Origin: Lachnospiraceae bacterium
Lineage (GTDB): Bacteria; Bacillota; Clostridia; Lachnospirales; Lachnospiraceae
Assembly: GCA_028693165.1 (NCBI GenBank)
Contig: JAQUVX010000026.1
Location: forward strand, 1 to 60,946
Length of the DNA: 60,946 bases
Reading direction: 5' to 3'
The position numbers and the translations under genes are program-made. Under the pieces are notes generated by a model. That model was not told the DNA's origin, ran no database searches, and was given only the letters and a program-made list of their open reading frames with translations. Shown piece after piece: positions 1-60,946 of this stretch. How positions within the stretch are numbered: position 1 is the first letter of the stretch; every line of letters begins with the position of its first letter.

Positions 1-1
1 A

Positions 2-115
2 ATATGGTTTAGAGGAGAAATACGAAAGCGTAAAATCGGATGGAATGAAAAGTGGAAATCATACAGGATAGCAAAGAAAAATCATGGTGCAGAGTATAAC
101 GACTATTTTAGCTAA
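2..115 (+). CDS. 3' end of an unidentified phage gene (partial)
   Basis: An open frame enters from the left edge and stops with TAA at 113-115, giving 37 residues rich in Lys, Arg and Trp. It precedes small phage genes of the late-regulator region. It is too short to assign to a family; it may be the end of an early or replication-module gene. Confidence 0.45.
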   Translation: MWFRGEIRKRKIGWNEKWKSYRIAKKNHGAEYNDYFS

Positions 116-143
116 ACTGAAATTTAGCGAAAGAAGGAGACCT

Positions 144-302
144 ATGAGAAAAGACAGCAAGGAGCGCCGCGCCGCCCGCAAGCAGATCGAGATGATCATG
201 GAGGCAGCGGTCGCCAAGGACCCGCCGGTTAAGACGTGGAGTGCGACACATCCGGCATACTACGGGACGGTGCTGTGTCCGGACCGGCGGTACCGGAAGT
301 AG
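144..302 (+). CDS. Small basic phage protein, 52 aa
   Basis: The start is the ATG at 144, preceded by a good AAGGAG site; an upstream in-frame ATG at 84 lacks one. The protein has a strongly basic N-terminal third (RRAARKQ) followed by a predicted helix and a Pro/Tyr-containing tail. It sits just before the late regulator gene with a 21-bp gap, so both are probably cotranscribed. I recognise no domain. Confidence 0.55.
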   Translation: MRKDSKERRAARKQIEMIMEAAVAKDPPVKTWSATHPAYYGTVLCPDRRYRK

Positions 303-323
303 GGCAGAAGGGAGGAGATGCCA

Positions 324-737
324 ATGAGAATTAAGATAACCCGCAGGCTGTTGGACGAGTACCGGAAGCTAAAACGGGAGATACCGTTACTGGAACTGGA
401 GCTGCGGGAGATGCAGCAGGGAGACAACGGATTTAACAACAGCACCATATTTGATTATCGCACCGGGGAGCCGCGGCCACAGAGCGTAGTGGGGTTTGAT
501 TGGCCGTTGTACGAGCGCAGGGAGATGGTGGTCAAAAATAAAAAGGCCAAGTGCAAAGCAGTGGAAAAGTGGATCGACGCGATTGAGGATGGTCAGACAC
601 GATGCGTGTTTCGAATGTTTTACATAGATGGGATGAGCTGGGAGAAGATCGCCGGCAAGACAGGATATGCGAGCAGTCCGGATTATCCGAGGCTGTATAT
701 TCGTGATAAATATCTGAGAGATAACGCGATTTCTTAA
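324..737 (+). CDS. Phage late transcription regulator, sigma-like DUF1492/ArpU type
   Basis: A 137-residue protein. The N-terminal helical region (LLDEYRKLKREIPLLELEL) is followed by a charged linker and a C-terminal sigma-region-4-like helix-turn-helix with the phrase MFYIDGMSWEKIAGKTGY. Proteins of this kind lie directly upstream of terminase genes in Firmicutes phages and are thought to switch on late transcription. The ATG at 324 is preferred over 318 because GGAGG lies about 8 bases before it. The family assignment rests on pattern and position, not a search. Confidence 0.6.
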   Translation: MRIKITRRLLDEYRKLKREIPLLELELREMQQGDNGFNNSTIFDYRTGEPRPQSVVGFDWPLYERREMVVKNKKAKCKAVEKWIDAIEDGQTRCVFRMFYIDGMSWEKIAGKTGYASSPDYPRLYIRDKYLRDNAIS

Positions 738-826
738 AATATATCGTTTATATCGGAAATATCGTGTTAAAGTAGAATTAGGCCAAAGGGCGAAAGCCAG
801 TGGCCGGTTATCCTCCCCCGCAAATA

Positions 827-856
827 TGGCGGCCAGGTGCCACAGCTTGGCCGCCA
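827..856 (+). terminator. GC-rich hairpin after the regulator gene
   Basis: TGGCGGCCA and TGGCCGCCA form a perfect 9-bp stem with a 12-base loop. Only three T residues follow, so it is a weak intrinsic terminator candidate or a structural element. Apart from this and the tRNA and terminator listed next, I see nothing in 738-1124. Confidence 0.4.
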
Positions 857-927
857 TTTAGGTGATGACGGTTAACACCAGTGCATAGCGCAGATCCCGT
901 CCCATACCGGGGACGACCCGGTACTGT

Positions 928-1000
928 AGCGAGGTGGAGCAGTCGGAAGCTCGCCAGGTTCATACCCTGGAGGTCGCAGGTTCAAATCCTGCCTTCGCAA
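928..1000 (+). tRNA. Phage tRNA-Met (CAU), initiator-like
   Basis: The cloverleaf is 73 nt. The acceptor pairs AGCGAGG with CTTCGCA, leaving an A1 x A72 mismatch. The D stem is GAGC/GCTC, the anticodon stem CCAGG/CCTGG around TTCATAC (anticodon CAT at 961-963), and the T stem GCAGG/CCTGC. The unpaired 1-72 position and the D-arm and variable-loop text resemble bacterial initiator tRNA. However, only two of the three G-C pairs normally found at the base of the initiator anticodon stem are kept. CCA is not encoded. It lies between the late regulator and the Septu genes. Confidence 0.85.
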
Positions 1001-1044
1001 TTCGCCTGGTTTAGGGATCTCCACCCAGACATTCCAGGCGCATG

Positions 1045-1075
1045 AGGCACCCTTGAAAAATAGGGTGTCTTTTTG
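1045..1075 (+). terminator. Intrinsic terminator after the phage tRNA
   Basis: GGCACCCT pairs with AGGGTGTC across an 8-base loop and is followed by TTTTTG. It separates the tRNA transcript from the Septu operon starting at 1125. Confidence 0.7.
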
Positions 1076-1124
1076 TGTGGACATACATAGGTGCATATTG
1101 AATAAATAAAAGAAAGGTGATAAC

Positions 1125-2312
1125 ATGAACATATCTATTTTAGTTTTGGATGGAGGGAAAAAATTGAAACTTGAGAAGTTAGATATTAATGGCATTGGAG
1201 GAATTAAGCAGTTATCACTTACATTTAATCCTGGATTAAACGTTATTTGTGGAGAAAATGGGGTTGGAAAAACGACAGTATTAAATATAATCGCAGATGC
1301 TTTTTCGTATACAAATAGAGCAATTAAGAGAAATGTTGCTGTAGAAAAAGGAACATATACGGCTAAATTCGATGTAAAAGCAGTTAATGAAGAGGTGACG
1401 GATTTTGATCCAGAGGATCACAGTGGTATGCGCAATAACTATAGAGATGCAATGTATTTAATGAATTTACGCGTGAACAGAGATATAAAATATTGTAAAT
1501 TAAATGCAGTGCCAAGTGATACGCAGCGCCCAGATTATCAATTGGGACAGCAAGCAACAGCCGGATTATCTTCTGATGAAATTAAAGGTTGGTTTGTAAA
1601 CCGCTGTCTTTACTCAAGACAAGAACGTGGATTTACGGAAGTTATGAGAAAAAATTTAGAGATGGCACAAAAATCATTTGGTATGTTGGATGAAAAAACA
1701 TTATTTGATTATATAGATCCACGTAGCAATGATGTAATTTTGAAAACTCCAAAAGGAGAAATTTATTTTGAATATTTATCATCGGGATATAAAACTTGCA
1801 TTTTTATTATTCTTGGAATATTAAAAGAGATAGAATTTAGGTTTAAAGACGTTTTGTATGACACATATAGTGGGATTATACTTATAGATGAAGTGGATAT
1901 TCATTTACATCCAACATGGCAGACTAAATTATTGAACGCTTTGAAGACAATTTTTCGGAATTCGCAAATTATTGTTACAACACATAGCCCAAGTATCTTA
2001 CAAAGTATAGAGAAAGAAGAAATCATTGCACTTACATTAAATGAAAATGGCGAGACCATAATAGAGGAACTGAATTTAGGCGAATATGGGTTACAGGGAT
2101 GGACTTTAGAAGAAATATTACAAGATGTTATGGGGATGCCAGGTACAACATCAGAATTATACGAAGTTACCATAAAAGCATTTGATAAGGCTATGGATGA
2201 TGAAAACATTCCAGAAATTAAGAGGAATTATGAAATTTTAGATAAAATGCTCCATCCAGACAGTACATTAAGAAAACTTTTACAAATCCAAATGGCAGGA
2301 ATGGAGGAGTAG
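1125..2312 (+). CDS. ptuA: Septu-type AAA/ABC ATPase PtuA
   Basis: A 395-residue P-loop ATPase of the SMC/OLD-like AAA class. Visible motifs are Walker A GENGVGKTT (43-51), the ABC signature-like LSSG (218-221), Walker B IILIDEVD (251-258) and the switch TTHSPS (285-290). In the Septu anti-phage system this ATPase works with an HNH nuclease, and the next gene encodes one with a 2-bp gap. The ATG at 1125 has AAAGGTG upstream; a TTG near 1164 with GGAGGG is a possible shorter start. The gene is clearly more AT-rich than the terminase genes and ends in its own operon, which suggests acquired cargo. It could instead be another ATPase-HNH defence pair such as a retron-associated one, but no reverse transcriptase is present. 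Confidence 0.78.
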   Translation: MNISILVLDGGKKLKLEKLDINGIGGIKQLSLTFNPGLNVICGENGVGKTTVLNIIADAFSYTNRAIKRNVAVEKGTYTAKFDVKAVNEEVTDFDPEDHSGMRNNYRDAMYLMNLRVNRDIKYCKLNAVPSDTQRPDYQLGQQATAGLSSDEIKGWFVNRCLYSRQERGFTEVMRKNLEMAQKSFGMLDEKTLFDYIDPRSNDVILKTPKGEIYFEYLSSGYKTCIFIILGILKEIEFRFKDVLYDTYSGIILIDEVDIHLHPTWQTKLLNALKTIFRNSQIIVTTHSPSILQSIEKEEIIALTLNENGETIIEELNLGEYGLQGWTLEEILQDVMGMPGTTSELYEVTIKAFDKAMDDENIPEIKRNYEILDKMLHPDSTLRKLLQIQMAGMEE

Positions 2313-2314
2313 GA

Positions 2315-3085
2315 GTGATAAAATTAGAACGACCGGATAAACCATCCGAATTAACTGAGGAAAAAGAAAAAGAGTTAGTTCAAGAATTCAAAGATACGGA
2401 GCGTGCTGTTTGGAGAAAAGATTATATTACAGAACCGTTATTTAATATGTCACATGGTAAGTGCTGTTATTGCGAAACAGTTCTCGGAACTCAAGCCAGA
2501 CCTATGAACGTAGAGCATTTTCATTGCAAAGAGGCTTATCCAAATGAGGTAGTAACGTGGGATAATCTTTTACCTTCATGTGGACAATGCAATTCAAATA
2601 AAGGAAAACATGACACTATAAAAGATGGTTTAATTATTAATCCTACTATCGATAATCCTAAGGAATATTTATATTTAAAATATTTTATGATTAAAAGTAA
2701 AGATAATCAATTGGGAAGTATTGGGAGAAGGACAGTAGAATTACTGGATTTAAATAATCGAGAACGTCTTGTTAATCCTAGGATTCTGATTGCGGATACA
2801 ATGAGACAGAAGTTAGAAAATATACATGAAAAGGCAGTAGATCTTGCAGGGAGACAGGATGGTAAACAGTACAATAGAACTAAAATAGTGAATGGAATAA
2901 GAGATATTCTTAGAATGGCTCAGCCGGATGCAGAGTATAGTGCTTTTATGTCTACAATTATTCTGACAGATGAAGATTATTTAGAAACTAGAGATATTTT
3001 AATAGCGAAAGAATTGTGGACTAAGGAATTTGAAGTGATGCATAATAAGGCGAGCGAAATAAAGCTAGATACTGAAATAAAATAA
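2315..3085 (+). CDS. ptuB: Septu-type HNH endonuclease PtuB
   Basis: 256 residues starting at GTG 2315, after AGGAG overlapping the end of ptuA. The N-terminal half is a zinc-containing HNH fold: CYC-E at 51-54, VEHF at 66-69, the WDNL phrase at 82-85 and CGQCN..KG at 89-97. The C-terminal half is helical with no recognised motif. In characterised Septu systems the HNH protein is the DNA-cleaving effector controlled by PtuA. The pair is tightly coupled, is followed by its own terminator and is AT-rich like its partner, so it is probably a moron that protects the lysogen from other phages. Confidence 0.8.
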   Translation: MIKLERPDKPSELTEEKEKELVQEFKDTERAVWRKDYITEPLFNMSHGKCCYCETVLGTQARPMNVEHFHCKEAYPNEVVTWDNLLPSCGQCNSNKGKHDTIKDGLIINPTIDNPKEYLYLKYFMIKSKDNQLGSIGRRTVELLDLNNRERLVNPRILIADTMRQKLENIHEKAVDLAGRQDGKQYNRTKIVNGIRDILRMAQPDAEYSAFMSTIILTDEDYLETRDILIAKELWTKEFEVMHNKASEIKLDTEIK

Positions 3086-3098
3086 GGATTCAAAAGCA

Positions 3099-3126
3099 GA
3101 GAGATAGCCCTGGCTGTCTCTTTTTC
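3099..3126 (+). terminator. Intrinsic terminator of the Septu operon
   Basis: GAGATAGC pairs with GCTGTCTC (one G-T pair) around a short loop and is followed by TTTTTCT. It closes the defence operon just before the terminase genes. Confidence 0.7.
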
Positions 3127-3160
3127 TATACCCAAAACAAACGAATCGAGGTGGTAAGGC

Positions 3161-4024
3161 ATGGCCAGAGCGCCAGATAAACGAATAACCGAAGCGAAAG
3201 CCATGTACCTGTCTGGCATGAAATTAGTTGAGATTGCAAGTCAACTAAGTTTGCCGGAAGGAACGGTTCGCCGGTGGAAGTCAACCTACAAATGGAATAG
3301 CGAACATTCGGATAAAGATAATGAGCGTTCGGAAAAGAAAGCGAACGTTCGGAAAGCGAAAAAGGAAGTCGTTGAGGAGGAAGTCAGGCAGGTGGTTGAA
3401 AACCCTGATCTGACGGATAAGCAGCGGCTTTTTTGTTTGTATTATGTTCGATGTTTTAACGCTACGAAGGCCTACCGGAAAGCATATGAATGCGCATATG
3501 ATGTGGCTAACGCAGAGGGATACAAGCTCCTTGTAAAGCCTTGTGTTAAAGATGAAATTATGAGGCTTAAGCAGAATCGCCTCAACCGTGAGATGCTGGA
3601 TGAGCACGACATCTTTCAAAAGTACATGGACATTGCCTTTTCCGACATTACGGATTATGTAGAGTTTGGTAGGGAGAAGGTCCAGGTAATGGGTGCCTTT
3701 GGCCCAGTAGAGGTAAAAGATCCCGCCACCGGAAAGAAAGTACCGCTGATGAAAGAGATAAACAGCGTCCGGCTCCGGGAATCAACGCAGGTGGATGGAA
3801 CGTTGATCACGGAGGTCAAGCAGGGAAAAGACGGGGCCAGCATCAAGGTGGCAGACCGTATGGCTGCATTAAAATGGATCGCGGATCACATGGATCTGGC
3901 CAGCGAAGAGCAGAGAGCCAGAATTGCGCAGATGAAAGCGCAAACTGATAAACTCACCGGAAATAATCAGGAGATTGAGGATTTAGGCGATATAGAGGGT
4001 GATATTTATGGCAACAGCAAATAG
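3161..4024 (+). CDS. terS: Terminase small subunit
   Basis: 287 residues. An N-terminal helix-turn-helix (residues about 10-45, SGMKLVEIASQLSLPEGTVR) for DNA recognition is followed by a charged linker. The core from about residue 85 (LTDKQRLFCLYYV, FNATKAYRKAY) is typical of the PBSX/Terminase_2 small subunit. It selects phage DNA for packaging with the large subunit encoded next, whose start overlaps its end by 17 bp. The RBS GAGGTGG precedes the ATG. Confidence 0.9.
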   Translation: MARAPDKRITEAKAMYLSGMKLVEIASQLSLPEGTVRRWKSTYKWNSEHSDKDNERSEKKANVRKAKKEVVEEEVRQVVENPDLTDKQRLFCLYYVRCFNATKAYRKAYECAYDVANAEGYKLLVKPCVKDEIMRLKQNRLNREMLDEHDIFQKYMDIAFSDITDYVEFGREKVQVMGAFGPVEVKDPATGKKVPLMKEINSVRLRESTQVDGTLITEVKQGKDGASIKVADRMAALKWIADHMDLASEEQRARIAQMKAQTDKLTGNNQEIEDLGDIEGDIYGNSK

Positions 4025-5387
4025 ATTCAGCAGGAAGAAAACAATCCCTTTCAACTTTTCTGAGAAACACAAGGAATACATCCGGAAGTGCGCGGCCAAC
4101 AGCTATAACGTGGCGGAAGGGGCGGTGCGTGCAGGTAAGACGGTGGACAATGTGTTTGCATTTGCCCATGAGCTGAAGACCACACCAGACCGCATCCACT
4201 TGGCAACGGGCTCCACGACGGCAAACGCCAAACTGAATATAGGTGATGCCAACGGATTCGGAATTGAGTGGATATTCCGGGGACAGTGTCACTGGGGAAA
4301 ATACAAGGACAACGAAGCATTGTTTGTAAATGGGCCAGACACAGGACACAAGCAAAAAATCATCATCTTTGCTGGCGGCGGAAAGGCAGACAGTTTCAAG
4401 AAGATTCGTGGTAACTCTTACGGCATGTGGATCGCAACAGAGATCAACCTGCATCACGACAACACGATCAAGGAGGCATTCAACCGTCAGCTGGCGGCCA
4501 AGCGGTTAAAGATATTCTGGGATCTGAATCCGGACAATCCGAAGGCGGCCATATATTCAGACTATATTGACAAATACCAGAAGCAGGCAAAGGAAGGAAA
4601 CTTCCCGGCTGGGTACAATTACATGCATTGTACGATCTATGACAATATCAATCTCACCCCGGAGCGCCTGCATGAGATAGAGATCCGGTATGATAAAAAC
4701 AGCATCTGGTACATGCGTGATATCAAGGGGATGCGGGTAATTGCAAGCGGCCTGATCTATCGTCGGTTTGCGGATGGTATCAGCACGAAGCAAGATACAT
4801 TCCGACTGGACGATAGGCCGAAAGACATTATGGAAATCAATTTAGGCATTGATTTTGGTGGCAGCAGTTCTGGCCATTCCTTTACAGCTACTGCAATCAC
4901 GCGGGGATATCATAACGTGGTTGCGCTGGCAACGCAGTGGATCGGCTGTAAGGATGAAAAAGGTAATCAGATTGAGATAGATCCGGAGATGCTGGGCAAT
5001 ATGTTTTGTAATTTTGCGCAGAAGGTCATCAGCCGATACGGATACGTCACGATGGTTTATGCTGACAGCGCGGAGCAGACCCTGATCGCCGGCATTCGCA
5101 GCAGCCTGCGGAAGCATGGACTTGGCTGGATTCGCGTGGAAAATGCATTGAAAACAGAGATAAATGACCGTATCAACGCTACCTCCATACTGATGGCACA
5201 GGGGCGTTTTTATTATGTCGGAAATGAGTGCCGGAGTCTGGTGGATGCACTCAGCACGGCTGTATGGGATCCGGAAGAGGTCACGAAGAATGTCCGGTTG
5301 GATGATGGCACCAGTGATATTGATAGTCTGGACAGTTTTGAGTATACTTTTGAGCGACTGATCAGCCGCTTGATCAAATATGGATAA
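4008..5387 (+). CDS. terL: Terminase large subunit
   Basis: 459 residues from the ATG at 4008 (GAGGG 8 bases upstream; a GTG at 3999 is in frame). The N-terminal ATPase shows Walker A GAVRAGKT near residue 37. The C-terminal nuclease begins at LGIDFGGSSSG (about 280), giving the first acidic residue of the RNase-H-like site, with further Asp residues near YADSAEQ. The family is the PBSX-type phage_terminase_3. It packages DNA into the prohead through the portal encoded next. Confidence 0.93.
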   Translation: MATANRFSRKKTIPFNFSEKHKEYIRKCAANSYNVAEGAVRAGKTVDNVFAFAHELKTTPDRIHLATGSTTANAKLNIGDANGFGIEWIFRGQCHWGKYKDNEALFVNGPDTGHKQKIIIFAGGGKADSFKKIRGNSYGMWIATEINLHHDNTIKEAFNRQLAAKRLKIFWDLNPDNPKAAIYSDYIDKYQKQAKEGNFPAGYNYMHCTIYDNINLTPERLHEIEIRYDKNSIWYMRDIKGMRVIASGLIYRRFADGISTKQDTFRLDDRPKDIMEINLGIDFGGSSSGHSFTATAITRGYHNVVALATQWIGCKDEKGNQIEIDPEMLGNMFCNFAQKVISRYGYVTMVYADSAEQTLIAGIRSSLRKHGLGWIRVENALKTEINDRINATSILMAQGRFYYVGNECRSLVDALSTAVWDPEEVTKNVRLDDGTSDIDSLDSFEYTFERLISRLIKYG

Positions 5388-5402
5388 CGGGAGGTGATGA
5401 GA

Positions 5403-6767
5403 GTGAAATACAGTAAAATGTTGGGTATGATACAGCAGGTTTTGAGCAAGGATGACGGCCGAATAGATTTTGCCCTGACAGCAAAGATGGCAAAAAGGAT
5501 AGAGCTGTGGTCGAGAATGTATGAAGGCCGAGCTCCATGGTTGTCTGAAACTGTGCAGGACGCAGAGCTGTCACCGGCGATCGCAAGTGAAACAGCAAGG
5601 CTCATCACCTTGGAGTTGCAGTCAGAAATTACGGGAAGTGCAAGAGCGGAGTATCTTGCGAATCCGTACAATACTTTGCTCGGATCATTGCGCAGGTATG
5701 TTGAGTATGGATGTGCAAAAGGTGGACTGATTATTAAGCCTTATGTGTCCAGCCGGGGCATTGAGATACAGTACGTGCAGGCAGACTGCTTTTTCCCGAT
5801 CGACTTTGATGCATCCGGGAACATTACACGGTGCGTGTTCCTTGATCAGTTCAGGAAAGGGGACAAGATCTATTCTAGACTGGAAGTGCATCTGCTTGAA
5901 AATGGATATGCTAAGATATCGAACAGGGCATTCCTGGCGACCAATGATTATACGCTTGGCAGTGAAATCAGTATAGCTATGGTGGACAGGTGGTCGGAAC
6001 TGGCACCCACGGCAATCCTGCCATCTGATCGGCAACTGTTTGGATATTTCAAGGTTCCTCTGGCCAATGCAGATGATTCTGATAGCCCGCTGGGGGTATC
6101 CACCTATTCCAGAGCGATCGGACTTACGAGCGAGGCAGACAGGCGGAATAGCCAGATCAACTGGGAGTACAGCGCGAAAGAGGCAGCAATCCACGCAAAT
6201 TCATCTCTGCTGAAGCGTAATCAGGAGACTCAGAAGCCGGAGCTTCCAAAAGGGAAAGAAAGGTTGTACCGTGAGGTCGATTATAATACCGGACCAACGG
6301 ATAAACCATTCTTTGAGACCTTCTCTCCGGATATACGCGATGTGTCGCTCTATAATGGATTCAATAATCTGCTGAGGCGGATTGAATTCAACTGCTGCCT
6401 TGCCTATGGCACGCTTTCCGATCCTCAAAATATCGACAAAACGGCAACGGAGATCAAGGCCAGTAAGCAGAGATCTTACACTTATGTGTCTGACTGTCAG
6501 ATGGCATTGCAGAAGGCGCTGGAAGATGCAGTATACGCAATGGACTATTACTGTAGCTTGTATCATCTGGCTCTGACTGGGACTTACGAGCTGTCCTTCA
6601 AGTGGGATGACAGCATTATCATCGATGCGGAGCAGGAGCGGGAGCAGGATCGAAAGGATGTAGCAATGGGTGTAATGAAGCTGGAAGAGTACAGAGCAAA
6701 ATGGTATGGGGAGACATTAGAAGAAGCTGCTAAGAATCTCCCGGAACCGGCACTGACGGAGGAGTGA
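5403..6767 (+). CDS. Portal protein, A118/SPP1-like
   Basis: A 454-residue protein from GTG 5403, spaced 7 bases after GGGAGGT; the same RBS-GTG spelling recurs at 8780. Content and place (after terL, before a minor head protein) match the A118-type portal family: an N-terminal Arg/Lys-rich region, a central beta-rich region (PFNTLLGSL-like, YVQADCFFPIDFD) and an acidic C-terminal tail. The portal dodecamer forms the packaging channel and head-tail connection. The ATG at 5397 is an alternative start. Confidence 0.85.
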   Translation: MKYSKMLGMIQQVLSKDDGRIDFALTAKMAKRIELWSRMYEGRAPWLSETVQDAELSPAIASETARLITLELQSEITGSARAEYLANPYNTLLGSLRRYVEYGCAKGGLIIKPYVSSRGIEIQYVQADCFFPIDFDASGNITRCVFLDQFRKGDKIYSRLEVHLLENGYAKISNRAFLATNDYTLGSEISIAMVDRWSELAPTAILPSDRQLFGYFKVPLANADDSDSPLGVSTYSRAIGLTSEADRRNSQINWEYSAKEAAIHANSSLLKRNQETQKPELPKGKERLYREVDYNTGPTDKPFFETFSPDIRDVSLYNGFNNLLRRIEFNCCLAYGTLSDPQNIDKTATEIKASKQRSYTYVSDCQMALQKALEDAVYAMDYYCSLYHLALTGTYELSFKWDDSIIIDAEQEREQDRKDVAMGVMKLEEYRAKWYGETLEEAAKNLPEPALTEE

Positions 6768-6772
6768 TCTAA

Positions 6773-8554
6773 GTGACGCCAGAAGAACTGGAAAAGCTGC
6801 CGAAACCACTGGAACGAACCATGACAAATCTGGAACTGTCCATTATGGCAGAGATTATCGATAGAATCAAGAATGCAGCTGAGATCACGCCTGTGGTTGA
6901 CTGGCTGATTATACGTCTCACTGCTATCGGTGCGGGCAAGCGTCGGATTAAGAAACTGATCTCTGATGCACTGAGAGAGTCGGACATAAAAGTGAATGAG
7001 CTTTATGAGCGTGCGGCACAATCAGATCATATCCGATCCAAAGAGATTTATGAGGATGCAGGGCAGGATTACCAGCCTTATGAGGACAACAAGTGGATGC
7101 AGCAGGTGGTGGAGGCTGTCAACCAGCAGACAAAGGATAGCCTGCGGACGATGGAAAATATCACGAAGACAACTGGTTTTAATGTTCCAATGGGCGATGG
7201 AAAGAAAGTATTCACTCCTCTGTCTGAGTATCTAGAACGAAGTTTGGATAAGGCCATGATGGGAATTGCTACCGGAGCGAAGACTTACAGTCAGGCTATT
7301 GGTGATGTGGTGGACGAAATGACGGCCAGCGGTGTCCGGGTGGTTGATTATGCATCAGGAAGAACAGACCGGATTGAGGTTGCCGCAAGACGGGCCGTGA
7401 TGACTGGGGTTGCTCAGATGACGGACAAGGTCAATGCACACAATGCTAAAGAGCTTGGTACGGATTACTGGGAGGTTGATTGGCACATGGGTGCCAGAAA
7501 CACAGGGACTGGATACATGAACCATCAGAGCTGGCAGGGTAAGGTTTATTCTTCCGATGAGATGAAAACGGTCTGTGGACTTGGCAATATGCTTGGATTC
7601 GCCGGGATTAACTGCTATCATATTCGATTTCCTTTCATCCAAGGAATCAGCAAACGTAAGTATACCGATGAATGGCTGGCGGAGCAGAACCGGAAAGAGA
7701 ACGAAAAGAAGGAGTATCACGGAAAGCAGTTTGACACCTATGGAGCGTTGCAGCATCAAAGGAAACTGGAACGCACAATCAGAAAGCAGAAGCAGGATGT
7801 GAAATTGTTGGAGGCGGCAGGAGCTGACAAGGATGATATCACAGCTGCAAAGTGCCGGCTGCGGCTGACTAATAAGACCTATGTGGACTTCTCAAAACAG
7901 ATGGGACTGCGGCAGCAGTTGGAACGGATGAAGATACCAAATCCGGTGGCGGCTGCAAACGCAGCAATCCGAAATACAGGCACAAAAGTAAATTACAATC
8001 CGCGGAATGATTATAGCGTAAATCTGGATGGCTACCCAGAGAACGTTAATTCCGGTTTGTCGAAGGCGGTTAATGATGTTGCTGAAAAAGGCGGATCAGA
8101 TGGTTTCGAGCATATGCACCTGGTTAATCTCAAAACGGGAGAAGTGGAATATTATGAGACCAACAGAATGCCGAATGAAGTTGGTTATAAGTTCTGGAAA
8201 CATCTCGATGAACACCAGGAAAACCAATATGCGTTCGTTCATAATCACAACACTGACAGTTCGTTTTCAGAGCCGGATATCAGGACGCTTCTTTCTACCA
8301 AAGAAATTCCGATTATGATTGCGGTGAGAAATGATGGCGTAAAATACATAGCAGAGAGATCAGGAGAGGCAAGAAAGTTTGGACTATTTGATGAGCTGTA
8401 TCCAGATGAAATTAATGCATTGAATCAACAGGTTCGAGATGGTATAATATCTACAGCAGAGCGCGGAAAACAGCGAGAGATTATGATTGTAAATAATCTG
8501 CTCCGCGACTATACCAAAGAGAGGGGGTTGGTTGAATATGACGGAAGAAAATAA
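6773..8554 (+). CDS. Phage minor head protein 2 with C-terminal JAMM-like domain
   Basis: 593 residues from GTG 6773, RBS GGAGGAG. Residues 1 to about 400 match A118-type minor capsid protein 2: helical, with the CYHIRFPF phrase after DYWEVDWHMGAR. From about residue 410 an extra domain follows. It contains H490-x-H492, S499 and D502 (VHNHNTDSSFSEPDI), close to the H-x-H-x7-S-x2-D zinc site of JAB/MPN (JAMM) proteases but one residue shorter. Phage minor head proteins often carry variable C-terminal effector domains that may enter the host with the DNA. The metalloprotease reading is inference. The next small gene overlaps its end by 17 bp. Confidence 0.8.
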   Translation: MTPEELEKLPKPLERTMTNLELSIMAEIIDRIKNAAEITPVVDWLIIRLTAIGAGKRRIKKLISDALRESDIKVNELYERAAQSDHIRSKEIYEDAGQDYQPYEDNKWMQQVVEAVNQQTKDSLRTMENITKTTGFNVPMGDGKKVFTPLSEYLERSLDKAMMGIATGAKTYSQAIGDVVDEMTASGVRVVDYASGRTDRIEVAARRAVMTGVAQMTDKVNAHNAKELGTDYWEVDWHMGARNTGTGYMNHQSWQGKVYSSDEMKTVCGLGNMLGFAGINCYHIRFPFIQGISKRKYTDEWLAEQNRKENEKKEYHGKQFDTYGALQHQRKLERTIRKQKQDVKLLEAAGADKDDITAAKCRLRLTNKTYVDFSKQMGLRQQLERMKIPNPVAAANAAIRNTGTKVNYNPRNDYSVNLDGYPENVNSGLSKAVNDVAEKGGSDGFEHMHLVNLKTGEVEYYETNRMPNEVGYKFWKHLDEHQENQYAFVHNHNTDSSFSEPDIRTLLSTKEIPIMIAVRNDGVKYIAERSGEARKFGLFDELYPDEINALNQQVRDGIISTAERGKQREIMIVNNLLRDYTKERGLVEYDGRK

Positions 8555-8720
8555 TGATTGGGCGACACCGACATTGAAAGAGGTACACTTCTGGAGAGAT
8601 GACATGAGCCCGGAGGAATATGATATTGAACGGGAGTACATGGCAAAAAACTGGGATAAGGTTCGCGAGGGAACATATGTCCCTCTTTGGAAACAGAAAC
8701 AGGCAGGAGCATCTGAGTGA
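8538..8720 (+). CDS. Small acidic phage protein after the minor head gene, 60 aa
   Basis: ATG 8538 (a TTG at 8532 is also possible) overlaps the end of the minor head gene in another frame, so translation is coupled. The product is rich in Asp, Glu and Trp (NDWATPTLKEVHFWRDDMS) and has no membrane segment. An acidic small protein coupled to a variable effector-like domain resembles an immunity partner, but no homologue is recognised. Confidence 0.6.
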   Translation: MTEENNDWATPTLKEVHFWRDDMSPEEYDIEREYMAKNWDKVREGTYVPLWKQKQAGASE

Positions 8721-8779
8721 TCAGGTGCTTTTATTATGTTCAAAATTTATTGCGATGCCGCAATAAGGAGGTAGTGAGA

Positions 8780-9091
8780 GTGAAATACAAGAAAAAACCT
8801 ACATATATTGAAGCGTTTGTATTGTCAAAAGATGATAATGAGTATCCGGCTTGGTTCAAAGATGCTGTGAAGGAAAACAAAGTACAACTGAAATACAGAA
8901 ACCGAAATGATACAGCTTCATTGACAGGCTGTCTGATTGATGTTCAGGGAATAAAGAGGCAAGCTCTTTTGGGGGAATTTATTGTTCTTCTGCCAAATAA
9001 GGAAATTTATTCTCATGAAGTGGGAATATTTAATGATTTATATGAACCGGCAGAGCAACTGGGAGGTGATGGCAAGTGCTGTTTTATATAG
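8780..9091 (+). CDS. Conserved phage protein, KKKPxxxEAF family, 103 aa
   Basis: Starts at GTG 8780, 8 bases after AAGGAGG. The N-terminal KYKKKPTYIEAF, a central turn and the ending FNDLYEP are the layout of a widespread small phage protein of unknown role (N-terminal KPVxxEA, a G-xYI-like centre, C-terminal F..xYEP). It lies in the head module between minor head and scaffold genes. Confidence 0.65.
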   Translation: MKYKKKPTYIEAFVLSKDDNEYPAWFKDAVKENKVQLKYRNRNDTASLTGCLIDVQGIKRQALLGEFIVLLPNKEIYSHEVGIFNDLYEPAEQLGGDGKCCFI

Positions 9092-9239
9092 AGTTTATAC
9101 TCAGGGTGGCAGCATGTATTTGTGCAGTATATGGAGTGCACAAGGCGACTACTGCCAGGAAACAGGGAGATGTGGCCAATACGGTATTTTGGTGCACATG
9201 GGTTCTGCTTCTTTTAAGGGGGTGATGGCAGTTGATTGA
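9069..9239 (+). CDS. Possible small phage protein, 56 aa
   Basis: ATG 9069 follows GGGAGGTG closely and overlaps the previous gene by 23 bp. The product contains several Cys and Tyr (YLCSIWSAQGDYCQETGRCG) and no recognised domain. The overlap style is that of the surrounding operon, but coding status is uncertain. Confidence 0.4.
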   Translation: MASAVLYRVYTQGGSMYLCSIWSAQGDYCQETGRCGQYGILVHMGSASFKGVMAVD

Positions 9240-9357
9240 GAAGTTAATCCAGAGGATCAGAGAACGGTTGTGTCGACACCATAACTTCCAGAAGCATTGG
9301 AGCAGGAAACAGAGAGGCTACGTGAGACGATGCACGAAGTGCGGAAAGGTTGAGTGA
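9232..9357 (+). CDS. Small zinc-ribbon-like phage protein, 41 aa
   Basis: A TTG start at 9232 with GGGGGTGA upstream; it overlaps the previous frame by 8 bp. The product is very basic with the pattern LCRHHNFQKHW and RCTKCGKVE, that is one C-x2-C pair plus nearby Cys and His, as in tiny phage zinc-ribbon proteins. It was found by reading the frame directly. Confidence 0.55.
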   Translation: MIEKLIQRIRERLCRHHNFQKHWSRKQRGYVRRCTKCGKVE

Positions 9358-9397
9358 TCCGAATATCTCCCAGCTATGGGTTAAATAGCGAATCAGG

Positions 9398-9428
9398 CAC
9401 GCGGGACAATCCCGGGTGTTATTTTTAT
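9398..9428 (+). terminator. Terminator-like hairpin before the scaffold gene
   Basis: CACGCGGGA and TCCCGGGTG pair with one mismatch around CAA, followed by TTATTTTTAT. It may attenuate read-through between the minor-head genes and the scaffold and capsid genes. Confidence 0.5.
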
Positions 9429-9521
9429 ACTTAAAATCGCCAGCAGATCAGGCGTTAAACAGTCGGCCGCGCGTGTCTCTTCACGTAAAACAGAGTAGCG
9501 GAAAATGAAAGGAGCAACACA

Positions 9522-10052
9522 ATGAAAAGAGAAGATTTAGCAGCAAAGGGACTGACGCCGGAGCAGGTAGAGTTTGTCATGGCGGAATATGGCAAGGAGT
9601 ATAATCCGCTGGTGGCGGAGCGTGACAGCTACAAGTCCCAGTTGACAACCGCGCAGACATCACTGAAAGCCATGGAGGGTGTGGACATCAACGCCCTAAA
9701 CGGCAAAATCACGGAGCTGACAAATCAGCTGGCAGGCAAGGATACGGAAATTCAGCAGGTGCGTGCTGATGCACAGTTCAGCGAGCTGCTGAAGGATGCC
9801 ATCCGGACAGCTGGCGCAAGAAGTGATAAGGCAGTTATGCCGTTCCTTGATATTGACAGTCTGAAAAAAAGCAAAAATCAGACCGAAGATATCAAGACAG
9901 CAATCGAAAGCATCAAAAAGGAAAATGATTATCTGTTTCAGGGTGCAAAGGTACCGACATTTGTTACCAGCACTCCGGGGATTAATCAGGACGTAGAAGA
10001 CAAAAACACTCAGGCAAATGCAGCATTGAGAAGTGTCTTAGGAAGAGAATAA
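9522..10052 (+). CDS. Scaffold protein, GP20 family
   Basis: 176 residues, almost entirely predicted coiled coil from about 25 to 85 (ERDSYKSQLTTAQTSLKAME), then helical with a Thr/Pro/Asn tail. Its position just before the major capsid gene and its composition match phage minor structural protein GP20, which acts as the capsid assembly scaffold. RBS AAAGGAG precedes the ATG. The gap to the capsid gene is 14 bp. Confidence 0.85.
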   Translation: MKREDLAAKGLTPEQVEFVMAEYGKEYNPLVAERDSYKSQLTTAQTSLKAMEGVDINALNGKITELTNQLAGKDTEIQQVRADAQFSELLKDAIRTAGARSDKAVMPFLDIDSLKKSKNQTEDIKTAIESIKKENDYLFQGAKVPTFVTSTPGINQDVEDKNTQANAALRSVLGRE

Positions 10053-10066
10053 GGAGGATTTGAGAT

Positions 10067-11260
10067 ATGGCAGTACATATTACAAGCAGAGCCGACGCGG
10101 AGGCGATTATCCGCGAACAGATTGTATCAACTATTTTTCAGGACGCACCGAAGCAGTCTACGTTTATGAGCATGGCGCGTAAGCTGCCGAACATGACCAG
10201 CAACCAGACCAGAATCCGTGTGCTGGATTTCCTGCCTACCGCATACTGGGTAGATGGGGACACCGGCATGAAGCAGACCAGTAGACAGGCATGGGACAAT
10301 GTATGGCTGAATGCTGCAGAGCTGGCGGTCATTGTACCGATTCCGGAGGCGGTGTTGGATGATGCGGAGTTTGACATCTTTGGTGAAATTACACCTCGTG
10401 TAAATGAGGCAATCGGGCAGCGCGTGGACAGTGCCATCATCTTTGGTGTGAATCGACCGGCCGACTGGCAGAACGATATCATCACCCTGGCCAGACAGGC
10501 GGGCAATAACGTGGCGGTCGGGGACAGCCCTGACTATTATAAACTTCTGCTTGGCGAGGGCGGTGTCATCTCCAAGGTAGAAGAGGATGGTTACATGGCA
10601 ACCGGAGCACTGGCGGCAATGGGCATGAGAGCGAAGCTTAGAGGCATCCGTGCTACTGATGGAAGCCTGATTTTTAAATCGGATATGCAGGGATCCACAC
10701 AGTATGCGCTGGACGGTGCGCCGATGTATTTCCCGCAGAACGGGGCATATGACAACAGCATTGCTCAGCTGGTGGTTGGCGATTTTAAGCAGGCAGTGTA
10801 TGCAATTCGTCAGGATATCACCGTGAAGATTCTCGATCAGGGCGTTATTCAGGATCCAACCTCGAAGGAAATTGTCTATAACCTCGCGCAGCAGGATATG
10901 GTAGCGCTGCGTATCGTGTTCCGCATGGGTTGGGCGCTGCCGAATCCTGCAACCAGAATGGATGAGGATCGTGTAGGATGTCCGTTTGCTTATCTGGAAC
11001 CGGCAACAGCGGTAGCCACGCAGAAGGTTACCTTTACGGTCAAGAACAATGCATCAACCCCGGTGGCGGTAGCTGACGCAATCGTGGATGTGAATGGATC
11101 CAGAATCAAGACCAATGCATCTGGTGTGGCTGAGTTCAATCTGCGTGCGGGAACGTATCCGGTTAAGATCAAGAAGACTGGTTATGGACAGATTACAGAA
11201 ACTCTGACGGTTGCTTCCGCCGCAGTATCAAAGGCGATTACCCTGATCCCGACAACTTGA
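10067..11260 (+). CDS. Major capsid protein with C-terminal Ig-like domain
   Basis: 397 residues. Residues 1 to about 315 have the features of an HK97-fold major capsid protein of the E217/GPO-like group: an N-arm, then RVLDFLPTAYWVDGDTG, and the phrase VALRIVFRMGWALPNPATR near 290. From about 325 a beta-sandwich follows (VTFTVKNN..VAVADAIVDVNG..GVAEFNLRAGTYPVKIKKTGY), like carboxypeptidase-regulatory or Ig-like folds. Such appended domains decorate capsid surfaces and may bind mucus or cell surfaces. RBS AAGGAGG. Confidence 0.9.
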   Translation: MAVHITSRADAEAIIREQIVSTIFQDAPKQSTFMSMARKLPNMTSNQTRIRVLDFLPTAYWVDGDTGMKQTSRQAWDNVWLNAAELAVIVPIPEAVLDDAEFDIFGEITPRVNEAIGQRVDSAIIFGVNRPADWQNDIITLARQAGNNVAVGDSPDYYKLLLGEGGVISKVEEDGYMATGALAAMGMRAKLRGIRATDGSLIFKSDMQGSTQYALDGAPMYFPQNGAYDNSIAQLVVGDFKQAVYAIRQDITVKILDQGVIQDPTSKEIVYNLAQQDMVALRIVFRMGWALPNPATRMDEDRVGCPFAYLEPATAVATQKVTFTVKNNASTPVAVADAIVDVNGSRIKTNASGVAEFNLRAGTYPVKIKKTGYGQITETLTVASAAVSKAITLIPTT

Positions 11261-11278
11261 TGAAAGGAGTAGGTGCTG

Positions 11279-11647
11279 ATGATCTATGCAGATGAAATGT
11301 TTTACCAGAATAAATATCTGTTAGGACGTAAGCCGGTCATCAGCACCGGCTTCGCCTTTTATGCACGGTCAGCCAGTCAGATCATTGATCGGTTTACGTT
11401 TGACCGATTGAAACATACGGATGATATTCCGGAAGTTGTGAAAATGTGTTGCTGTGAACTGGCCGAAGCAGAGTTCAGCCGGGAAAAGACGCAGAAGCAG
11501 GCGGGTGGGAAAACATCGGAAAAGGTCGGTACCTGGTCGGCTTCCTATGCGGATGTAGCGTCCTCTTCTGTCGCGGATGACAAATTAAGGGCCTCAATCG
11601 TCTACAAGTGGTTGGGGGATACCGGATTTTGCTATCAGGGGGTGTAA
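11279..11647 (+). CDS. Head-tail connector protein
   Basis: 122 residues from ATG 11279 (AAAGGAG 10 bases upstream; a GTG at 11273 is in frame but too close). The N-terminal helical part contains the phrase EVVKMCCCELAEAEF, the usual layout of gp6/DUF-type connector proteins placed right after the capsid gene. It should sit below the portal ring. The assignment is by position and fold pattern. Confidence 0.7.
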   Translation: MIYADEMFYQNKYLLGRKPVISTGFAFYARSASQIIDRFTFDRLKHTDDIPEVVKMCCCELAEAEFSREKTQKQAGGKTSEKVGTWSASYADVASSSVADDKLRASIVYKWLGDTGFCYQGV

Positions 11648-11650
11648 AGC

Positions 11651-12025
11651 GTGTATACGAATTCTGATGTGACTCTGTATCTCTATGACAAGCAGGACGG
11701 GAAAGAGTCTTACCGGCGGCTGTTTGTGGAAGCTGTGTTTTGGGACGATGTAAAACAGGCAAATGTTTTGAAGACTGGTCAGAAAGATTCTGATTCTGTC
11801 CTTTTGGTTATTCCGGAAGAAAGTTTGTTTGAAGATATCGCTTTTACTCCGGGGAAGGATCTGGCTGTAAGAGGACAGTGCAATATGACGATTGACTGTA
11901 CGGATCAGAAATCTATGTCGGATTCTCTTGGAAAATTGCGAGGGCATAATCATTTCGTCACAGTGATGACGGTGGATGAAAAATTGTACGGAGGAGAGCC
12001 ACATTATGAGTTGTCCTGCAAGTAA
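11651..12025 (+). CDS. Minor capsid/head-closure protein, DUF6751-like
   Basis: 124 residues from GTG 11651, overlapping the expected RBS region of the previous gene's end by only 3 bp of gap. Beta-rich, with FVEAVFWDDVKQANVLKTG in the first half and GHNHFVTVMTVDEKLYGG near the end, as in Firmicutes minor capsid 1 proteins that close the head. It is coupled to the following minor capsid 2-like gene. Confidence 0.7.
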   Translation: MYTNSDVTLYLYDKQDGKESYRRLFVEAVFWDDVKQANVLKTGQKDSDSVLLVIPEESLFEDIAFTPGKDLAVRGQCNMTIDCTDQKSMSDSLGKLRGHNHFVTVMTVDEKLYGGEPHYELSCK

Positions 12026-12036
12026 GGAGGTGCATT

Positions 12037-12459
12037 GTGTTTGACGCAAAGCTGGATATCAAATCAGCTGATTTTTTGCTCGGATCCAGAGGATTGCAGC
12101 CGGGAGGTCCGGTGCAGAAAGTAGTTGACTCGGAATGTATGAGATATATGTCAGACTACATGCCGCGCCGTCAGGCGGGAGAACTGGAACATATGATGAT
12201 TTTGTCGACAGTCATTGGTTCTGGAGAAATCGACATACCGGGGCCATATGCTCATTATCTGCATGAAGGAATTTTGTATGTGTCTCCGTCAACTGGAAGC
12301 GCCTGGGCGAAAAAAGACGAGATCAAGGTACCGACAGATAAAGAACTGACTTATGCAGGTGCGCCGATGCGAGGAAAGAAGTTCTTTGACCGCATGAAAG
12401 CCGATCACAAGAAAAATATTCTGGAAGCAGCACAGGCCATGGCAAACAAAGGAGGATAA
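12037..12459 (+). CDS. Minor capsid protein 2-like (head-tail joining)
   Basis: 140 residues from GTG 12037, 6 bases after AAGGAGG. Features include VVDSECMRYMSDYMPRRQAG and the phrase GPYAHYLHEG, typical of HK97 gp10-like/minor capsid 2 proteins that connect head and tail. A C-terminal helix ends in AQAMANKGG. Position between head closure and tail terminator supports the call. Confidence 0.75.
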   Translation: MFDAKLDIKSADFLLGSRGLQPGGPVQKVVDSECMRYMSDYMPRRQAGELEHMMILSTVIGSGEIDIPGPYAHYLHEGILYVSPSTGSAWAKKDEIKVPTDKELTYAGAPMRGKKFFDRMKADHKKNILEAAQAMANKGG

Positions 12460-12461
12460 GA

Positions 12462-12920
12462 ATGACAATCATTGATTTTATGCGCAAGAAGCTGACAGAA
12501 TACCCGAATATGTCAGAGTTTCTGGCTGGTGATGACATCCATATCGACTTTACGGAACCGAATCCAGTCAATTATGGTATGTCCAGTACGGGAGATACAC
12601 TGCTGAAGGAAGATGTTCTGGGAAATCAGATCAGGCAGCATAATTTTGTGCTCTATGCGGTTGGACAATCATTCACGGATTACAATCGGCTGGCCAACAG
12701 CAATTTCCTCTTGGAGTTGTCCTATTGGTTGGAACGGCTCCCGGAAGAATCCGGACTGGAAACACAGGTGGATGGTCAGAAAGTAACGGGAAAGTTTTTG
12801 AAAGCGACGTCAGCCAATGCCACGAGTATGGGGCTGATGGGGGAAACGATTAATGATGGCGTAATGTATCAGATTCAGATATACGCCCAGTACAAGATAG
12901 AAAGTGAGGAATTTTTCTAA
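12462..12920 (+). CDS. Tail terminator/minor capsid 3-like protein
   Basis: 152 residues. The N-terminal IIDFMRKKLTEYP is followed by a beta-rich domain with FVLYAVGQSFTDYNRLANS and a C-terminal MYQIQIYAQYKIESEEF. It matches the minor capsid protein from bacteriophage family that caps the tail tube. Its stop overlaps the start of the tail tube gene by one base. Confidence 0.75.
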   Translation: MTIIDFMRKKLTEYPNMSEFLAGDDIHIDFTEPNPVNYGMSSTGDTLLKEDVLGNQIRQHNFVLYAVGQSFTDYNRLANSNFLLELSYWLERLPEESGLETQVDGQKVTGKFLKATSANATSMGLMGETINDGVMYQIQIYAQYKIESEEFF

Positions 12921-13417
12921 TGGCAGAAACAGGAAAAATCAAGCGCAAATTAATGGGACATTTCATCAATACTGCTCTTCCGGATGCGTCGACGGCCGTA
13001 TATGAACGTCTCGGAAAAGATCTCGAAGAGTATAACATTGAGATGAATGCCAATGTAGATACCAAGAACAACATAAATGGGGAAATGTCGGTAATCCTGG
13101 ACAGCTATCAGCCGCAGGGCAGTGTGGAACCGTATTATGCGGAGATTGGCAGTGCACTGTTTGAGCGCCTTCAGGGCATCATCGATGACCGCCAGACTCT
13201 TGACGATCTGAAAACAGATGTGGTTGAGGTACATCTCTGGGAAGCCGAAACTTCCGGATCCTATGTGGCTTACAAGGAAGAGGCTATCATTGAAGTAAGT
13301 AGCTACGGCGGAGACACGACCGGATATCAGATCCCGTTTAATCTGCATTATACCGGAGTGCGGACAAAAGGAACCTTCAACCCGGGCACGAAGACGTTTA
13401 CCGCCGCAGAAACATGA
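12920..13417 (+). CDS. Major tail tube protein
   Basis: 165 residues with a compact beta-barrel profile: NVDTKNNINGEMSVILDSYQ, YAEIGSALFERLQGIIDD, then ISSYGGDTTGYQIPFNLHYTG-like strands and a Thr-rich end. This is the major tail protein expected between the tail terminator and tail chaperone genes. Confidence 0.85.
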   Translation: MAETGKIKRKLMGHFINTALPDASTAVYERLGKDLEEYNIEMNANVDTKNNINGEMSVILDSYQPQGSVEPYYAEIGSALFERLQGIIDDRQTLDDLKTDVVEVHLWEAETSGSYVAYKEEAIIEVSSYGGDTTGYQIPFNLHYTGVRTKGTFNPGTKTFTAAET

Positions 13418-13460
13418 AGGGAACTGGAAGCAGGCTTAATCGAGGAGGTATTATCAGAAG

Positions 13461-13907
13461 ATGAAATCGATGAAGAACCTGTCATTTGATGACGGTTATG
13501 AGAGTTTCACAGTAAACGATGATCCGAACCGGGTAATCCGTTTTAACCCGGCAGATCCGGAGATCATCAATCGTGTATTAGAAGTCCGGAATATGTTCCA
13601 GAGCTATCAGCCGCCGGACAATATTGAGTTAAATCCGGATGGTACCACGAAAGGAGATCTGGAAACTTCCGGTGCTTATATTGCAGAGTTTACAAAAGCA
13701 ATGCGGGAAGCATTCAATGGAATCTTCCTTTCAGATGTGTATGATACGATTTTTGCAGGGCAGTCGCCTTTATGCATCGTTGGTCAGAAATACCTTTTTG
13801 AGGGTGTACTTGATGGGCTGCTCAAGCTGATGAAACCGGCCGTGGAGGCATACGGAAAGAAAAATGAGCAGAAACTCGGAAAATATCTGAAGGATGTTGC
13901 GAAATGA
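13461..13907 (+). CDS. Tail assembly chaperone, gpG-like
   Basis: 148 residues, acidic and helical (FTVNDDPNRVIRFNPADPEI, then FTKAMREAFNGIFLSD). It lies between tail tube and Gp15 genes, the position of the first tail assembly chaperone. Its stop overlaps the Gp15 start by 4 bp (ATGA), so the pair is translationally coupled, either by restart or by frameshifting; no clear slippery heptamer was seen. Confidence 0.75.
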   Translation: MKSMKNLSFDDGYESFTVNDDPNRVIRFNPADPEIINRVLEVRNMFQSYQPPDNIELNPDGTTKGDLETSGAYIAEFTKAMREAFNGIFLSDVYDTIFAGQSPLCIVGQKYLFEGVLDGLLKLMKPAVEAYGKKNEQKLGKYLKDVAK

Positions 13908-14479
13908 TTGGTCAGTTGCCGGAAAGTATTGAGGTCGGAGGTGTGAGCTATCCGATTGAGACAGACTTTCGAAACATTCTGGTATTTTTTGCGGCTTGTT
14001 CTGACCCGGAGCTGTCCGACAGGGATAAGATGTTTATTCTTTTGAAACGGCTGTTCCTGGACGGATACGATAGTATTCCTCAGGAGTGCATGGCAGAGGC
14101 CATACGCGAAGCAAACTGGTTCATCAACTGCGGTCAGATGGAAGATAATAAGAAGCCGCCGGTGAAGATGATTGACTGGGAGCAGGATGAGCCAATCATT
14201 TTCCCGGCGATTAATAAAATTGCCGGAATGGAGACACGTGCGTTGCCCAGGCTACACTGGTGGACGTTCATTGGATATTTCATGGAGATCGCGGATGGAA
14301 CCTTTTCCACGGTACTTCAGATCCGTCAGAAGCGGTCAAAGGGAAAACGCCTGGAAAAGTACGAGCAGGAGTTTTACAGAAACAATAAAAACCTGTGTGA
14401 TATCAAGAAGAGGTATTCCGCAGAAGAACAGGAAGAACTTGATTATGCAAATGCAATTCTGGACGGTAAGGCGCTTTAG
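13904..14479 (+). CDS. Phage Gp15 family tail assembly protein
   Basis: 191 residues. The N-terminal EVGGVSYPIETDFRNIL and the central GYDSIPQECMAEAIREANWF, ending with KRYSAEEQEELDYANAILDG, are hallmarks of the Bacteriophage Gp15 family (A118 gp15). It acts with the previous protein as a chaperone on the tape measure, which follows after 36 bp. Confidence 0.85.
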   Translation: MIGQLPESIEVGGVSYPIETDFRNILVFFAACSDPELSDRDKMFILLKRLFLDGYDSIPQECMAEAIREANWFINCGQMEDNKKPPVKMIDWEQDEPIIFPAINKIAGMETRALPRLHWWTFIGYFMEIADGTFSTVLQIRQKRSKGKRLEKYEQEFYRNNKNLCDIKKRYSAEEQEELDYANAILDGKAL

Positions 14480-14515
14480 GGCGTCTTAATTTATGTCCGG
14501 GAATGAGGTGATAGT

Positions 14516-17455
14516 ATGGCAGCCGGTGGAAATGACGGCAGTTTGAAGTTTGATACCAAGATAAATCCGGATGGTTTTATGGACGGAATCTCCACGCTGA
14601 CAAAGGCAGTCGAAAATCTGACTAAAGTAATGGAAAGTCTGTCCGGAAATATTGTAAAGCAGTTTGGCGGCGCCGGCTCAGCTGCGGAATCTGCATCCAA
14701 AGAGGTAGATACGATTGGAGAAGCTGCACAGAAATCAGAAGCGAAGGTTAAAAGCCTGCGGGAACAGATGGACGCAATTACGATCCAACACTGGGATGAG
14801 AATATGACAGATGCTGAGAATTCTGAACCTACGAATATTCCAATATCTGTTCCAGTTAGTAATGCTGGAGTATCATATGATTCAAAAGCAATGGCAATGG
14901 CGTTTGGTGAAGCTGCTGCTGAGATTCATAATTACGCGGAAGCAGTAAGCCTGTTTGGTATGCAAGCTGGTTCTGCTATGAACATGTCTGTGCAGGGAGC
15001 GTCTACGGCAAGAGTAGAAATCGAGCAAGTCGATAATGCGGTAGAAAGATCTGGTCGTTCATTCGGTTGGTTAAAGACAGCTATATCCTATGCCTTTGAG
15101 TCAGTAGGGTACACAATAGGAACATTGTTTAAAGCTATTCCTATTACGGTTAAAACAGTTACTTCTGCTTTTGTTTCGGCTACCAATGCGGTTGTAAGAT
15201 TTGGAATTGCATTAGGAACTGTTGCTGCAAATGGAGTGAAGCGTGTCATTGTGGGATTAAGGGGATTAATTAAGCCTGCCGAAAAGGCTGGAAAAAGCAT
15301 ATTGAAGCTATCGAGTATGTTCAAGCTGATGCTGATCCGCATGGCCATGAGAGCGGCAATCCAGGGTATTCGAGAGGGTATGCAGAATCTGGTACAGTAT
15401 TCCGACAGTGCAAACCAGTCCATGTCAAATCTTGTGTCGGGCATGACCTATCTCAAGAACAGCTTTGCGGCTGCCTTTGCACCGATTCTTTCCTTTGTTG
15501 CGCCGGTGTTGAACACGCTGATCAATCTGTTGGCAACAGCAATCGGTTATATCAATCAGTTCTTTGCTGCGCTCGGAGGCGGAAAGACTTTTGTCAAAGC
15601 CAAAAAGGTAAACCAGGACTACGCGAAAAGTATAGGTGCGGCTGGAGGTGCCGCAAAGCAGGCAGGAAAGGATGCAAAGAAAGCGCTGGCGCCATTTGAT
15701 GAGTTGAACACGATTCAAGAGCAGGGAGCTGGTTCTGGTGATGGAGGTGGAGGAAGCGGAGGCGGTATAGATCCGTCTGAAATGTTTGATACCGTAGCCA
15801 TTGACAGTGCGTTAAGTGATTTTGCAAATCAGGTAAAAGAGGCGTTCAAGAACAGTGATTGGAAAGGGCTTGGAACACTGTTTGGCAATAAAGTTAATGA
15901 GCTTCTCGATAGTGTAGATTGGGGCGGTGTCGGTCATAAAATCGGATTCGCACTGAATGGGGCAATCCAAACGGCATATTGGTTCCTGGATACGGTTGAT
16001 TTCAAAAACATTGGTAAGAGAATAGGTGAGCTGCTGAACGGTGCCATAGAAGAGATTGATTTCAAGTATTTGGGCCGATTGGTCGTCAAATGGTTCACCA
16101 TATTGCCGGACATCATTATTGGCGCCGTCGTATCACTTGATTGGGGACTGGTTGGAAAGAGTATTGGGGATTTCTTTATCGGTGCATTTGATGAGGCAGC
16201 CGAGTGGCTGCAGGGCTATGACTGGTCGTATATCGGCGGAATGTTATGGCAGAAAATAAAGGATCTGTTTACTGGAATTGACTGGTCTGGTTTGGCAAGT
16301 AGTCTATTTACATTTTTAGGAGCGGCTATTCGTTCCTGCGTCGGACTGCTGGGCGGTTTCTTCGGAAGTATTGGAGCAGACATTAAGGCGTGGTGGGATG
16401 CAGAAATACAGGGGCAGGATTGGAAGGAAACTGCGGGCAACCTTCTCAATGCTATTGGAGAAGGATTTGTCAATATCGGAGACTGGGTTTGGGATCATAT
16501 CGTGGAACCATTTTGTACCGCATTACTTGGAGAAGACACCTGGTCTGATGTGAAGGAAGCAGGAAACGATATCTGGAACGGATTTACGGAAGGGATTGCA
16601 GAATTTTCCGATGATCCTGGTGCATGGATCAAAGATCATATTGTCGATCCGTTTGTAAACGGGTTTAAAAATTTATTTGGCATTCATAGCCCATCAACGG
16701 TTATGGCCGAGATTGGTAAGTTCTTGATGGAAGGTCTGAAAAATGGTATTGAGAATTTTATACCAAATGTTGTGGCGAAATTCGGCGAGATCAAGTCAAA
16801 GATCTCCGAGAAATGGGATGAGGTGAAAACGGACGCATCGTCGAAGTGGTCTACAATAAAGGGTGATTTATCCAGTACGTGGGATGGAATGAAGACAACA
16901 GCCGGAACTGCTTTTGAAGATATAAAAAAGGGCATAACGGATGCATGGCAGCAGGTAAACCAGAAGACCTCTGAAGTATGGGGTAATGGCGGCATAGCGG
17001 GGATTGTTTCTGGAGCGGTAAATGGAATTATCTCATCGGCCGAAACAATGGCAAATGCTGTCATAAAAGCGATTAATGGGTTGATCAGCGGAATTAATAA
17101 AGTGAGCATCGATATTCCTGACACGCCATTTAGCAGCGGTTTCAAAATCGGGTTCGATATACCATCCCTCAATGAGGTACATCTTCCGCGCCTTGCAACA
17201 GGTACTGTGGTGCCGCCGAGAGCTGGTGAGTTTGCGGCGATCCTTGGCGACAACAATCGTGAGGCAGAGGTTGTATCTCCGGTATCTACCATGGAAAAGG
17301 CAGTAATGAATGCATTGACCAAAGCAGGAATTACCGGGGGCGGTGACATCTATCTGACAGCGGTGTTGGATGGAAAAGTAGTGTATGACGAAGTGGTGAA
17401 GCGCAACAGACAGGAAACAAAACGGGCGGGAAAAAACCCAATGCTCGCGACGTAA
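14516..17455 (+). CDS. Tail tape measure protein
   Basis: 979 residues. A helical N-terminal part (LTKAVENLTKVMESLSG) leads to a hydrophobic central region (about 170-370) with several possible membrane segments. A Gly-rich linker lies near 400-420 (GSGDGGGGSGGGID), followed by repeated Trp-rich amphipathic segments such as WKGLGTLFGNKVNELLDSVD. The C-terminal RLATGTVVPPRAGEFAAILG is common in phage tape measures. It sets tail length and helps DNA entry. Confidence 0.93.
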   Translation: MAAGGNDGSLKFDTKINPDGFMDGISTLTKAVENLTKVMESLSGNIVKQFGGAGSAAESASKEVDTIGEAAQKSEAKVKSLREQMDAITIQHWDENMTDAENSEPTNIPISVPVSNAGVSYDSKAMAMAFGEAAAEIHNYAEAVSLFGMQAGSAMNMSVQGASTARVEIEQVDNAVERSGRSFGWLKTAISYAFESVGYTIGTLFKAIPITVKTVTSAFVSATNAVVRFGIALGTVAANGVKRVIVGLRGLIKPAEKAGKSILKLSSMFKLMLIRMAMRAAIQGIREGMQNLVQYSDSANQSMSNLVSGMTYLKNSFAAAFAPILSFVAPVLNTLINLLATAIGYINQFFAALGGGKTFVKAKKVNQDYAKSIGAAGGAAKQAGKDAKKALAPFDELNTIQEQGAGSGDGGGGSGGGIDPSEMFDTVAIDSALSDFANQVKEAFKNSDWKGLGTLFGNKVNELLDSVDWGGVGHKIGFALNGAIQTAYWFLDTVDFKNIGKRIGELLNGAIEEIDFKYLGRLVVKWFTILPDIIIGAVVSLDWGLVGKSIGDFFIGAFDEAAEWLQGYDWSYIGGMLWQKIKDLFTGIDWSGLASSLFTFLGAAIRSCVGLLGGFFGSIGADIKAWWDAEIQGQDWKETAGNLLNAIGEGFVNIGDWVWDHIVEPFCTALLGEDTWSDVKEAGNDIWNGFTEGIAEFSDDPGAWIKDHIVDPFVNGFKNLFGIHSPSTVMAEIGKFLMEGLKNGIENFIPNVVAKFGEIKSKISEKWDEVKTDASSKWSTIKGDLSSTWDGMKTTAGTAFEDIKKGITDAWQQVNQKTSEVWGNGGIAGIVSGAVNGIISSAETMANAVIKAINGLISGINKVSIDIPDTPFSSGFKIGFDIPSLNEVHLPRLATGTVVPPRAGEFAAILGDNNREAEVVSPVSTMEKAVMNALTKAGITGGGDIYLTAVLDGKVVYDEVVKRNRQETKRAGKNPMLAT

Positions 17456-17467
17456 GGAGGGGAGAGC

Positions 17468-17878
17468 GTGGCATTTGAAGGTTGGTTAATCAAATTCGGA
17501 AGCACTGCACTCCCGAACCACTATCTTGAGCAGTATAGGGAAACACCAAATCAAAGGTTGGAACTTGATGCTTACCGGGATGTTGCGGCATTGCTGCATC
17601 GGGAGACCTCGCCGAATTATAAAAGCAAAATTGTAATTCCGATTCGCAAATTGTATCTGGGAGAGAAGATTGTACTTAAGGCGATTGTTGACTCCGGCAT
17701 TGTATCTGGCGGTGAGCGCGAACGAAAAGTATTTGTGACCTATTGGAACAGTGAGGTAATGGATTATGAGGCTGGTACATTTTATATGTCTGACATTGAA
17801 TATACCATTTCGCGCGTAAATGAACATAAGTTAGATATGGTATACGAACCATTTGAAATTCAGCTTATAGAATATTAG
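17468..17878 (+). CDS. Tail-tip protein, DUF6711-like
   Basis: 136 residues from GTG 17468. Beta-rich, with TPNQRLELDAYRDVAALLHR and a C-terminal YTISRVNEHKLDMVYEPFEI. Its place between the tape measure and the large tail protein is that of the distal-tail adaptor in Firmicutes siphoviruses. The function is inferred from position. Confidence 0.7.
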   Translation: MAFEGWLIKFGSTALPNHYLEQYRETPNQRLELDAYRDVAALLHRETSPNYKSKIVIPIRKLYLGEKIVLKAIVDSGIVSGGERERKVFVTYWNSEVMDYEAGTFYMSDIEYTISRVNEHKLDMVYEPFEIQLIEY

Positions 17879-17890
17879 GGAGGTGTGCTG

Positions 17891-19864
17891 ATGCTACAGG
17901 TTGAAAGCGCATTGAAAGATCTGTATAAAGCCGACAGCACCGATAAAAACATCGTATTGCATTTCTATCATCCGGGAACTACAACCCCTTATTTGATGTT
18001 ATGGGAATCCAATTATATTTTGAACGAATCAATGGAAATCGATGAATCCCTGTCGAGTACAGAGAATATTGATTTCGGAAGCTGTGAAGCTACGCAGTTC
18101 AAGATTACGCTGATCGATGTAGAAAAAAATATAAAAGGCAGTGATATGGTGGTTTACCAGACGCTCGAAGGACAGTACCCGGAGTTGAATTTATATCCAG
18201 ACACAGGTCTTTTTCCTTCTGGCTATATGATGCCGCTTGGGAGATATGTGATCCAGTCGGCAGACCGGCAGACGAACCGTAAGTACAGAGATGTCATAGC
18301 ACTGGATTACATGAGCAAATTTGATATCGATGTGTCTGAATGGTACCAAGCGCTCCTGTTTCCTGTGAGTCTGAAAGCATTCCGCTCCAGTTTGTGTCGA
18401 TATGTTGGGGTTGAGGAGAGCGTTCCTGATTTCCTTCCAAATGATACGATTATGATTGAAAAGACGCTGGATGCAGGGCAGTTGGTTGGGCGGGATGTGC
18501 TGGTGGCGTGCGAACAAATGAATGGCGTATTCGGTCATTTTGATCGTAATGGAATTTTGCAGCATATAGCGTTACAGCCAAATTATACACTACTTCCAGT
18601 GTCAGACTTGTATCCGTCGGACAATCTTTATCCGATCCTGCCCGGTGAGATGAATGAGCAGGTTTACGATGAAGACATAGCAGAAAACCTACTTAGATCT
18701 CCATGTAGATTTGAAGAGTATACGGTAAAAAGTATAGACAGGGTCCAGATCCGGCAGGAAGAGGGCGATATCGGTGCTTTTTACGGGTCCGATGGGAACT
18801 GCCTTACCATACAGGGAAATTTCCTGCTGTTTGGTAAGGCTGCGGATGAGTTAAAAGACATAGCTCAAGGCATACACGGAATGGTAAGCAGCAGGCAGTA
18901 TACCCCACACGAAGTAGAGTGTAAGGGGATGCCGTATCTGGAAGTCGGTGACACAGAACTGATTAGTCTTGGCGATGCGAACATTATTTCGTACATCATG
19001 AAGCGGACTTTGAAAGGAATCTGTGCACTCAAGGATGCACATAGCACCACGGGAGAAGAAACAAGAAGCACAGAGAGTGGTGTGAATGTTGAAATCATCC
19101 AGTTGAAAGGCAAGGCGGCGTTCCTGACAAAATCTGTAGACGAGGTATCAGTTAGGGTAATTGACCTTGCGAAAAATACAGATGCGAAATTTGCAATAAC
19201 CGCCGAGCAGATATCCGCGGAGGTGAAGCGTGCGAATGAAGCAGAGGCTGTGTTAAAGATTCAGGCAGATCAAATTTCTACATCGGTCAAGAATCTGAAA
19301 GATAATACGGAGTCCCAGATCAAGCAGATGTCAGATCAAATCCTGATGAAGGTTAGCAAGGGTGATGTGTCCAGTCAGATTTCAATCGAGAGTGGCGGAA
19401 TCAGTATTTTTGGAGATCGATTCTCGTGGTCGTCGACTTATTCCAGCATGAGTGCAGATGGAAAATTACGCTGTGTGGATGGAGAATTTAACGGGTACAT
19501 ACAGGCAACCAGTGGTAAGATCGGTGGTTTTTTGATTGAGGGAGACTCGTTAAGATCCGGAGGAGATTCCAGTATTGATTTTGGCAATGTTACGATTGAT
19601 AACACGGGTCTGCTGGCCGGAAACTGGTCTTTTTCAGACGACAATATATCCTGCATGGCCGGAATCATTGCAAATGATGATGGAAATGTGTTTGTGCACA
19701 ACAGCAGTTATTACAATGGTAAATCCGTGGCTTATGCGCTGGATGATTTACGCAGACGTATCGGTGGTAGCGGATGCGGAAGTGATTGCAGTGGCGATTG
19801 CGACGATTGGTGTGATCCTGATAATGACCATTGTAATAGTGATGATCTGATAAATGATCTATGA
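17891..19864 (+). CDS. Tail-tip/tail spike protein with Cys-Asp-rich C-terminus
   Basis: 657 residues from ATG 17891 (GGGAGGTG 6 bases upstream). The N-terminal 380 residues resemble phage tail-associated baseplate proteins, with LYP motifs (LNLYPDTGLFP, DLYPSDNLYP). Residues about 400-490 are coiled (ITAEQISAEVKRANEAEAVL), followed by a beta region (about 500-610). The last 30 residues are unlike the rest: Cys at 629, 633, 637, 641 and 648 with CxxxC spacing and Asp or Glu two residues after most of them (CGSD, CSGD, CDPD, CNSD). The radical SAM gene starts 13 bp later. The tail end looks like a modifiable core peptide; this is inference. Confidence 0.85.
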   Translation: MLQVESALKDLYKADSTDKNIVLHFYHPGTTTPYLMLWESNYILNESMEIDESLSSTENIDFGSCEATQFKITLIDVEKNIKGSDMVVYQTLEGQYPELNLYPDTGLFPSGYMMPLGRYVIQSADRQTNRKYRDVIALDYMSKFDIDVSEWYQALLFPVSLKAFRSSLCRYVGVEESVPDFLPNDTIMIEKTLDAGQLVGRDVLVACEQMNGVFGHFDRNGILQHIALQPNYTLLPVSDLYPSDNLYPILPGEMNEQVYDEDIAENLLRSPCRFEEYTVKSIDRVQIRQEEGDIGAFYGSDGNCLTIQGNFLLFGKAADELKDIAQGIHGMVSSRQYTPHEVECKGMPYLEVGDTELISLGDANIISYIMKRTLKGICALKDAHSTTGEETRSTESGVNVEIIQLKGKAAFLTKSVDEVSVRVIDLAKNTDAKFAITAEQISAEVKRANEAEAVLKIQADQISTSVKNLKDNTESQIKQMSDQILMKVSKGDVSSQISIESGGISIFGDRFSWSSTYSSMSADGKLRCVDGEFNGYIQATSGKIGGFLIEGDSLRSGGDSSIDFGNVTIDNTGLLAGNWSFSDDNISCMAGIIANDDGNVFVHNSSYYNGKSVAYALDDLRRRIGGSGCGSDCSGDCDDWCDPDNDHCNSDDLINDL

Positions 19865-19877
19865 CGGAGGATATTAA

Positions 19878-21212
19878 ATGAAGCGAATATCTGGAATGTT
19901 TAAGAGTATCTATTTGACAATCGGCCGGCAGGGGTACAGTCCCGGAGAATATAAGTGGCTGCCGTATCTCGTAGAGCAGGTGGTTGATGATGGCGTATTG
20001 CTGTGCAATATGTTCACTCGAGAAATCATTCTGCTGACAGAAGCAGAATATGCACATCCGGAAGCGGATCTGCGCCGGATACTTGCCGAACACTGGTACA
20101 TGATACCGGCCGGTCTGGATCCAAGGAGCCTCTGCTATCTGTTTAAGCATAGCCACAATGCAAGGTTTGGCAACCGGAGCGATAAGACGCAGCTGTGCAC
20201 AATCCTCACCACAACAGAATGTAATGCGCACTGTCCGTACTGTTATGAGGCGGGATGCGAAAAGCGGACAATGACAGATCAGGTAGCTGGAGACGTTGCC
20301 GACTGGATTGAAAAGCATTGTGATCCGGACAAGGTGCACCTGAAATGGTTTGGTGGTGAGCCGTTGTGCAATGCGCATGCCGTCACGGTGATCTGCCAGC
20401 ATCTGCAAAAAAAGGGGATCAACTATGACAGCTCCATGGTATCAAACGGGTATCTGCTGGATCAGCATGATCGGACAGAGCTGCTGGATCTGTGGCGGCT
20501 GAACCGGGTGCAGATTACACTGGACGGCACAGAGGATACATATAACCGCATTAAGAGGATATCAGGCGCGAGAGGTGCTTACCGGCGCGTGCTGGACAAT
20601 ATCAGATACGTCCTTGATCTTGGTATCCGGGTGAACATTCGGCTTAACCTGTCACTGGAAAATTACAATGATCTGACGGAGCTGATCGGGATCCTGCGGG
20701 CGGAGTTCGGCGGGTATCGTAATATCTTTGATGTATATGCAAAACCATTATTCGAGGGAGATGATTACCAGCTGACAGGGCAGGAGAGAGCGCAGGTCTA
20801 TGGTCAGTATATTGACCTGGAAATGCGGCTATGCGACGCAGGCCTGCGGGACACACTCGGGATGCCAAAAGTAAAGCATCGCCAGTGTATGGCAGATAAC
20901 GGGCACAGTGTTGTAATCCTGCCAGGTGGGGAGCTTGGGTTGTGCGAGCATCATCTTGATGATGAGTATGTCGGGACAATTTATAACGATGCGCGGGATG
21001 GCGCGATAGTGGAGGCTTGGAAAGAGCACGCAGATGAGCTACCGGAATGCGCAGCCTGTTTTTATTACCCCGTCTGCCTTCAGCTGAAAAAGTGTCCTGG
21101 CAAAACAATCTGTAATGCAGCACACCGCGGATATCTGAAATGGAGAATTCAGGAGTCGATGGCGGCGGCCTACAAAAAAGAGCAGGAAGCAGAAAGGAAA
21201 GCAGATGTATAA
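19878..21212 (+). CDS. Radical SAM/SPASM peptide maturase in a phage tail module
   Basis: 444 residues. The radical SAM [4Fe-4S] motif is C115-x3-C119-x2-C122 (CNAHCPYC), followed by the GGEP motif at 159-162 and VSNGYLL further on. The C-terminal region carries a SPASM-type cysteine set (RQC, LGLCEHH, CAACFYYPVC, KKC, ICN) for auxiliary clusters. The N-terminal 90 residues (CNMFTREIILLTEAEY) resemble the leader-binding region of peptide maturases. Such enzymes install thioether or C-C crosslinks in ribosomal peptides. It is coupled to the Cys-rich tail protein upstream and to a 50-residue protein downstream by an 8-bp overlap. The substrate is inferred. RBS GGAGG. Confidence 0.9.
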   Translation: MKRISGMFKSIYLTIGRQGYSPGEYKWLPYLVEQVVDDGVLLCNMFTREIILLTEAEYAHPEADLRRILAEHWYMIPAGLDPRSLCYLFKHSHNARFGNRSDKTQLCTILTTTECNAHCPYCYEAGCEKRTMTDQVAGDVADWIEKHCDPDKVHLKWFGGEPLCNAHAVTVICQHLQKKGINYDSSMVSNGYLLDQHDRTELLDLWRLNRVQITLDGTEDTYNRIKRISGARGAYRRVLDNIRYVLDLGIRVNIRLNLSLENYNDLTELIGILRAEFGGYRNIFDVYAKPLFEGDDYQLTGQERAQVYGQYIDLEMRLCDAGLRDTLGMPKVKHRQCMADNGHSVVILPGGELGLCEHHLDDEYVGTIYNDARDGAIVEAWKEHADELPECAACFYYPVCLQLKKCPGKTICNAAHRGYLKWRIQESMAAAYKKEQEAERKADV

Positions 21213-21357
21213 GATCAGCAAAGAAGAGCGGGAGTCGCTGCTCTACATTATCAATCATCTGACCGTAACCGGTCCGTATCAGGGAGGTCTGCTGAATAAT
21301 GCGGCTGGAATATTACAGTCATTAAAACAAGAAGAGGATAAAAAGGAGGAAATTTAA
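21205..21357 (+). CDS. Small protein coupled to the radical SAM gene, 50 aa
   Basis: ATG 21205 overlaps the radical SAM stop. The product is helical and charged: ISKEERESLLYIINHL, a PYQGG turn, then AAGILQSLKQ and an acidic-basic end. It could be a chaperone or recognition partner of the maturase or an unrelated structural protein. No family is recognised. Confidence 0.6.
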   Translation: MYKISKEERESLLYIINHLTVTGPYQGGLLNNAAGILQSLKQEEDKKEEI

Positions 21358-21360
21358 ATT

Positions 21361-22275
21361 ATGGCAGTAAAAACAGTACAAGCCATTATCAATGGCGTCA
21401 CGACGACATTATCGCTTAATAGTACGACGGGTAAGTATGAGGCGACCATTACGGCACCGACCACGTCATCCTATAACAATAATGATGGACATTATTACCC
21501 AGTAATGATTAAGGCAACAGATCAGGCGGGGAATGTTACCACAAAGGACGATACAGATACCACGCTTGGTGCAGCGTTAAGGTTAAGAGTCAAGGAAAAG
21601 GTTGCACCGCTCATCACGATCACCAGTCCGACGGCATCCGCACGCCTGACAAATAACAAGCCGCAGATTGCATTTACCGTAACCGATGCGGACTCTGGCG
21701 TTAATCCGGATACCATTAAGATCACCATTGGTAGTACCGTGATTACAACCGGTATTACCAAGACGGCTACATCGGACGGCAAGGGCTATACCTGTACCTA
21801 CACGCCAACAACGGCACTTGCGGACGGCAGCAACACGATCAAGGTTGATGCATCTGATTATGATGGCAATTCGGCCAGCCAGAAGAGCGTAACCTTTATC
21901 GTTGACACGGTACCGCCGACTCTCAGCGTCACGTCGCCGGCGAGCGATCTGGTAACCAATCAGGCAGCCTGCACCGTAACCGGTAAGACCAATGATGCGA
22001 CATCCAGTCCGTGTAAAGTGACCATTAAGCTTAACAGTGGTACAGCGCAGGAAGTAACGGTCAATGCGGATGGCACATTTAGTAAGGCGTTGACGCTGGT
22101 GGCCGGAGCCAATACGATTATTGTGGTATCCACAGACAGCGCGGGCAAGTCCTCTACTGTAACTCGGACTGTAACACTGGATCAGGTAGCGCCGGTAATC
22201 AGGGCCGTGACGATTACCCCGAACCCGGTAGATGCTAGCAAGACCTGTGTGATCAGTGTGGAGGTAACCGACTGA
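21361..22275 (+). CDS. Ig-like repeat tail/fibre protein
   Basis: 304 residues made of about three bacterial Ig-like domains. The recurring phrase is a Pro-rich start (VAPLITITSP, VPPTLSVTSP, VAPVIRAVTITPNP) followed by seven-strand patterns with DGSNTIKVDASD and AGANTIIVVSTD. Such domains extend tail fibres or decorate virions and often bind carbohydrate. The C-terminal TITPNPVDA recurs in the gene at 22880. RBS AAAGGAGG. Confidence 0.8.
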   Translation: MAVKTVQAIINGVTTTLSLNSTTGKYEATITAPTTSSYNNNDGHYYPVMIKATDQAGNVTTKDDTDTTLGAALRLRVKEKVAPLITITSPTASARLTNNKPQIAFTVTDADSGVNPDTIKITIGSTVITTGITKTATSDGKGYTCTYTPTTALADGSNTIKVDASDYDGNSASQKSVTFIVDTVPPTLSVTSPASDLVTNQAACTVTGKTNDATSSPCKVTIKLNSGTAQEVTVNADGTFSKALTLVAGANTIIVVSTDSAGKSSTVTRTVTLDQVAPVIRAVTITPNPVDASKTCVISVEVTD

Positions 22276-22288
22276 TAGGAGGTACGCC

Positions 22289-22624
22289 ATGGCAGTATCA
22301 AGGGTTTTTGGCAGAGTGGACGGAGTGAAGGTTGTTTTGCAACAAGGAGAAGGGGACCGGTGGAGTGTGCCGGTTCCCATGGATCAGGATGGAGAATATG
22401 TGGTTGAAATCATTGCGGAGGATGAAGCGGGTAATCAGTCCTGCATGGCAAGGCTATTATTTGTAGTCAATACATCACTGCTTTGTGTGCATATGATGCC
22501 AATCCTGTATTGCGCGGAGCTGCGGGAGCCGACTTACAGTGCAGGAATTGCACCTAAACAGTATTATGCCGAATTGATAGAATCACAGTGCACAAAGAAA
22601 GGAGGCAAGCTATGCAGCGTATAA
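22289..22624 (+). CDS. Small Ig-like phage protein
   Basis: 111 residues. The N-terminal half is one Ig-like domain (VDGVKVVLQQGEGDRWSVPV, DGEYVVEIIAEDEAGNQS). The C-terminal half has unusual Cys and Tyr-Ala-Glu repeats (YCAELREP, YYAELIESQC). It overlaps the next gene by 13 bp. The role is probably structural in the tail tip. Confidence 0.65.
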   Translation: MAVSRVFGRVDGVKVVLQQGEGDRWSVPVPMDQDGEYVVEIIAEDEAGNQSCMARLLFVVNTSLLCVHMMPILYCAELREPTYSAGIAPKQYYAELIESQCTKKGGKLCSV

Positions 22625-22878
22625 GTTTTGACGCCGGGGAGCAGAGGCATATCAAGATCTTGATACATTCCATCAAGAACGATCCTTTTGTGATTAGAAA
22701 TGCAAAATGGGAGCTGGTGTGTGCGGGAACAGTTGAATCTTACGGAGACTGCGAAATCGAGGAACACGTGATAGATGCTTTTATCGCTCCGCAAAGTAGG
22801 TCAATGTACCGGCTAAGAATACAATATGAGATTGCCGACGAAGTGCTTGTGGAACAGATGGAAGTGGTGGTGGTTTGA
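22612..22878 (+). CDS. Phage tail-tip protein of unknown function, 88 aa
   Basis: ATG 22612 with GGAGG 6 bases upstream. A short all-beta protein (HIKILIHSIKNDPFVIRNAK, ending in a run of hydrophobic Val). No family recognised. It lies between Ig-like and LYP-repeat genes in the same operon. Confidence 0.6.
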   Translation: MQRISFDAGEQRHIKILIHSIKNDPFVIRNAKWELVCAGTVESYGDCEIEEHVIDAFIAPQSRSMYRLRIQYEIADEVLVEQMEVVVV

Positions 22879-22879
22879 T

Positions 22880-23101
22880 ATGGAAGACATTTATATCGAG
22901 GCGGTTACCATTACCCCGAATCCGGTTGATGCCGGCGCTCGTTTTAAAGTTGAGGTTGAAATATATACTTTATATCCAGCGGAAAATCTGTATCCAGCCA
23001 TCAGTTTGTATCCAGGAGAAGATCTCTTTACACTGTGTCCGGCTACGGATATTTATCCGGAAAACAATTTGTATCCAACAGAAGGAGGAATAGAGTTATG
23101 A
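22880..23101 (+). CDS. LYP-repeat phage protein, 73 aa
   Basis: The start ATG overlaps the previous stop region. The first 28 residues repeat the end of the protein encoded at 21361 (AVTITPNPVDA then a VEVEI strand). The rest is a run of LYP or IYP units spaced about six residues (TLYPAENLYPAISLYPG, IYPENNLYP), also found in the large tail protein at 17891. The repeats may form a beta or polyproline stalk. Confidence 0.65.
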   Translation: MEDIYIEAVTITPNPVDAGARFKVEVEIYTLYPAENLYPAISLYPGEDLFTLCPATDIYPENNLYPTEGGIEL

Positions 23102-23658
23102 CAATAAGCGGATTTGTTGCTTATGTAAAACAGATTTGGGCGAACAAGCCCAGTACGTCATCTCCATTATCAGCGGACAGGCTGAATCATATGGAAGGCG
23201 GAATTAAGGGAAACAGTGATGCAATCAATGCGATTGCGGCAGCCGTTGTGAACCAGATCGTAAATGATCCAAATAAAATCGCATCCATGGCGGCGTTGTA
23301 TAGTGTCAAACAGGAGCTGGATACAACAAATAGTAATTTTAAAAACTTAATAACACCAATAGTGTTAACACCAAGCACAAATGTTTCTAGCAGCATATAT
23401 ACGTGTATCAAGATTGGTAATTATATCATAGGGTCTATCCAGGCTACAATTACAGGTGTGACTGTATCTGGTTGGACGAAATTATTTAATTTTTCCCCTG
23501 ACCAGACATTTGATCACAATTCTGCCTTTGCTCTTGTATCAGGCCAATTAGTAGTAGATGGATCTGTTTCATCCGGGAGCAAAGATATAAGAGGATTTTT
23601 AGCTGAAAACTGTAACGGTAAATATTTTTCAGCTACATTCATCGTTCAAACAAAATGA
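23098..23658 (+). CDS. Tail fibre protein with variable C-terminus
   Basis: 186 residues from ATG 23098 (GGAGGAA upstream). The N-terminal 77 residues (LSADRLNHMEGGIKGNSDAI) are the usual phage fibre attachment region, then a receptor-binding-like beta domain of about 109 residues. The change between them falls exactly at the short inverted repeat at 23328-23339. The stop is directly next to the stop of the opposite-strand cassette. Confidence 0.75.
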   Translation: MTISGFVAYVKQIWANKPSTSSPLSADRLNHMEGGIKGNSDAINAIAAAVVNQIVNDPNKIASMAALYSVKQELDTTNSNFKNLITPIVLTPSTNVSSSIYTCIKIGNYIIGSIQATITGVTVSGWTKLFNFSPDQTFDHNSAFALVSGQLVVDGSVSSGSKDIRGFLAENCNGKYFSATFIVQTK

Positions 23659-23938
23659 TTACATTGCAATCCAAGTTCCCCAGATTTCCGTTTTGGCAGA
23701 TTTAACCCTGTATTTTATTCCGGAATTTGTGATTGCAAGTTGTGTCCCGTATTTTTTCCCGGCACCAGAAATAGTCTCGTTGCCTAGAATAAAATACGCG
23801 TACCCACCGATTGATGTGGATAGCGTATATGCTTTGTTTGAGTACGCTGCACTGATGTTAAGGTATTTTAACACATCAGAAGCATTGCTTTCTGTAAGTG
23901 TCCCCAAGTAATTAAGTGTCTTGTTTAAATTACTATTT
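23328..23938. other. Putative invertible fibre segment
   Basis: AAATAGTAATTT at 23328-23339 and its reverse complement at 23927-23938 enclose both fibre 3' ends, which converge with zero bases between stops. Both copies lie in the same codon phase (Asn-Ser-Asn). The 12-bp identity is short and AT-rich. No recombinase gene is in the window. Confidence 0.55.
23659..23938 (-). pseudogene. Silent alternative tail-fibre 3' end
   Basis: On the minus strand a 92-residue coding segment begins inside the inverted repeat at 23927-23938 (residues NSNLNKTLNYLGTLTE) and ends at 23659 with KYRVKSAKTEIWGTWIAM. Its composition is that of a fibre tip. Read further upstream it would start at ATG 23982, but there is no RBS there and those 15 residues do not resemble a fibre. 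Joined after residue 77 of the fibre gene it would be in frame. Confidence 0.6.
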
Positions 23939-23984
23939 TGTGGATGAAGAAAATCGGAAAAATCGAGATTGTAACATTTCAACC

Positions 23985-24007
23985 AGACCTGAAAGGGTCT
24001 TATTTTT
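23985..24007 (+). terminator. Terminator-like hairpin after the fibre locus
   Basis: AGACC and GGTCT form a short stem with a 6-base loop followed by TATTTTT. It lies just outside the putative invertible segment and would end fibre transcripts in either orientation. Confidence 0.5.
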
Positions 24008-24042
24008 ATGCCCGGCAGCGACCGGGCAGAAAGGAGTTTTAC

Positions 24043-24429
24043 GTGGAAAAAATTAAAATCAATGGAAGAACCTATGATCTGGTGGCGAACGGCTACCAGC
24101 TGGGAGATGACGGAGGACGTATTATTTTTCAGCCAGGAGCTACCTCGTTTGCGGATGTCGAGGTTGATCTGGCCGCAGCGAGAGAATTAACAGTATTGGA
24201 CAGCACCGGTGAGCCTATGATCTCAAGAACTGATCTGGTATATGCCGGTCGTCTGACAAAGGATGCTAATTATGTCATCGGCGCTGACGCGGAGACGGGG
24301 ACGGACGTTATTGGGCCGGTGATGATTGCGGAGTTTCGGACGCCAGACGTCCGAGAAGAACTCGCTGCCGTAAAAGCGCAGTTAGATTATGTAACCATGA
24401 TGTCTGATATTCCGATGGAGGAGGTATAA
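24043..24429 (+). CDS. Phage tail-region protein, 128 aa
   Basis: GTG 24043 with AAAGGAG 8 bases upstream, after a GC-rich hairpin (CCCGG/CCGGG). Beta-rich N-terminal domain (INGRTYDLVANGYQLGDDGG) and a helical C-terminus (REELAAVKAQLDYVTMMSD). It precedes XkdX, as often seen for small baseplate-accessory proteins. Function unknown. Confidence 0.65.
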   Translation: MEKIKINGRTYDLVANGYQLGDDGGRIIFQPGATSFADVEVDLAAARELTVLDSTGEPMISRTDLVYAGRLTKDANYVIGADAETGTDVIGPVMIAEFRTPDVREELAAVKAQLDYVTMMSDIPMEEV

Positions 24430-24433
24430 AATT

Positions 24434-24565
24434 ATGAGTAGACGGGATAAAGTTGGCAAATATTATGCAGCAGGTTTGTGGACTCTGGGCATGGTGAGAA
24501 ATGCGGTTGGCCGGTGGATCACCGAGGCGGAGTTTACAGAGATCACCGGACAGACATACAAGTAG
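24434..24565 (+). CDS. xkdX: XkdX family protein, 43 aa
   Basis: The sequence pattern KVGKYYAAGLWTLGMV, then a Val-x2-W-ITEAEFTEITGQ end, is the signature of the XkdX family found between tail fibre and holin genes in Firmicutes phages. It is too short for the ORF cut-off commonly used. Role unknown. Confidence 0.8.
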   Translation: MSRRDKVGKYYAAGLWTLGMVRNAVGRWITEAEFTEITGQTYK

Positions 24566-24577
24566 GAGGTAGCAGGG

Positions 24578-24817
24578 ATGCCAACGGAAATCTATGTGGC
24601 GCTCATCGGTTTGGGAGGCAGTGCATTTGGCAGCTTGGTGGGCGTTCTGGCGTCGGCAAAATTGACCAATTACCGGATTGAGCAGTTGGAGAAAAAGGTG
24701 GACAAGCATAATACTGTGATTGAGCGTACATATAAGATCGAGGAGACACAAGCAGTCATGCAGGAGCAGATCAGGGTGGCAAACCATCGAATTGAAGATT
24801 TGGAAAGAGAGGGCTGA
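24578..24817 (+). CDS. XhlA-like membrane/coiled-coil protein
   Basis: 79 residues. One N-terminal membrane helix (VALIGLGGSAFGSLVGVLAS) is followed by a long coiled coil (NYRIEQLEKKVDKHNTVIER). This topology, directly before a holin, is that of XhlA/hemolysin-type holin partners. RBS GGAGG. Confidence 0.65.
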   Translation: MPTEIYVALIGLGGSAFGSLVGVLASAKLTNYRIEQLEKKVDKHNTVIERTYKIEETQAVMQEQIRVANHRIEDLEREG

Positions 24818-24821
24818 AATT

Positions 24822-25064
24822 ATGTTTAAGAATTGTGTATTGAAACCAGATGTAAATACGATCGCATGGATCCGGGCAGCAGGAATCAGGGCCGGAAAGA
24901 CCATGGCGCAGGCAGCGCTTGGTGTGATTGGCGCATCGGTCACAATGGGAGGCGTCAACTGGAAGATGGTAGTATCAGCAGCGGTGCTGTCCGGTGTGGT
25001 ATCGGTACTGACCTCTGTGACGGGCATCCCGGAGGTTGCCGCAGGTGATAGTGATGATAAGTAG
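24822..25064 (+). CDS. Phage holin, r1t type
   Basis: 80 residues from ATG 24822. Two hydrophobic segments (MAQAALGVIGASVTMGG; VVSAAVLSGVVSVLTSVTG) separated by NWK, with the ending GIPEV and an acidic tail, match phage_r1t_holin. It would permeabilise the membrane for endolysin release. Neighbours are the XhlA-like gene and the endolysin. Confidence 0.82.
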   Translation: MFKNCVLKPDVNTIAWIRAAGIRAGKTMAQAALGVIGASVTMGGVNWKMVVSAAVLSGVVSVLTSVTGIPEVAAGDSDDK

Positions 25065-25161
25065 GAGGTGATCCTGTTATCTCCCGCCGGTGGGGTAACG
25101 CCGGGCATCGATTGTTGTATCGGTGCAACCAACAACAATAATTTAAAGAGAGGACAAAATT

Positions 25162-25398
25162 ATGTCAGAAGAGAAGAAAGTACATGTAGCACAGGAGCCG
25201 CACGATGCAGCACATTGCGAGATCAACGCGCCGGAGCATAGCCATCCGGATGTTGATTGTGGTCATACCGTAAACGCAGGCCCGGGAGTGGGGCCGCAGA
25301 AACCAGTAAACAAAAAGCCGTTTTGCGCTCCGGATCCGACAGCGCCGGGCAGCATCAATGGGGATCAGGATCCGACTCATGGCCCCGGGGTACAGTGA
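25162..25398 (+). CDS. Small His/Pro-rich phage protein, 78 aa
   Basis: Contains clustered His, Asp and Cys residues (HCEINAPEHSHPDVDCGH) and a Pro/Gly-rich C-terminus, suggesting metal binding or disorder. No family is recognised. It lies between holin and endolysin. RBS AGAGAGG. A 14-bp perfect palindrome (25400-25413) and an 8-bp hairpin (25420-25440) follow it. Confidence 0.5.
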   Translation: MSEEKKVHVAQEPHDAAHCEINAPEHSHPDVDCGHTVNAGPGVGPQKPVNKKPFCAPDPTAPGSINGDQDPTHGPGVQ

Positions 25399-25467
25399 TT
25401 TGCGACGTCGCAATAGATCAGAGCGGACAAGTTCCGCTCTGCATATTAAAGAAAAGAGGCATTATAT

Positions 25468-26196
25468 ATGAGAGACATTACATTATGCCACCCGCGTTTG
25501 CAGGCACTTGCGGCGCGTCTGGTGGAAGAGTGCAACAAGCAGGGGCTGGCAATTAAGATCGGCGAGACACTGCGCACCGCGGCAGAGCAGGACGCTCTGT
25601 ACGCGCAGGGCCGCACCAAGCCGGGCAACATTGTGACCAACGCACCGGGCAGCAGCTACAGTTCCTACCATCAGTGGGGTACCGCATTTGACATTTATCG
25701 TAATGATGGTCAGGGAGCTTACAATGAGTCAGGTGATTTCTTCGGTCGTGTCGGCGCGATCGGCGTAGCGCTTGGACTGGAATGGGGCGGCAACTGGAAA
25801 TCCATCGTGGATAAGCCGCACTTCCAGCTCTCTGACTGGGGATCAAGTACATCTGGAATTAAAAAACTGTACAAAACCCCGGATGAATTTATGAAAACGT
25901 GGGAATCGGTGGAGGAGAAAGTCGGATGGGTCAAGAACGGTACCGGCTGGTGGTACCGATATGAGGACGGCACCTACCCGGTCAATAAGTGGCTGCTGAT
26001 CAACCACCACTGGTACCTGTTTAACAAAGATGGTTATATGTGCACCGGCTGGCACCGATGGGATGGCAAGGTGTGTGATCCGGCGGATGGTGCCGGCGAC
26101 TGGTACTTCCTGGACAACACCGCGGGCGGCCAGTTGGAAGGTGCCTGCTGGCATACACGGGATAATGGGGCGCAGGAGATCTGGTACATAGAGTAA
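25468..26196 (+). CDS. Endolysin: M15 peptidase with cell-wall-binding repeats
   Basis: 242 residues. Residues 1 to about 130 are an L-alanyl-D-glutamate peptidase of the M15/CwlK type: the zinc ligands lie in SSYHQWGTAFDIY (His, Asp) and KPHFQL (His). Residues about 150-242 hold Trp/Tyr-Gly cell-wall-binding repeats (GWWYRYEDGTYPVNKW, HWYLFNKDGYMCTGWHR). It cuts peptide stems of peptidoglycan at lysis. It is the last phage gene before attR. Confidence 0.9.
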   Translation: MRDITLCHPRLQALAARLVEECNKQGLAIKIGETLRTAAEQDALYAQGRTKPGNIVTNAPGSSYSSYHQWGTAFDIYRNDGQGAYNESGDFFGRVGAIGVALGLEWGGNWKSIVDKPHFQLSDWGSSTSGIKKLYKTPDEFMKTWESVEEKVGWVKNGTGWWYRYEDGTYPVNKWLLINHHWYLFNKDGYMCTGWHRWDGKVCDPADGAGDWYFLDNTAGGQLEGACWHTRDNGAQEIWYIE

Positions 26197-26201
26197 AATC
26201 T

Positions 26202-26225
26202 TGCAACACGACATGCAACACGACA
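26202..26225. repeat. Tandem 12-bp direct repeat next to attR
   Basis: TGCAACACGACA occurs twice with no spacer at 26202-26213 and 26214-26225, 34 bases before the tmRNA-derived core. Paired direct repeats flanking a tyrosine-integrase core are commonly arm-type integrase sites; this role is inferred. Confidence 0.55.
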
Positions 26226-26258
26226 CAGTTTCTTCCTTATAAATGCGTTAAATTTGGC

Positions 26259-26281
26259 GGGTTCGATTCCCCTCAGCTCCA
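26259..26281 (+). other. ssrA: attR core: 3' end of tmRNA (ssrA) left by prophage integration
   Basis: GGGTTCGATTCC followed by CCTCAGCTCCA is the T-loop, T-stem 3' strand and acceptor 3' strand of tmRNA (CAGCTCC+A pairs with the universal GGGGCUG 5' end). The bases upstream (GCGGG) do not pair with CCCCT, so the 5' half of the T stem is not tmRNA. That marks the recombination junction. The rebuilt full ssrA gene should lie at the prophage's left end, outside the window. Confidence 0.8.
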
Positions 26282-26289
26282 GTTATGGA

Positions 26290-26319
26290 AGGGCCTTCGC
26301 AGTAAGGCTCTTTTCTTTT
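26290..26319 (+). terminator. ssrA terminator
   Basis: AGGGCCTT and AAGGCTCT pair with one G-T pair around 6 bases, followed by TTTCTTTT. It sits 8 bases after the tmRNA 3' end, as expected for the original chromosomal ssrA gene. Confidence 0.75.
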
Positions 26320-26471
26320 GCCTGTTTTTCCTTCTTCAAATCTGGTTTCGCTGAAGCTTCTTTCAAGATGGCCGCAAAACTTGTCAAATAATTTAACATA
26401 GCGTATAATAAACGGATAGCTTTCAGGTTGAGAAGGGTAACGTGTTTGAGCGTGATGGAGGGGTGAAATCA

Positions 26472-27842
26472 ATGCAATTTGAATTACAAATGAAACAGAC
26501 GCAGGCTCTTTCGCAGCGTATGCTTCAGTCTGTGAAGATTCTGCAGATGACAGCGCAGGAGATGGAGCTTTATGTCAATGAATTGTCGCTGGAGAACCCG
26601 GCGATGGATGTACGGGAAAAATCGGGAGAATCCATTGAGGAGCAGCAGTGGCTGAATTCTCTGCATGAAGAAAATCATTATCTGTACCAGCGTCAGAACA
26701 ATGACGATGACTACAATCCGAAGGATAACTGGAACTTCAATATCGATGAGGGCGAGACGCTGCGGGATTATCTGTGGTCACAGCTGATCACCGGTGAATT
26801 TTCCAAAAGGGAGACCGACATCATTGATTATCTGCTGGAAAACCTTGATGATAGGGGATATTTGACGGAGAGCACCGATGATGTGGCGGCTTATTTTGGG
26901 ACGGATCTTCCGGTTGTGGAAAGCTTGCTGGAAAAGCTGCAGAGCTTAGAGCCGGTAGGTGTGTGTGCCAGAGATCTTCCGGAATGCTTAAAGCTACAGC
27001 TCAAGGCGCGCCAGCTTCTGACTCCGGTTCTGTCTCAGATGATCGACGAGTGTCTGGAACTGATTGCCAAGAACAAGATTCCGGCCATTACACACAAGCT
27101 GCATCTCTCGCCTGCGGAGGTGAGCGGGTATTGCCAGATCATCAAATCGCTGAATCCGAAGCCCGGCAGTGCATTTTTTCACAGGGAAGAGATGCGCTAC
27201 ATTGTCCCGGATGTGACGATCATCAAGTTTGACGATCATTTTGATATCCTTCTGAATGAATCCATATATCCGGAGGTGGAGGTCAACCACTACTATGAGA
27301 AGATGCGAAAGGAGTCGGAGGACCGCGAGGTAAAAGAGTATCTGGACAACAAGATTCGTCAGGTGGAGTGGGTCAGACAATGCATCGCCCAGAGAGGCAA
27401 GACGCTGATGGCAGTTTCCAAAGAAATTCTGAAGAATCAGGAGGAGTTCTTTTTGTATGGCCCGGAGCATCTGCGTCCGCTGAAGATGGCGGATGTGGCA
27501 GAGGCCGCCGAGATTCATGAATCGACGGTCAGCCGTGCGGTTCAGAAGAAGTATCTGCAGTGCGCCCACGGCGTTTATCCTATGAGCTTTTTCTTCCAGA
27601 AGAAGGCTACGGTCCGCACCTCGGACGGCGCATCGGAGGCGGGGGCGGGCGTGACGAATGCTGATGTTAAACGCGCTCTGCGTGAGATCGTGGATCAGGA
27701 GGACAAGAAGAAGCCTCACAGTGACCGCGTGCTGAGTGAACTGCTCACAGAGCGGGGGATGCCGATCTCCAGACGGACTGTCGCCAAATACCGCGACGAG
27801 GAGGGCATTCCCGGCACAAGCGGCAGAAAATGTTACGAATAA
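26472..27842 (+). CDS. rpoN: RNA polymerase sigma-54 factor
   Basis: 456 residues from ATG 26472 (GGAGGGG upstream; GTG 26463 is in frame). The Gln-rich activator region opens with LQMKQTQALSQRMLQSVKIL, the core-binding domain lies in the middle (KPGSAFFHREEMRYIVPDV), then the HTH (ADVAEAAEIHESTVSRAVQ) and the RpoN box RRTVAKYRDE near the C-terminus. It directs RNA polymerase to -24/-12 promoters with enhancer-binding ATPases; none is in the window. It is the first chromosomal gene after attR. Confidence 0.95.
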   Translation: MQFELQMKQTQALSQRMLQSVKILQMTAQEMELYVNELSLENPAMDVREKSGESIEEQQWLNSLHEENHYLYQRQNNDDDYNPKDNWNFNIDEGETLRDYLWSQLITGEFSKRETDIIDYLLENLDDRGYLTESTDDVAAYFGTDLPVVESLLEKLQSLEPVGVCARDLPECLKLQLKARQLLTPVLSQMIDECLELIAKNKIPAITHKLHLSPAEVSGYCQIIKSLNPKPGSAFFHREEMRYIVPDVTIIKFDDHFDILLNESIYPEVEVNHYYEKMRKESEDREVKEYLDNKIRQVEWVRQCIAQRGKTLMAVSKEILKNQEEFFLYGPEHLRPLKMADVAEAAEIHESTVSRAVQKKYLQCAHGVYPMSFFFQKKATVRTSDGASEAGAGVTNADVKRALREIVDQEDKKKPHSDRVLSELLTERGMPISRRTVAKYRDEEGIPGTSGRKCYE

Positions 27843-27876
27843 ATAAGAAGGAAACAGAAATCAGGGAAGAAAACGT

Positions 27877-29271
27877 ATGAACAACACAGAAAGTCAAAAA
27901 ACAAAAAACGATTTTTCGAAAGGGAGTATTGTAGGCAACATCTTAAGCCTTGCGGTGCCGATGACGCTGGCACAGCTCATCAATGTTCTCTATAATATTG
28001 TGGATCGCATTTACATCGGAAGGATTCCGGAGCACGCAACTCTTTCCTTGACGGGGCTGGGGCTGTGCCTGCCGATCATTTCCATGGTCATCGCCTTTGC
28101 GAACCTGTTTGGTATGGGCGGTTCACCCCTCTGCTCTATCGAGCGAGGGCGGGGCAATTCGGACGAGGCGGAGCGGATCATGGGAAATTCCTTCTGCATG
28201 ATGCTGATTTTTGGCGTGTGCCTGACGGTGCTGGGCCTTGCGTTAAAGCGGCCGATGTTGTATTTATTCGGTGCCAGTGACCAGACCTTTCCCTATGCAG
28301 ACAGCTACGTGAGCATCTATCTGCTCGGAAGTATTTTCGTCATGATCGGCCTTGGCATGAACAGCTTTATCAATGCTCAGGGGTTTGGCCGGATTGGCAT
28401 GATGACGGTACTTTTGGGGGCTGTCGCCAATATTCTTCTGGATCCGCTGTTTATCTTTGTATTGAACATGGGTGTCCAGGGGGCGGCTCTGGCGACGATC
28501 ATTTCCCAGGGGTTAAGTGCGCTCTGGATTTTTCGGTTTCTGACCGGACCTAAGACCATTCTAAAGCTGCGTCTTTCCTGCATGAAACTGGAAAAGAACC
28601 GGGTGAAATCCATCATTGCCCTCGGTTTTTCCGGATTTACCATGGGCATTACCAACAGTCTGGTGCAGATCGTGTGCAATGCCAGTTTGCAGGCATTTGG
28701 CGGAGATCTGTATGTCGGTGTCATGACGGTTATCAATTCCGTGCGTGAGGTGGTGTCGATGCCGGTGCAGGGTGTGACGCACAGTGCGCAGCCGATCATG
28801 GGCTTTAATTACGGTTCGGGAGAGTACCGGCGCGTGAAACAGGCGATCGCATTTACTTCGATCAGCGCCATCGCCTACACGTCCTTTTTGTGGATGTTTG
28901 TGCATGGTTTCCCGGAATTTTTCATCCGAATCTTCAATCAGGACCCGGAGCTGGTGGCGGCAGGGGTGCCTGCGATGAAAATCTACTTTTTCGGATTTTT
29001 CCTGATGTCGCTGCAGTTTTCGGGTCAGGCTGTCTTTGTCGCGCTGGGAAAGGCGAAGCACGCCATCTTTTTCTCCATCTTCCGGAAAGTGATCATCGTT
29101 ATCCCGCTGACCTTTCTTCTGCCGAGGATCGCAGGGCTTGGCACAAACGGCGTGTTTGCGGCAGAGCCGATCTCCAATCTGATCGGCGGTGTGGCCTGTT
29201 TTGGCACGATGCTGATCACATTATTGCCGGAATTGAGCGAATCTAAGAAGCAAAGTATTGACAAATCATGA
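27877..29271 (+). CDS. MATE family efflux transporter
   Basis: 464 residues with about twelve hydrophobic segments. The N-terminal half has NILSLAVPMTLAQLINVLYN and DRIYIGRIP, typical of the MATE fold, with the internal repeat from about 235 (FSGFTMGITNSLVQIVCNAS) and QGVTHSAQPIMGFNYG. Drug or metabolite export driven by Na+ or H+ is expected; the substrate cannot be read. The gap to rpoN is 34 bp, so cotranscription is possible. Confidence 0.92.
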   Translation: MNNTESQKTKNDFSKGSIVGNILSLAVPMTLAQLINVLYNIVDRIYIGRIPEHATLSLTGLGLCLPIISMVIAFANLFGMGGSPLCSIERGRGNSDEAERIMGNSFCMMLIFGVCLTVLGLALKRPMLYLFGASDQTFPYADSYVSIYLLGSIFVMIGLGMNSFINAQGFGRIGMMTVLLGAVANILLDPLFIFVLNMGVQGAALATIISQGLSALWIFRFLTGPKTILKLRLSCMKLEKNRVKSIIALGFSGFTMGITNSLVQIVCNASLQAFGGDLYVGVMTVINSVREVVSMPVQGVTHSAQPIMGFNYGSGEYRRVKQAIAFTSISAIAYTSFLWMFVHGFPEFFIRIFNQDPELVAAGVPAMKIYFFGFFLMSLQFSGQAVFVALGKAKHAIFFSIFRKVIIVIPLTFLLPRIAGLGTNGVFAAEPISNLIGGVACFGTMLITLLPELSESKKQSIDKS

Positions 29272-29286
29272 ATTCTGTCTGATAAT
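29258..29286 (+). promoter_or_regulatory. SigmaA-type promoter for the secreted glycosidase-like gene
   Basis: TTGACA at 29258-29263, 17 bases, then GATAAT at 29281-29286. It overlaps the end of the MATE gene and lies 48 bases before the next start. Confidence 0.6.
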
Positions 29287-29333
29287 TAAGAAATGTGTTA
29301 AGAAAAAATTAAGAAATACAGACGGGGATAAAC

Positions 29334-30956
29334 ATGAAAAACCACAAACGATATCGTCGGCTTCTGGCGGGTGTTCTGGCCGGTTTGCTGATGACAGCAG
29401 GCGGTCCGGCGCACAAGGCAGAGGCGGCGACTGCACCAGGCTACATAAAAGCGGCAACCTATGTGTCCGACGCATGGGTATCCAATTTCTGGAATTCGGA
29501 AAGTGATCATATGGAGGAGGAGCTGGCCCGTATTGCTGCAGATGGATTCAACAGCATTGTGCTGGTTGTCCCCTGGCGGGAATTCCAGCCGTCGATCGAG
29601 CCAATTTCCTACAGCAGCTATCCGTTCCAGAAGCTGGATCAGATCATGCGGGCGGCCGGAGCTCAGGGGCTTGGCGTGGTATTTCGTGTGGGTTATACCT
29701 GGGATTATTATAGTGATGATGCATCCAACCTGCGTTTTCGCGAACTTTTGCGCAATCAGGCGACGCGGGCGGGCTGGATTGATTACGCCAGAACGTTATA
29801 TCAGGCCGGATCTGCGTATTCGAATTTTTATGGCGGTTTTATGACGTGGGAGGATTTCTGGAATTACGTGGAGGATGCAACCAGCTTTGGAAACGGTCAG
29901 TACAGCATCCATGAGGCGAAGCGGATTGGCTATCAGACCTATTTGAAAAAGAATTATACAATGAAGGAAATCAATGAAGCGTATGGGGACGATGACCTGT
30001 TTCAGAAAGTGGATCAGGTCTATATTCCACGTAAAAATCAGAATGCCTACCGGCTGTTTTATGAATTTTATGATGATTATCTGAATTGCCTGCTTGCGGA
30101 TACACAGGCGGTGTTTCCGAATCTGTCCATGGAAGTGCGGCTGGATGTAGACCCGGTGGATGCTCTGGAGGGAGACGGGAAGGTTGGCGTTCCGCATTAT
30201 CAGACCTTTGGGTGCGGAAATTCGGAATTCACCTCGCTGATGTACAGTGTCTCAATGGGGCGTGATTTTGGTCAGCTGATTACCGCTTCCGAAGCGATTG
30301 AGACGATGAATGAGCAGCTTGAGATTGTTCGGCTGCATAATGGAGGCAAGCCAATCTTTATCGATCAGCTTCTCTACACGGACGCAACGGAAGGGTTTGA
30401 GCACAATGCCAGACTCCATGCTTCTCATATGGGAGCTTATCTGACGGGGATTCCGGATACACTGCGCCGCTACACCAACGGTTATGCGATCTGGACTTAT
30501 CGCAATTACGCCAACAATCCGGTCTACAACAGCCAGTTTGCGCTGGGAAGCAAAGGATGGACGGTGAGCGGAGGCAAGGCGGCAGAACGAAATGACAGCA
30601 GTCAGATGCTTCTGTCGGCAGGCGGCAGTCTCTCCCAGAAGGTGGGACACCGGATCAGCGGCAGAAACACCCATGAGAATCATGTCCGTTTCACAGCAGA
30701 CTGCGATGGCACGGCACTGATAACGGTTAGTCTCGGAAGAAATTCCCGGCAGATCGAGGTACAGGGAAAACAGGAATACGATTTGAATTTTGGCCCGGTC
30801 AGCTATTATGAGGTGAGTTTTTCCACAGATGCGGATGTCTATCTGGATAATATTGAGGTCTATAATTTCGTGCAGGATGGGCAGCTTTATGATATGGACG
30901 GGAATGAGCTTGGCTGCCTGGGGGCGATAAGGACGTTGAATGCGGCGATGAATTAG
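29334..30956 (+). CDS. Secreted TIM-barrel glycosidase-like protein
   Basis: 540 residues. A signal peptide (Lys/Arg start, LLAGVLAGLLMTAGG, cleavage after KAEAA) is followed by a barrel of about 370 residues with IAADGFNSIVLVVPWREFQP and FRVGYTWDYYSDD, typical of cellulase-like or beta-galactosidase-like clans. Possible catalytic acids are E in TWEDFWNYVED and in NEQLEIV, not certain. A jelly-roll module lies at about 410-515 (HVRFTADCDGTALITVSLG; VYLDNIEVYNF). Extracellular carbohydrate processing is likely; the substrate is unknown. Confidence 0.6.
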   Translation: MKNHKRYRRLLAGVLAGLLMTAGGPAHKAEAATAPGYIKAATYVSDAWVSNFWNSESDHMEEELARIAADGFNSIVLVVPWREFQPSIEPISYSSYPFQKLDQIMRAAGAQGLGVVFRVGYTWDYYSDDASNLRFRELLRNQATRAGWIDYARTLYQAGSAYSNFYGGFMTWEDFWNYVEDATSFGNGQYSIHEAKRIGYQTYLKKNYTMKEINEAYGDDDLFQKVDQVYIPRKNQNAYRLFYEFYDDYLNCLLADTQAVFPNLSMEVRLDVDPVDALEGDGKVGVPHYQTFGCGNSEFTSLMYSVSMGRDFGQLITASEAIETMNEQLEIVRLHNGGKPIFIDQLLYTDATEGFEHNARLHASHMGAYLTGIPDTLRRYTNGYAIWTYRNYANNPVYNSQFALGSKGWTVSGGKAAERNDSSQMLLSAGGSLSQKVGHRISGRNTHENHVRFTADCDGTALITVSLGRNSRQIEVQGKQEYDLNFGPVSYYEVSFSTDADVYLDNIEVYNFVQDGQLYDMDGNELGCLGAIRTLNAAMN

Positions 30957-30985
30957 TGTGATGTTTGTTCCGCGGTGAAGAATAC

Positions 30986-31037
30986 AGAGGCCGGGGATAT
31001 TTACAGGAAGGAACCGTAAATATCTCTGGCTCTTTTT
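30986..31037 (+). terminator. Intrinsic terminator
   Basis: AGAGGCCGGGGATATTTA pairs imperfectly with TAAATATCTCTGGCTCT, followed by TTTTTG. It ends the glycosidase-like gene transcript. Confidence 0.75.
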
Positions 31038-31047
31038 GCGTCCGCAC

Positions 31048-31076
31048 TTGACGCAGCACCCATTATGCATTATAAT
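31048..31076 (+). promoter_or_regulatory. SigmaA-type promoter for the Rpn gene
   Basis: TTGACG at 31048-31053, 17 bases, TATAAT at 31071-31076, 52 bases before the start of the next gene. Confidence 0.65.
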
Positions 31077-31128
31077 AGTGACATCTAAGTTTTGGGATGT
31101 GTCTTACAATCGAAGGGAAAGCACATCT

Positions 31129-32073
31129 ATGAAAGAGATTTACAAAATCTATGACAAGATCTTCAAACGGATATTCGCATTATCCAATCTTGCCATTATC
31201 AATTTGATTAACGGCCTGTTCGGCACAAATTATCCACTGGATTCTGAAGTTACATACCCAAATAAAGAGTCGGTCAATGCAGAATTGACGAACCGGTTCG
31301 CCGATCTTTTTATTACGATCGGTGGAAAAGCCACGTACCATCTGGAGGCGCAGATGACGCAGGATGAGACGATCGTGATTCGGGTTTTTGAATACTCCTT
31401 TTACTATGCCATGGAAAATCGTGGCAATGACTGGGAGCTGAACTTCCCGGAACCGATGGTAATCTATCTGGATGAGATGTCAGACCGCCCGGAAAAGAGC
31501 ATCCTTTCGCTGCATTTCTGGACAAAGGAGGTATTCCGTTATGAGGTACGAAACTTTTATTATCTGGATCATGACGTGACCGAGTTAAACCAGCGCAAGC
31601 TTGTGATCCTGATCCCATTCCAGCTTTTGAAGCTCCGCAAGCTGATCAGCAAAGAACCAACCAGAGCGAATTTCCAGCAGTTGCAGCGGCTGATCCAGCA
31701 TGATATAATGGACAGTATCAAAGCGAACCTGACGGTTGGCAATATCACGCAGGATGATGCAAATCAGTTGCTGGAGCTGACAAGACAGCTCTATGATCAT
31801 ATTTATAAGCACTATGAAGAGCTGGGAGGTGAGGAAGAGATGAAACCGTTGTTGAGCGGAGCGATGGAGCTTCCGATGGATAAGTATCGGAAACGGATTG
31901 ATGAGCTGGAGGCGGAAAACGAAGCGGAAAGGCGGGAGAAGGAAGTGGCAAATCAGAAAGTCGAAGCGGCGAACCGGAAAGCTGAGGAGGAGCGCCAGAA
32001 AGTTGAAGCGGCGAATCAGGAAATAGAGCGATTGCGGAAACTTCTTCAGGAGAAGTCAGGTAACATCATTTAG
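31129..32073 (+). CDS. Rpn family PD-(D/E)XK nuclease/putative transposase
   Basis: 314 residues from ATG 31129 (GAAGGGA upstream). The N-terminal YDKIFKRIFALSNLAIINLI, then ADLFITIGGKATYHLEAQM, gives the PD-(D/E)XK_2 nuclease order with the D of RFADLF and the E-x-Q of HLEAQ. Residues about 255-314 are a repetitive coiled coil (KVEAANRKAEEERQK). The family relates to RpnA recombination-promoting nucleases. It has its own promoter and no cotranscribed partner. A decayed piece of the same gene follows. Confidence 0.85.
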   Translation: MKEIYKIYDKIFKRIFALSNLAIINLINGLFGTNYPLDSEVTYPNKESVNAELTNRFADLFITIGGKATYHLEAQMTQDETIVIRVFEYSFYYAMENRGNDWELNFPEPMVIYLDEMSDRPEKSILSLHFWTKEVFRYEVRNFYYLDHDVTELNQRKLVILIPFQLLKLRKLISKEPTRANFQQLQRLIQHDIMDSIKANLTVGNITQDDANQLLELTRQLYDHIYKHYEELGGEEEMKPLLSGAMELPMDKYRKRIDELEAENEAERREKEVANQKVEAANRKAEEERQKVEAANQEIERLRKLLQEKSGNII

Positions 32074-32126
32074 TATTGCAGGAACCAACAAAATCTATCA
32101 CGTCCTGAAACTTAGAGAATGTAAGA

Positions 32127-32209
32127 TTGACAATATCACATAGGATAATACAGATCATTTGCTGGAGCTGGGGAAGAAAGTCGAAGCCGCGAACCAGGAA
32201 ATAGTGTAA
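32127..32209 (+). pseudogene. Decayed fragment of an Rpn-type gene
   Basis: GACAATATCACATAGGATAA and the following TTGCTGGAGCTGG copy the intact gene at about 31738-31780, but with an in-frame TAG. The next stretch copies its coiled-coil region (AAGTCGAAGC, GCGAACCAGGAAATAG). It is a duplication remnant, not a gene. Confidence 0.75.
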
Positions 32210-32230
32210 GGCGATGCATCCGAAAAATGC

Positions 32231-32258
32231 TTGACATTTCCATCCCTCATGCTATAAT
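32231..32258 (+). promoter_or_regulatory. SigmaA promoter of thrS
   Basis: TTGACA at 32231-32236 and TATAAT at 32253-32258 with a 16-base spacer, just upstream of the T-box leader. Confidence 0.75.
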
Positions 32259-32264
32259 CGAATT

Positions 32265-32539
32265 TAGATATGAATTTTTCATATAACAACACGTTGAAGA
32301 GAACAGTATCCTGACGGAGTCGTTCAGAGAGAGATGCACAGGGTGAAAGCATCTTACGGGGAAGACAGGAGAAGACCATCTCGGAGTGATCCTTAATCGG
32401 ATTCGGTGATTCCGTTATCATCAGAATGAGTGGCTGTAAGTATCAGGATTTTCCTTTACAGCAAGCAGGGTGGAACCGCGATAATTGAACTATCGTCCCT
32501 TGTCAGATACAGATTCTGTATCCGGCAGGGGACTTTTTA
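32265..32539 (+). promoter_or_regulatory. T-box riboswitch (threonyl)
   Basis: The conserved T-box AGGGTGGAACCGCG lies at 32467-32480, followed by a terminator stem (GTCCCTTG and CAGGGGAC, 32495-32533) and a T run. Stem I lies at about 32290-32400. A candidate specifier ACC is near 32376, but the exact specifier codon was not proven by folding. Uncharged tRNA-Thr should stabilise the antiterminator and switch thrS on. About 160 bases of hairpin-rich DNA follow before the thrS start. Confidence 0.88.
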
Positions 32540-32700
32540 TATTCTGGCAATTTCATCCTATGATATAAAAACGCTCCGCGAGGATGCGCATACCGCACCA
32601 GCGGCGGTTGGTTGCTGAAGCAACCGTGCGGCAGCGCGCGAGTCCTGGATGCAGAAAAACCCGCACCATCTGGTGCAGAACATGAAAGGAAGGTATTCAC

Positions 32701-34665
32701 ATGAAAATCACATTGAAAGATGGAAGTGTCAAAGAGTACGCACAGGCAATGTCCGTTTACGATATTGCGCTGGACATCAGCGAGGGGCTTGCGAGAGCCG
32801 CCTGTGCAGGAGAAGTGGATGGCAGGGTCGTTGACTTAAGAACTGTCGTAGATCAGGACTGCGAGCTAAGCGTCCTGACCCTGAACGATCCGGCGGGTCT
32901 TGCGGCATATCGCCACACCACATCTCACGTGCTGGCAGAAGCAGTCAAGCGCGTATTCCCGGCGGCAAAGCTGGCTATCGGACCGAGCATCGAAACCGGA
33001 TTCTACTATGATTTCGAGCACGAGCCATTTTCCAGAGAAGATCTGGACAAACTGGAAGCAGAGATGAAGAAGATCATCAAAGAGGCTAATCGCCTGGAGC
33101 GTTTTACCCTGTCCAGACAGGACGCAATCAAATTCATGGAAGAGAAGGGTGAGCCGTACAAGGTCGAGCTGATTCAGGATCTTCCGGAGGATGCGGAGAT
33201 TTCATTCTACAAACAGGGCGATGACTTCACCGATCTGTGTGCGGGACCACATCTGATGAGCACCAAACCGATTAAGGCATTTAAGCTGATTTCCTCCTCC
33301 ATGGCTTACTGGAGAGGCGATTCCAACAAGGCACAGTTACAGCGTATCTACGGAACTGCATTTGCAAAGAAAGAAGAGCTGGCAGCATACATGGAACACC
33401 TTGAGGACATCAAAAAGCGTGACCACAACAAGCTGGGCCGCGAGATGGAGCTGTTCACCACTGTGGATGTGATCGGCCAGGGACTTCCGCTGATTCTTCC
33501 GAACGGTGTCAAGATTATTCAGAAGCTGCAACGTTGGGTTGAGGACCTGGAGGACAAAGAGTGGGGCTATGTGAGAACCAAGACTCCTCTGATGGCAAAA
33601 TCCGATCTGTACAAGATTTCCGGACACTGGGATCACTACCAGGACGGCATGTTTATTCTGGGCGACGAGGCTGTGGACAAAGAAGTATTCGCACTGCGTC
33701 CGATGACCTGCCCGTTCCAGTATTATGTATACAAGAACACCCAGAAATCCTACCGTGACCTGCCATACCGCATGGGAGAGACCTCCACCCTGTTCCGCAA
33801 CGAGGATTCCGGAGAGATGCATGGACTGACCCGTGTACGCCAGTTCACCATCAGCGAGGGTCACAACGTCATCCGCCCGGATCAGGCCGAGGAAGAGCTG
33901 GAGAGCTGTCTGCACCTGGCTATCCATGTTCTGACCACCCTGGGACTTCAGAATGACGTAACCTATCGCCTTTCCAAGTGGGATCCAAACAACCGTGAAA
34001 AATATCTTGGAGATGAGGCATACTGGGAGAAGACACAGGCGGCGCTGCGCAGTATTCTGGTAGAAGAGAATCTTCCGTTTAAAGAGGCAGATGGCGAGGC
34101 TGCATTCTATGGCCCGAAGATCGATATTCAGGCAAAGAATGTATATGGCAAGGAAGACACCATGATCACGATCCAGCTGGACTGTGCGATCGCTGAGAAT
34201 TTCGATATGTACTACATCGACCAGAACGGCGACAAGATCCGCCCGTACATCATTCACAGAACTTCTCTTGGCTGCTACGAGAGAACCTTAGCATGGCTGA
34301 TTGAAAAATACGCAGGCAAGTTCCCGACCTGGCTGTGCCCGGAGCAGGTAAGAGTGCTTCCGATTTCTGACAAATACAATGATTACGCAGAGAAAGTTAA
34401 AAAAGAACTGGCGGCAAACGGCGTCGATGTCACGGTTGATTCCCGTTCCCAGAAGATCGGCTTTAAGATCCGCGAGGCAAGACTGAACCGCATTCCTTAT
34501 ATGCTGGTTGTCGGTGAGAAAGAAGAAGCAGACGGCGTGGTATCCGTAAGAAGCCGTTTTGCAGGCGACGAAGGCCAGAAAACGCTCGACGCATTCACAG
34601 ATCAGATCTGCAAGGAGATCCGCACTAAGGAGATCCGCGAAGAACTGGTACAGGAAGAAAAATAA
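32701..34665 (+). CDS. thrS: Threonyl-tRNA synthetase
   Basis: 654 residues. A TGS domain (1-60) leads to the editing domain with HTTSHVLAEAVKRVFP and the DLCAGPH phrase. The class II core has TCPFQYYVYK (zinc Cys), YRMGETSTLFRNEDSGEMHG and HRTSLGCYERTLAWLIEKYAG. The anticodon-binding domain fills the last 100 residues. It charges tRNA-Thr. Regulation is by the T-box upstream. RBS AAAGGAAGG. Confidence 0.97.
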   Translation: MKITLKDGSVKEYAQAMSVYDIALDISEGLARAACAGEVDGRVVDLRTVVDQDCELSVLTLNDPAGLAAYRHTTSHVLAEAVKRVFPAAKLAIGPSIETGFYYDFEHEPFSREDLDKLEAEMKKIIKEANRLERFTLSRQDAIKFMEEKGEPYKVELIQDLPEDAEISFYKQGDDFTDLCAGPHLMSTKPIKAFKLISSSMAYWRGDSNKAQLQRIYGTAFAKKEELAAYMEHLEDIKKRDHNKLGREMELFTTVDVIGQGLPLILPNGVKIIQKLQRWVEDLEDKEWGYVRTKTPLMAKSDLYKISGHWDHYQDGMFILGDEAVDKEVFALRPMTCPFQYYVYKNTQKSYRDLPYRMGETSTLFRNEDSGEMHGLTRVRQFTISEGHNVIRPDQAEEELESCLHLAIHVLTTLGLQNDVTYRLSKWDPNNREKYLGDEAYWEKTQAALRSILVEENLPFKEADGEAAFYGPKIDIQAKNVYGKEDTMITIQLDCAIAENFDMYYIDQNGDKIRPYIIHRTSLGCYERTLAWLIEKYAGKFPTWLCPEQVRVLPISDKYNDYAEKVKKELAANGVDVTVDSRSQKIGFKIREARLNRIPYMLVVGEKEEADGVVSVRSRFAGDEGQKTLDAFTDQICKEIRTKEIREELVQEEK

Positions 34666-34690
34666 ATTGTTTGGATAAATAAGATCAAAT

Positions 34691-34751
34691 AAATGCATAC
34701 TAATCTTGATATTGGATGATATCACAATCTATTTCAAGGAGGTATGCATTT
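34691..34751 (+). promoter_or_regulatory. Inverted repeat around the DUF1540 ribosome-binding site
   Basis: AAATGCATAC (34691-34700) and GTATGCATTT (34742-34751) pair perfectly; AAGGAGG overlaps the start of the second arm, 12 bases before the ATG. It could hide the RBS in the mRNA. Confidence 0.45.
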
Positions 34752-34754
34752 ATT

Positions 34755-35069
34755 ATGACCAAATTAGAGTGCAGTGTTACCAACTGTCTTCACAACTGCG
34801 ATAAGCAGTGCTGTAAGCAGGCGATCATCGTGGACGGTCAGGAAGCCAAGGACAAGGACGAGACCTGCTGCGGCAGCTTCGACGAGAACAAAGAAGGCTT
34901 TTTCAAAAACGTATTCAAGACTCCGGAGAACCGGCTGGAGATTGACTGCGAGGCGGTGAAGTGCGTCTACAACGAAAACCGTCACTGCGCAGCCGAGCAC
35001 ATCGGAATCGCCGGCGACGGAGCCAGCAAAGCCGAGCAGACCCTCTGCTCCTCCTTCAAAATGCGCTAA
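34755..35069 (+). CDS. DUF1540 domain protein
   Basis: 104 residues from ATG 34755 (AAGGAGG upstream). Two copies of the Cys pattern C-V-x-N-C, about 10 residues, C-x3-C (LECSVTNCLHNC; IDCEAVKCVYNENRHC) with I and the final CxSF are the DUF1540 signature, presumably metal binding. Function unknown; common in spore-forming and gut Clostridia. Its Shine-Dalgarno lies inside a 10-bp inverted repeat (34691-34700 and 34742-34751). Confidence 0.88.
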   Translation: MTKLECSVTNCLHNCDKQCCKQAIIVDGQEAKDKDETCCGSFDENKEGFFKNVFKTPENRLEIDCEAVKCVYNENRHCAAEHIGIAGDGASKAEQTLCSSFKMR

Positions 35070-35181
35070 CCCCACCCAGGGATATGACAGGTGCACGCCC
35101 CACGCGCCCCTGTCATCCCCTATCAGGAACTGAACACTTATACTTGCTTTTGTATTTGCTGTTGGATATCCCCAGGCAATC

Positions 35182-35305
35182 GGACGGCTGCGAGGGAGCG
35201 GAAACCCTTTTTGACGCGCGTGTTTAGCGTGCGTACTTTGCACGCTTATGCACGCCTGCGTCAAAAGCGGAGCGAGAGCGCGTTTCCGAGCCCTTGCAGC
35301 CGTCC
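35182..35305. repeat. Long imperfect palindrome (MITE/REP-like)
   Basis: The left arm (GGACGGCTGCGAGGG, CGGAAAC, TTTTTGACGC, TAGCGTGC) is matched on the right arm by the reverse complements, with a 15-base insertion. The whole 124 bases fold back on themselves. It lies between DUF1540 and the infC promoter and is not obviously coding. Confidence 0.6.
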
Positions 35306-35361
35306 CATTGCCGTACTTTCGCCAACAAACGTATACAAACATATTCAATCAAATTTTTCTC

Positions 35362-35390
35362 TTGACATTTTCCCCAGAACATAGTATAGT
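35362..35390 (+). promoter_or_regulatory. SigmaA promoter of infC operon
   Basis: TTGACA at 35362-35367, 17 bases, TATAGT at 35385-35390. Confidence 0.75.
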
Positions 35391-35396
35391 AGTAAA

Positions 35397-35547
35397 AGTT
35401 GTGAGAACAACAGCAAGAAAGTAGGTATCCACCTCACCTCGGCACGAGCAAGTGACCCTGGTTCATAGTTAAGAGACACGTATAGCGGCGAAGTTCGTCC
35501 TATGTCATACTTTGAGGGTGGGTAGATTATTCTATCTACTTTTTTTA
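35397..35547 (+). promoter_or_regulatory. infC leader with attenuator (L20-leader-like)
   Basis: About 150 bases of leader end in a terminator hairpin (GTAGAT, 6 bases, ATCTAC, then seven T; 35522-35547). GGTATCCACCTCACC upstream can pair with GGTGGGTAGAT and compete with it. Attenuation by ribosomal protein L20 is known for infC-rpmI-rplT in Firmicutes; assignment to that class is by context. Confidence 0.6.
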
Positions 35548-35595
35548 TGCAGTGGAACAAATTCATGCAGGATTTTATAATGGAGGTGCACGACA

Positions 35596-36102
35596 ATTAG
35601 CGAGTTAATGATTAACGAACAGATTAGAGATAAGGAAGTTCGATTGATTGGTGAGGACGGAGAGCAGCTGGGGATCGTTCCGACTGTGGAAGCAATGAAG
35701 CTTGCCCATGATGCAGAGCTTGATCTGGTGAAGATCGCTCCGACAGCAAAGCCACCGGTTTGTAAGATTATCGATTACGGTAAATATCGTTACGAACTGG
35801 CAAGAAAAGAAAAAGATGCTAAGAAGAAACAAAAGGTAATCGAAGTAAAAGAAGTGCGATTATCCCCGAACATTGACACCAACGACTTGAACACAAAGAT
35901 GGGGGCAGCACGAAAGTTCCTGGAAAAAGGGGACAAAGTGAAAGTTACCTTACGTTTTCGTGGTCGTGAAATGGCGCATATGTCCAAGTCCAGATATATT
36001 CTGGATGACTTCGCAGAGAGCCTGAAGGACATTGCGACGATTGACAAGCCTTCCAAAGTAGAGGGAAGAAGCATGGTTATGTTTTTAACTGCTAAAAAGT
36101 AA
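35596..36102 (+). CDS. infC: Translation initiation factor IF-3
   Basis: 168 residues read from an ATT start at 35596, 8 bases after GGAGGT, giving the family-typical start [18 protein letters not shown]. An ATG at 35608 is internal. The N-domain, a Lys-rich linker ([18 protein letters not shown]) and the C-domain ([17 protein letters not shown]) are complete. The rare start codon is the known autoregulation device of infC, because IF-3 rejects non-standard initiation codons. First gene of the operon with rpmI and rplT. Confidence 0.95.
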
Positions 36103-36131
36103 ACGTAAACAGATTAAGGAGGAAACACATT

Positions 36132-36329
36132 ATGCCTAAATTAAAAACAAGCAGAGCAGCTGCAAAACGTTTCAAAAAGACCGGTACCGGTAAGCTGGTA
36201 AGAAATAAAGCATACAAGTCTCACATCTTAACTAAGAAGTCTACCAAGAGAAAGAGAAATCTTAGAAAAGACATCGTTACTGATTCAACCAATGCAAAAG
36301 TAATGAAGAAGATTTTACCATATCTGTAA
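36132..36329 (+). CDS. rpmI: 50S ribosomal protein L35
   Basis: 65 residues, almost all basic: [20 protein letters not shown], then [16 protein letters not shown] and a C-terminal VMKKILPYL. Standard length and position after infC. RBS AAGGAGG. Confidence 0.97.
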
Positions 36330-36362
36330 TAGACTGATTCGTGTAAGAAGGAGGAAAAACCA

Positions 36363-36719
36363 ATGGCAAGAATTAAAGGCGGTATGAACGCAAGAAAGAA
36401 ACACAATAGAGTGCTGAAGATGGCAAAAGGCTACAGAGGCGCACGTTCCAAACAGTACAGAGTAGCAAAACAGTCCGTAATGAGAGCATTAACCAGCTCC
36501 TATGCAGGCCGTAAGGAAAGAAAGAGACAGTTCCGTCAGCTGTGGATCGCTCGTATCAACGCTGCAGCTCGTATCAATGGTCTGTCTTACAGCAAGTTCA
36601 TGTATGGTCTGAAGCTGGCTGGTGTTGAGATGAACCGTAAGGTTCTGTCCGACATGGCAATCAATGACGCTGAAGGCTTTGCAAAGCTGGCTGAGCTGGC
36701 TAAGTCCAAAGTAGCTTAA
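36363..36719 (+). CDS. rplT: 50S ribosomal protein L20
   Basis: 118 residues: [36 protein letters not shown], and [16 protein letters not shown] are the family hallmarks. L20 binds 23S rRNA early in assembly and, in relatives, represses this operon through the leader upstream. RBS AAGGAGG. Confidence 0.97.
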
Positions 36720-36738
36720 TTTTAAGATTACATTTACA

Positions 36739-36788
36739 AAAGAGCCCTCATTACAGGAATCAGATCCTGCAATTAGAGCTCTTTTTTT
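36739..36788 (+). terminator. Terminator of infC operon
   Basis: AAAGAGC pairs with GCTCTTT, with an inner AGGA/TCCT stem, followed by a long T run. Confidence 0.75.
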
Positions 36789-36821
36789 CATTGGTAAATC
36801 AATACAGCTTATATGTACCGA

Positions 36822-36929
36822 TTATTTGTTACCGGTCAACTGGCACAGGAACTCATACAGACTGGAACAGATTCCCTGTCCGCCATCGAAGCCGAAGCTG
36901 TTTACGTTGGAACAATCAAAATTATACAT
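36822..36929 (-). CDS. Possible 35-aa Cys-containing protein
   Basis: Reading leftwards from ATG 36929 with a strong RBS (GAAAGGAGG, 9 bases upstream), the frame runs 35 residues: FDCSNVNSFGFDGGQGICSS then LYEFLCQLTGNK. It has three Cys and no signal peptide. It lies between rplT and the tRNA genes, facing the rplT terminator. Supported only by RBS and reading frame. Confidence 0.4.
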   Translation of the reverse strand: MYNFDCSNVNSFGFDGGQGICSSLYEFLCQLTGNK

Positions 36930-37096
36930 AGGTTACATCCTCCTTTCGTTTTGTTGCGTTCCCTTGGGACAACCATATCGTAACACTTTCGTAACAATTA
37001 ATCTATAGTAGCAAACTGGGAATTGTGGCAGAAAATGGAAAACGAAACCGGGTAAAAACCGTGTGAAAAAATGAGTGAAAAAAAGTAAAAAAGTGG

Positions 37097-37125
37097 TTGC
37101 CATGAGCAGCAAACTGTGCTATACT
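37097..37125 (+). promoter_or_regulatory. Promoter of tRNA-Leu(AAG)
   Basis: TTGCCA, 17 bases, TATACT; 10 bases before the tRNA. Confidence 0.7.
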
Positions 37126-37135
37126 ATCAAAGTTC

Positions 37136-37219
37136 GCGGGAGTGCTGGAATTGGCAGACAGGCTAGACTAAGGATCTAGTGGCAGTTATGTCGTGTGGGT
37201 TCAAGTCCCATCTCCCGCA
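37136..37219 (+). tRNA. tRNA-Leu (AAG)
   Basis: 84 nt with a class II long variable arm. Acceptor GCGGGAG pairs with CTCCCGC; anticodon stem CTAGA/TCTAG around CTAAGGA gives anticodon AAG. A34 is expected to be deaminated to inosine. CCA is not encoded. Confidence 0.93.
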
Positions 37220-37228
37220 TATTTTGTG

Positions 37229-37317
37229 ATAAGGAGGGACCCATGCAAAGCATGGGAGGATGCCTTATTACCTGCGCAAAGCCCATCCGGACGAAGTTCG
37301 GATTCTGATGGCTTTGC
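37229..37317. repeat. Two adjacent hairpins between tRNA genes
   Basis: The first hairpin (37229-37268) nests ATAAGG/CCTTAT around CCCATGC/GCATGGG. The second (37276-37317) pairs GCAAAGCC with GGCTTTGC and ATCCG with CGGAT. A 21-codon frame with AAGGAGG starts at 37243, but its coding value is doubtful. The arrangement is repeat-like or a processing/attenuation structure between the tRNAs. Confidence 0.5.
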
Positions 37318-37335
37318 TGCATACTTTTATTTTAT

Positions 37336-37408
37336 TCCTCGATAGCTCAGTCGGTAGAGCACGCGGCTGTTAACCGCGCTGTCGTAGGTTCAAGTCCTAC
37401 TCGGGGAG
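37336..37408 (+). tRNA. tRNA-Asn (GTT)
   Basis: 73 nt. Acceptor TCCTCGA with TCGGGGA, D arm AGCTCAGTCGGTAGAGC, anticodon loop CTGTTAA, T arm GTAGG/CCTAC. Discriminator G. CCA is not encoded. Confidence 0.95.
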
Positions 37409-37461
37409 CTTAGATTTTCGGTCTTGACTTTTTTGTAAGATTTAAAAAGATGAAAAAGTGA

Positions 37462-37490
37462 TTGACAAAGATTGGAAAGTCTATTATAAT
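37462..37490 (+). promoter_or_regulatory. Promoter of tRNA-Leu(CAG) copy 1
   Basis: TTGACA, 17 bases, TATAAT: a near-perfect sigmaA promoter. Confidence 0.8.
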
Positions 37491-37530
37491 GTAACACGTT
37501 GACTCGGTGAATCTACTGAGACGATGGTTT

Positions 37531-37614
37531 GCAGAAGTGGCGGAATTGGCAGACGCGCACGGTTCAGGTCCGTGTGGTAGCAATACCTTGTGGGTTCGAC
37601 TCCCATCTTCTGCA
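37531..37614 (+). tRNA. tRNA-Leu (CAG), copy 1
   Basis: 84 nt with a long variable arm. Acceptor GCAGAAG/CTTCTGC, anticodon stem CACGG/CCGTG around TTCAGGT (anticodon CAG). Identical in sequence to the copy at 37793. Confidence 0.95.
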
Positions 37615-37620
37615 CGATGA

Positions 37621-37662
37621 GAAAAGAGTGAAGAGCATGAGCTTTTCACTCTTTTCGATTTT
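37621..37662 (+). terminator. Terminator of tRNA-Leu copy 1
   Basis: AAAAGAGTGAA pairs perfectly with TTCACTCTTTT, followed by CGATTTT. Confidence 0.75.
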
Positions 37663-37720
37663 AAAGAAATTGCATATATTTTCATGGAAAAAGAAATTAT
37701 TTATTTTTTTGGAAAAGTTA

Positions 37721-37749
37721 TTGACAAATCACCTCAATGCCAGTATAAT
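37721..37749 (+). promoter_or_regulatory. Promoter of tRNA-Leu(CAG) copy 2
   Basis: TTGACA, 17 bases, TATAAT. Confidence 0.8.
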
Positions 37750-37792
37750 ACGTTATGTTGATTCGGCAGCATGCCTGACGAATGAATGGTTC

Positions 37793-37876
37793 GCAGAAGT
37801 GGCGGAATTGGCAGACGCGCACGGTTCAGGTCCGTGTGGTAGCAATACCTTGTGGGTTCGACTCCCATCTTCTGCA
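37793..37876 (+). tRNA. tRNA-Leu (CAG), copy 2
   Basis: Same 84-nt sequence as copy 1 with its own promoter and terminator; a tandem duplication of the transcription unit. The promoter regions have diverged outside the hexamers. Confidence 0.95.
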
Positions 37877-37883
37877 TATGACT

Positions 37884-37918
37884 AAAAGAGTGAAGACTTT
37901 GTGTCTTTGCTCTTTTTT
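37884..37918 (+). terminator. Terminator of tRNA-Leu copy 2
   Basis: AAAAGAG and CTCTTTT with inner AAGAC/GTCTT form the stem; six T follow. Confidence 0.75.
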
Positions 37919-38041
37919 CTGTTCGCCAACTTGCCTGCGTGAAATGTGAGTCCACCCCTTCTGCACCCAGAAAAAGGGCTGGTAAACAATACTAAAATAG
38001 TATATAATAGCAGATACAAATGAACATTATTGGAGGAAGTC

Positions 38042-38785
38042 ATGCTGACATTAGAGAATGTGTCCTTTGAGGTACAGGCGGAAAAGGGTCAAAAGGGGAT
38101 TATCAGGAATATGGATCTTACGATAGAGGATCACAAGTTTGTCGTGATCACAGGGCCGAACGGCGGCGGTAAATCAACCCTTGCGAAGTTGATTGCCGGA
38201 ATCGAGAGACCGACGGCCGGTAAGATTTATTTTGACGGTGTAGATATCACAGAAAAGTCCATTACAGAACGTGCGAACATGGGGATCAGCTTTGCATTCC
38301 AGCAGCCGGTTCGGTTTAAGGGGATTCAGGTTCTGGATCTGATTCGCCTGGCAGCGAAGAAGGCGCTGTCACCGATCGATGCCTGCCAGTATCTTTCCGA
38401 GGTGGGACTGTGTGCAAAGGATTACATCAACCGCGAGGTCAATGCAAGCCTTTCCGGCGGGGAATTGAAGCGAATCGAGATCGCGTCGGTTCTGGCACGT
38501 GCCACGAAGATGTCTGTATTTGATGAGCCGGAGGCCGGGATTGATCTGTGGAGCTTCCAGAATCTGATTCAGGTCTTTGAACGTATGAGAAAGAAGACGA
38601 ACGGTTCGATTCTGATCATTTCTCACCAGGAGCGCATCCTGAACATTGCCGATGAGATCGTGGTCATCGCAGACGGGCAGATCACGAAGCAGGGCCCGAA
38701 GGACGAGATCCTTCCGCAGCTTTTGGGGACAACCTCGGCTGTGGACAGCTGTGATCGATTTTATCAGGGAGGTGCGCAGAGATGA
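38042..38785 (+). CDS. sufC: Fe-S assembly ATPase SufC-like
   Basis: 247 residues from ATG 38042 (GGAGGAA upstream). Walker A GPNGGGKST (38-46), the ABC signature NASLSGGELKR, Walker B SVFDEPEAGID and the H-loop ILIISHQE are all present. SufC powers the SufB/SufD scaffold for Fe-S cluster building. Only one scaffold gene follows (4-bp overlap), and SufS and SufU are absent, as in the minimal two-protein (SMS) system of anaerobes. Confidence 0.88.
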   Translation: MLTLENVSFEVQAEKGQKGIIRNMDLTIEDHKFVVITGPNGGGKSTLAKLIAGIERPTAGKIYFDGVDITEKSITERANMGISFAFQQPVRFKGIQVLDLIRLAAKKALSPIDACQYLSEVGLCAKDYINREVNASLSGGELKRIEIASVLARATKMSVFDEPEAGIDLWSFQNLIQVFERMRKKTNGSILIISHQERILNIADEIVVIADGQITKQGPKDEILPQLLGTTSAVDSCDRFYQGGAQR

Positions 38786-39702
38786 TAGACGGAATTCAGA
38801 AGCATATTTTAGAGGAGGTCGCAGACCTTCATGACGTGCCGGAGGGCGCATACAACATCCGTGCCAACGGGTCTCTGGCGGGGCGGAATACGACAGCCAA
38901 TATCGATATCATTTCCAAGACGGATGTGAGTGGGATCGATATCCGCATCAAGCCGGGTACGAAGCACGAGAGCGTGCACATTCCGGTGGTGGTGAGCGAG
39001 AGCGGCTTGAAGGATATGGTATACAATGACTTTTTCATCGGAGAAGACAGTGATGTGGTCATCGTGGCCGGCTGCGGCATCCATAACTGCGGCGATCAGG
39101 ATTCCCAGCATGACGGAATCCATCGTTTCTATGTTGGGAAGAATGCGAAGGTTAAATACGTCGAGAAGCATTACGGCGAGGGCGAAGGCCATGGCAAGCG
39201 TATCCTGAATCCGGTTACCGAGGTGTACATGGAAGCGGGCAGCGTCATGGAGATGGAGATGGTTCAGATCGAGGGCGTGGATTCCACGGTCCGTACCACG
39301 AAGGCAGAGCTTGCGGCAGAGGCGAAGCTCGTCGTGCGGGAGCGCCTTCTGACCCACGCAGATCAGCACGCAGTCAGCGATTACCATGTGGCGCTCAATG
39401 GCGATGATGCCAGTGCAGACGTGGTATCCCGTTCGGTTGCAAAGGATGAATCCTATCAGAAGTTTGATTCCCGGATCATCGGTAATGCGAAGTGCAGCGG
39501 ACATACCGAGTGTGATGCCATCATCATGGGCAATGCCCGGATTCTGGCAGTTCCGCAGCTGGAGGCGAACAACATCGATGCGGCGCTGATTCATGAGGCG
39601 GCGATCGGCAAGATCGCCGGAGAGCAGATCATCAAGCTGATGACGCTGGGACTTACCGAGGAAGAGGCAGAAGCCCAGATCGTCAATGGATTTTTGAAAT
39701 AA
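38782..39702 (+). CDS. sufB: SufB/SufD family Fe-S scaffold (minimal SUF)
   Basis: 306 residues, shorter than classical SufB (about 470) because the N-terminal part is missing. The beta-helix core and the conserved C-terminal part are visible: NAKCSGHTECDAIIMGNA with a Cys ligand, PQLEANNIDAALIHEAAIG, then LMTLGLTEEEAEAQIVNGFL. It should form a complex with the SufC-like ATPase next to it. Confidence 0.87.
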   Translation: MIDGIQKHILEEVADLHDVPEGAYNIRANGSLAGRNTTANIDIISKTDVSGIDIRIKPGTKHESVHIPVVVSESGLKDMVYNDFFIGEDSDVVIVAGCGIHNCGDQDSQHDGIHRFYVGKNAKVKYVEKHYGEGEGHGKRILNPVTEVYMEAGSVMEMEMVQIEGVDSTVRTTKAELAAEAKLVVRERLLTHADQHAVSDYHVALNGDDASADVVSRSVAKDESYQKFDSRIIGNAKCSGHTECDAIIMGNARILAVPQLEANNIDAALIHEAAIGKIAGEQIIKLMTLGLTEEEAEAQIVNGFLK

Positions 39703-39709
39703 AGGCAAG

Positions 39710-39757
39710 AGCCAGATGATTTACAGAGGAGATTTCCCTGCAGATTGTCTGGCTTTT
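39710..39757 (+). terminator. Terminator after the SUF pair
   Basis: AGCCAGA and TCTGGCT form the stem with a long loop, followed by TTTTAT. Confidence 0.65.
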
Positions 39758-39783
39758 ATCGTTGCTATATTTAGAAAAATAGT

Positions 39784-39811
39784 GTTAAAAATTCAGAAAA
39801 TATGATATACT
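39784..39811 (+). promoter_or_regulatory. Possible promoter of the dgt-dnaG-rpoD cluster
   Basis: GTTAAA, 16 bases, TATACT, 40 bases before the dgt start. The -35 is weak. Confidence 0.4.
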
Positions 39812-39851
39812 TATATCTAACTATGAAATTTTTGAGAGAAAGGAGTCGTGC

Positions 39852-40859
39852 ATGAATATCCGAGAAACACGGGAAGCGTGGGAAGTGCAGTATTTAAGTC
39901 CTTATGCGGCCTTGAGCCGTGACACGAAGGGGCGCGATGTACCGGAGCCGCTTTGTGACATTCGTCCGGAATATCAGCGCGATCGTGACCGGATTCTGCA
40001 CTGTAAAGCCTTTCGAAGACTGAAACATAAGACGCAGGTATTTCTGGCGCCGGAGGGGGATCATTACCGGACCCGTCTGACCCATACGCTGGAGGTATCG
40101 CAGATCGCCCGGACGATCGCCCGTTCTCTCCTCTTAAACGAAGATTTGACGGAGGCGATCGCATTGGGGCATGATCTGGGCCATACCCCGTTTGGACATT
40201 CGGGCGAACGGATTCTTAACGAGCTGTGTCCCTCCGGATTTGCTCATTACATACAGAGTGTGCGCGTGGTGGAGGTGCTGGAAAAGGATGGCAAAGGGCT
40301 GAATCTGACCCGGGAGGTCCGGGACGGCATCTTAAACCACCGAACCAGCGGGCATCCGTCTACGCTGGAGGGCTGCGTAGTGCGGCTTTCGGATAAGATT
40401 GCCTACATCAACCACGATATCGACGATGCGATTCGCGCAAAGATCTTCCAGGAGGAAGAGATTCCGGCGCTCTACACGGATGTGCTGGGGCACAGTGTCC
40501 GGGAACGGCTTAACACCATGATCCACGATATCATTGAACAGAGCATGGGGCAGCCGCAGATCCTCATGTCTCCGGGCATGGAGGAAGCCATGCAGGGGCT
40601 GCGCAGCTGGCTGTTTGAGCATGTTTACAAGAATGACATTCCGAAGGCAGAAGAGGGGAGAGCCCAGCAGTTGATTGTGTCTCTTTACAAATATTACATG
40701 GATCACGTGATCGAGCTGCCGGAGGAGTATCTGATGATGATGGTACAAAAGGGCGAGGCGAAGGAGCGCGTAGTCTGCGATTATATTGCGGGCATGAGCG
40801 ACAGCTACGCCATCGATAAATTTGAGAATCTGTTCGTGCCGAAGGCATGGAAGGCATAG
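39852..40859 (+). CDS. dgt: dNTP triphosphohydrolase, Dgt-like
   Basis: 335 residues, the short type. The HD site is visible: H78 in TRLTHTLEVSQIAR, H107-D108 in ALGHDLGHTPFGHSGE, and the later D in LSDKIAYINHDIDDA. It hydrolyses dNTPs to nucleoside and triphosphate, adjusting pools next to primase. RBS AAAGGAG; the gap to dnaG is 21 bp. Confidence 0.9.
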   Translation: MNIRETREAWEVQYLSPYAALSRDTKGRDVPEPLCDIRPEYQRDRDRILHCKAFRRLKHKTQVFLAPEGDHYRTRLTHTLEVSQIARTIARSLLLNEDLTEAIALGHDLGHTPFGHSGERILNELCPSGFAHYIQSVRVVEVLEKDGKGLNLTREVRDGILNHRTSGHPSTLEGCVVRLSDKIAYINHDIDDAIRAKIFQEEEIPALYTDVLGHSVRERLNTMIHDIIEQSMGQPQILMSPGMEEAMQGLRSWLFEHVYKNDIPKAEEGRAQQLIVSLYKYYMDHVIELPEEYLMMMVQKGEAKERVVCDYIAGMSDSYAIDKFENLFVPKAWKA

Positions 40860-40880
40860 AGCCGAGGAAGGGAGAACTTC

Positions 40881-42662
40881 ATGTATTATCCGGAAGAAAT
40901 CGTTGAAGAAGTGCGGACAAGAAATGACATTGTGGATGTGATTTCGGGATATGTGAAGCTGCAGAAGAAGGGCAGCAATTATTTCGGACTGTGTCCGTTT
41001 CACAACGAGAAATCGCCATCTTTTTCGGTGTCCCCACAAAAGCAGATGTATTACTGCTTTGGCTGCGGTGCAGGCGGCAATGTGATTACATTTGTGATGG
41101 AATATGAGAATTATTCCTTCCCGGAGGCACTTAAGGTGCTGGCCGACCGGGCCGGGGTGAAACTGCCGGAGGTAGAGTATTCGAAGGAAGAACGCGCAAA
41201 GGCGGACCGGCGCTCCACACTTTTGGAGCTCAACAAGCTGGCGGCGAATTATTTCTATTATCAGCTGAATCAGCCCCAGGGAAAGCAGGGCTATGACTAT
41301 TTCAAGAATCGTGAACTGACGGACGAGACCATCCGCAAATTCGGTCTGGGCTATGCCAACAAGACCAGCGATGATCTTTACCGTTATCTGAAATCCAAGG
41401 GCTATGGAGATGAGACCCTGCGGGACTCCGGGCTTGTGACGATGGAGGAGCGGGGAACGCATGACAAGTTCTGGAACCGTGTCATGTTTCCGATCCTGGA
41501 TGTGAATAACCGGGTGATCGGATTCGGCGGCCGCGTCATGGGAGACGGGGCACCGAAGTATCTGAACTCGCCGGAGACGATCGTATTTGACAAGAGCCGG
41601 AATCTCTATGGCTTAAACTATGCGCGGACGAGCCGGGAAAAATATATGCTGGCCTGTGAGGGCTATATGGACGTCATTGCCATGCACCAGGCGGGCTTTA
41701 CCAATGCGGTGGCATCGCTGGGAACCGCGTTTACCACCCAGCATGCGGCCCTTTTGAAGCGGTACACGGACATGGTGGTGCTGACCTATGACAGCGACGG
41801 AGCCGGTGTGAAGGCGGCGCTGCGGGCGATTCCGATCCTGAAGGAGGTAGGGATTTCCACGAAAGTCCTGAGCATGAAGCCGTACAAGGACCCGGATGAG
41901 TTCATCAAGAAGATGGGGAAAGAGGCCTTCCGTGAACGGATCGAACAGGCGCAGAACAGCTTTCTGTTTGAGATTGATGTGCTCAAGCGGGATTATCAGA
42001 TGGAAGACCCGGAGCAGAAGACCCGCTTTTACAATGCGGCCGCGAGAAAGCTGCTGGAGTTTCCGGAGGCGTTGGAGCGGGACAACTACATTCATGCGGT
42101 GGCACAGGCACAGTTCATCCCCTATGAGGATCTGAAACGACTGGTGAACCGGCTGGGCAATCAGTTAGGCGGTGCGCCGGTGCGGCCGCGGGAGGAGTCG
42201 TTTCAGGCGGGAGAGGTGCGCGAGGCAAAACGGAAGAAGGAAAAGGACAGTGGGATTCGGCATTCGCAGCGGCTTTTGCTTACCTGGCTGATCGAGCGGC
42301 CGGAGCTGTTCGATAAAATTGCAGGCATTGTGGGACCAGATGATTTTAAGGAGCCGCTGTATCATCAGGTGGCGACGATGGTATTTGAAGGACAGGCAGC
42401 CGGAAATCTCAATCCTGCCGGAATCCTGAATCATTTCATCAATGATGAAGAACAATACAAAGAAGTAGCAGCGCTTTTTAATGCGAACCTGAAGGAATCC
42501 CTGAATAACGAAGAGCAGAAAAAAGCATTTTCGGAGACGGTGTTGCGGGTGCGCAAAAACAGCCTGGATGAGGCAAGCCGCAGTGCGACCGATATCGGAG
42601 AGCTGCAGAGGATCATCAGGGAACAGGCGGCGCTTGGGACGCTTCAGATAACAATCGACTAG
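40881..42662 (+). CDS. dnaG: DNA primase
   Basis: 593 residues. CHC2 zinc finger: C38, H41, C59, C62 (CPFHNEKSPSFS; YYCFGC). TOPRIM core: E in LACEGYMDVIAMHQAG, then the Asp pair in LTYDSDGAGVKA. A C-terminal helical helicase-binding domain starts near 440. It makes RNA primers at the fork. It lies in the dgt-dnaG-rpoD cluster as in many Firmicutes. Confidence 0.97.
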   Translation: MYYPEEIVEEVRTRNDIVDVISGYVKLQKKGSNYFGLCPFHNEKSPSFSVSPQKQMYYCFGCGAGGNVITFVMEYENYSFPEALKVLADRAGVKLPEVEYSKEERAKADRRSTLLELNKLAANYFYYQLNQPQGKQGYDYFKNRELTDETIRKFGLGYANKTSDDLYRYLKSKGYGDETLRDSGLVTMEERGTHDKFWNRVMFPILDVNNRVIGFGGRVMGDGAPKYLNSPETIVFDKSRNLYGLNYARTSREKYMLACEGYMDVIAMHQAGFTNAVASLGTAFTTQHAALLKRYTDMVVLTYDSDGAGVKAALRAIPILKEVGISTKVLSMKPYKDPDEFIKKMGKEAFRERIEQAQNSFLFEIDVLKRDYQMEDPEQKTRFYNAAARKLLEFPEALERDNYIHAVAQAQFIPYEDLKRLVNRLGNQLGGAPVRPREESFQAGEVREAKRKKEKDSGIRHSQRLLLTWLIERPELFDKIAGIVGPDDFKEPLYHQVATMVFEGQAAGNLNPAGILNHFINDEEQYKEVAALFNANLKESLNNEEQKKAFSETVLRVRKNSLDEASRSATDIGELQRIIREQAALGTLQITID

Positions 42663-42687
42663 TTGAGGTACCGGGAAGGGGCGGTTA

Positions 42688-43809
42688 ATGATGGAAGAAC
42701 GTACGCTGACATTTGAGGAAAAACTGATTTTGCTGTTAGAGACGGCAAAGAGGAAAAAGAATGTACTGGAGCATCAGGAGATCCTGGATCAATTTCAGGG
42801 AGAGGATCTGGATCCGGATAAGCTGGATCAGATTTACGATTTTCTGGAAAGCAATCGTGTGGATGTACTGCGTGTCGGCGAGGAAGATGATATCGACCCG
42901 GACCTGTTCTCGGAGGAAGAACTGGAGGAGGAAGAGGAGATCGACGTTGAAAAGGTCGATCTGACGGTTCCGGAGGGCATCGGTGTAGAAGATCCGGTCC
43001 GCATGTATTTGAAGGAGATTGGAAAGATTCCGCTGCTGTCTACAGAGGAAGAGATCGAGCTGGCCAAAAAGATGGAGCTGGGTGACGAGCAGGCGAAACA
43101 ACGTCTGGCCGAGGCAAACCTTCGTCTGGTGGTCAGCATCGCCAAGCGCTATGTGGGCAGAGGCATGCAGTTCCTGGATCTGATTCAGGAGGGCAATTTA
43201 GGGCTGATCAAGGCAGTGGAAAAATTCGATTATCGGAAAGGCTACAAATTCAGCACCTATGCGACCTGGTGGATCCGGCAGGCCATCACACGTTCGATCG
43301 CCGATCAGGCACGGACGATCCGCATTCCGGTGCATATGGTTGAGACGATCAACCGTCTGGTTCGCACCTCCAGACAGCTGGTACAGGAGCTTGGGCGGGA
43401 ACCAACCACCGAGGAGATTGCGGAGAAGATGGATATCTCGCCGGAGCGTGTGCGTGAGATCCGGAAGATTTCGCAGGATCCGGTGTCGCTGGAGACTCCG
43501 ATCGGTGAGGAGGAGGACAGTCATCTGGGAGATTTCATCCAGGATGATCAGGTGGCGGTGCCGGCCGATCAGGCGACCTTTACCCTGCTGCATGAGCAGC
43601 TGATGGAGACACTGGAGACGCTGACGGACCGGGAGCAGAAGGTTCTGCGGCTGCGGTTTGGGCTGGATGACGGAAGAACGCGGACGCTGGAGGAAGTGGG
43701 CAAAGAATTCCACGTGACAAGGGAGCGTATCCGCCAGATCGAGGCGAAAGCGCTGCGAAAGCTGCGCCATCCGAGCCGAAGCAGAAAACTAAAAGATTAC
43801 CTGGATTAA
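42688..43809 (+). CDS. rpoD: RNA polymerase sigma factor RpoD (SigA)
   Basis: 373 residues. An acidic N-terminal region ([19 protein letters not shown]), then region 1.2 ([16 protein letters not shown]), region 2 ([35 protein letters not shown]), region 3 and region 4.2 ([20 protein letters not shown]). The start may be ATG 42688 or 42691. It is the housekeeping sigma that reads the TTGACA-TATAAT promoters seen here. Confidence 0.97.
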
Positions 43810-43827
43810 AGGAGTTATCAGAGCAAG

Positions 43828-44529
43828 ATGAAATTGTCAAAACGACTGGAGACGATTGTGTCCATGGTGCCGGAGACGGCAAAAAACGGCTGTGTGGCGG
43901 ATGTGGGGACGGATCACGGATTTGTCCCGATCCGCCTGATCGAGCTTGGAAAGGCGGCCCGTGCGCTGGCTATGGATGTGCGGAAGGGACCGCTTGAGCG
44001 GGCCAGAGAACATATTATGCAGTACGGCATGGAGGATCGGATTGAGAGCCGGTTGAGTGACGGACTGCAGGCACTGCAGCCGGGGGAAGCGCAGACGGTG
44101 GTGATCGCCGGAATGGGCGGCGAGCTGATGCTGCGCATTCTGCGGGATGGGGCGCAGGTGCGGGAGCAGGTCGAACACTGGATTTTGTCGCCCCAGTCCG
44201 AGTTGTCGCTGTTTCGCCATGGACTGGAGGAGCTGGGACTTGCCATTGTCCGTGAGACGATGGTGGAGGAGGACGGCAAGTATTATACGATCATGGAAGT
44301 GCGTCCCGGGGCGATGCACTATGAGCAGGAGTATGCTTACCGCTATGGAGCCTGTCTGATCGCAGCACATTCGCCGGTGCTGAAGGAATTTCTGGAAAAG
44401 GAGATGCGTCAGTATCAGGCGATTCTGGAAAAACTGGACGGGCAGGACGGCGAGGGCGCCAGGGTGCGGCATGAGGAACTGAAAGAAGAATGGAAACAGA
44501 TGGAGGGTGCATATCATGCGATGCAGTGA
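43828..44529 (+). CDS. trmK: tRNA (adenine(22)-N(1))-methyltransferase TrmK
   Basis: 233 residues. The SAM-binding motif VADVGTDHGFVPIRL follows an N-terminal SKRLETIVSMVPE; further on are AGMGGELMLRIL and LSPQSELSLFRHGL, typical of TrmK. It methylates A22 in the D-loop of some tRNAs. The next gene's start overlaps its end by 14 bp. Confidence 0.9.
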   Translation: MKLSKRLETIVSMVPETAKNGCVADVGTDHGFVPIRLIELGKAARALAMDVRKGPLERAREHIMQYGMEDRIESRLSDGLQALQPGEAQTVVIAGMGGELMLRILRDGAQVREQVEHWILSPQSELSLFRHGLEELGLAIVRETMVEEDGKYYTIMEVRPGAMHYEQEYAYRYGACLIAAHSPVLKEFLEKEMRQYQAILEKLDGQDGEGARVRHEELKEEWKQMEGAYHAMQ

Positions 44530-45313
44530 TGTGATCGAGAGACTGGAGAAGCTGGCACCGGCGGCACTGGCCTGTGACTGGGACAATCCAGGATTTCAGG
44601 CGGGACGGACAGAAAAAGAGATTCACAGGGTGCTTGTGGCGCTGGACGCGACCGACGAGGTGGTGGAGCAGGCCGTCTCGGAGAATGTAGACATGATTGT
44701 GACCCATCATCCGCTGATCTTTAAGCCGCTGAAACTGGTCAATGACCAGAATTTCATCAGCCGAAGGATTTTGAAGCTGCTTCAGGCGGACATCTGCTAT
44801 TTTGCCATGCATACCAACTTTGATGTGGCACCGGGGTGCATGGCGGATCTGGCGGCGGCGCAGCTTGGCATGATTACGGAGGCACCGCTTGAGATGACCG
44901 GTGAGGTGGACGGTGAGGCAGTCGGCATCGGCAAGATCGGAGCACTGCCGGAGCCCATGTCCTTAGAATGCCTTGCGAGACAGGTCAAGGAGCGGTTTGG
45001 ACTGCCCTTTGTCACGGTGTACGGCATGGATGTGATTACGGAACCGATCGTGCGGGTGGCCGTGTCTCCGGGCGCAGGCGGCAGCATGATCGATTATGGA
45101 CTTAAAGGAAAGGCCCAGGTGCTGATTACCGGCGATATCGGCCATCACAGCGGGATCGATGCGGTGGCGAACCATATGGCGGTGATCGATGCAGGACATT
45201 ATGGACTGGAGCATATTTTTATTCTATTTATGGAACAGTATCTAAAACAGCTTCCGGGTGCGGATCTGGAAGTGCTGACAGCGCCGCCGGCATTTCCGGC
45301 GTGTGTGATCTAA
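44516..45313 (+). CDS. Nif3-like dinuclear metal centre protein
   Basis: 265 residues from ATG 44516 (GGAGGG 8 bases upstream). Metal-binding motifs: VTHHPLIFKPLK, HTNFDVAPGCMADLAA and the C-terminal ITGDIGHHSGIDA with GHYGLEH. The family, also called GTP cyclohydrolase 1 type 2, is nearly universal and its function is not settled. The TrmK-Nif3 pair is a conserved neighbourhood. Confidence 0.92.
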   Translation: MRCSDVIERLEKLAPAALACDWDNPGFQAGRTEKEIHRVLVALDATDEVVEQAVSENVDMIVTHHPLIFKPLKLVNDQNFISRRILKLLQADICYFAMHTNFDVAPGCMADLAAAQLGMITEAPLEMTGEVDGEAVGIGKIGALPEPMSLECLARQVKERFGLPFVTVYGMDVITEPIVRVAVSPGAGGSMIDYGLKGKAQVLITGDIGHHSGIDAVANHMAVIDAGHYGLEHIFILFMEQYLKQLPGADLEVLTAPPAFPACVI

Positions 45314-45336
45314 AATAACAGGCAGGAGGAACTGAG

Positions 45337-46992
45337 ATGATTCATTTGACTGTGGAGGGTGTGGAACGAGACTATGAAGAGGGAACGCTTTTAAAAGCGG
45401 TTTCGGAGGAGTTCCAGCACCAGTTTCCATATGATATCCTTCTTGCCGTTGTAGACGGCAAGCTGCAGGAGCTGCATAAGAAGGTAAAAGAAGGAAGCTG
45501 CGTCAGCTTTTTGACGGCGCAGGACAAACCAGGTCAGCAGACCTATCAGCGCAGTGCGATTCTGATTATGATGAAAGCGATTTACGATGTGATCGGAGCG
45601 GAGAATCTGACGCGGGTATCGATGGAGTTTTCCATAGGAAACGGACTGTTTGTGGATCCGGAGGGTACGTTTGAGTGGAATCCGGAGCTGGTGGAGCAGA
45701 TCAAGGCCAAGATGCAGGAATATGTGGAACGCAAAATTCCTATCATGAAGCGCAGCGTCAACACCGACGAGGCGGTCGAACTGTTTCACAAGCATCAGAT
45801 GTATGACAAAGAGCTTTTGTTCAAATACCGCCGGGTATCGCGGGTAAATCTCTACAGCATCGGCGGCTTTGAGGATTATTATTATGGATATATGGTACAG
45901 AATACCGGCTACGTCCGCTATTTTGACCTGCAGCCCTACCAGTATGGGATGCTGCTGATGCTGCCGACGCAGGAAAATCCGGCATTTGTGCCGAAGTTCA
46001 AGGAGAAGGAAAAACTGTTTCATGTATTGAAGGAAGCGGAAGAATGGGGCAGGAAGCTTCGGGTGGGCAATGTCGGTGCCTTAAACGGACTGATCAGCAA
46101 TGGGCAGATGAATGAACTGATTCTGGTGCAGGAAGCTCTGATGGAAAAGAAGATGGGCGATATCGCCGAGATGATCGCATCCCAGCCGAACAAGAAGATC
46201 GTCATGATTGCGGGGCCGTCTTCCTCCGGCAAGACCACCTTTTCCCACCGCCTTTCGATTCAGCTGAGGGCGAAGGGGCTGGTGCCTCATCCGATTGCCG
46301 TGGATGATTATTTCGTAAACCGCGTGGACAGTCCGCGGGATGAAAACGGAAATTATAACTATGAGGTTCTGGAATGCCTTGACATCAAGCTGTTCAACGA
46401 AAACATGACCGACCTTCTGGCAGGAAAGACCGTGGAACTTCCCACCTATAATTTTATCAAGGGAGAGCGGGAATACCGCGGAGACCGCCTGACACTGGGA
46501 CCTGAGGATATTCTTGTCATTGAGGGCATTCACTGCTTAAACGAGCGTTTGTCCTACAGTCTGCCCAAAGAGAATAAATTCAAGATTTATATCAGCGCGC
46601 TGACGCAGTTAAATATTGACGAACACAACCGCATCCCAACCACGGACGGACGTCTGATCCGCCGTATTGTGCGGGATGCCAGAACCAGAGGTGCCTCGGC
46701 ACAGGATACGATCCGTATGTGGCCGTCGGTGCGCAGGGGCGAAGAGGAGAACATTTTTCCATATCAGGAGGATGCGGATGTGATGTTTAACTCGGCACTG
46801 GTCTATGAACTGGCGATCCTCAAGCAGTACGCAGAACCGGTTCTGTTCAACGTCCCGCGGGACAGTGCGGAATATCTTGAGGCAAAGCGGCTTTTGAAAT
46901 TTATGGATTATTTTTTGGGTGTCAGCAGTGAAGATATTCCAAAGAATTCGATTCTCAGAGAATTCATCGGGGGAAGCTGCTTTAAGGTGTGA
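45337..46992 (+). CDS. TGS-domain nucleoside/uridine kinase-like protein
   Basis: 551 residues. The N-terminal TGS-like region (LTVEGVERDYEEGTLLKAV) is followed by a second domain related to threonyl-tRNA synthetase editing modules, though without charging motifs. From about 280 comes a uridine kinase/PRK domain with Walker A AGPSSSGKTTFSHRL (about 293), AVDDYFVNR and IEGIHCLNE. Phosphorylation of a nucleoside is likely; the substrate is unproven. It ends just before the rnpB promoter. Confidence 0.85.
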   Translation: MIHLTVEGVERDYEEGTLLKAVSEEFQHQFPYDILLAVVDGKLQELHKKVKEGSCVSFLTAQDKPGQQTYQRSAILIMMKAIYDVIGAENLTRVSMEFSIGNGLFVDPEGTFEWNPELVEQIKAKMQEYVERKIPIMKRSVNTDEAVELFHKHQMYDKELLFKYRRVSRVNLYSIGGFEDYYYGYMVQNTGYVRYFDLQPYQYGMLLMLPTQENPAFVPKFKEKEKLFHVLKEAEEWGRKLRVGNVGALNGLISNGQMNELILVQEALMEKKMGDIAEMIASQPNKKIVMIAGPSSSGKTTFSHRLSIQLRAKGLVPHPIAVDDYFVNRVDSPRDENGNYNYEVLECLDIKLFNENMTDLLAGKTVELPTYNFIKGEREYRGDRLTLGPEDILVIEGIHCLNERLSYSLPKENKFKIYISALTQLNIDEHNRIPTTDGRLIRRIVRDARTRGASAQDTIRMWPSVRRGEEENIFPYQEDADVMFNSALVYELAILKQYAEPVLFNVPRDSAEYLEAKRLLKFMDYFLGVSSEDIPKNSILREFIGGSCFKV

Positions 46993-46994
46993 GG

Positions 46995-47023
46995 TTGACA
47001 CAAAAACGGAATAATGGTAGAAT
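46995..47023 (+). promoter_or_regulatory. Promoter of rnpB
   Basis: TTGACA at 46995-47000, 17 bases, TAGAAT at 47018-47023, about 9 bases before the RNA 5' end. Confidence 0.75.
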
Positions 47024-47031
47024 ATACAGGC

Positions 47032-47378
47032 TTGAGTAAGACAGATGGTCGCTGCCGTACAGCCGAAAGGCGGCGGGAGAGGAAAGTCCGGGCTTCACAG
47101 GGCAGGATGCCAGATAACGTCTGGCGGAGGCGACTCCAGGGACAGTGCAACAGAAATATACCGCCGGTCTTTGACCGGTAAGGGTGGAAAGGCAGTGTAA
47201 GAGACTACCGCCCGGCTGGTAACAGGCGGGGCATATGTAAACCCCATTCGAAGCAAGACCGAACAGAGAGCATAAGGCGGCCCGTCTGCTCTCGGGTAGG
47301 TTGCTTGAGCCAGGTGGCGACATCTGGCCTAGATAGATGACCATCCAATGACATAACCCGGCTTATCGTCTTGCTCAA
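47032..47378 (+). ncRNA. rnpB: RNase P RNA
   Basis: Conserved landmarks are all present: GAGAGGAAAGTCCGGGCT near the 5' side, ACAGTGCAACAGAAA, GGGTGGAAAGGCAGTGTAAG and the 3' GATGACCATCC then ACATAACCCGGCTTA. The ends TTGAGTAAGAC and GTCTTGCTCAA form helix P1. It is the bacterial RNase P RNA that matures tRNA 5' ends; the four tRNAs nearby are clients. Confidence 0.95.
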
Positions 47379-47393
47379 TATTCAGGCAGAATG

Positions 47394-47422
47394 GCTCTCC
47401 GTTTGTGCGGAGAGCTTGTTTT
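47394..47422 (+). terminator. Terminator of rnpB
   Basis: GCTCTCCG and CGGAGAGC form a perfect 8-bp stem around TTTGTG, followed by TTGTTTT. Confidence 0.85.
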
Positions 47423-47459
47423 AAATCACAGGAAATTGTTTTCATAGAGAGGAGGCAGA

Positions 47460-48449
47460 ATGAACAAACAGAACCGGATCCTTTGTCTGGCGCTTGTCAT
47501 GGGAAGCAGCCTTCTTTTGCAGTCTTATGGGATGGAGGCACCGGGAAACGGAAAAGAAAACTGGCACTACAGCCAGAAGGACTACCACTGGTATTATCAG
47601 GAGCAGGACGCGGCGCATCACACCGGATGGCTGAAGTATGAAGGGGAATGGTACTGGTTTGATGAAAACGGCTGGATGATGTCAGGCGGCTACCGTACCA
47701 TTGACGGTGTGCGGTATTTCTTCTACAGCAACGGGCATATGGCCTGGAACCAATACAAAGAATTGAAATATTTAGATGAAAACGGTCAGGAGGACGATAA
47801 ACACAAGATCCGTGTGATTGGATCAGAGAGTCCAACCTCGGAGGATCGGGATCTGATCACGGATGATCTGTATGAGGTGCCGCGGAGCTGGATTCGCCGT
47901 TTCGTGGACAGCGGCTGGGAATTCATGTTTTATAAGAAGAAAAACTATTTTGCGGCCCCGAGCAGTGACGGCGAAATCTATTATGTCTATCATGCGCTGG
48001 ATACCCATTACAAGAAAGCGAAATTCATTGAGTCCGACTCGATTCTTGAAGTGTTCGGAGAATATGTAGGCTATGCGTCAGGATGCTACCGGGAGAACAG
48101 CGCGTGGATGGAGAGCCTTTGGAACGATTTCCCGAGGCTGCGCAACATTCTGGAGATTCCGTCCTACTATAGCGACGACAAGCAGTTCTACTTTGGGAAG
48201 GCGTTTGCCGGGTATCTGGATGATCAGACCCGTGAGGAGATGCTGCAGAGTGCCCCGGATGCCTGCGCGGTGCTGGAGGAGATCCTGCACAGCGAGGATG
48301 ACGAGGAGACGAGGGAGCGCCTGAGGGCGGAGCGCGAGGCGAAAGCCCAGGAAGAACGGGTGCGTGCAGAGCAGACCGCCCGGGAGAACGGGTATGGACC
48401 GGGTGTAAAAAAGCCTGAGGAGACCGAAGCCTCCACAGGCGAATCGTAA
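47460..48449 (+). CDS. Secreted cell-wall-binding protein with ATLF-like pseudo-metalloprotease domain
   Basis: 329 residues. A signal peptide (NRILCLALVMGSSLLLQSYG) leads to two cell-wall-binding repeats (about 56-95: GWLKYEGEWYWFDENGWMMS, DGVRYFFYSNGHM). Residues about 140-275 resemble the anthrax-lethal-factor-like (Pro-Pro endopeptidase) fold. Where that family has HExxH and a second E-x-F-A-E motif, this protein has EVFGEYVGY and QFYFGKAFAGYL, so the zinc ligands are lost. A charged helical end follows. Surface location is expected; a catalytic role is unlikely. Confidence 0.6.
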   Translation: MNKQNRILCLALVMGSSLLLQSYGMEAPGNGKENWHYSQKDYHWYYQEQDAAHHTGWLKYEGEWYWFDENGWMMSGGYRTIDGVRYFFYSNGHMAWNQYKELKYLDENGQEDDKHKIRVIGSESPTSEDRDLITDDLYEVPRSWIRRFVDSGWEFMFYKKKNYFAAPSSDGEIYYVYHALDTHYKKAKFIESDSILEVFGEYVGYASGCYRENSAWMESLWNDFPRLRNILEIPSYYSDDKQFYFGKAFAGYLDDQTREEMLQSAPDACAVLEEILHSEDDEETRERLRAEREAKAQEERVRAEQTARENGYGPGVKKPEETEASTGES

Positions 48450-48459
48450 AGCGATCTGG

Positions 48460-50379
48460 TTATTCTGCCAGTTTCTCCCAGCGCTCATAGAGCGCTTCCA
48501 ACCGGGACTGGATATCTGCTTTTTCCTGATTGAGTTCCATAAGCTTTGCCACATCGGTATAGATGGTTTCCTGCACCAGGAGGCCATCTATTTCTGCGTC
48601 ACGGGTCTCCAGCGCATGAATTTCGTCCTCGGTCTTTTTCAAATCATTCTGGCGTTTGCGGACACGCGCCTGCTCCTCCTTCTGAGTCTTCCAGTCCAGC
48701 TTGACCTCGGAGGCGGTATCTGCGGAGGACGCCGTGCCGGAAGGATTCTCTGCGGCAAAGGCATTGCCTGTAATCACGTCTTTCTTTTCCAGATAATAAT
48801 CGTAATTTCCGATATAGTTTAAAAAAGTCTGACCGGTCAGCTCAAGGATGCGGGTGGCGGTCTGATTGATGAAGTAACGGTCATGGGACACATAGAGGAC
48901 GGTGCCGGTATAATTCCTCAACGCCTGCTCCAAAATCTCTTTGGAGGTAATGTCCAGATGGTTGGTCGGCTCATCGAGAATCAGGAAATTCGCTTCCGAC
49001 AGCATGAGCTTGGCAAGAGAGACACGTCCGCGCTCGCCGCCGCTCAAATCGGAAATCCGCTTGAACACATCGTCTCCGGTAAAGAGAAATGCCGCCAGAA
49101 TATTGCGGATCTGGGTGTTGGTCAGATTTGGGTAAGCATCTCCGACCTCCTCGAATACAGTCTTTTCCATGTGCAGTACATGATGTTCCTGATCATAGTA
49201 GCCGATGTGCACCTTGGAACCGAGGGTGATGGTGCCGGAATCTGCCGGCAGCATGGCGTTGATCAGCTTGAGCAGTGTCGTCTTGCCGGTGCCGTTATTG
49301 CCGATGATGGCAACCCGCTCGCCGCGGCGGACATCGATGTCGATGTGTCCGAACAAGGTCTGAGTTCCGAAGGATTTGCTCAGATCACGTATCGTCAGGA
49401 CATCATTTCCGCTGAGAATATTCGGCTCCAGGGAGATATGCATCTCGTCGTGAATCTCCACCGGCTTGTCCAAAACCTCGATCTTGGAAAGCATCTTTTC
49501 CCGGCTCTCGGCGCGTTTGATGGACTTCTCGCGGTTGAAGGATTTGAGCTTTGCGATGACCTCCTCCTGGTGCTTGATTTCCTGCTGCTGATTGAAAAAT
49601 GCTTTCATCTGGGCATCGCGGATCATGGCTTTCTTCTCGCTGTAGGCAGTGTAGTTGCCCTGATAGACGGTGCAGGATCCCTGTTCCAGCTCGACGATCT
49701 TGGTCACGACGCGGTTTAAAAAATAGCGGTCATGGGCCACGATGATGACAGCTCCGTCGTAATTTAACAGATAGGTTTCGAGCCATGCGATGGATTCCAT
49801 ATCCAGATGGTTGGTCGGCTCGTCAAGGAGGATGATGTCCGGGCGGGAGAGCAGAAGCTTACCCAGAGATACCCGGGTCTTCTGTCCGCCGGACAAGGTG
49901 GAAACCTGCTTGTCAAATTCCGCATCCTCAAAGCCAAGGCCCTTTAAGACTCCGGTGATCTCGCTCTGCCAGGCGTAGCCGTTCTCCAGCTCAAACGTGT
50001 GATTTAAGCGGCTGTAGGTGGTGAGCATATCTTCCAGCGTATCCCCGGAGGCGTCCTTCATCTGAAGCTCCAGACTGCGGATCTGCTGCTCCATCTCAAT
50101 AATGGGCCGCTTGACCTCCTTTAACTCGTCGTAGATGGTGCGGGCGCTGTCCAGATCCTGATGCTGTGCCAGATAGCCCAGCGTCTTTCCTTTGGACAGG
50201 ATCACGTCGCCCTGGTCGGCAGGCAGCTCGCCGATGATGATCTTGAGCAGGGTGGACTTGCCGGCCCCGTTGATGCCGACGATCGCTGCTTTTTCCTGAT
50301 CTTCTATATGAAATGAAACTTCGGACAGAATCTGATCTGTGCCGAAGGCTTTGTTGATGTGACTGCAGGATAATATCAT
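48460..50379 (-). CDS. ABC-F family ATPase (ribosome-associated)
   Basis: 639 residues on the minus strand. Two ABC cassettes with Walker A GINGAGKSTLLK and GNNGTGKTTLLK, signatures LSGGQKTRVSL and LSGGERGRVSL, and no membrane segments. The linker between them is rich in charged residues (KREKSIKRAESREKM-like). ABC-F proteins act on the ribosome in translation rescue or drug protection; which subtype is unclear. It faces rex divergently. Confidence 0.92.
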   Translation of the reverse strand: MILSCSHINKAFGTDQILSEVSFHIEDQEKAAIVGINGAGKSTLLKIIIGELPADQGDVILSKGKTLGYLAQHQDLDSARTIYDELKEVKRPIIEMEQQIRSLELQMKDASGDTLEDMLTTYSRLNHTFELENGYAWQSEITGVLKGLGFEDAEFDKQVSTLSGGQKTRVSLGKLLLSRPDIILLDEPTNHLDMESIAWLETYLLNYDGAVIIVAHDRYFLNRVVTKIVELEQGSCTVYQGNYTAYSEKKAMIRDAQMKAFFNQQQEIKHQEEVIAKLKSFNREKSIKRAESREKMLSKIEVLDKPVEIHDEMHISLEPNILSGNDVLTIRDLSKSFGTQTLFGHIDIDVRRGERVAIIGNNGTGKTTLLKLINAMLPADSGTITLGSKVHIGYYDQEHHVLHMEKTVFEEVGDAYPNLTNTQIRNILAAFLFTGDDVFKRISDLSGGERGRVSLAKLMLSEANFLILDEPTNHLDITSKEILEQALRNYTGTVLYVSHDRYFINQTATRILELTGQTFLNYIGNYDYYLEKKDVITGNAFAAENPSGTASSADTASEVKLDWKTQKEEQARVRKRQNDLKKTEDEIHALETRDAEIDGLLVQETIYTDVAKLMELNQEKADIQSRLEALYERWEKLAE

Positions 50380-50411
50380 GTAAAAACTTCCTTTCTTCTG
50401 TACTCTATGCC

Positions 50412-50440
50412 AGTATAATATAGCTTGCCTGTTTTTTCAA
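50412..50440 (-). promoter_or_regulatory. Promoter of the ABC-F gene
   Basis: On the minus strand TTGAAA, 17 bases, TATACT, 32 bases before the start. Confidence 0.6.
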
Positions 50441-50459
50441 GAATTCATTTTCTGACAAC

Positions 50460-50474
50460 TATGTTAAAAACATA
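50460..50474. promoter_or_regulatory. Candidate Rex operator
   Basis: The perfect palindrome TATGTTAAAAACATA lies just before the rex -35 box. Rex sites in Firmicutes contain TGTTA and TAACA half sites of this kind, so autoregulation is plausible. The spacing is shorter than the usual 18-bp consensus. Confidence 0.4.
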
Positions 50475-50475
50475 T

Positions 50476-50504
50476 TTGACAGAAAAAAAGCAAACAGTTA
50501 TAAT
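50476..50504 (+). promoter_or_regulatory. Promoter of rex
   Basis: TTGACA at 50476-50481, 17 bases, TATAAT at 50499-50504; 34 bases before the start. Confidence 0.8.
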
Positions 50505-50538
50505 AAAGAAAGTAATGTAAGATTGGAGAGGTGTAATC

Positions 50539-51219
50539 ATGGAGGAAAGAGAGATATCAAAGGCGGTCATCACGAGACTTCCAAGATATTATCGTTATTT
50601 AGGGGAACTGCTGGAATCCGGCGTGGAACGGATTTCTTCCAATGAACTGAGCACCAGGATGAGTGTGACGGCATCTCAGATCCGTCAGGACTTAAACAAC
50701 TTTGGTGGGTTTGGTCAGCAGGGATATGGATATAATGTAAAATATCTTTACACAGAGATGGGAAGGATTCTGGGGATTGACCGCCAGCACAACCTGATCA
50801 TCATCGGTGCAGGCAATCTGGGGCAGGCCATCGCCAATTATGCGAATTTCGAGAAGCGCGGCTTTATCATCAAGGGTATGTTTGATATCAATCCGAGGCT
50901 GATTGGTCTGGTCGTGCGCGGGATTGAGATCCGTGGCGTGGATGATTTGGAGCAGTACATCAAGGACAACGATGTTCAGATGGCGGCACTTACGATTCCG
51001 AAGACGAAGGCACCGGAGATTGCAGAACGTCTGGTCAATGCGGGCATTAAGGCAATCTGGAATTTTGCGCATGTGGATCTGACGGTTCCGGACGATGTGG
51101 TTGTGGAGAACGTACACCTGTCAGAGAGTCTGATGCGCCTGTCTTATCGGGTATGCAGTATGCAGGATAAGCTGGAAAAAGAACAGGAAAGCAAACAGGA
51201 AAATAAGCAGGAAAAGTAA
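50539..51219 (+). CDS. rex: Redox-sensing transcriptional repressor Rex
   Basis: 226 residues. A winged-helix domain at 1-80 (ITRLPRYYRYLGELLESG, SELS-like VTASQIRQDLNNFGGFGQQG). A Rossmann domain with GAGNLGQAIANY near 92-103 and the C-terminal swapped helix (LSESLMRLSYRVCSMQ). It senses NADH/NAD+ and represses fermentation genes. RBS GGAGAGG. A Gln/Lys tail of 18 residues is extra. Confidence 0.95.
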   Translation: MEEREISKAVITRLPRYYRYLGELLESGVERISSNELSTRMSVTASQIRQDLNNFGGFGQQGYGYNVKYLYTEMGRILGIDRQHNLIIIGAGNLGQAIANYANFEKRGFIIKGMFDINPRLIGLVVRGIEIRGVDDLEQYIKDNDVQMAALTIPKTKAPEIAERLVNAGIKAIWNFAHVDLTVPDDVVVENVHLSESLMRLSYRVCSMQDKLEKEQESKQENKQEK

Positions 51220-51231
51220 ACAGGGAAGACT

Positions 51232-51275
51232 GCCGACAGGCGGGGAGATCAGATCCTCGGCCTGCCGGCTTTTTT
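51232..51275 (+). terminator. Terminator of rex
   Basis: GCCGACAGGC and GCCTGCCGGC pair with two mismatches, followed by six T. Confidence 0.75.
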
Positions 51276-51344
51276 ACAGCATATGAAACTTTGTTCCAGC
51301 ATAAGAAGATGTTCTCATGAAAAAGAAAACAGGGGGGACTGCGC

Positions 51345-52868
51345 GTGAACTATGTGGTAACAGGAGCACAGATGAAACAGATTGACCGGGACACCATCGA
51401 GCGGATCGGGATTCCGTCGATGGTATTGATGGAGCGGGCGGCGCTGGCTGTTGCAGAAGCGGCGGAGGAGCGGGCGGCACAGGCGGGCGGCAGGCGGATT
51501 CTGGCGGTCTGCGGAACCGGTAACAACGGAGCAGACGGGATTGCGGCCGGAAGGATTCTAAAGGGGCGCGGCTATGATGTGACCGTGCTTTTGACGGGCG
51601 ATCCAGAGCACGCGACGGCGGAGCATCGGGCGCAGCAGGCGATTGCAGAGCAGCTTGAGGTGCCGGTGGTGCAGGCGGATGATTTTGTGTTCGGAGATTA
51701 CGATGTGATATTGGATGCCCTGTTTGGCATTGGTTTGTCGCGGGAGATCGCCGGCACCTGCAAAGAGCTGATGGTTCTGCTGACGGAGCAGTATCAGAAG
51801 CGTGGGGTCCGGGTTGTGGCAGTGGATATCCCCTCCGGGATTCAGGCCGATACCGGTGCGGTCATGGGAATTGCCTTACAGGCGGATGTGACGGTGACCT
51901 TCGGCTATCGAAAGACCGGGCTTTTGCTGTTTCCGGGAAGAAGCTGCGCGGGGCGGCTTGTAGTCGCCGACATCGGATTTTCCGATGTGAGCGTGAAGCG
52001 GTCGGGCTGGGACGGCATGGTGTTGGGAGCAGAAGACCGGAAGGTACTTCCGGCACGGCAGATGGACGGCAACAAAGGGACGTTTGGAAAGGTGCTGGTG
52101 ATCGCAGGCTCCCGCGGTATGAGCGGGGCGGCGTATTTGAGTGCGCTTGCAGCCTGCCGGACCGGGGCAGGACTGGTCAAGATTCTGACGGTGTCCGAGA
52201 ACCGTGAGATTTTGCAGAACCTGCTTCCGGAGGCGATTGTGGCGGTCTATGATCCGGAGACGCTCGCGGAGACGGCGGAGTTTCGGACACTTTTGGAGGA
52301 GCAGTGCGACTGGGCGGATGCGATTGTGCTGGGACCGGGACTGGGCCAGGAATCCTATGTGGAATATATGGTGGAGGCAGTTCTTTCGCACGCCTATGTT
52401 CCGATTGTGCTGGATGCGGACGGGTTAAACAGTGTGGCCGCACATCCGTATCTGACCCAGTATTTTACGGAAAATGTGATCGTCACTCCGCACATGGGGG
52501 AGATGGCGCGGCTGTGTGCGACGACGGTTTCCGAGCTGAAGCAGGACCCGGTTCATGCAGCCAGAGAATACAGCGGCCGCTACCGGGTGGTTTGTGTACT
52601 GAAGGATGCAGCGACCGTGATTGCGGATAAGGACGGCACTCTGTATGTGAATGCAAGCGGATGCAGTGCCATGGCGAAGGGCGGTTCCGGTGATGTGCTG
52701 AGCGGCGTGATTGCCGGACTTCTGGCGCGGGGAATGGAGTACACAGATGCAGCGGCATATGGAGTCTACCTCCACGGAGTGGCAGGAGAAGCGGCGGCAA
52801 AAGAATATGGTGAGAATGGAGTATTGGCCCGGGATATTGCCAATGCGATAGAAGGAGATCAGAGATGA
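51345..52868 (+). CDS. nnr: Bifunctional NAD(P)H-hydrate epimerase/dehydratase
   Basis: 507 residues from GTG 51345 (GGGGGG upstream). The YjeF N-terminal epimerase domain is about 1-215 (CGTGNNGADGIAAGRIL, DALFGIGLSREI). The kinase-like dehydratase is about 230-507 (NKGTFGKVLVIAGSRGMSGA, LGPGLGQ, MAKGGSGDVLSGVIAGLL). It repairs damaged NAD(P)HX. Its end overlaps the alr start by 4 bp. Confidence 0.94.
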   Translation: MNYVVTGAQMKQIDRDTIERIGIPSMVLMERAALAVAEAAEERAAQAGGRRILAVCGTGNNGADGIAAGRILKGRGYDVTVLLTGDPEHATAEHRAQQAIAEQLEVPVVQADDFVFGDYDVILDALFGIGLSREIAGTCKELMVLLTEQYQKRGVRVVAVDIPSGIQADTGAVMGIALQADVTVTFGYRKTGLLLFPGRSCAGRLVVADIGFSDVSVKRSGWDGMVLGAEDRKVLPARQMDGNKGTFGKVLVIAGSRGMSGAAYLSALAACRTGAGLVKILTVSENREILQNLLPEAIVAVYDPETLAETAEFRTLLEEQCDWADAIVLGPGLGQESYVEYMVEAVLSHAYVPIVLDADGLNSVAAHPYLTQYFTENVIVTPHMGEMARLCATTVSELKQDPVHAAREYSGRYRVVCVLKDAATVIADKDGTLYVNASGCSAMAKGGSGDVLSGVIAGLLARGMEYTDAAAYGVYLHGVAGEAAAKEYGENGVLARDIANAIEGDQR

Positions 52869-54040
52869 AACGCTACACGAGAGTATATGCACCCATTGAT
52901 CTGGATGCGGTGATTTACAATATGGAGTCCATGCAGAAGAATTTAAAGCCGGGAACCGGCATGATCGGTGTGGTCAAGACAGATGCCTACGGTCACGGTT
53001 CGGTGCCGGTGGCCCGTGCGATCGATCCGTTTGTGCAGGGCTACGCGGTGGCGACGGTGGAGGAAGCCTTGATTTTGCGGCATCATAAGATCACAAAGCC
53101 GATTCTGATTCTGGGCGTGACGCATCCGAGTCATGATCAGGAGCTGATTGAGGAGGCGATTCGCCCGGCGATCTTTACGATGGAGCAGGCAAAGCCGTTG
53201 TCGGAGCTGGCGGTTTCCATGGGAAAGCTGGTTAAAATTCATCTGGCTCTGGACACCGGCATGGGGCGCATCGGTATGAGGCCGGACGAGCAGGGAGCGG
53301 ATCTGGCTGCCGGGATTGCGGCATTGCCCGGCATTGAGATTGAGGGGATGTTTACGCATTTTGCCCGCGCGGATGAGACGGACAAACAGTCCGCGCATGC
53401 ACAGCTGGCGCGTTATCTGCATTTTGTGGAGCTTCTTGAGGCTCGCGGGGTGAAGATTCCCATCAAGCACTGCTCCAACAGCGCCGGGATTGTGGATCTG
53501 CCCCAGGCAAATTTAAATGTGGTGCGGGCTGGCATTACGATCTATGGGATGTATCCGTCTGATGAGGTGGAGCAGGAGCGCGTCCCCCTTCGCCCGGTTA
53601 TGGGACTGAAGAGCTTTATCACCTACGTGAAGGAGGTGGAGCCGGGGCAGGAGATCAGCTACGGCGGAACGTTTGTGGCAGATAAGCCGATGCGTGTGGC
53701 TACGATTCCGGTGGGCTACGGGGACGGCTATCCGCGGAACCTGTCAAACAGGGGCTATGTGCTGATTGATGGAAAGCGGGCGCGGATTTTAGGACGGGTC
53801 TGCATGGATCAGTTTATGGCCGAGGTGACGGAGATCCCGGCAGCGGCAGTTGACACGGAGGTGACGCTGCTTGGACGCGATGGCGAGGAGCAAATTCGGG
53901 TGGAGGATCTGGCGAAAGCTGGCGGTGGATTCCACTATGAGATTGTCTGCGATATCGGCAAGCGGGTTCCGCGGGTTTATGTTCAAAACGGCGAGGTGAT
54001 CGGCACCAAAGATTACTTTGACGATACTTATTTTTCCTGA
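52865..54040 (+). CDS. alr: Alanine racemase
   Basis: 391 residues. PLP-lysine K38 in VVKTDAYGHGSVPVAR; central HLALDTGMGRIGMR and the C-terminal catalytic Tyr region in EISYGGTFVADKPMR. It makes D-alanine for peptidoglycan. ATGA overlap with nnr. The nnr-alr-ndoA order is common in Firmicutes. Confidence 0.95.
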   Translation: MKRYTRVYAPIDLDAVIYNMESMQKNLKPGTGMIGVVKTDAYGHGSVPVARAIDPFVQGYAVATVEEALILRHHKITKPILILGVTHPSHDQELIEEAIRPAIFTMEQAKPLSELAVSMGKLVKIHLALDTGMGRIGMRPDEQGADLAAGIAALPGIEIEGMFTHFARADETDKQSAHAQLARYLHFVELLEARGVKIPIKHCSNSAGIVDLPQANLNVVRAGITIYGMYPSDEVEQERVPLRPVMGLKSFITYVKEVEPGQEISYGGTFVADKPMRVATIPVGYGDGYPRNLSNRGYVLIDGKRARILGRVCMDQFMAEVTEIPAAAVDTEVTLLGRDGEEQIRVEDLAKAGGGFHYEIVCDIGKRVPRVYVQNGEVIGTKDYFDDTYFS

Positions 54041-54164
54041 AGGACTCTGGCAGATCACGTTTACACAGGACGAGTGATGCGCGCATAAATTAATCACAGA
54101 GAGGTATACACCGGTCAAAGAAGGGCAATAATACCTTTGAAGAAAATTGACGGAGTGTGAAAAT

Positions 54165-54533
54165 GTGATTATCAGACGAGGAGACATCTATTATGCAGAT
54201 CTGCGTCCGGTGGTGGGGTCGGAACAGGGCGGCGTGCGGCCTGTGCTCATCATCCAGAATGACGTTGGCAACAAACACAGCCCGACGGTCATCTGTGCAG
54301 CGATTACGTCCCGGATGAACAAGGCGAAGCTGCCGACGCATGTGGAGCTGGATACCAGAAAATGCGATATGATCAAGGATTCGGTGATTCTGATGGAGCA
54401 GCTGCGCACGATTGACAAGCAGCGGCTGAAGGAGCGGATCTGTCACATCGATGACGAACTGTTGGAGAAGGTCGACCGGGCATTAATGATAAGTCTGGAG
54501 CTGACTACTGAAAATGTCAAGTATAATATGTAA
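54165..54533 (+). CDS. ndoA: mRNA interferase, MazF/EndoA
   Basis: 122 residues from GTG 54165, giving the family start [32 protein letters not shown] and [19 protein letters not shown] are EndoA hallmarks, as is the C-terminal helix [12 protein letters not shown]. It cuts single-stranded mRNA. The usual antitoxin gene (ndoAI/mazE) between alr and ndoA is absent: only 124 bp separates them and no antitoxin-like frame is visible. Confidence 0.93.
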
Positions 54534-54549
54534 AAAATATCCATAATAG

Positions 54550-54610
54550 CAAAATGCACAATAATTCGGGCTAAAATACATAATATAGACCTTGTTTATT
54601 GTGCATTTTG
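54550..54610. repeat. 15-bp inverted repeat after ndoA
   Basis: CAAAATGCACAATAA (54550-54564) and its perfect reverse complement (54596-54610) enclose 31 AT-rich bases. It could be the ndoA terminator or the left border of the next element. Confidence 0.55.
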
Positions 54611-54656
54611 TATATATTCACATGGTAAACAGGCACACGGCAAACCTGTGTACCAT

Positions 54657-54682
54657 AAAGTGTCCAAACGTGTGGACACTTT
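54657..54682. repeat. 10-6-10 palindrome, copy A
   Basis: AAAGTGTCCA, AACGTG, TGGACACTTT. It lies directly after the stop of the minus-strand transposase and may act as its terminator; also one of four copies in the element, same orientation in all. Confidence 0.85.
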
Positions 54683-55723
54683 TTATGCGGTTATTTCCGC
54701 TAGAACCTCCACAGAGGACTTCCAGTCAAACAATTTACGGGGATAATTATTCATCCAATCTTGGATATGCTGAATATACCCTTCGCTGAACTTACTAATG
54801 TTCGTTCCTTTCGGAATCCATCTGCGTATTAACTTGTTCTGATTCTCATTACTTCCACGCTCACAGGATGCATATGGATGGCAGTAATAAGCAGTAGTAC
54901 GTTGTTCTCCTGCTTTAATCGCGGAACGTTCTACACCTATCATATCTAAAAACTCTGTGCCATTATCCATTGTTATCGTTTTGAAGGTTTTTCTGAAATC
55001 ATCAAAACCATATAGATGTTCAAGATTATCCAATACTTTTACGACGCTCAACTGCGACTTGTTAGGTATCTTAAAAATATACTCATACCGAGACATACGC
55101 TCCGTAAGAACAAGCAAACAATCCTTATCGCCGCCTTGCTTACCAACAACTGTGTCCATTTCCCAATGACCATAATCTGCTCGATTCATAATTTCTTCCG
55201 GTCGAACCTCAATTGTCCGACCTTTTAAATTATGCGTATTGATTTTATTCACTTGATGCATATTCTTTTTCTTACGCTTGGATTTTATCGGCAAGTTTTT
55301 ATTTGTTATATTCAAAAACAACCCTTTGTCAATATAGCTATAAAGCGTCACATAACAAACGCTTGTTTTAAATTGCATACCAGACTTTTTAATATGCGCC
55401 AAAACAGCACATGGCGAGTAACGATGATCCTTAATCATCGTTTCGACAAAACGGATAAAACTTAAATCGTTCGCAACTTTTAAATTGCGCCCTTTTTCAT
55501 GTTTATTTTCATCGGCAAGTGCTTGCCCACGATCAGCACAATATTTCCTATATGGTCTTAATTCATAATCAATCATGTCAACAGTACCACGCTTAATTTC
55601 TCTATAAATCGTCTGATAATGCCGATTCAATTTCTTAGCTATCGCGGAAATCGAGAATTTCTCCTTTAATAAAATTTCAATCTCATAGCGTTCACGCTCT
55701 GTAAGGTCCTTATTTTTTCCCAT
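54683..55723 (-). CDS. IS30 family transposase
   Basis: 346 residues from ATG 55723 (GAAAGGAG upstream), giving the usual start MGKNKDLTERERYEIEILL. An N-terminal HTH (SISAIAKKLNRHYQTIYREI) and the DDE core are clear: D in YGHWEMDTVVGK, D in FKTITMDNGTEF, E in RGSNENQNKLIRRWIPKGT. The frame open further upstream crosses a palindrome and is not used. Flanking inverted repeats of a standard IS30 were not found on both sides, so it may serve the whole element. The stop abuts palindrome copy A. Confidence 0.93.
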   Translation of the reverse strand: MGKNKDLTERERYEIEILLKEKFSISAIAKKLNRHYQTIYREIKRGTVDMIDYELRPYRKYCADRGQALADENKHEKGRNLKVANDLSFIRFVETMIKDHRYSPCAVLAHIKKSGMQFKTSVCYVTLYSYIDKGLFLNITNKNLPIKSKRKKKNMHQVNKINTHNLKGRTIEVRPEEIMNRADYGHWEMDTVVGKQGGDKDCLLVLTERMSRYEYIFKIPNKSQLSVVKVLDNLEHLYGFDDFRKTFKTITMDNGTEFLDMIGVERSAIKAGEQRTTAYYCHPYASCERGSNENQNKLIRRWIPKGTNISKFSEGYIQHIQDWMNNYPRKLFDWKSSVEVLAEITA

Positions 55724-55752
55724 TCTAACGCTCCTTTCAACATCAAAAGGAT

Positions 55753-55824
55753 ACTCGATTTTTATCTTCGCGTAAAGTGTACGCAAGCCGCGAAGCGCAC
55801 TTGACTCGAAGATAAAAATCGAGT
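55753..55824. repeat. Cruciform upstream of the transposase
   Basis: ACTCGATTTTTATCTTCG (55753-55770) and its perfect 18-bp reverse complement (55807-55824), with an inner AAGTG/CACTT. It covers the transposase promoter region and may be its terminal-repeat or operator structure. Confidence 0.75.
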
Positions 55825-56663
55825 GATGATTGAAAGGTAAGCCGACTGCCCCTTAATCCCCCCTGCGGAAAATTAGGAACTAATTTTCAAGCGGTATATC
55901 AAGATATACCGGAATCCCAAAATCTGAAATAGGACAGTTTATAAATAAACCGCCCTAAATCAGATTTTCCCATTCATCCCCCCATTTAAAAGACTAAAAG
56001 AATAGAAAAGAAAAATACTGCTATTACTCGCTTCGCTCCCCTAACTCAAGCGCCGTATACCCTAGACCCACCCTATGGCTAGTCACCCCGCTCAACGCCG
56101 CGCACAGACTGTTAGTCTGCCCCGATCCACCGTTACACTCCTAGCTCGCGGCGCTAAAGCGCCGCCTTAGCGAGCAAAAAGCAGATACAGCAAGCCGCAT
56201 TTCTTGGCTATCGTTTTATTACTATGTTATTCTGCCACGCTCTATACCGTCTAACTCATTCCATAGTGCAAACGCCTTACGTGCCGTGCTAATAAGCAAG
56301 TACGCGTAAGGCGTTTGCATCTTTTCCGTGTCCAGAATCAGATAACCGAGCATCCTTTTTCGTTTTCGCCGCACGCCAGATACCACGCCTGTCTCCTCAA
56401 ATACTCGCGCACGTCCGTCTATCCCTGCCGTATTTCCGCACCCAGTAACGCAAACTGTCTTACTGTCACGGTATGAATCCCCCTTCGCTTTTATTCTGCA
56501 AGCCTATCACATCCATATCTATTCCATTCCTCAAATTTGAAAACTTTTTCTAGTTTCCACTTAAGATATACCGTTGCAATACGAAAAACTTTTAAAATTT
56601 GCTACACTCCATAGCTCTGGCTGTGATTGTCATGCGCCATAAAATCAAAGGAGGATTAACACC
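55825..56663. other. Hairpin-rich non-coding region, candidate replication origin
   Basis: No convincing gene is present. Perfect or near-perfect hairpins occur at 55893-55910 (8-bp arms, GGTATATC), 55919-55968 (AAAATCTGA outer arms plus an inner stem), 56144-56175 (GCTCGC/GCGAGC) and 56267-56319 (15-bp arms, TGCAAACGCCTTACG). Such density near a HUH Rep fits single- or double-strand origins. Confidence 0.55.
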
Positions 56664-56933
56664 ATGACAGTAAAACAATTCGCTATACTTAGTCCAGAAA
56701 GACAGCAGGAATATCTGAACACGCTTGACTATTTAAGGGATCATGCATGGTATCTATCATGCGCCGAAAATGTAAAAGAATACTCTCATTTATCTGATTC
56801 CGAATACAGAAAAGATTCAAAAGCCATACGCGCACTTGCTTATCAGCACAGCACGGAAGCCTTTTTGGACAAACTATGGAACAAGTTATACGATATAAAT
56901 CTTGACACAATGAACATAGTAATAATTGATTAG
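56664..56933 (+). CDS. Small protein of unknown function, 89 aa
   Basis: ATG 56664 with AAAGGAGG 9 bases upstream. Helical and charged, with TVKQFAILSPERQQEYLNTL and a C-terminal NLDTMNIVIID. It opens the plus-strand gene row of the element and is followed by a terminator. No family recognised. Confidence 0.7.
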   Translation: MTVKQFAILSPERQQEYLNTLDYLRDHAWYLSCAENVKEYSHLSDSEYRKDSKAIRALAYQHSTEAFLDKLWNKLYDINLDTMNIVIID

Positions 56934-56954
56934 CCGGAGAAATCTGGCTTTTCT
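56932..56954 (+). terminator. Terminator after the 89-aa gene
   Basis: AGCCGGA and TCTGGCT (one G-T pair) around GAAA, followed by TTTC. Confidence 0.6.
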
Positions 56955-57375
56955 TATGTTTTTAAAATCCTTTTGCCGTGAAAGCGTTGCCGCAAAACCT
57001 GCGGCGAGGGTCTAAAGTTTGTATGTCGCACTCTGACTGTATTGGCATACGTTCCGTGAACCTGCTCCCTTAAGTTTAATCCTGCCATGTTATCGCGCCC
57101 CATTCTGCCCTCGTCCTGTCTGCACTTGTCATGCCTTGTTACGGACGCATGATAGCGTAACGTGGTCAGAATGACAAGGGGTAAAATGTACGCATAACCA
57201 AAAAATATTTTGAAAATTTTTATACAGGTATTAAGAGTTATAGGATAACTCAAAAATTTTAAAAATATTTTTTATGCGCCCCTTGTCATTCTGCCCCCGT
57301 CACGCAAATACATCATGCTGTAACAAAGCACATTGACAACTGCATACAGAACGAGTTCAGAAAGGGGCAGATCAC
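56955..57375. other. Non-coding spacer with a large inverted repeat
   Basis: The main structure is an inverted repeat at 57167-57293. CAGAATGACAAGGGG and CCCCTTGTCATTCTG are perfect 15-bp outer arms; a CGCATA-plus-A/T tract continues the pairing inward for about 45 bases, with one 9-base insertion. The GC-richer stretch at 56975-57165 shows nothing I can name. Confidence 0.6.
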
Positions 57376-57624
57376 ATGACATACGGGATTAAACTTAAGG
57401 AAACAGAACCACTCAAAACAAGCAGATACAATTATGAGAGTGGTCATGAAATCTCCGATTTTTCACGGATTGAAAGACAGTTTGAAAACTATAGCGACAA
57501 AAAGAAAGACTTTGAAGCAAACAGAACCTCTGAAAGATACAAATTCAGAGACTTTTCAACCACAGATAACTACAAAGATGAAATCGACAATGAAATCGAT
57601 CCAGACATTCTTTGGTACAATTAA
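57376..57624 (+). CDS. Small charged protein, 82 aa
   Basis: ATG 57376 after GAAAGGGG. Very rich in Asp, Glu, Lys, Arg, Tyr and Asn, probably helical or disordered (SRIERQFENYSDKKKDFEAN). No recognised domain. Likely cotranscribed with the next gene. Confidence 0.6.
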   Translation: MTYGIKLKETEPLKTSRYNYESGHEISDFSRIERQFENYSDKKKDFEANRTSERYKFRDFSTTDNYKDEIDNEIDPDILWYN

Positions 57625-57674
57625 AAACTCACATATACGCGGCGGGCAACGTTCCCGCCAGAAGAGAGAATAAT

Positions 57675-57977
57675 ATGAGAAAAACAAATGAAAGTTTCAT
57701 CAATATCGTAGCAATTAAAAGACACAGATTGGAAGCTCTCGAAAAAGCTTATAGAATAATAACAGAAATGACTAAATCAGAAACAGAATCACTAAGATAT
57801 TACCAAGAAGAACTGGATAAAACAATTGATACTTTCAGAATCGACAACCCAGATAAAACAGAGGAAGAAGTTGAAGCTAATTACAAATATGATTTCAGGA
57901 ATGAAGAAATTGAAGAATTAACAATAAAAATTATGGGATACAAGCAAGCACTAGACGCAATAGAAAAATTGGCATAG
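57675..57977 (+). CDS. Coiled-coil protein, 100 aa
   Basis: ATG 57675 with AGAGAG upstream. Two long helices (LEALEKAYRIITEMTKSETE; EEIEELTIKIMGYKQALDAI) separated by IDNPDKTEEEVE. The profile is that of a small helical hairpin. Unknown function. Confidence 0.6.
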   Translation: MRKTNESFINIVAIKRHRLEALEKAYRIITEMTKSETESLRYYQEELDKTIDTFRIDNPDKTEEEVEANYKYDFRNEEIEELTIKIMGYKQALDAIEKLA

Positions 57978-57999
57978 GGGTTTATCCCCTGTGCTTTTT
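57972..57999 (+). terminator. Terminator
   Basis: GCATAGGGG and CCCCTGTGC pair around TTTAT, followed by TTTTT. Confidence 0.65.
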
Positions 58000-58013
58000 A
58001 AATTGGAGGAAAT

Positions 58014-58334
58014 ATGAAAACGTACAAATTGAAAGAACACAAAAATGCACAATGCAAAGTTCTGGTTTCCGATGATAACAAACGAATTATCTTTCAAAGC
58101 TACAATACACACGTGATTGATTGCAATTTCATACCCGCACAAATGGGAGAGCCTTATTTTAAACTCATATGCAACAACACGTACTCGCCAACCACAAGAA
58201 AACAGATTGGATATTTCTTAAAAGAATATTTTCCAAATCTTTCATACTACGATATCAAACAAGCGATAAACAACAATAACTGCGAGTCGATTGGTTTCCT
58301 TTCACGGAATAAGCAGGTACTATTTAAATTATAA
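58014..58334 (+). CDS. Phage/plasmid-type protein, 106 aa
   Basis: ATG 58014 with TGGAGGA upstream. The layout KRIIFQSYNTHVIDCNF, then YSPTTRKQIGYFLKEYF, resembles small DUF8033-like proteins of phages and plasmids (an S-Y-x-T strand followed by a S-x-T-T-x-K/R-H/Q motif). Function unknown. Confidence 0.6.
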   Translation: MKTYKLKEHKNAQCKVLVSDDNKRIIFQSYNTHVIDCNFIPAQMGEPYFKLICNNTYSPTTRKQIGYFLKEYFPNLSYYDIKQAINNNNCESIGFLSRNKQVLFKL

Positions 58335-58359
58335 ACAAAAACCCGCCACGGAGGTCACG

Positions 58360-58632
58360 ATGGCAGAAAGCAGGAATATGACATTTTCACAGTTTGAAAA
58401 ATTACCGGAAAAACACAAATACGAACTAAAAGAAAAAATGCGACTTTTAAGACGTAGAACACTTGATGATTCAAGAGAGCTAGAAGAAAAGTTCCGCATT
58501 ATCTCTGTAGACGGAATACCGATATGTCACAGACCTACGGATGCAAAAATTTGCAGAGACTACGACCAGACATACACAACTTGGCTCTGGCTCTTTCGCT
58601 TGAGTGAGAGAATGACCGATAGTCTATATTAA
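58360..58632 (+). CDS. Small protein of unknown function, 90 aa
   Basis: ATG 58360 with CGGAGG upstream. A basic helical N-terminal half (QFEKLPEKHKYELKEKMRLL) is followed by a Trp/Tyr-rich end. It is the last plus-strand gene of this row. No family recognised. Confidence 0.6.
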   Translation: MAESRNMTFSQFEKLPEKHKYELKEKMRLLRRRTLDDSRELEEKFRIISVDGIPICHRPTDAKICRDYDQTYTTWLWLFRLSERMTDSLY

Positions 58633-58686
58633 AAAACAGAAACAGATTATATTATTGCATACTCGTACAAAAAATAATCCATGCAT

Positions 58687-58728
58687 AAAAATAGGCAGGG
58701 AAGGTACAAATCTTTCCTGCCTATTTTT
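58687..58728. terminator. Bidirectional terminator between convergent gene sets
   Basis: AAAAATAGGCAGG pairs perfectly with CCTGCCTATTTTT. A- and T-runs on both sides suit termination from either strand. Confidence 0.8.
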
Positions 58729-58792
58729 ATGGAGAGACCCAAACTCAAACGCCGTTCCCCTTCCCCACCACTGGCTTATATTACCACTACGC

Positions 58793-58822
58793 AAAAAGTG
58801 TCCAAACATGTGGACACTTTTT
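58793..58822. repeat. 10-6-10 palindrome, copy B
   Basis: AAAAAGTGTCCA, AACATG, TGGACACTTTTT (12-bp arms). It starts 2 bases after the Rep stop on the minus strand. Confidence 0.85.
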
Positions 58823-58824
58823 AG

Positions 58825-59634
58825 TCAAAACTGAAAATATTTGATTGAATTATAAGGCGTTTGAACCGATTTCATATATTGGCATTCTCCAAAGCTATCT
58901 AGGAGAATCTTAATTTCTGATGGGGACATATAAAAACTATTATGCTCCCCATCAGAACAATTATGTGTTACCCAGTAACGCTTGCGATTCTTAATAGAAT
59001 CAAACATATCTTTTGTAATATACTTAGATATGTAATGCGCACAGCGTGTAGTGTTTTGCACCTGCGTTGCAGTAGTAAAACCATACGGGAAACAGCCAAC
59101 ATTAAAAATCGGCAAACCACCCTTTGTAAAATGTTCTGAAAAAGTCATTTTCCATAAACTAAGATCAATACCAGAAAAAACACCATGTAGATGATATCTA
59201 CCAGATTTATGTTTTTCTGGAACAATCAAATACTTTAACATTCTATTTCGACCATGACCACATCTGGAAAAAGAAGTCATGGTCAATAAGAAATCCGACA
59301 TATAAAATACGACTTCGTCATAATTATATGAATCTACCAATTCCGGATTAAACGTAAAAGTCAAAAACCAATCCCACTTATTAGCTCTCGCATAATTATA
59401 GATCTTGTTTTTTGTACGATTGAATGAAACAAAATAAGAATGCAACGCATTTTCCTCTGCGTCAGATTCTTTTTTGTTATCACACTGAAAAGCCATAAAA
59501 CGATAGATTTCCAGTGATTCATCATTGCGTTCAATCACAATACCGTCACTCTCTTTTTTGTGGCCATGAATAGGAGTTTCGTACAACGATACTTCAACGC
59601 TGTCCAAATATTCCGACACTTTGACATTATACAT
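58825..59634 (-). CDS. rep: HUH rolling-circle replication initiator (ORF2/G2P-like)
   Basis: 269 residues. Motif I FLTFTFNPE at 90-98, motif II H148-L-H150 in GRYHLHGVF for metal binding, and motif III with the candidate nucleophile Tyr201 and Lys204-Tyr205 (YISKYITKDM). This is the HUH endonuclease order of phage and plasmid Rep proteins of the ORF2/G2P type, which nick the plus strand and attach to the 5' end. No helicase domain. RBS AAAGGG; hairpins lie upstream (59661-59688, 59717-59760) and directly downstream. Confidence 0.88.
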   Translation of the reverse strand: MYNVKVSEYLDSVEVSLYETPIHGHKKESDGIVIERNDESLEIYRFMAFQCDNKKESDAEENALHSYFVSFNRTKNKIYNYARANKWDWFLTFTFNPELVDSYNYDEVVFYMSDFLLTMTSFSRCGHGRNRMLKYLIVPEKHKSGRYHLHGVFSGIDLSLWKMTFSEHFTKGGLPIFNVGCFPYGFTTATQVQNTTRCAHYISKYITKDMFDSIKNRKRYWVTHNCSDGEHNSFYMSPSEIKILLDSFGECQYMKSVQTPYNSIKYFQF

Positions 59635-59660
59635 GACAACTCGCCCTTTCTATCATTTTT

Positions 59661-59688
59661 AAAAGTATCCAAACATATGGAGACTTTT
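59661..59688. repeat. 10-6-10 palindrome, copy C (diverged)
   Basis: AAAAGTATCCA, AACATA, TGGAGACTTTT; one arm mismatch. It lies in the rep leader, 27 bases before the start codon. Confidence 0.75.
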
Positions 59689-59716
59689 AAAAATCATATA
59701 AACTTAATAACTTTTT

Positions 59717-59760
59717 GGTTGTTAAGTGTTGCCATAGTCAAGTAGGCAACACCCACAACC
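59717..59760. repeat. Hairpin upstream of rep
   Basis: GGTTGT...GTGTTGCC pairs with GGCAACAC...ACAACC around an 11-base loop, followed by TTTT on the plus strand. A terminator for the minus-strand genes to its right or a nick-site hairpin for Rep. Confidence 0.55.
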
Positions 59761-59844
59761 TTTTAATTTGAAAACAAGTGTGCTATGATAAATACTTAGA
59801 AGCCGGAGCAACAACAAATCTCCCTTAAGAAAGGGGGCGACTTT

Positions 59845-59940
59845 ATGTTACATATCAATTTTGATTTCAACCAGTTTCTACAAGTGCTAAACTCACTTAT
59901 AGACTGGATTGTAACCATTGTAACTAACGCAATAACCTAG
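59845..59940 (+). CDS. 31-residue hydrophobic peptide
   Basis: ATG 59845 with AAGGGGG 7 bases upstream. The peptide has a helical hydrophobic stretch (FLQVLNSLIDWIVTIVTNAI) with a short polar start. It lies alone on the plus strand between minus-strand genes. It could be a membrane toxin, a coat-like peptide or a leader peptide; it was found by reading the frame directly. Confidence 0.5.
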   Translation: MLHINFDFNQFLQVLNSLIDWIVTIVTNAIT

Positions 59941-60043
59941 ATTTAAAACCTCGTTGCACACAAACGAAACACACACACGTTGCTTCGACTTCTGTTTTTC
60001 ACAACATAGCACACGGACTACCTTATGCAATCGACAACAACTA

Positions 60044-60265
60044 TTACACGATCGCATTTTCAAATTCAATAAAACAACCATCACATTTTACTATAAATGT
60101 ATCCAAAAGAAATATTTTACAACACCAACCAGATTCATCAATAATAAGAACAAAGTTCTTATAATCATCTTTAGAGGGGGAGAAAACACGATGAAGTTCA
60201 ATCCCACAAATGTTAGAATAACAAACAGCACGATTTTTATCTTTATCTGAAAATTTAATATCCAT
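60044..60265 (-). CDS. Small Cys-containing protein, 73 aa
   Basis: Start ATG 60265, RBS AAAGGGG. Contains scattered Cys (VCYSNICGIEL; SGWCCKIFLL; KCDGCF) and a beta-like pattern. It follows the 99-aa gene with a 32-bp gap. Unknown function. Confidence 0.55.
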   Translation of the reverse strand: MDIKFSDKDKNRAVCYSNICGIELHRVFSPSKDDYKNFVLIIDESGWCCKIFLLDTFIVKCDGCFIEFENAIV

Positions 60266-60297
60266 AAATTCACCCCTTTCGCAATTACAATTTGTAA

Positions 60298-60597
60298 TTA
60301 ATCCACAAACGGATTATAAGAACCAACAAGATAGGAAGTATAAAAATCATCCTCATCTTCATCGGATACAACAGGAACAGGAGTATTTAAAACAACTTCT
60401 GACTGCACAGAAAGCCGTTCCTGCTCCTTTTTATGAGTTAAGCACAAATCCCTCCATACACCGTCAATCGCCGCCTGTAGCTTCGCCATGGCTTCGGACG
60501 ATGTATGATTATGGTCTAAACGCTTTTTATAATAATCATAAGGATAACAACCATAATCGAGCCTAAAGGCACGTTCAATAGGACTAACTATAACCAT
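60298..60597 (-). CDS. Small protein, 99 aa
   Basis: The start codon directly follows the stop of the upstream 52-aa gene (TAAATG), with GGAG inside that gene. N-terminal RLDYGCYPYDYYKKRLDH, a central helix and an acidic C-terminal part (VVSDEDEDDFYTSYLVG). Unknown function. Confidence 0.6.
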   Translation of the reverse strand: MVIVSPIERAFRLDYGCYPYDYYKKRLDHNHTSSEAMAKLQAAIDGVWRDLCLTHKKEQERLSVQSEVVLNTPVPVVSDEDEDDFYTSYLVGSYNPFVD

Positions 60598-60756
60598 TTA
60601 GTTCTCCTTTCTCATAGTAGAGCTATACAAACAGGTTTTATTAATCGCGCAAAGAGAACAACTAGGAACACACTTTGCACCTGCTTTTTTGCAAATCTTA
60701 TACGATTTACAATAACGATACATACATTGATAAAAACGACATTTACTATTTTGCAT
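60598..60756 (-). CDS. Cys-rich small protein, 52 aa
   Basis: ATG 60756 with GGAAAGG upstream. Nine Cys in 52 residues (SKCRFYQCMYRYCKSYKIC; KCVPSCSLCAINKTC), with paired C-x2-C and C-x3-C spacings like a zinc-binding or disulfide protein. It opens the minus-strand three-gene row after palindrome copy D. Confidence 0.6.
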   Translation of the reverse strand: MQNSKCRFYQCMYRYCKSYKICKKAGAKCVPSCSLCAINKTCLYSSTMRKEN

Positions 60757-60770
60757 ATGTAATCCTTTCC

Positions 60771-60797
60771 AAAGTGTCCAAACGTGTGGACACTTTT
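60771..60797. repeat. 10-6-10 palindrome, copy D
   Basis: AAAGTGTCCA, AACGTG, TGGACACTTTTT. Same spacer as copy A, 6.1 kb away and in the same orientation. It lies 15 bases before the 52-aa gene's start on the minus strand. Confidence 0.85.
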
Positions 60798-60850
60798 TGA
60801 CGATATGATCAATATGTGATATAATCCTGAGTTTGACAGTTCAGAATGTC

Positions 60851-60896
60851 AAAATCCCCTAGAAATGACGTATTTACGCCATTTCTAGGGGATTTT
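60851..60896. terminator. Strong hairpin near the right edge
   Basis: AAAATCCCCTAGAAATG and CATTTCTAGGGGATTTT are perfect 17-bp arms, with an inner CGT/ACG pair. A and T runs on both sides suit a bidirectional terminator. Nothing further is seen to 60946. Confidence 0.75.
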
Positions 60897-60946
60897 CTTT
60901 TTGAAAAAGGGAGTAATAGATTCTTATTCTTTTGAATGTCTGCATA

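Follow-up and report, generated by a model that had tools for sequence, protein, structure and literature searches.

Directly behind the gene for a tail-tip protein with a Cys/Asp-rich C-terminus, a prophage of a Lachnospiraceae bacterium encodes an intact radical SAM/SPASM enzyme, and related enzymes stand in the same place behind unlike tail proteins of other phages. The whole stretch of DNA analysed, 60,946 nucleotides long, is referred to here as the window. The pairing of the two genes, the joint presence and absence of enzyme and Cys residues, the integrity of the enzyme and its predicted fold can be read from sequence. The reading that we favour, with a probability of roughly 0.55, is that some phages of anaerobes possess a dedicated radical SAM maturase that crosslinks the tail tip by Cys-to-Asp/Glu thioethers; the virion would then carry a ranthipeptide-like knot, and a natural-product enzyme lineage would have been turned into a virion-assembly factor, travelling with interchangeable Cys-rich ends between unlike tails. 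Radical SAM crosslinking has so far been known from small peptide products and from a bacterial enzyme subunit. If true, the reading describes a new kind of covalent stabilisation in phage structure, a virus particle hardened by an enzyme; it might account for tail tips that hold together under conditions in which disulfides fail, and it would supply protein ends as modules, each with its own crosslinking enzyme.

The prophage lies at about 5 to 26 kb of the window and encodes minor and major head proteins, a tape measure, tail genes and an endolysin (Table 1). The reading frame of the tail-tip gene begins at a GTG (17885-19864, 659 aa); the ATG at 17891 is six bases downstream of GGAGGT and is, judging from the sequence, the better start. 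Counted from the ATG, five Cys occupy positions 629, 633, 637, 641 and 648 (631, 635, 639, 643 and 650 from the GTG), exactly as stated in the preliminary description of this DNA, and the CxxD motifs named there (CGSD, CSGD, CDPD and CNSD) are all found. The last 29 residues comprise five Cys, ten Asp/Glu and no Lys/Arg. Roseburia phage Jekyll has a homologue, annotated 'putative tail spike', with 29.7% identity over 68%, and each of the two genes follows a tape measure gene and one small gene. A PDB sequence search returned no relative of the tail protein, and a Pfam scan detected neither a Prophage_tail (PF06605) nor an fn3 domain; its matches are to PHROG tail families.

Table 1. Features of the tail module and of the enzyme gene in the window.
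Feature	Position	Strand	Basis
Tail tape measure protein (context)	14516..17455	+	PHROG 1535, 270 bits
DUF6711 tail-module protein (context)	17468..17878	+	Pfam PF20458, 146 bits
Tail-tip protein, 657 aa from ATG, proposed substrate	17891..19864	+	PHROG 18190, 558 bits; PHROG 6616 'tail protein', 66 bits
Cys/Asp-rich, Lys/Arg-free C-terminal end, proposed core (stop codon included)	19775..19864	+	residue counts
GGAGG ribosome-binding site of enzyme gene	19866..19870	+	sequence
Radical SAM/SPASM maturase, 444 aa	19878..21212	+	Pfam PF04055, 59.5 bits; NCBIfam best TIGR04463, 141 bits (cut-off 525); AlphaFold2 model
N-terminal RRE-like domain, residues about 21-97	19938..20168	+	strands and helices of the model; alignment starts at model residue 28 for CteB and at 21 for TigE
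Radical SAM cluster motif CNAHCPYC, residues 115-122	20220..20243	+	three Cys invariant in 56 sequences
SPASM region, Cys 337, 356, 391, 394, 400, 406, 412	20886..21113	+	seven Cys invariant in 56 sequences
50-aa ORF overlapping enzyme gene	21205..21357	+	no Cys; no family or phage match
Fibre-like protein with Ig-like domains (context)	21361..22275	+	Pfam PF09136, PF19077; PHROG 11157

The enzyme gene starts 13 bases past the tail stop codon, with GGAGG seven bases before its ATG, and the claim of an intact radical SAM enzyme at this position, with CNAHCPYC and SPASM cysteines, is confirmed. The CX3CX2C cysteines (115, 119 and 122) and the seven SPASM cysteines, the set by which the radical SAM/SPASM class is recognised, are invariant in an alignment of 56 sequences, and the fold match agrees. 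The nearest solved structures by sequence are 5wgg and 5why, which we take to be CteB of the SCIFF ranthipeptide; CteB differs from the window enzyme in sequence (13-15% identity) and in having a short host-encoded peptide as substrate. The AlphaFold2 model (pLDDT 92.0, pTM 0.89), which replaced a weak earlier one built from five sequences (pLDDT 67.8), matches the fold of CteB along residues 28-435, the N-terminal RRE region included. Because 381 residues are aligned over model 28-435 in this whole-enzyme comparison, at least 48 of them must fall in model residues 28-102, and pLDDT is mostly above 90 in the RRE-like region. The leader-binding-like N-terminus proposed earlier thus aligns with the RRE-bearing part of CteB, and the alignment to CteB and TigE within the whole-model comparison predicts the N-terminal RRE typical of RiPP maturases. 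The RRE of CteB is described in the accessible part of PMC8172795.

The window enzyme scores below the cut-offs of the maturase families compared. Its best NCBIfam match, TIGR04463 (rSAM_vs_C_rich), reaches 141.4 bits against a cut-off of 525 and is also the best match for all five phage enzymes scanned (76-141 bits). The PapB family NF047865 gives 86.5 bits (cut-off 340; 60-86 bits in four other phage enzymes), the CXXX-repeat maturases TIGR04115 42.7 (350), the QhpD family TIGR03906 47.1 (453) and the anaerobic sulfatase maturases TIGR03942 42.9 (349).

Scans of viral contigs yielded nine distinct contigs with a related enzyme. These were found with alignment queries, not single sequences: single-protein viral scans with the window enzyme or with that of G005, a genome from the same genus, found nothing, and one with the L046 enzyme found only L046 itself. 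The enzyme stands directly behind a tail or fibre gene in eight of the nine (L046, L167, L168, L170, L171, L172, L173 and L175); the ninth, the IMG/VR contig L174, has it in a recombinase-bearing element with no tail module, and this enzyme is placed outside the phage clade. Together with the window and a prophage of G005 (L045), the pairing occurs in 10 of 11 loci, at spacings from a 25-base overlap up to 47 bases; since the L171 and L172 enzymes are near copies, the distinct paired loci number nine. Within the window's genus, such an enzyme is present in two of 24 genomes, the window's own included. Nine of the ten paired tails have a Cys-rich end; the cores are 23 to 79 residues long, contain 5 to 15 Cys and never have more than one Lys/Arg. 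The co-occurrence in prophages that the preliminary description had proposed as a check is therefore borne out. The observation that it named as contrary, an enzyme beside a tail without a Cys-rich end, is encountered once in ten, in L175, and there the tail has the same CGPGDGL end as two Cys-rich tails. The L175 enzyme is cut by the contig end but keeps the CX3CX2C motif, and it follows a 431-aa fibre that ends in Asp-Gly-Glu-Ser-like repeats with two Cys. Ser may be able to replace Cys in this fibre, the reaction may be independent of Cys, or the pair may have drifted. CGPGDGL closes the tails of L045, L167 and L175, and L168 ends in CGPGD, so that four of ten carriers share the CGPGD ending. 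Among 57 enzyme-free complete tails, GPGD appears within the last 30 residues of two (with identical ends), where it is not terminal and comes without Cys. These sequences hint at a recognition tag.

The tail proteins that carry these ends, of 355-1024 aa, have at least three unlike architectures. The Prophage_tail domain (PF06605) of siphophage tail-tip (Tal) proteins is found in L167 (56.5 bits) and L045 (39.3 bits), and an fn3 domain in L046. Aligned to the window tail, the carriers show 13-23% identity and five invariant columns, and a comparison of the window tail family with the L168 family detected no kinship (hhalign probability 0.6%, from shallow profiles). By sequence, the features common to the unlike carriers are the Cys-rich end and the enzyme.

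The tie between the two features was examined among relatives of the L167/L168-type tails, taking the best 80 of 317. Of the 80 loci, 62 contained the whole tail ORF together with 500 or more bases beyond it; the 18 dropped were 16 tails cut at the locus end, one without a usable ORF and one with less than 500 bases downstream. In this set, each of the six tails that precede an enzyme gene has between 4 and 10 Cys among its final 60 residues, and none of the 56 that lack the enzyme has more than two (Fisher 1.6e-8, a value inflated by relatedness; five of the six enzyme-paired tails were already in the query). A tree of the tail bodies shows three changes in the presence of the enzyme, which amount to two independent pairs on supported branches and three on all branches, and in each of the two supported pairs Cys changes in the same direction as the enzyme. 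The L201 tail, 69% identical to that of L167, has no enzyme and an acidic, Gly-rich end with no Cys; the L190 tail, 60% identical to that of L173 and in the same gene order minus the enzyme, has an acidic end, again with no Cys. The link between tail C-terminus and enzyme asserted in the preliminary description is strengthened by these near sisters, and its overall picture, a tail protein with a RiPP-like end beside its own radical SAM/SPASM maturase, is supported by them and by the ten paired loci. Homologues of the window tail itself match in 10 of 392 genomes, the window's own counted. Enzyme and Cys-rich end are both missing, in the stretch examined and with readable ends, in G425, G340, G136, G401, G377 (G401 and G377 being partial matches) and phage Jekyll. 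As a check on chance, 15 of 440 ORFs in loci L185-L263 (distinct, complete, non-overlapping, at least 150 aa, both strands) have at least five Cys within the final 60 residues: four enzyme-followed tails, five enzymes, four minus-strand frames and two other plus-strand ORFs.

The joint pattern bears on the alternative that the Cys-rich end is an unmodified tip, binding a metal or cluster or knit by disulfides, with the enzyme acting elsewhere in host or phage. The abundant Cys and acidic residues could indeed bind metal, and the crosslink chemistry of the favoured reading is one that we infer. Against it, enzyme and Cys-rich end are present or missing together in the tail family, and no metal motif common to the cores was seen by eye. 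In L167, L168 and L170-L173 the enzyme gene and the baseplate or fibre gene that follows it nearly touch or overlap, and no small Cys-rich precursor gene was seen between them. We consider this alternative distinctly improbable. The substrate of the enzyme is, by these comparisons, very probably the end of the tail protein, and tail and enzyme genes probably constitute a two-gene tail-maturation cassette in which the phage-encoded maturase modifies the C-terminus of the preceding protein.

The likely reaction is suggested by the spacing of residues in eight of the ten tails, leaving out L172 (a near copy of L171) and L175 (two Cys). Asp/Glu occurs 27 times at Cys+4, where shuffles give 16.0 (P 0.0004), and 23 times at Cys+3, where they give 16.2 (P 0.03); the remaining six of the eight spacings tested gave P of 0.09 or more. 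Asp/Glu lies within five residues of 63 of the 75 Cys (P 0.0024), and in the window tail itself the commonest spacing is +3. According to the accessible part of PMC9413430, PapB joins Cys to the beta-carbon of Asp in CX3D, accepts Glu too, tolerates 0 to 6 residues between the partners and removes 2 Da. Similar to the ranthipeptide system PapB/freyrasin, the system described here would combine a radical SAM/SPASM enzyme and an RRE with repeated Cys-Xn-Asp/Glu, and the eight tails are enriched in CX3D/E; PapA, however, is a small precursor peptide, whereas the proposed target here is the end of a 355-1024-aa tail protein. QhpD, which matures the gamma subunit of quinohemoprotein amine dehydrogenase, links Cys to Asp/Glu methylene carbons within a protein subunit (PMC8172795, accessible part) and thus provides a precedent for action on a protein, though its target is a host enzyme subunit and no virion is involved. 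The Cys+4 enrichment, taken with the chemistry of PapB and QhpD, therefore makes a Cys-to-Asp/Glu thioether the most likely product, a choice that we favour with some reserve. The tail end might instead be modified by another reaction, such as a sactionine link at an alpha-carbon, an ether or carbon-carbon bond, epimerisation or Cys oxidation, with Asp, Glu, Ser or Gly rather than Cys as the conserved target. This we regard as possible but unlikely, given that nine of ten tails are Cys-rich, that two sister tails without the enzyme lack Cys as well and that Asp/Glu at Cys+4 exceeds chance.

In a mechanism leading to the thioether, the N-terminal RRE-like domain would hold on to a part of the tail protein close to the end, a 5'-deoxyadenosyl radical would activate a side-chain carbon of Asp or Glu, and the SPASM cluster would hold the Cys thiol, with 2 Da lost for each thioether formed. 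A structural virion protein would thereby gain a tip that is stable to redox changes and resists proteases, which may be useful to phages of anaerobes, where disulfides are unreliable; Lachnospiraceae are anaerobes. That virions contain the modified tip, and that the phage benefits from it, is likewise what we infer; in asserting a Cys-Asp crosslink borne by the virion, the preliminary description reaches further than the sequence data do. Covalent hardening of a virion protein is known from the HK97 capsid, whose Lys-Asn isopeptide crosslinks are self-catalysed and located in the head; here a separate radical enzyme would act on the tail. In the open-access literature, with most subscription papers and all preprints outside the search, no description was found of a virion protein matured by a radical SAM enzyme. 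Radical SAM genes as such are already known in phage genomes, for example those of Campylobacter phages (PMC3322345, accessible part). The radical SAM proteins of Erwinia phages differ from the window enzyme, with about 25% identity over 40% of it, and the gene of Erwinia phage phiEaH2 is not directly behind a tail gene. Phage records contained 14 relatives of the enzyme, every one below 60% identity, and inspection by eye of seven short records and one Erwinia phage revealed none directly behind a tail gene.

In a tree of 101 enzymes, a quick one with long branches (L046 among them), the nine phage enzymes form one clade (SH-aLRT 93, not starred) nested among 80 relatives on genome contigs (the best 80 of 140), which come from Bacillota, Bacteroidota, Actinomycetota and, in one case, Lentisphaerota. 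One of the 80, L047, is the G005 contig with the same proteins. In the other 79, judged by eye on the longest flanking ORF of each side only, no Cys-rich tail gene lies beside the enzyme. These loci look RiPP-type by eye, many with small precursors and PqqD-like or ~245-aa partners, and L179 and L180 have the same appearance. The PqqD assignment was checked in two of the loci, and the one ~245-aa partner scanned matched no Pfam or NCBIfam model.

This ancestry invites the view that the association is a by-product of gene mobility, with tail end and enzyme forming a recombining cassette and a Cys-rich peptide being cut from the tail fusion as a classical RiPP bacteriocin. The position of the phage clade among RiPP-type relatives and the cassette-like gain or loss in sister phages would suit it, but the Cys-rich ends vary in sequence and belong to dissimilar tail proteins, the precursors of the sister group are separate small genes where visible by eye, and no peptidase or exporter was found among the window neighbours scanned (14516-23658; eight proteins with NCBIfam, nine with Pfam). 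We give this view very little credence.

Beside the window enzyme no separate leader peptide gene was seen; the Cys-rich stretch that would serve as core is the tail protein end. The reading frame of the 50-residue protein of the preliminary description does overlap the enzyme gene, by 8 bases. The protein matched nothing in the NCBIfam, Pfam and PHROG family scans, a search of 50,697 phage records with E values up to 10 yielded no relative, and no counterpart was seen by eye in other enzyme loci; it is probably not part of the tail/enzyme system. As a precursor peptide it was rejected for its lack of Cys and of detected relatives. Near the enzyme, the small ORFs that are rich in Cys and have a ribosome-site-like stretch proved to be minus-strand frames or frames inside genes, and a 111-aa ORF with five Cys at 22289-22624, also considered as a precursor, is a Big_3_4 protein.

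Two loci on genome contigs, L133 and L138, both judged by eye to be non-phage, provide further cases of a larger protein that is Cys-rich at its end and adjoins a related radical SAM enzyme (see table). At two other genome-contig loci, L129 and L130, a protein with paired cysteines comes first, then one or two small ORFs, then a related radical SAM enzyme.

Features at the related loci and in the window
Feature	Location	Position	Genome	Remarks
Lipoprotein-like protein, Cys-rich C-terminus	L133	377-1129	G602	~230-250 aa; adjoins two related radical SAM enzymes
Lipoprotein-like protein, Cys-rich C-terminus	L138	2723-4126	G385	~230-250 aa; adjoins one related radical SAM enzyme
CC-x(3)-CC motifs close to N-terminus	L129	3264-4016	G635	244-250 aa
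CC-x(3)-CC motifs close to N-terminus	L130	150-884	G389	244-250 aa
Fibre, long Asp-Gly-Glu-Ser-like repeats, CGPGDGL at terminus	L175	2525-3820		Precedes related enzyme
Three small ORFs in tandem	phiEaH2 (L164, NC_019929)	2105-3149		Adjoin two radical SAM genes
Run of short ORFs	Window	21361-22878
Four tRNA genes	Window	37136-37876

Sister enzymes on five genome contigs (L092, L096, L107, L109 and L113) are followed on the 3' side by lipoprotein-like ORFs with acidic ends containing Pro or Trp (e.g. EYELPEVPIG), hinting at a different chemistry in that branch. The fibre and enzyme pair of the viral contig L175 may represent a Ser-based or Cys-free variant.

The small ORFs of Erwinia phage phiEaH2 have similar N-terminal starts (ISLKNIRD, INLKDIQN) and C-termini rich in Cys-Gly-Gly and Cys-Ser-Gly. 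Two of the three lie in a different frame from the annotated gp088 and gp087; the remaining one is gp086. As a set they resemble unannotated Cys-repeat precursors and would belong to a second phage system of the radical SAM type, distinct from the first.

Within the window, the first two of the short ORFs carry Ig-like domains, and the first matches an internal part (positions 2202-2490 of 3825) of the very long PHROG profile 11157; the run is possibly a split fibre. Of the four tRNA genes, which lie within 0.75 kb, three are tRNA-Leu (aag, cag, cag) and the fourth is tRNA-Asn.
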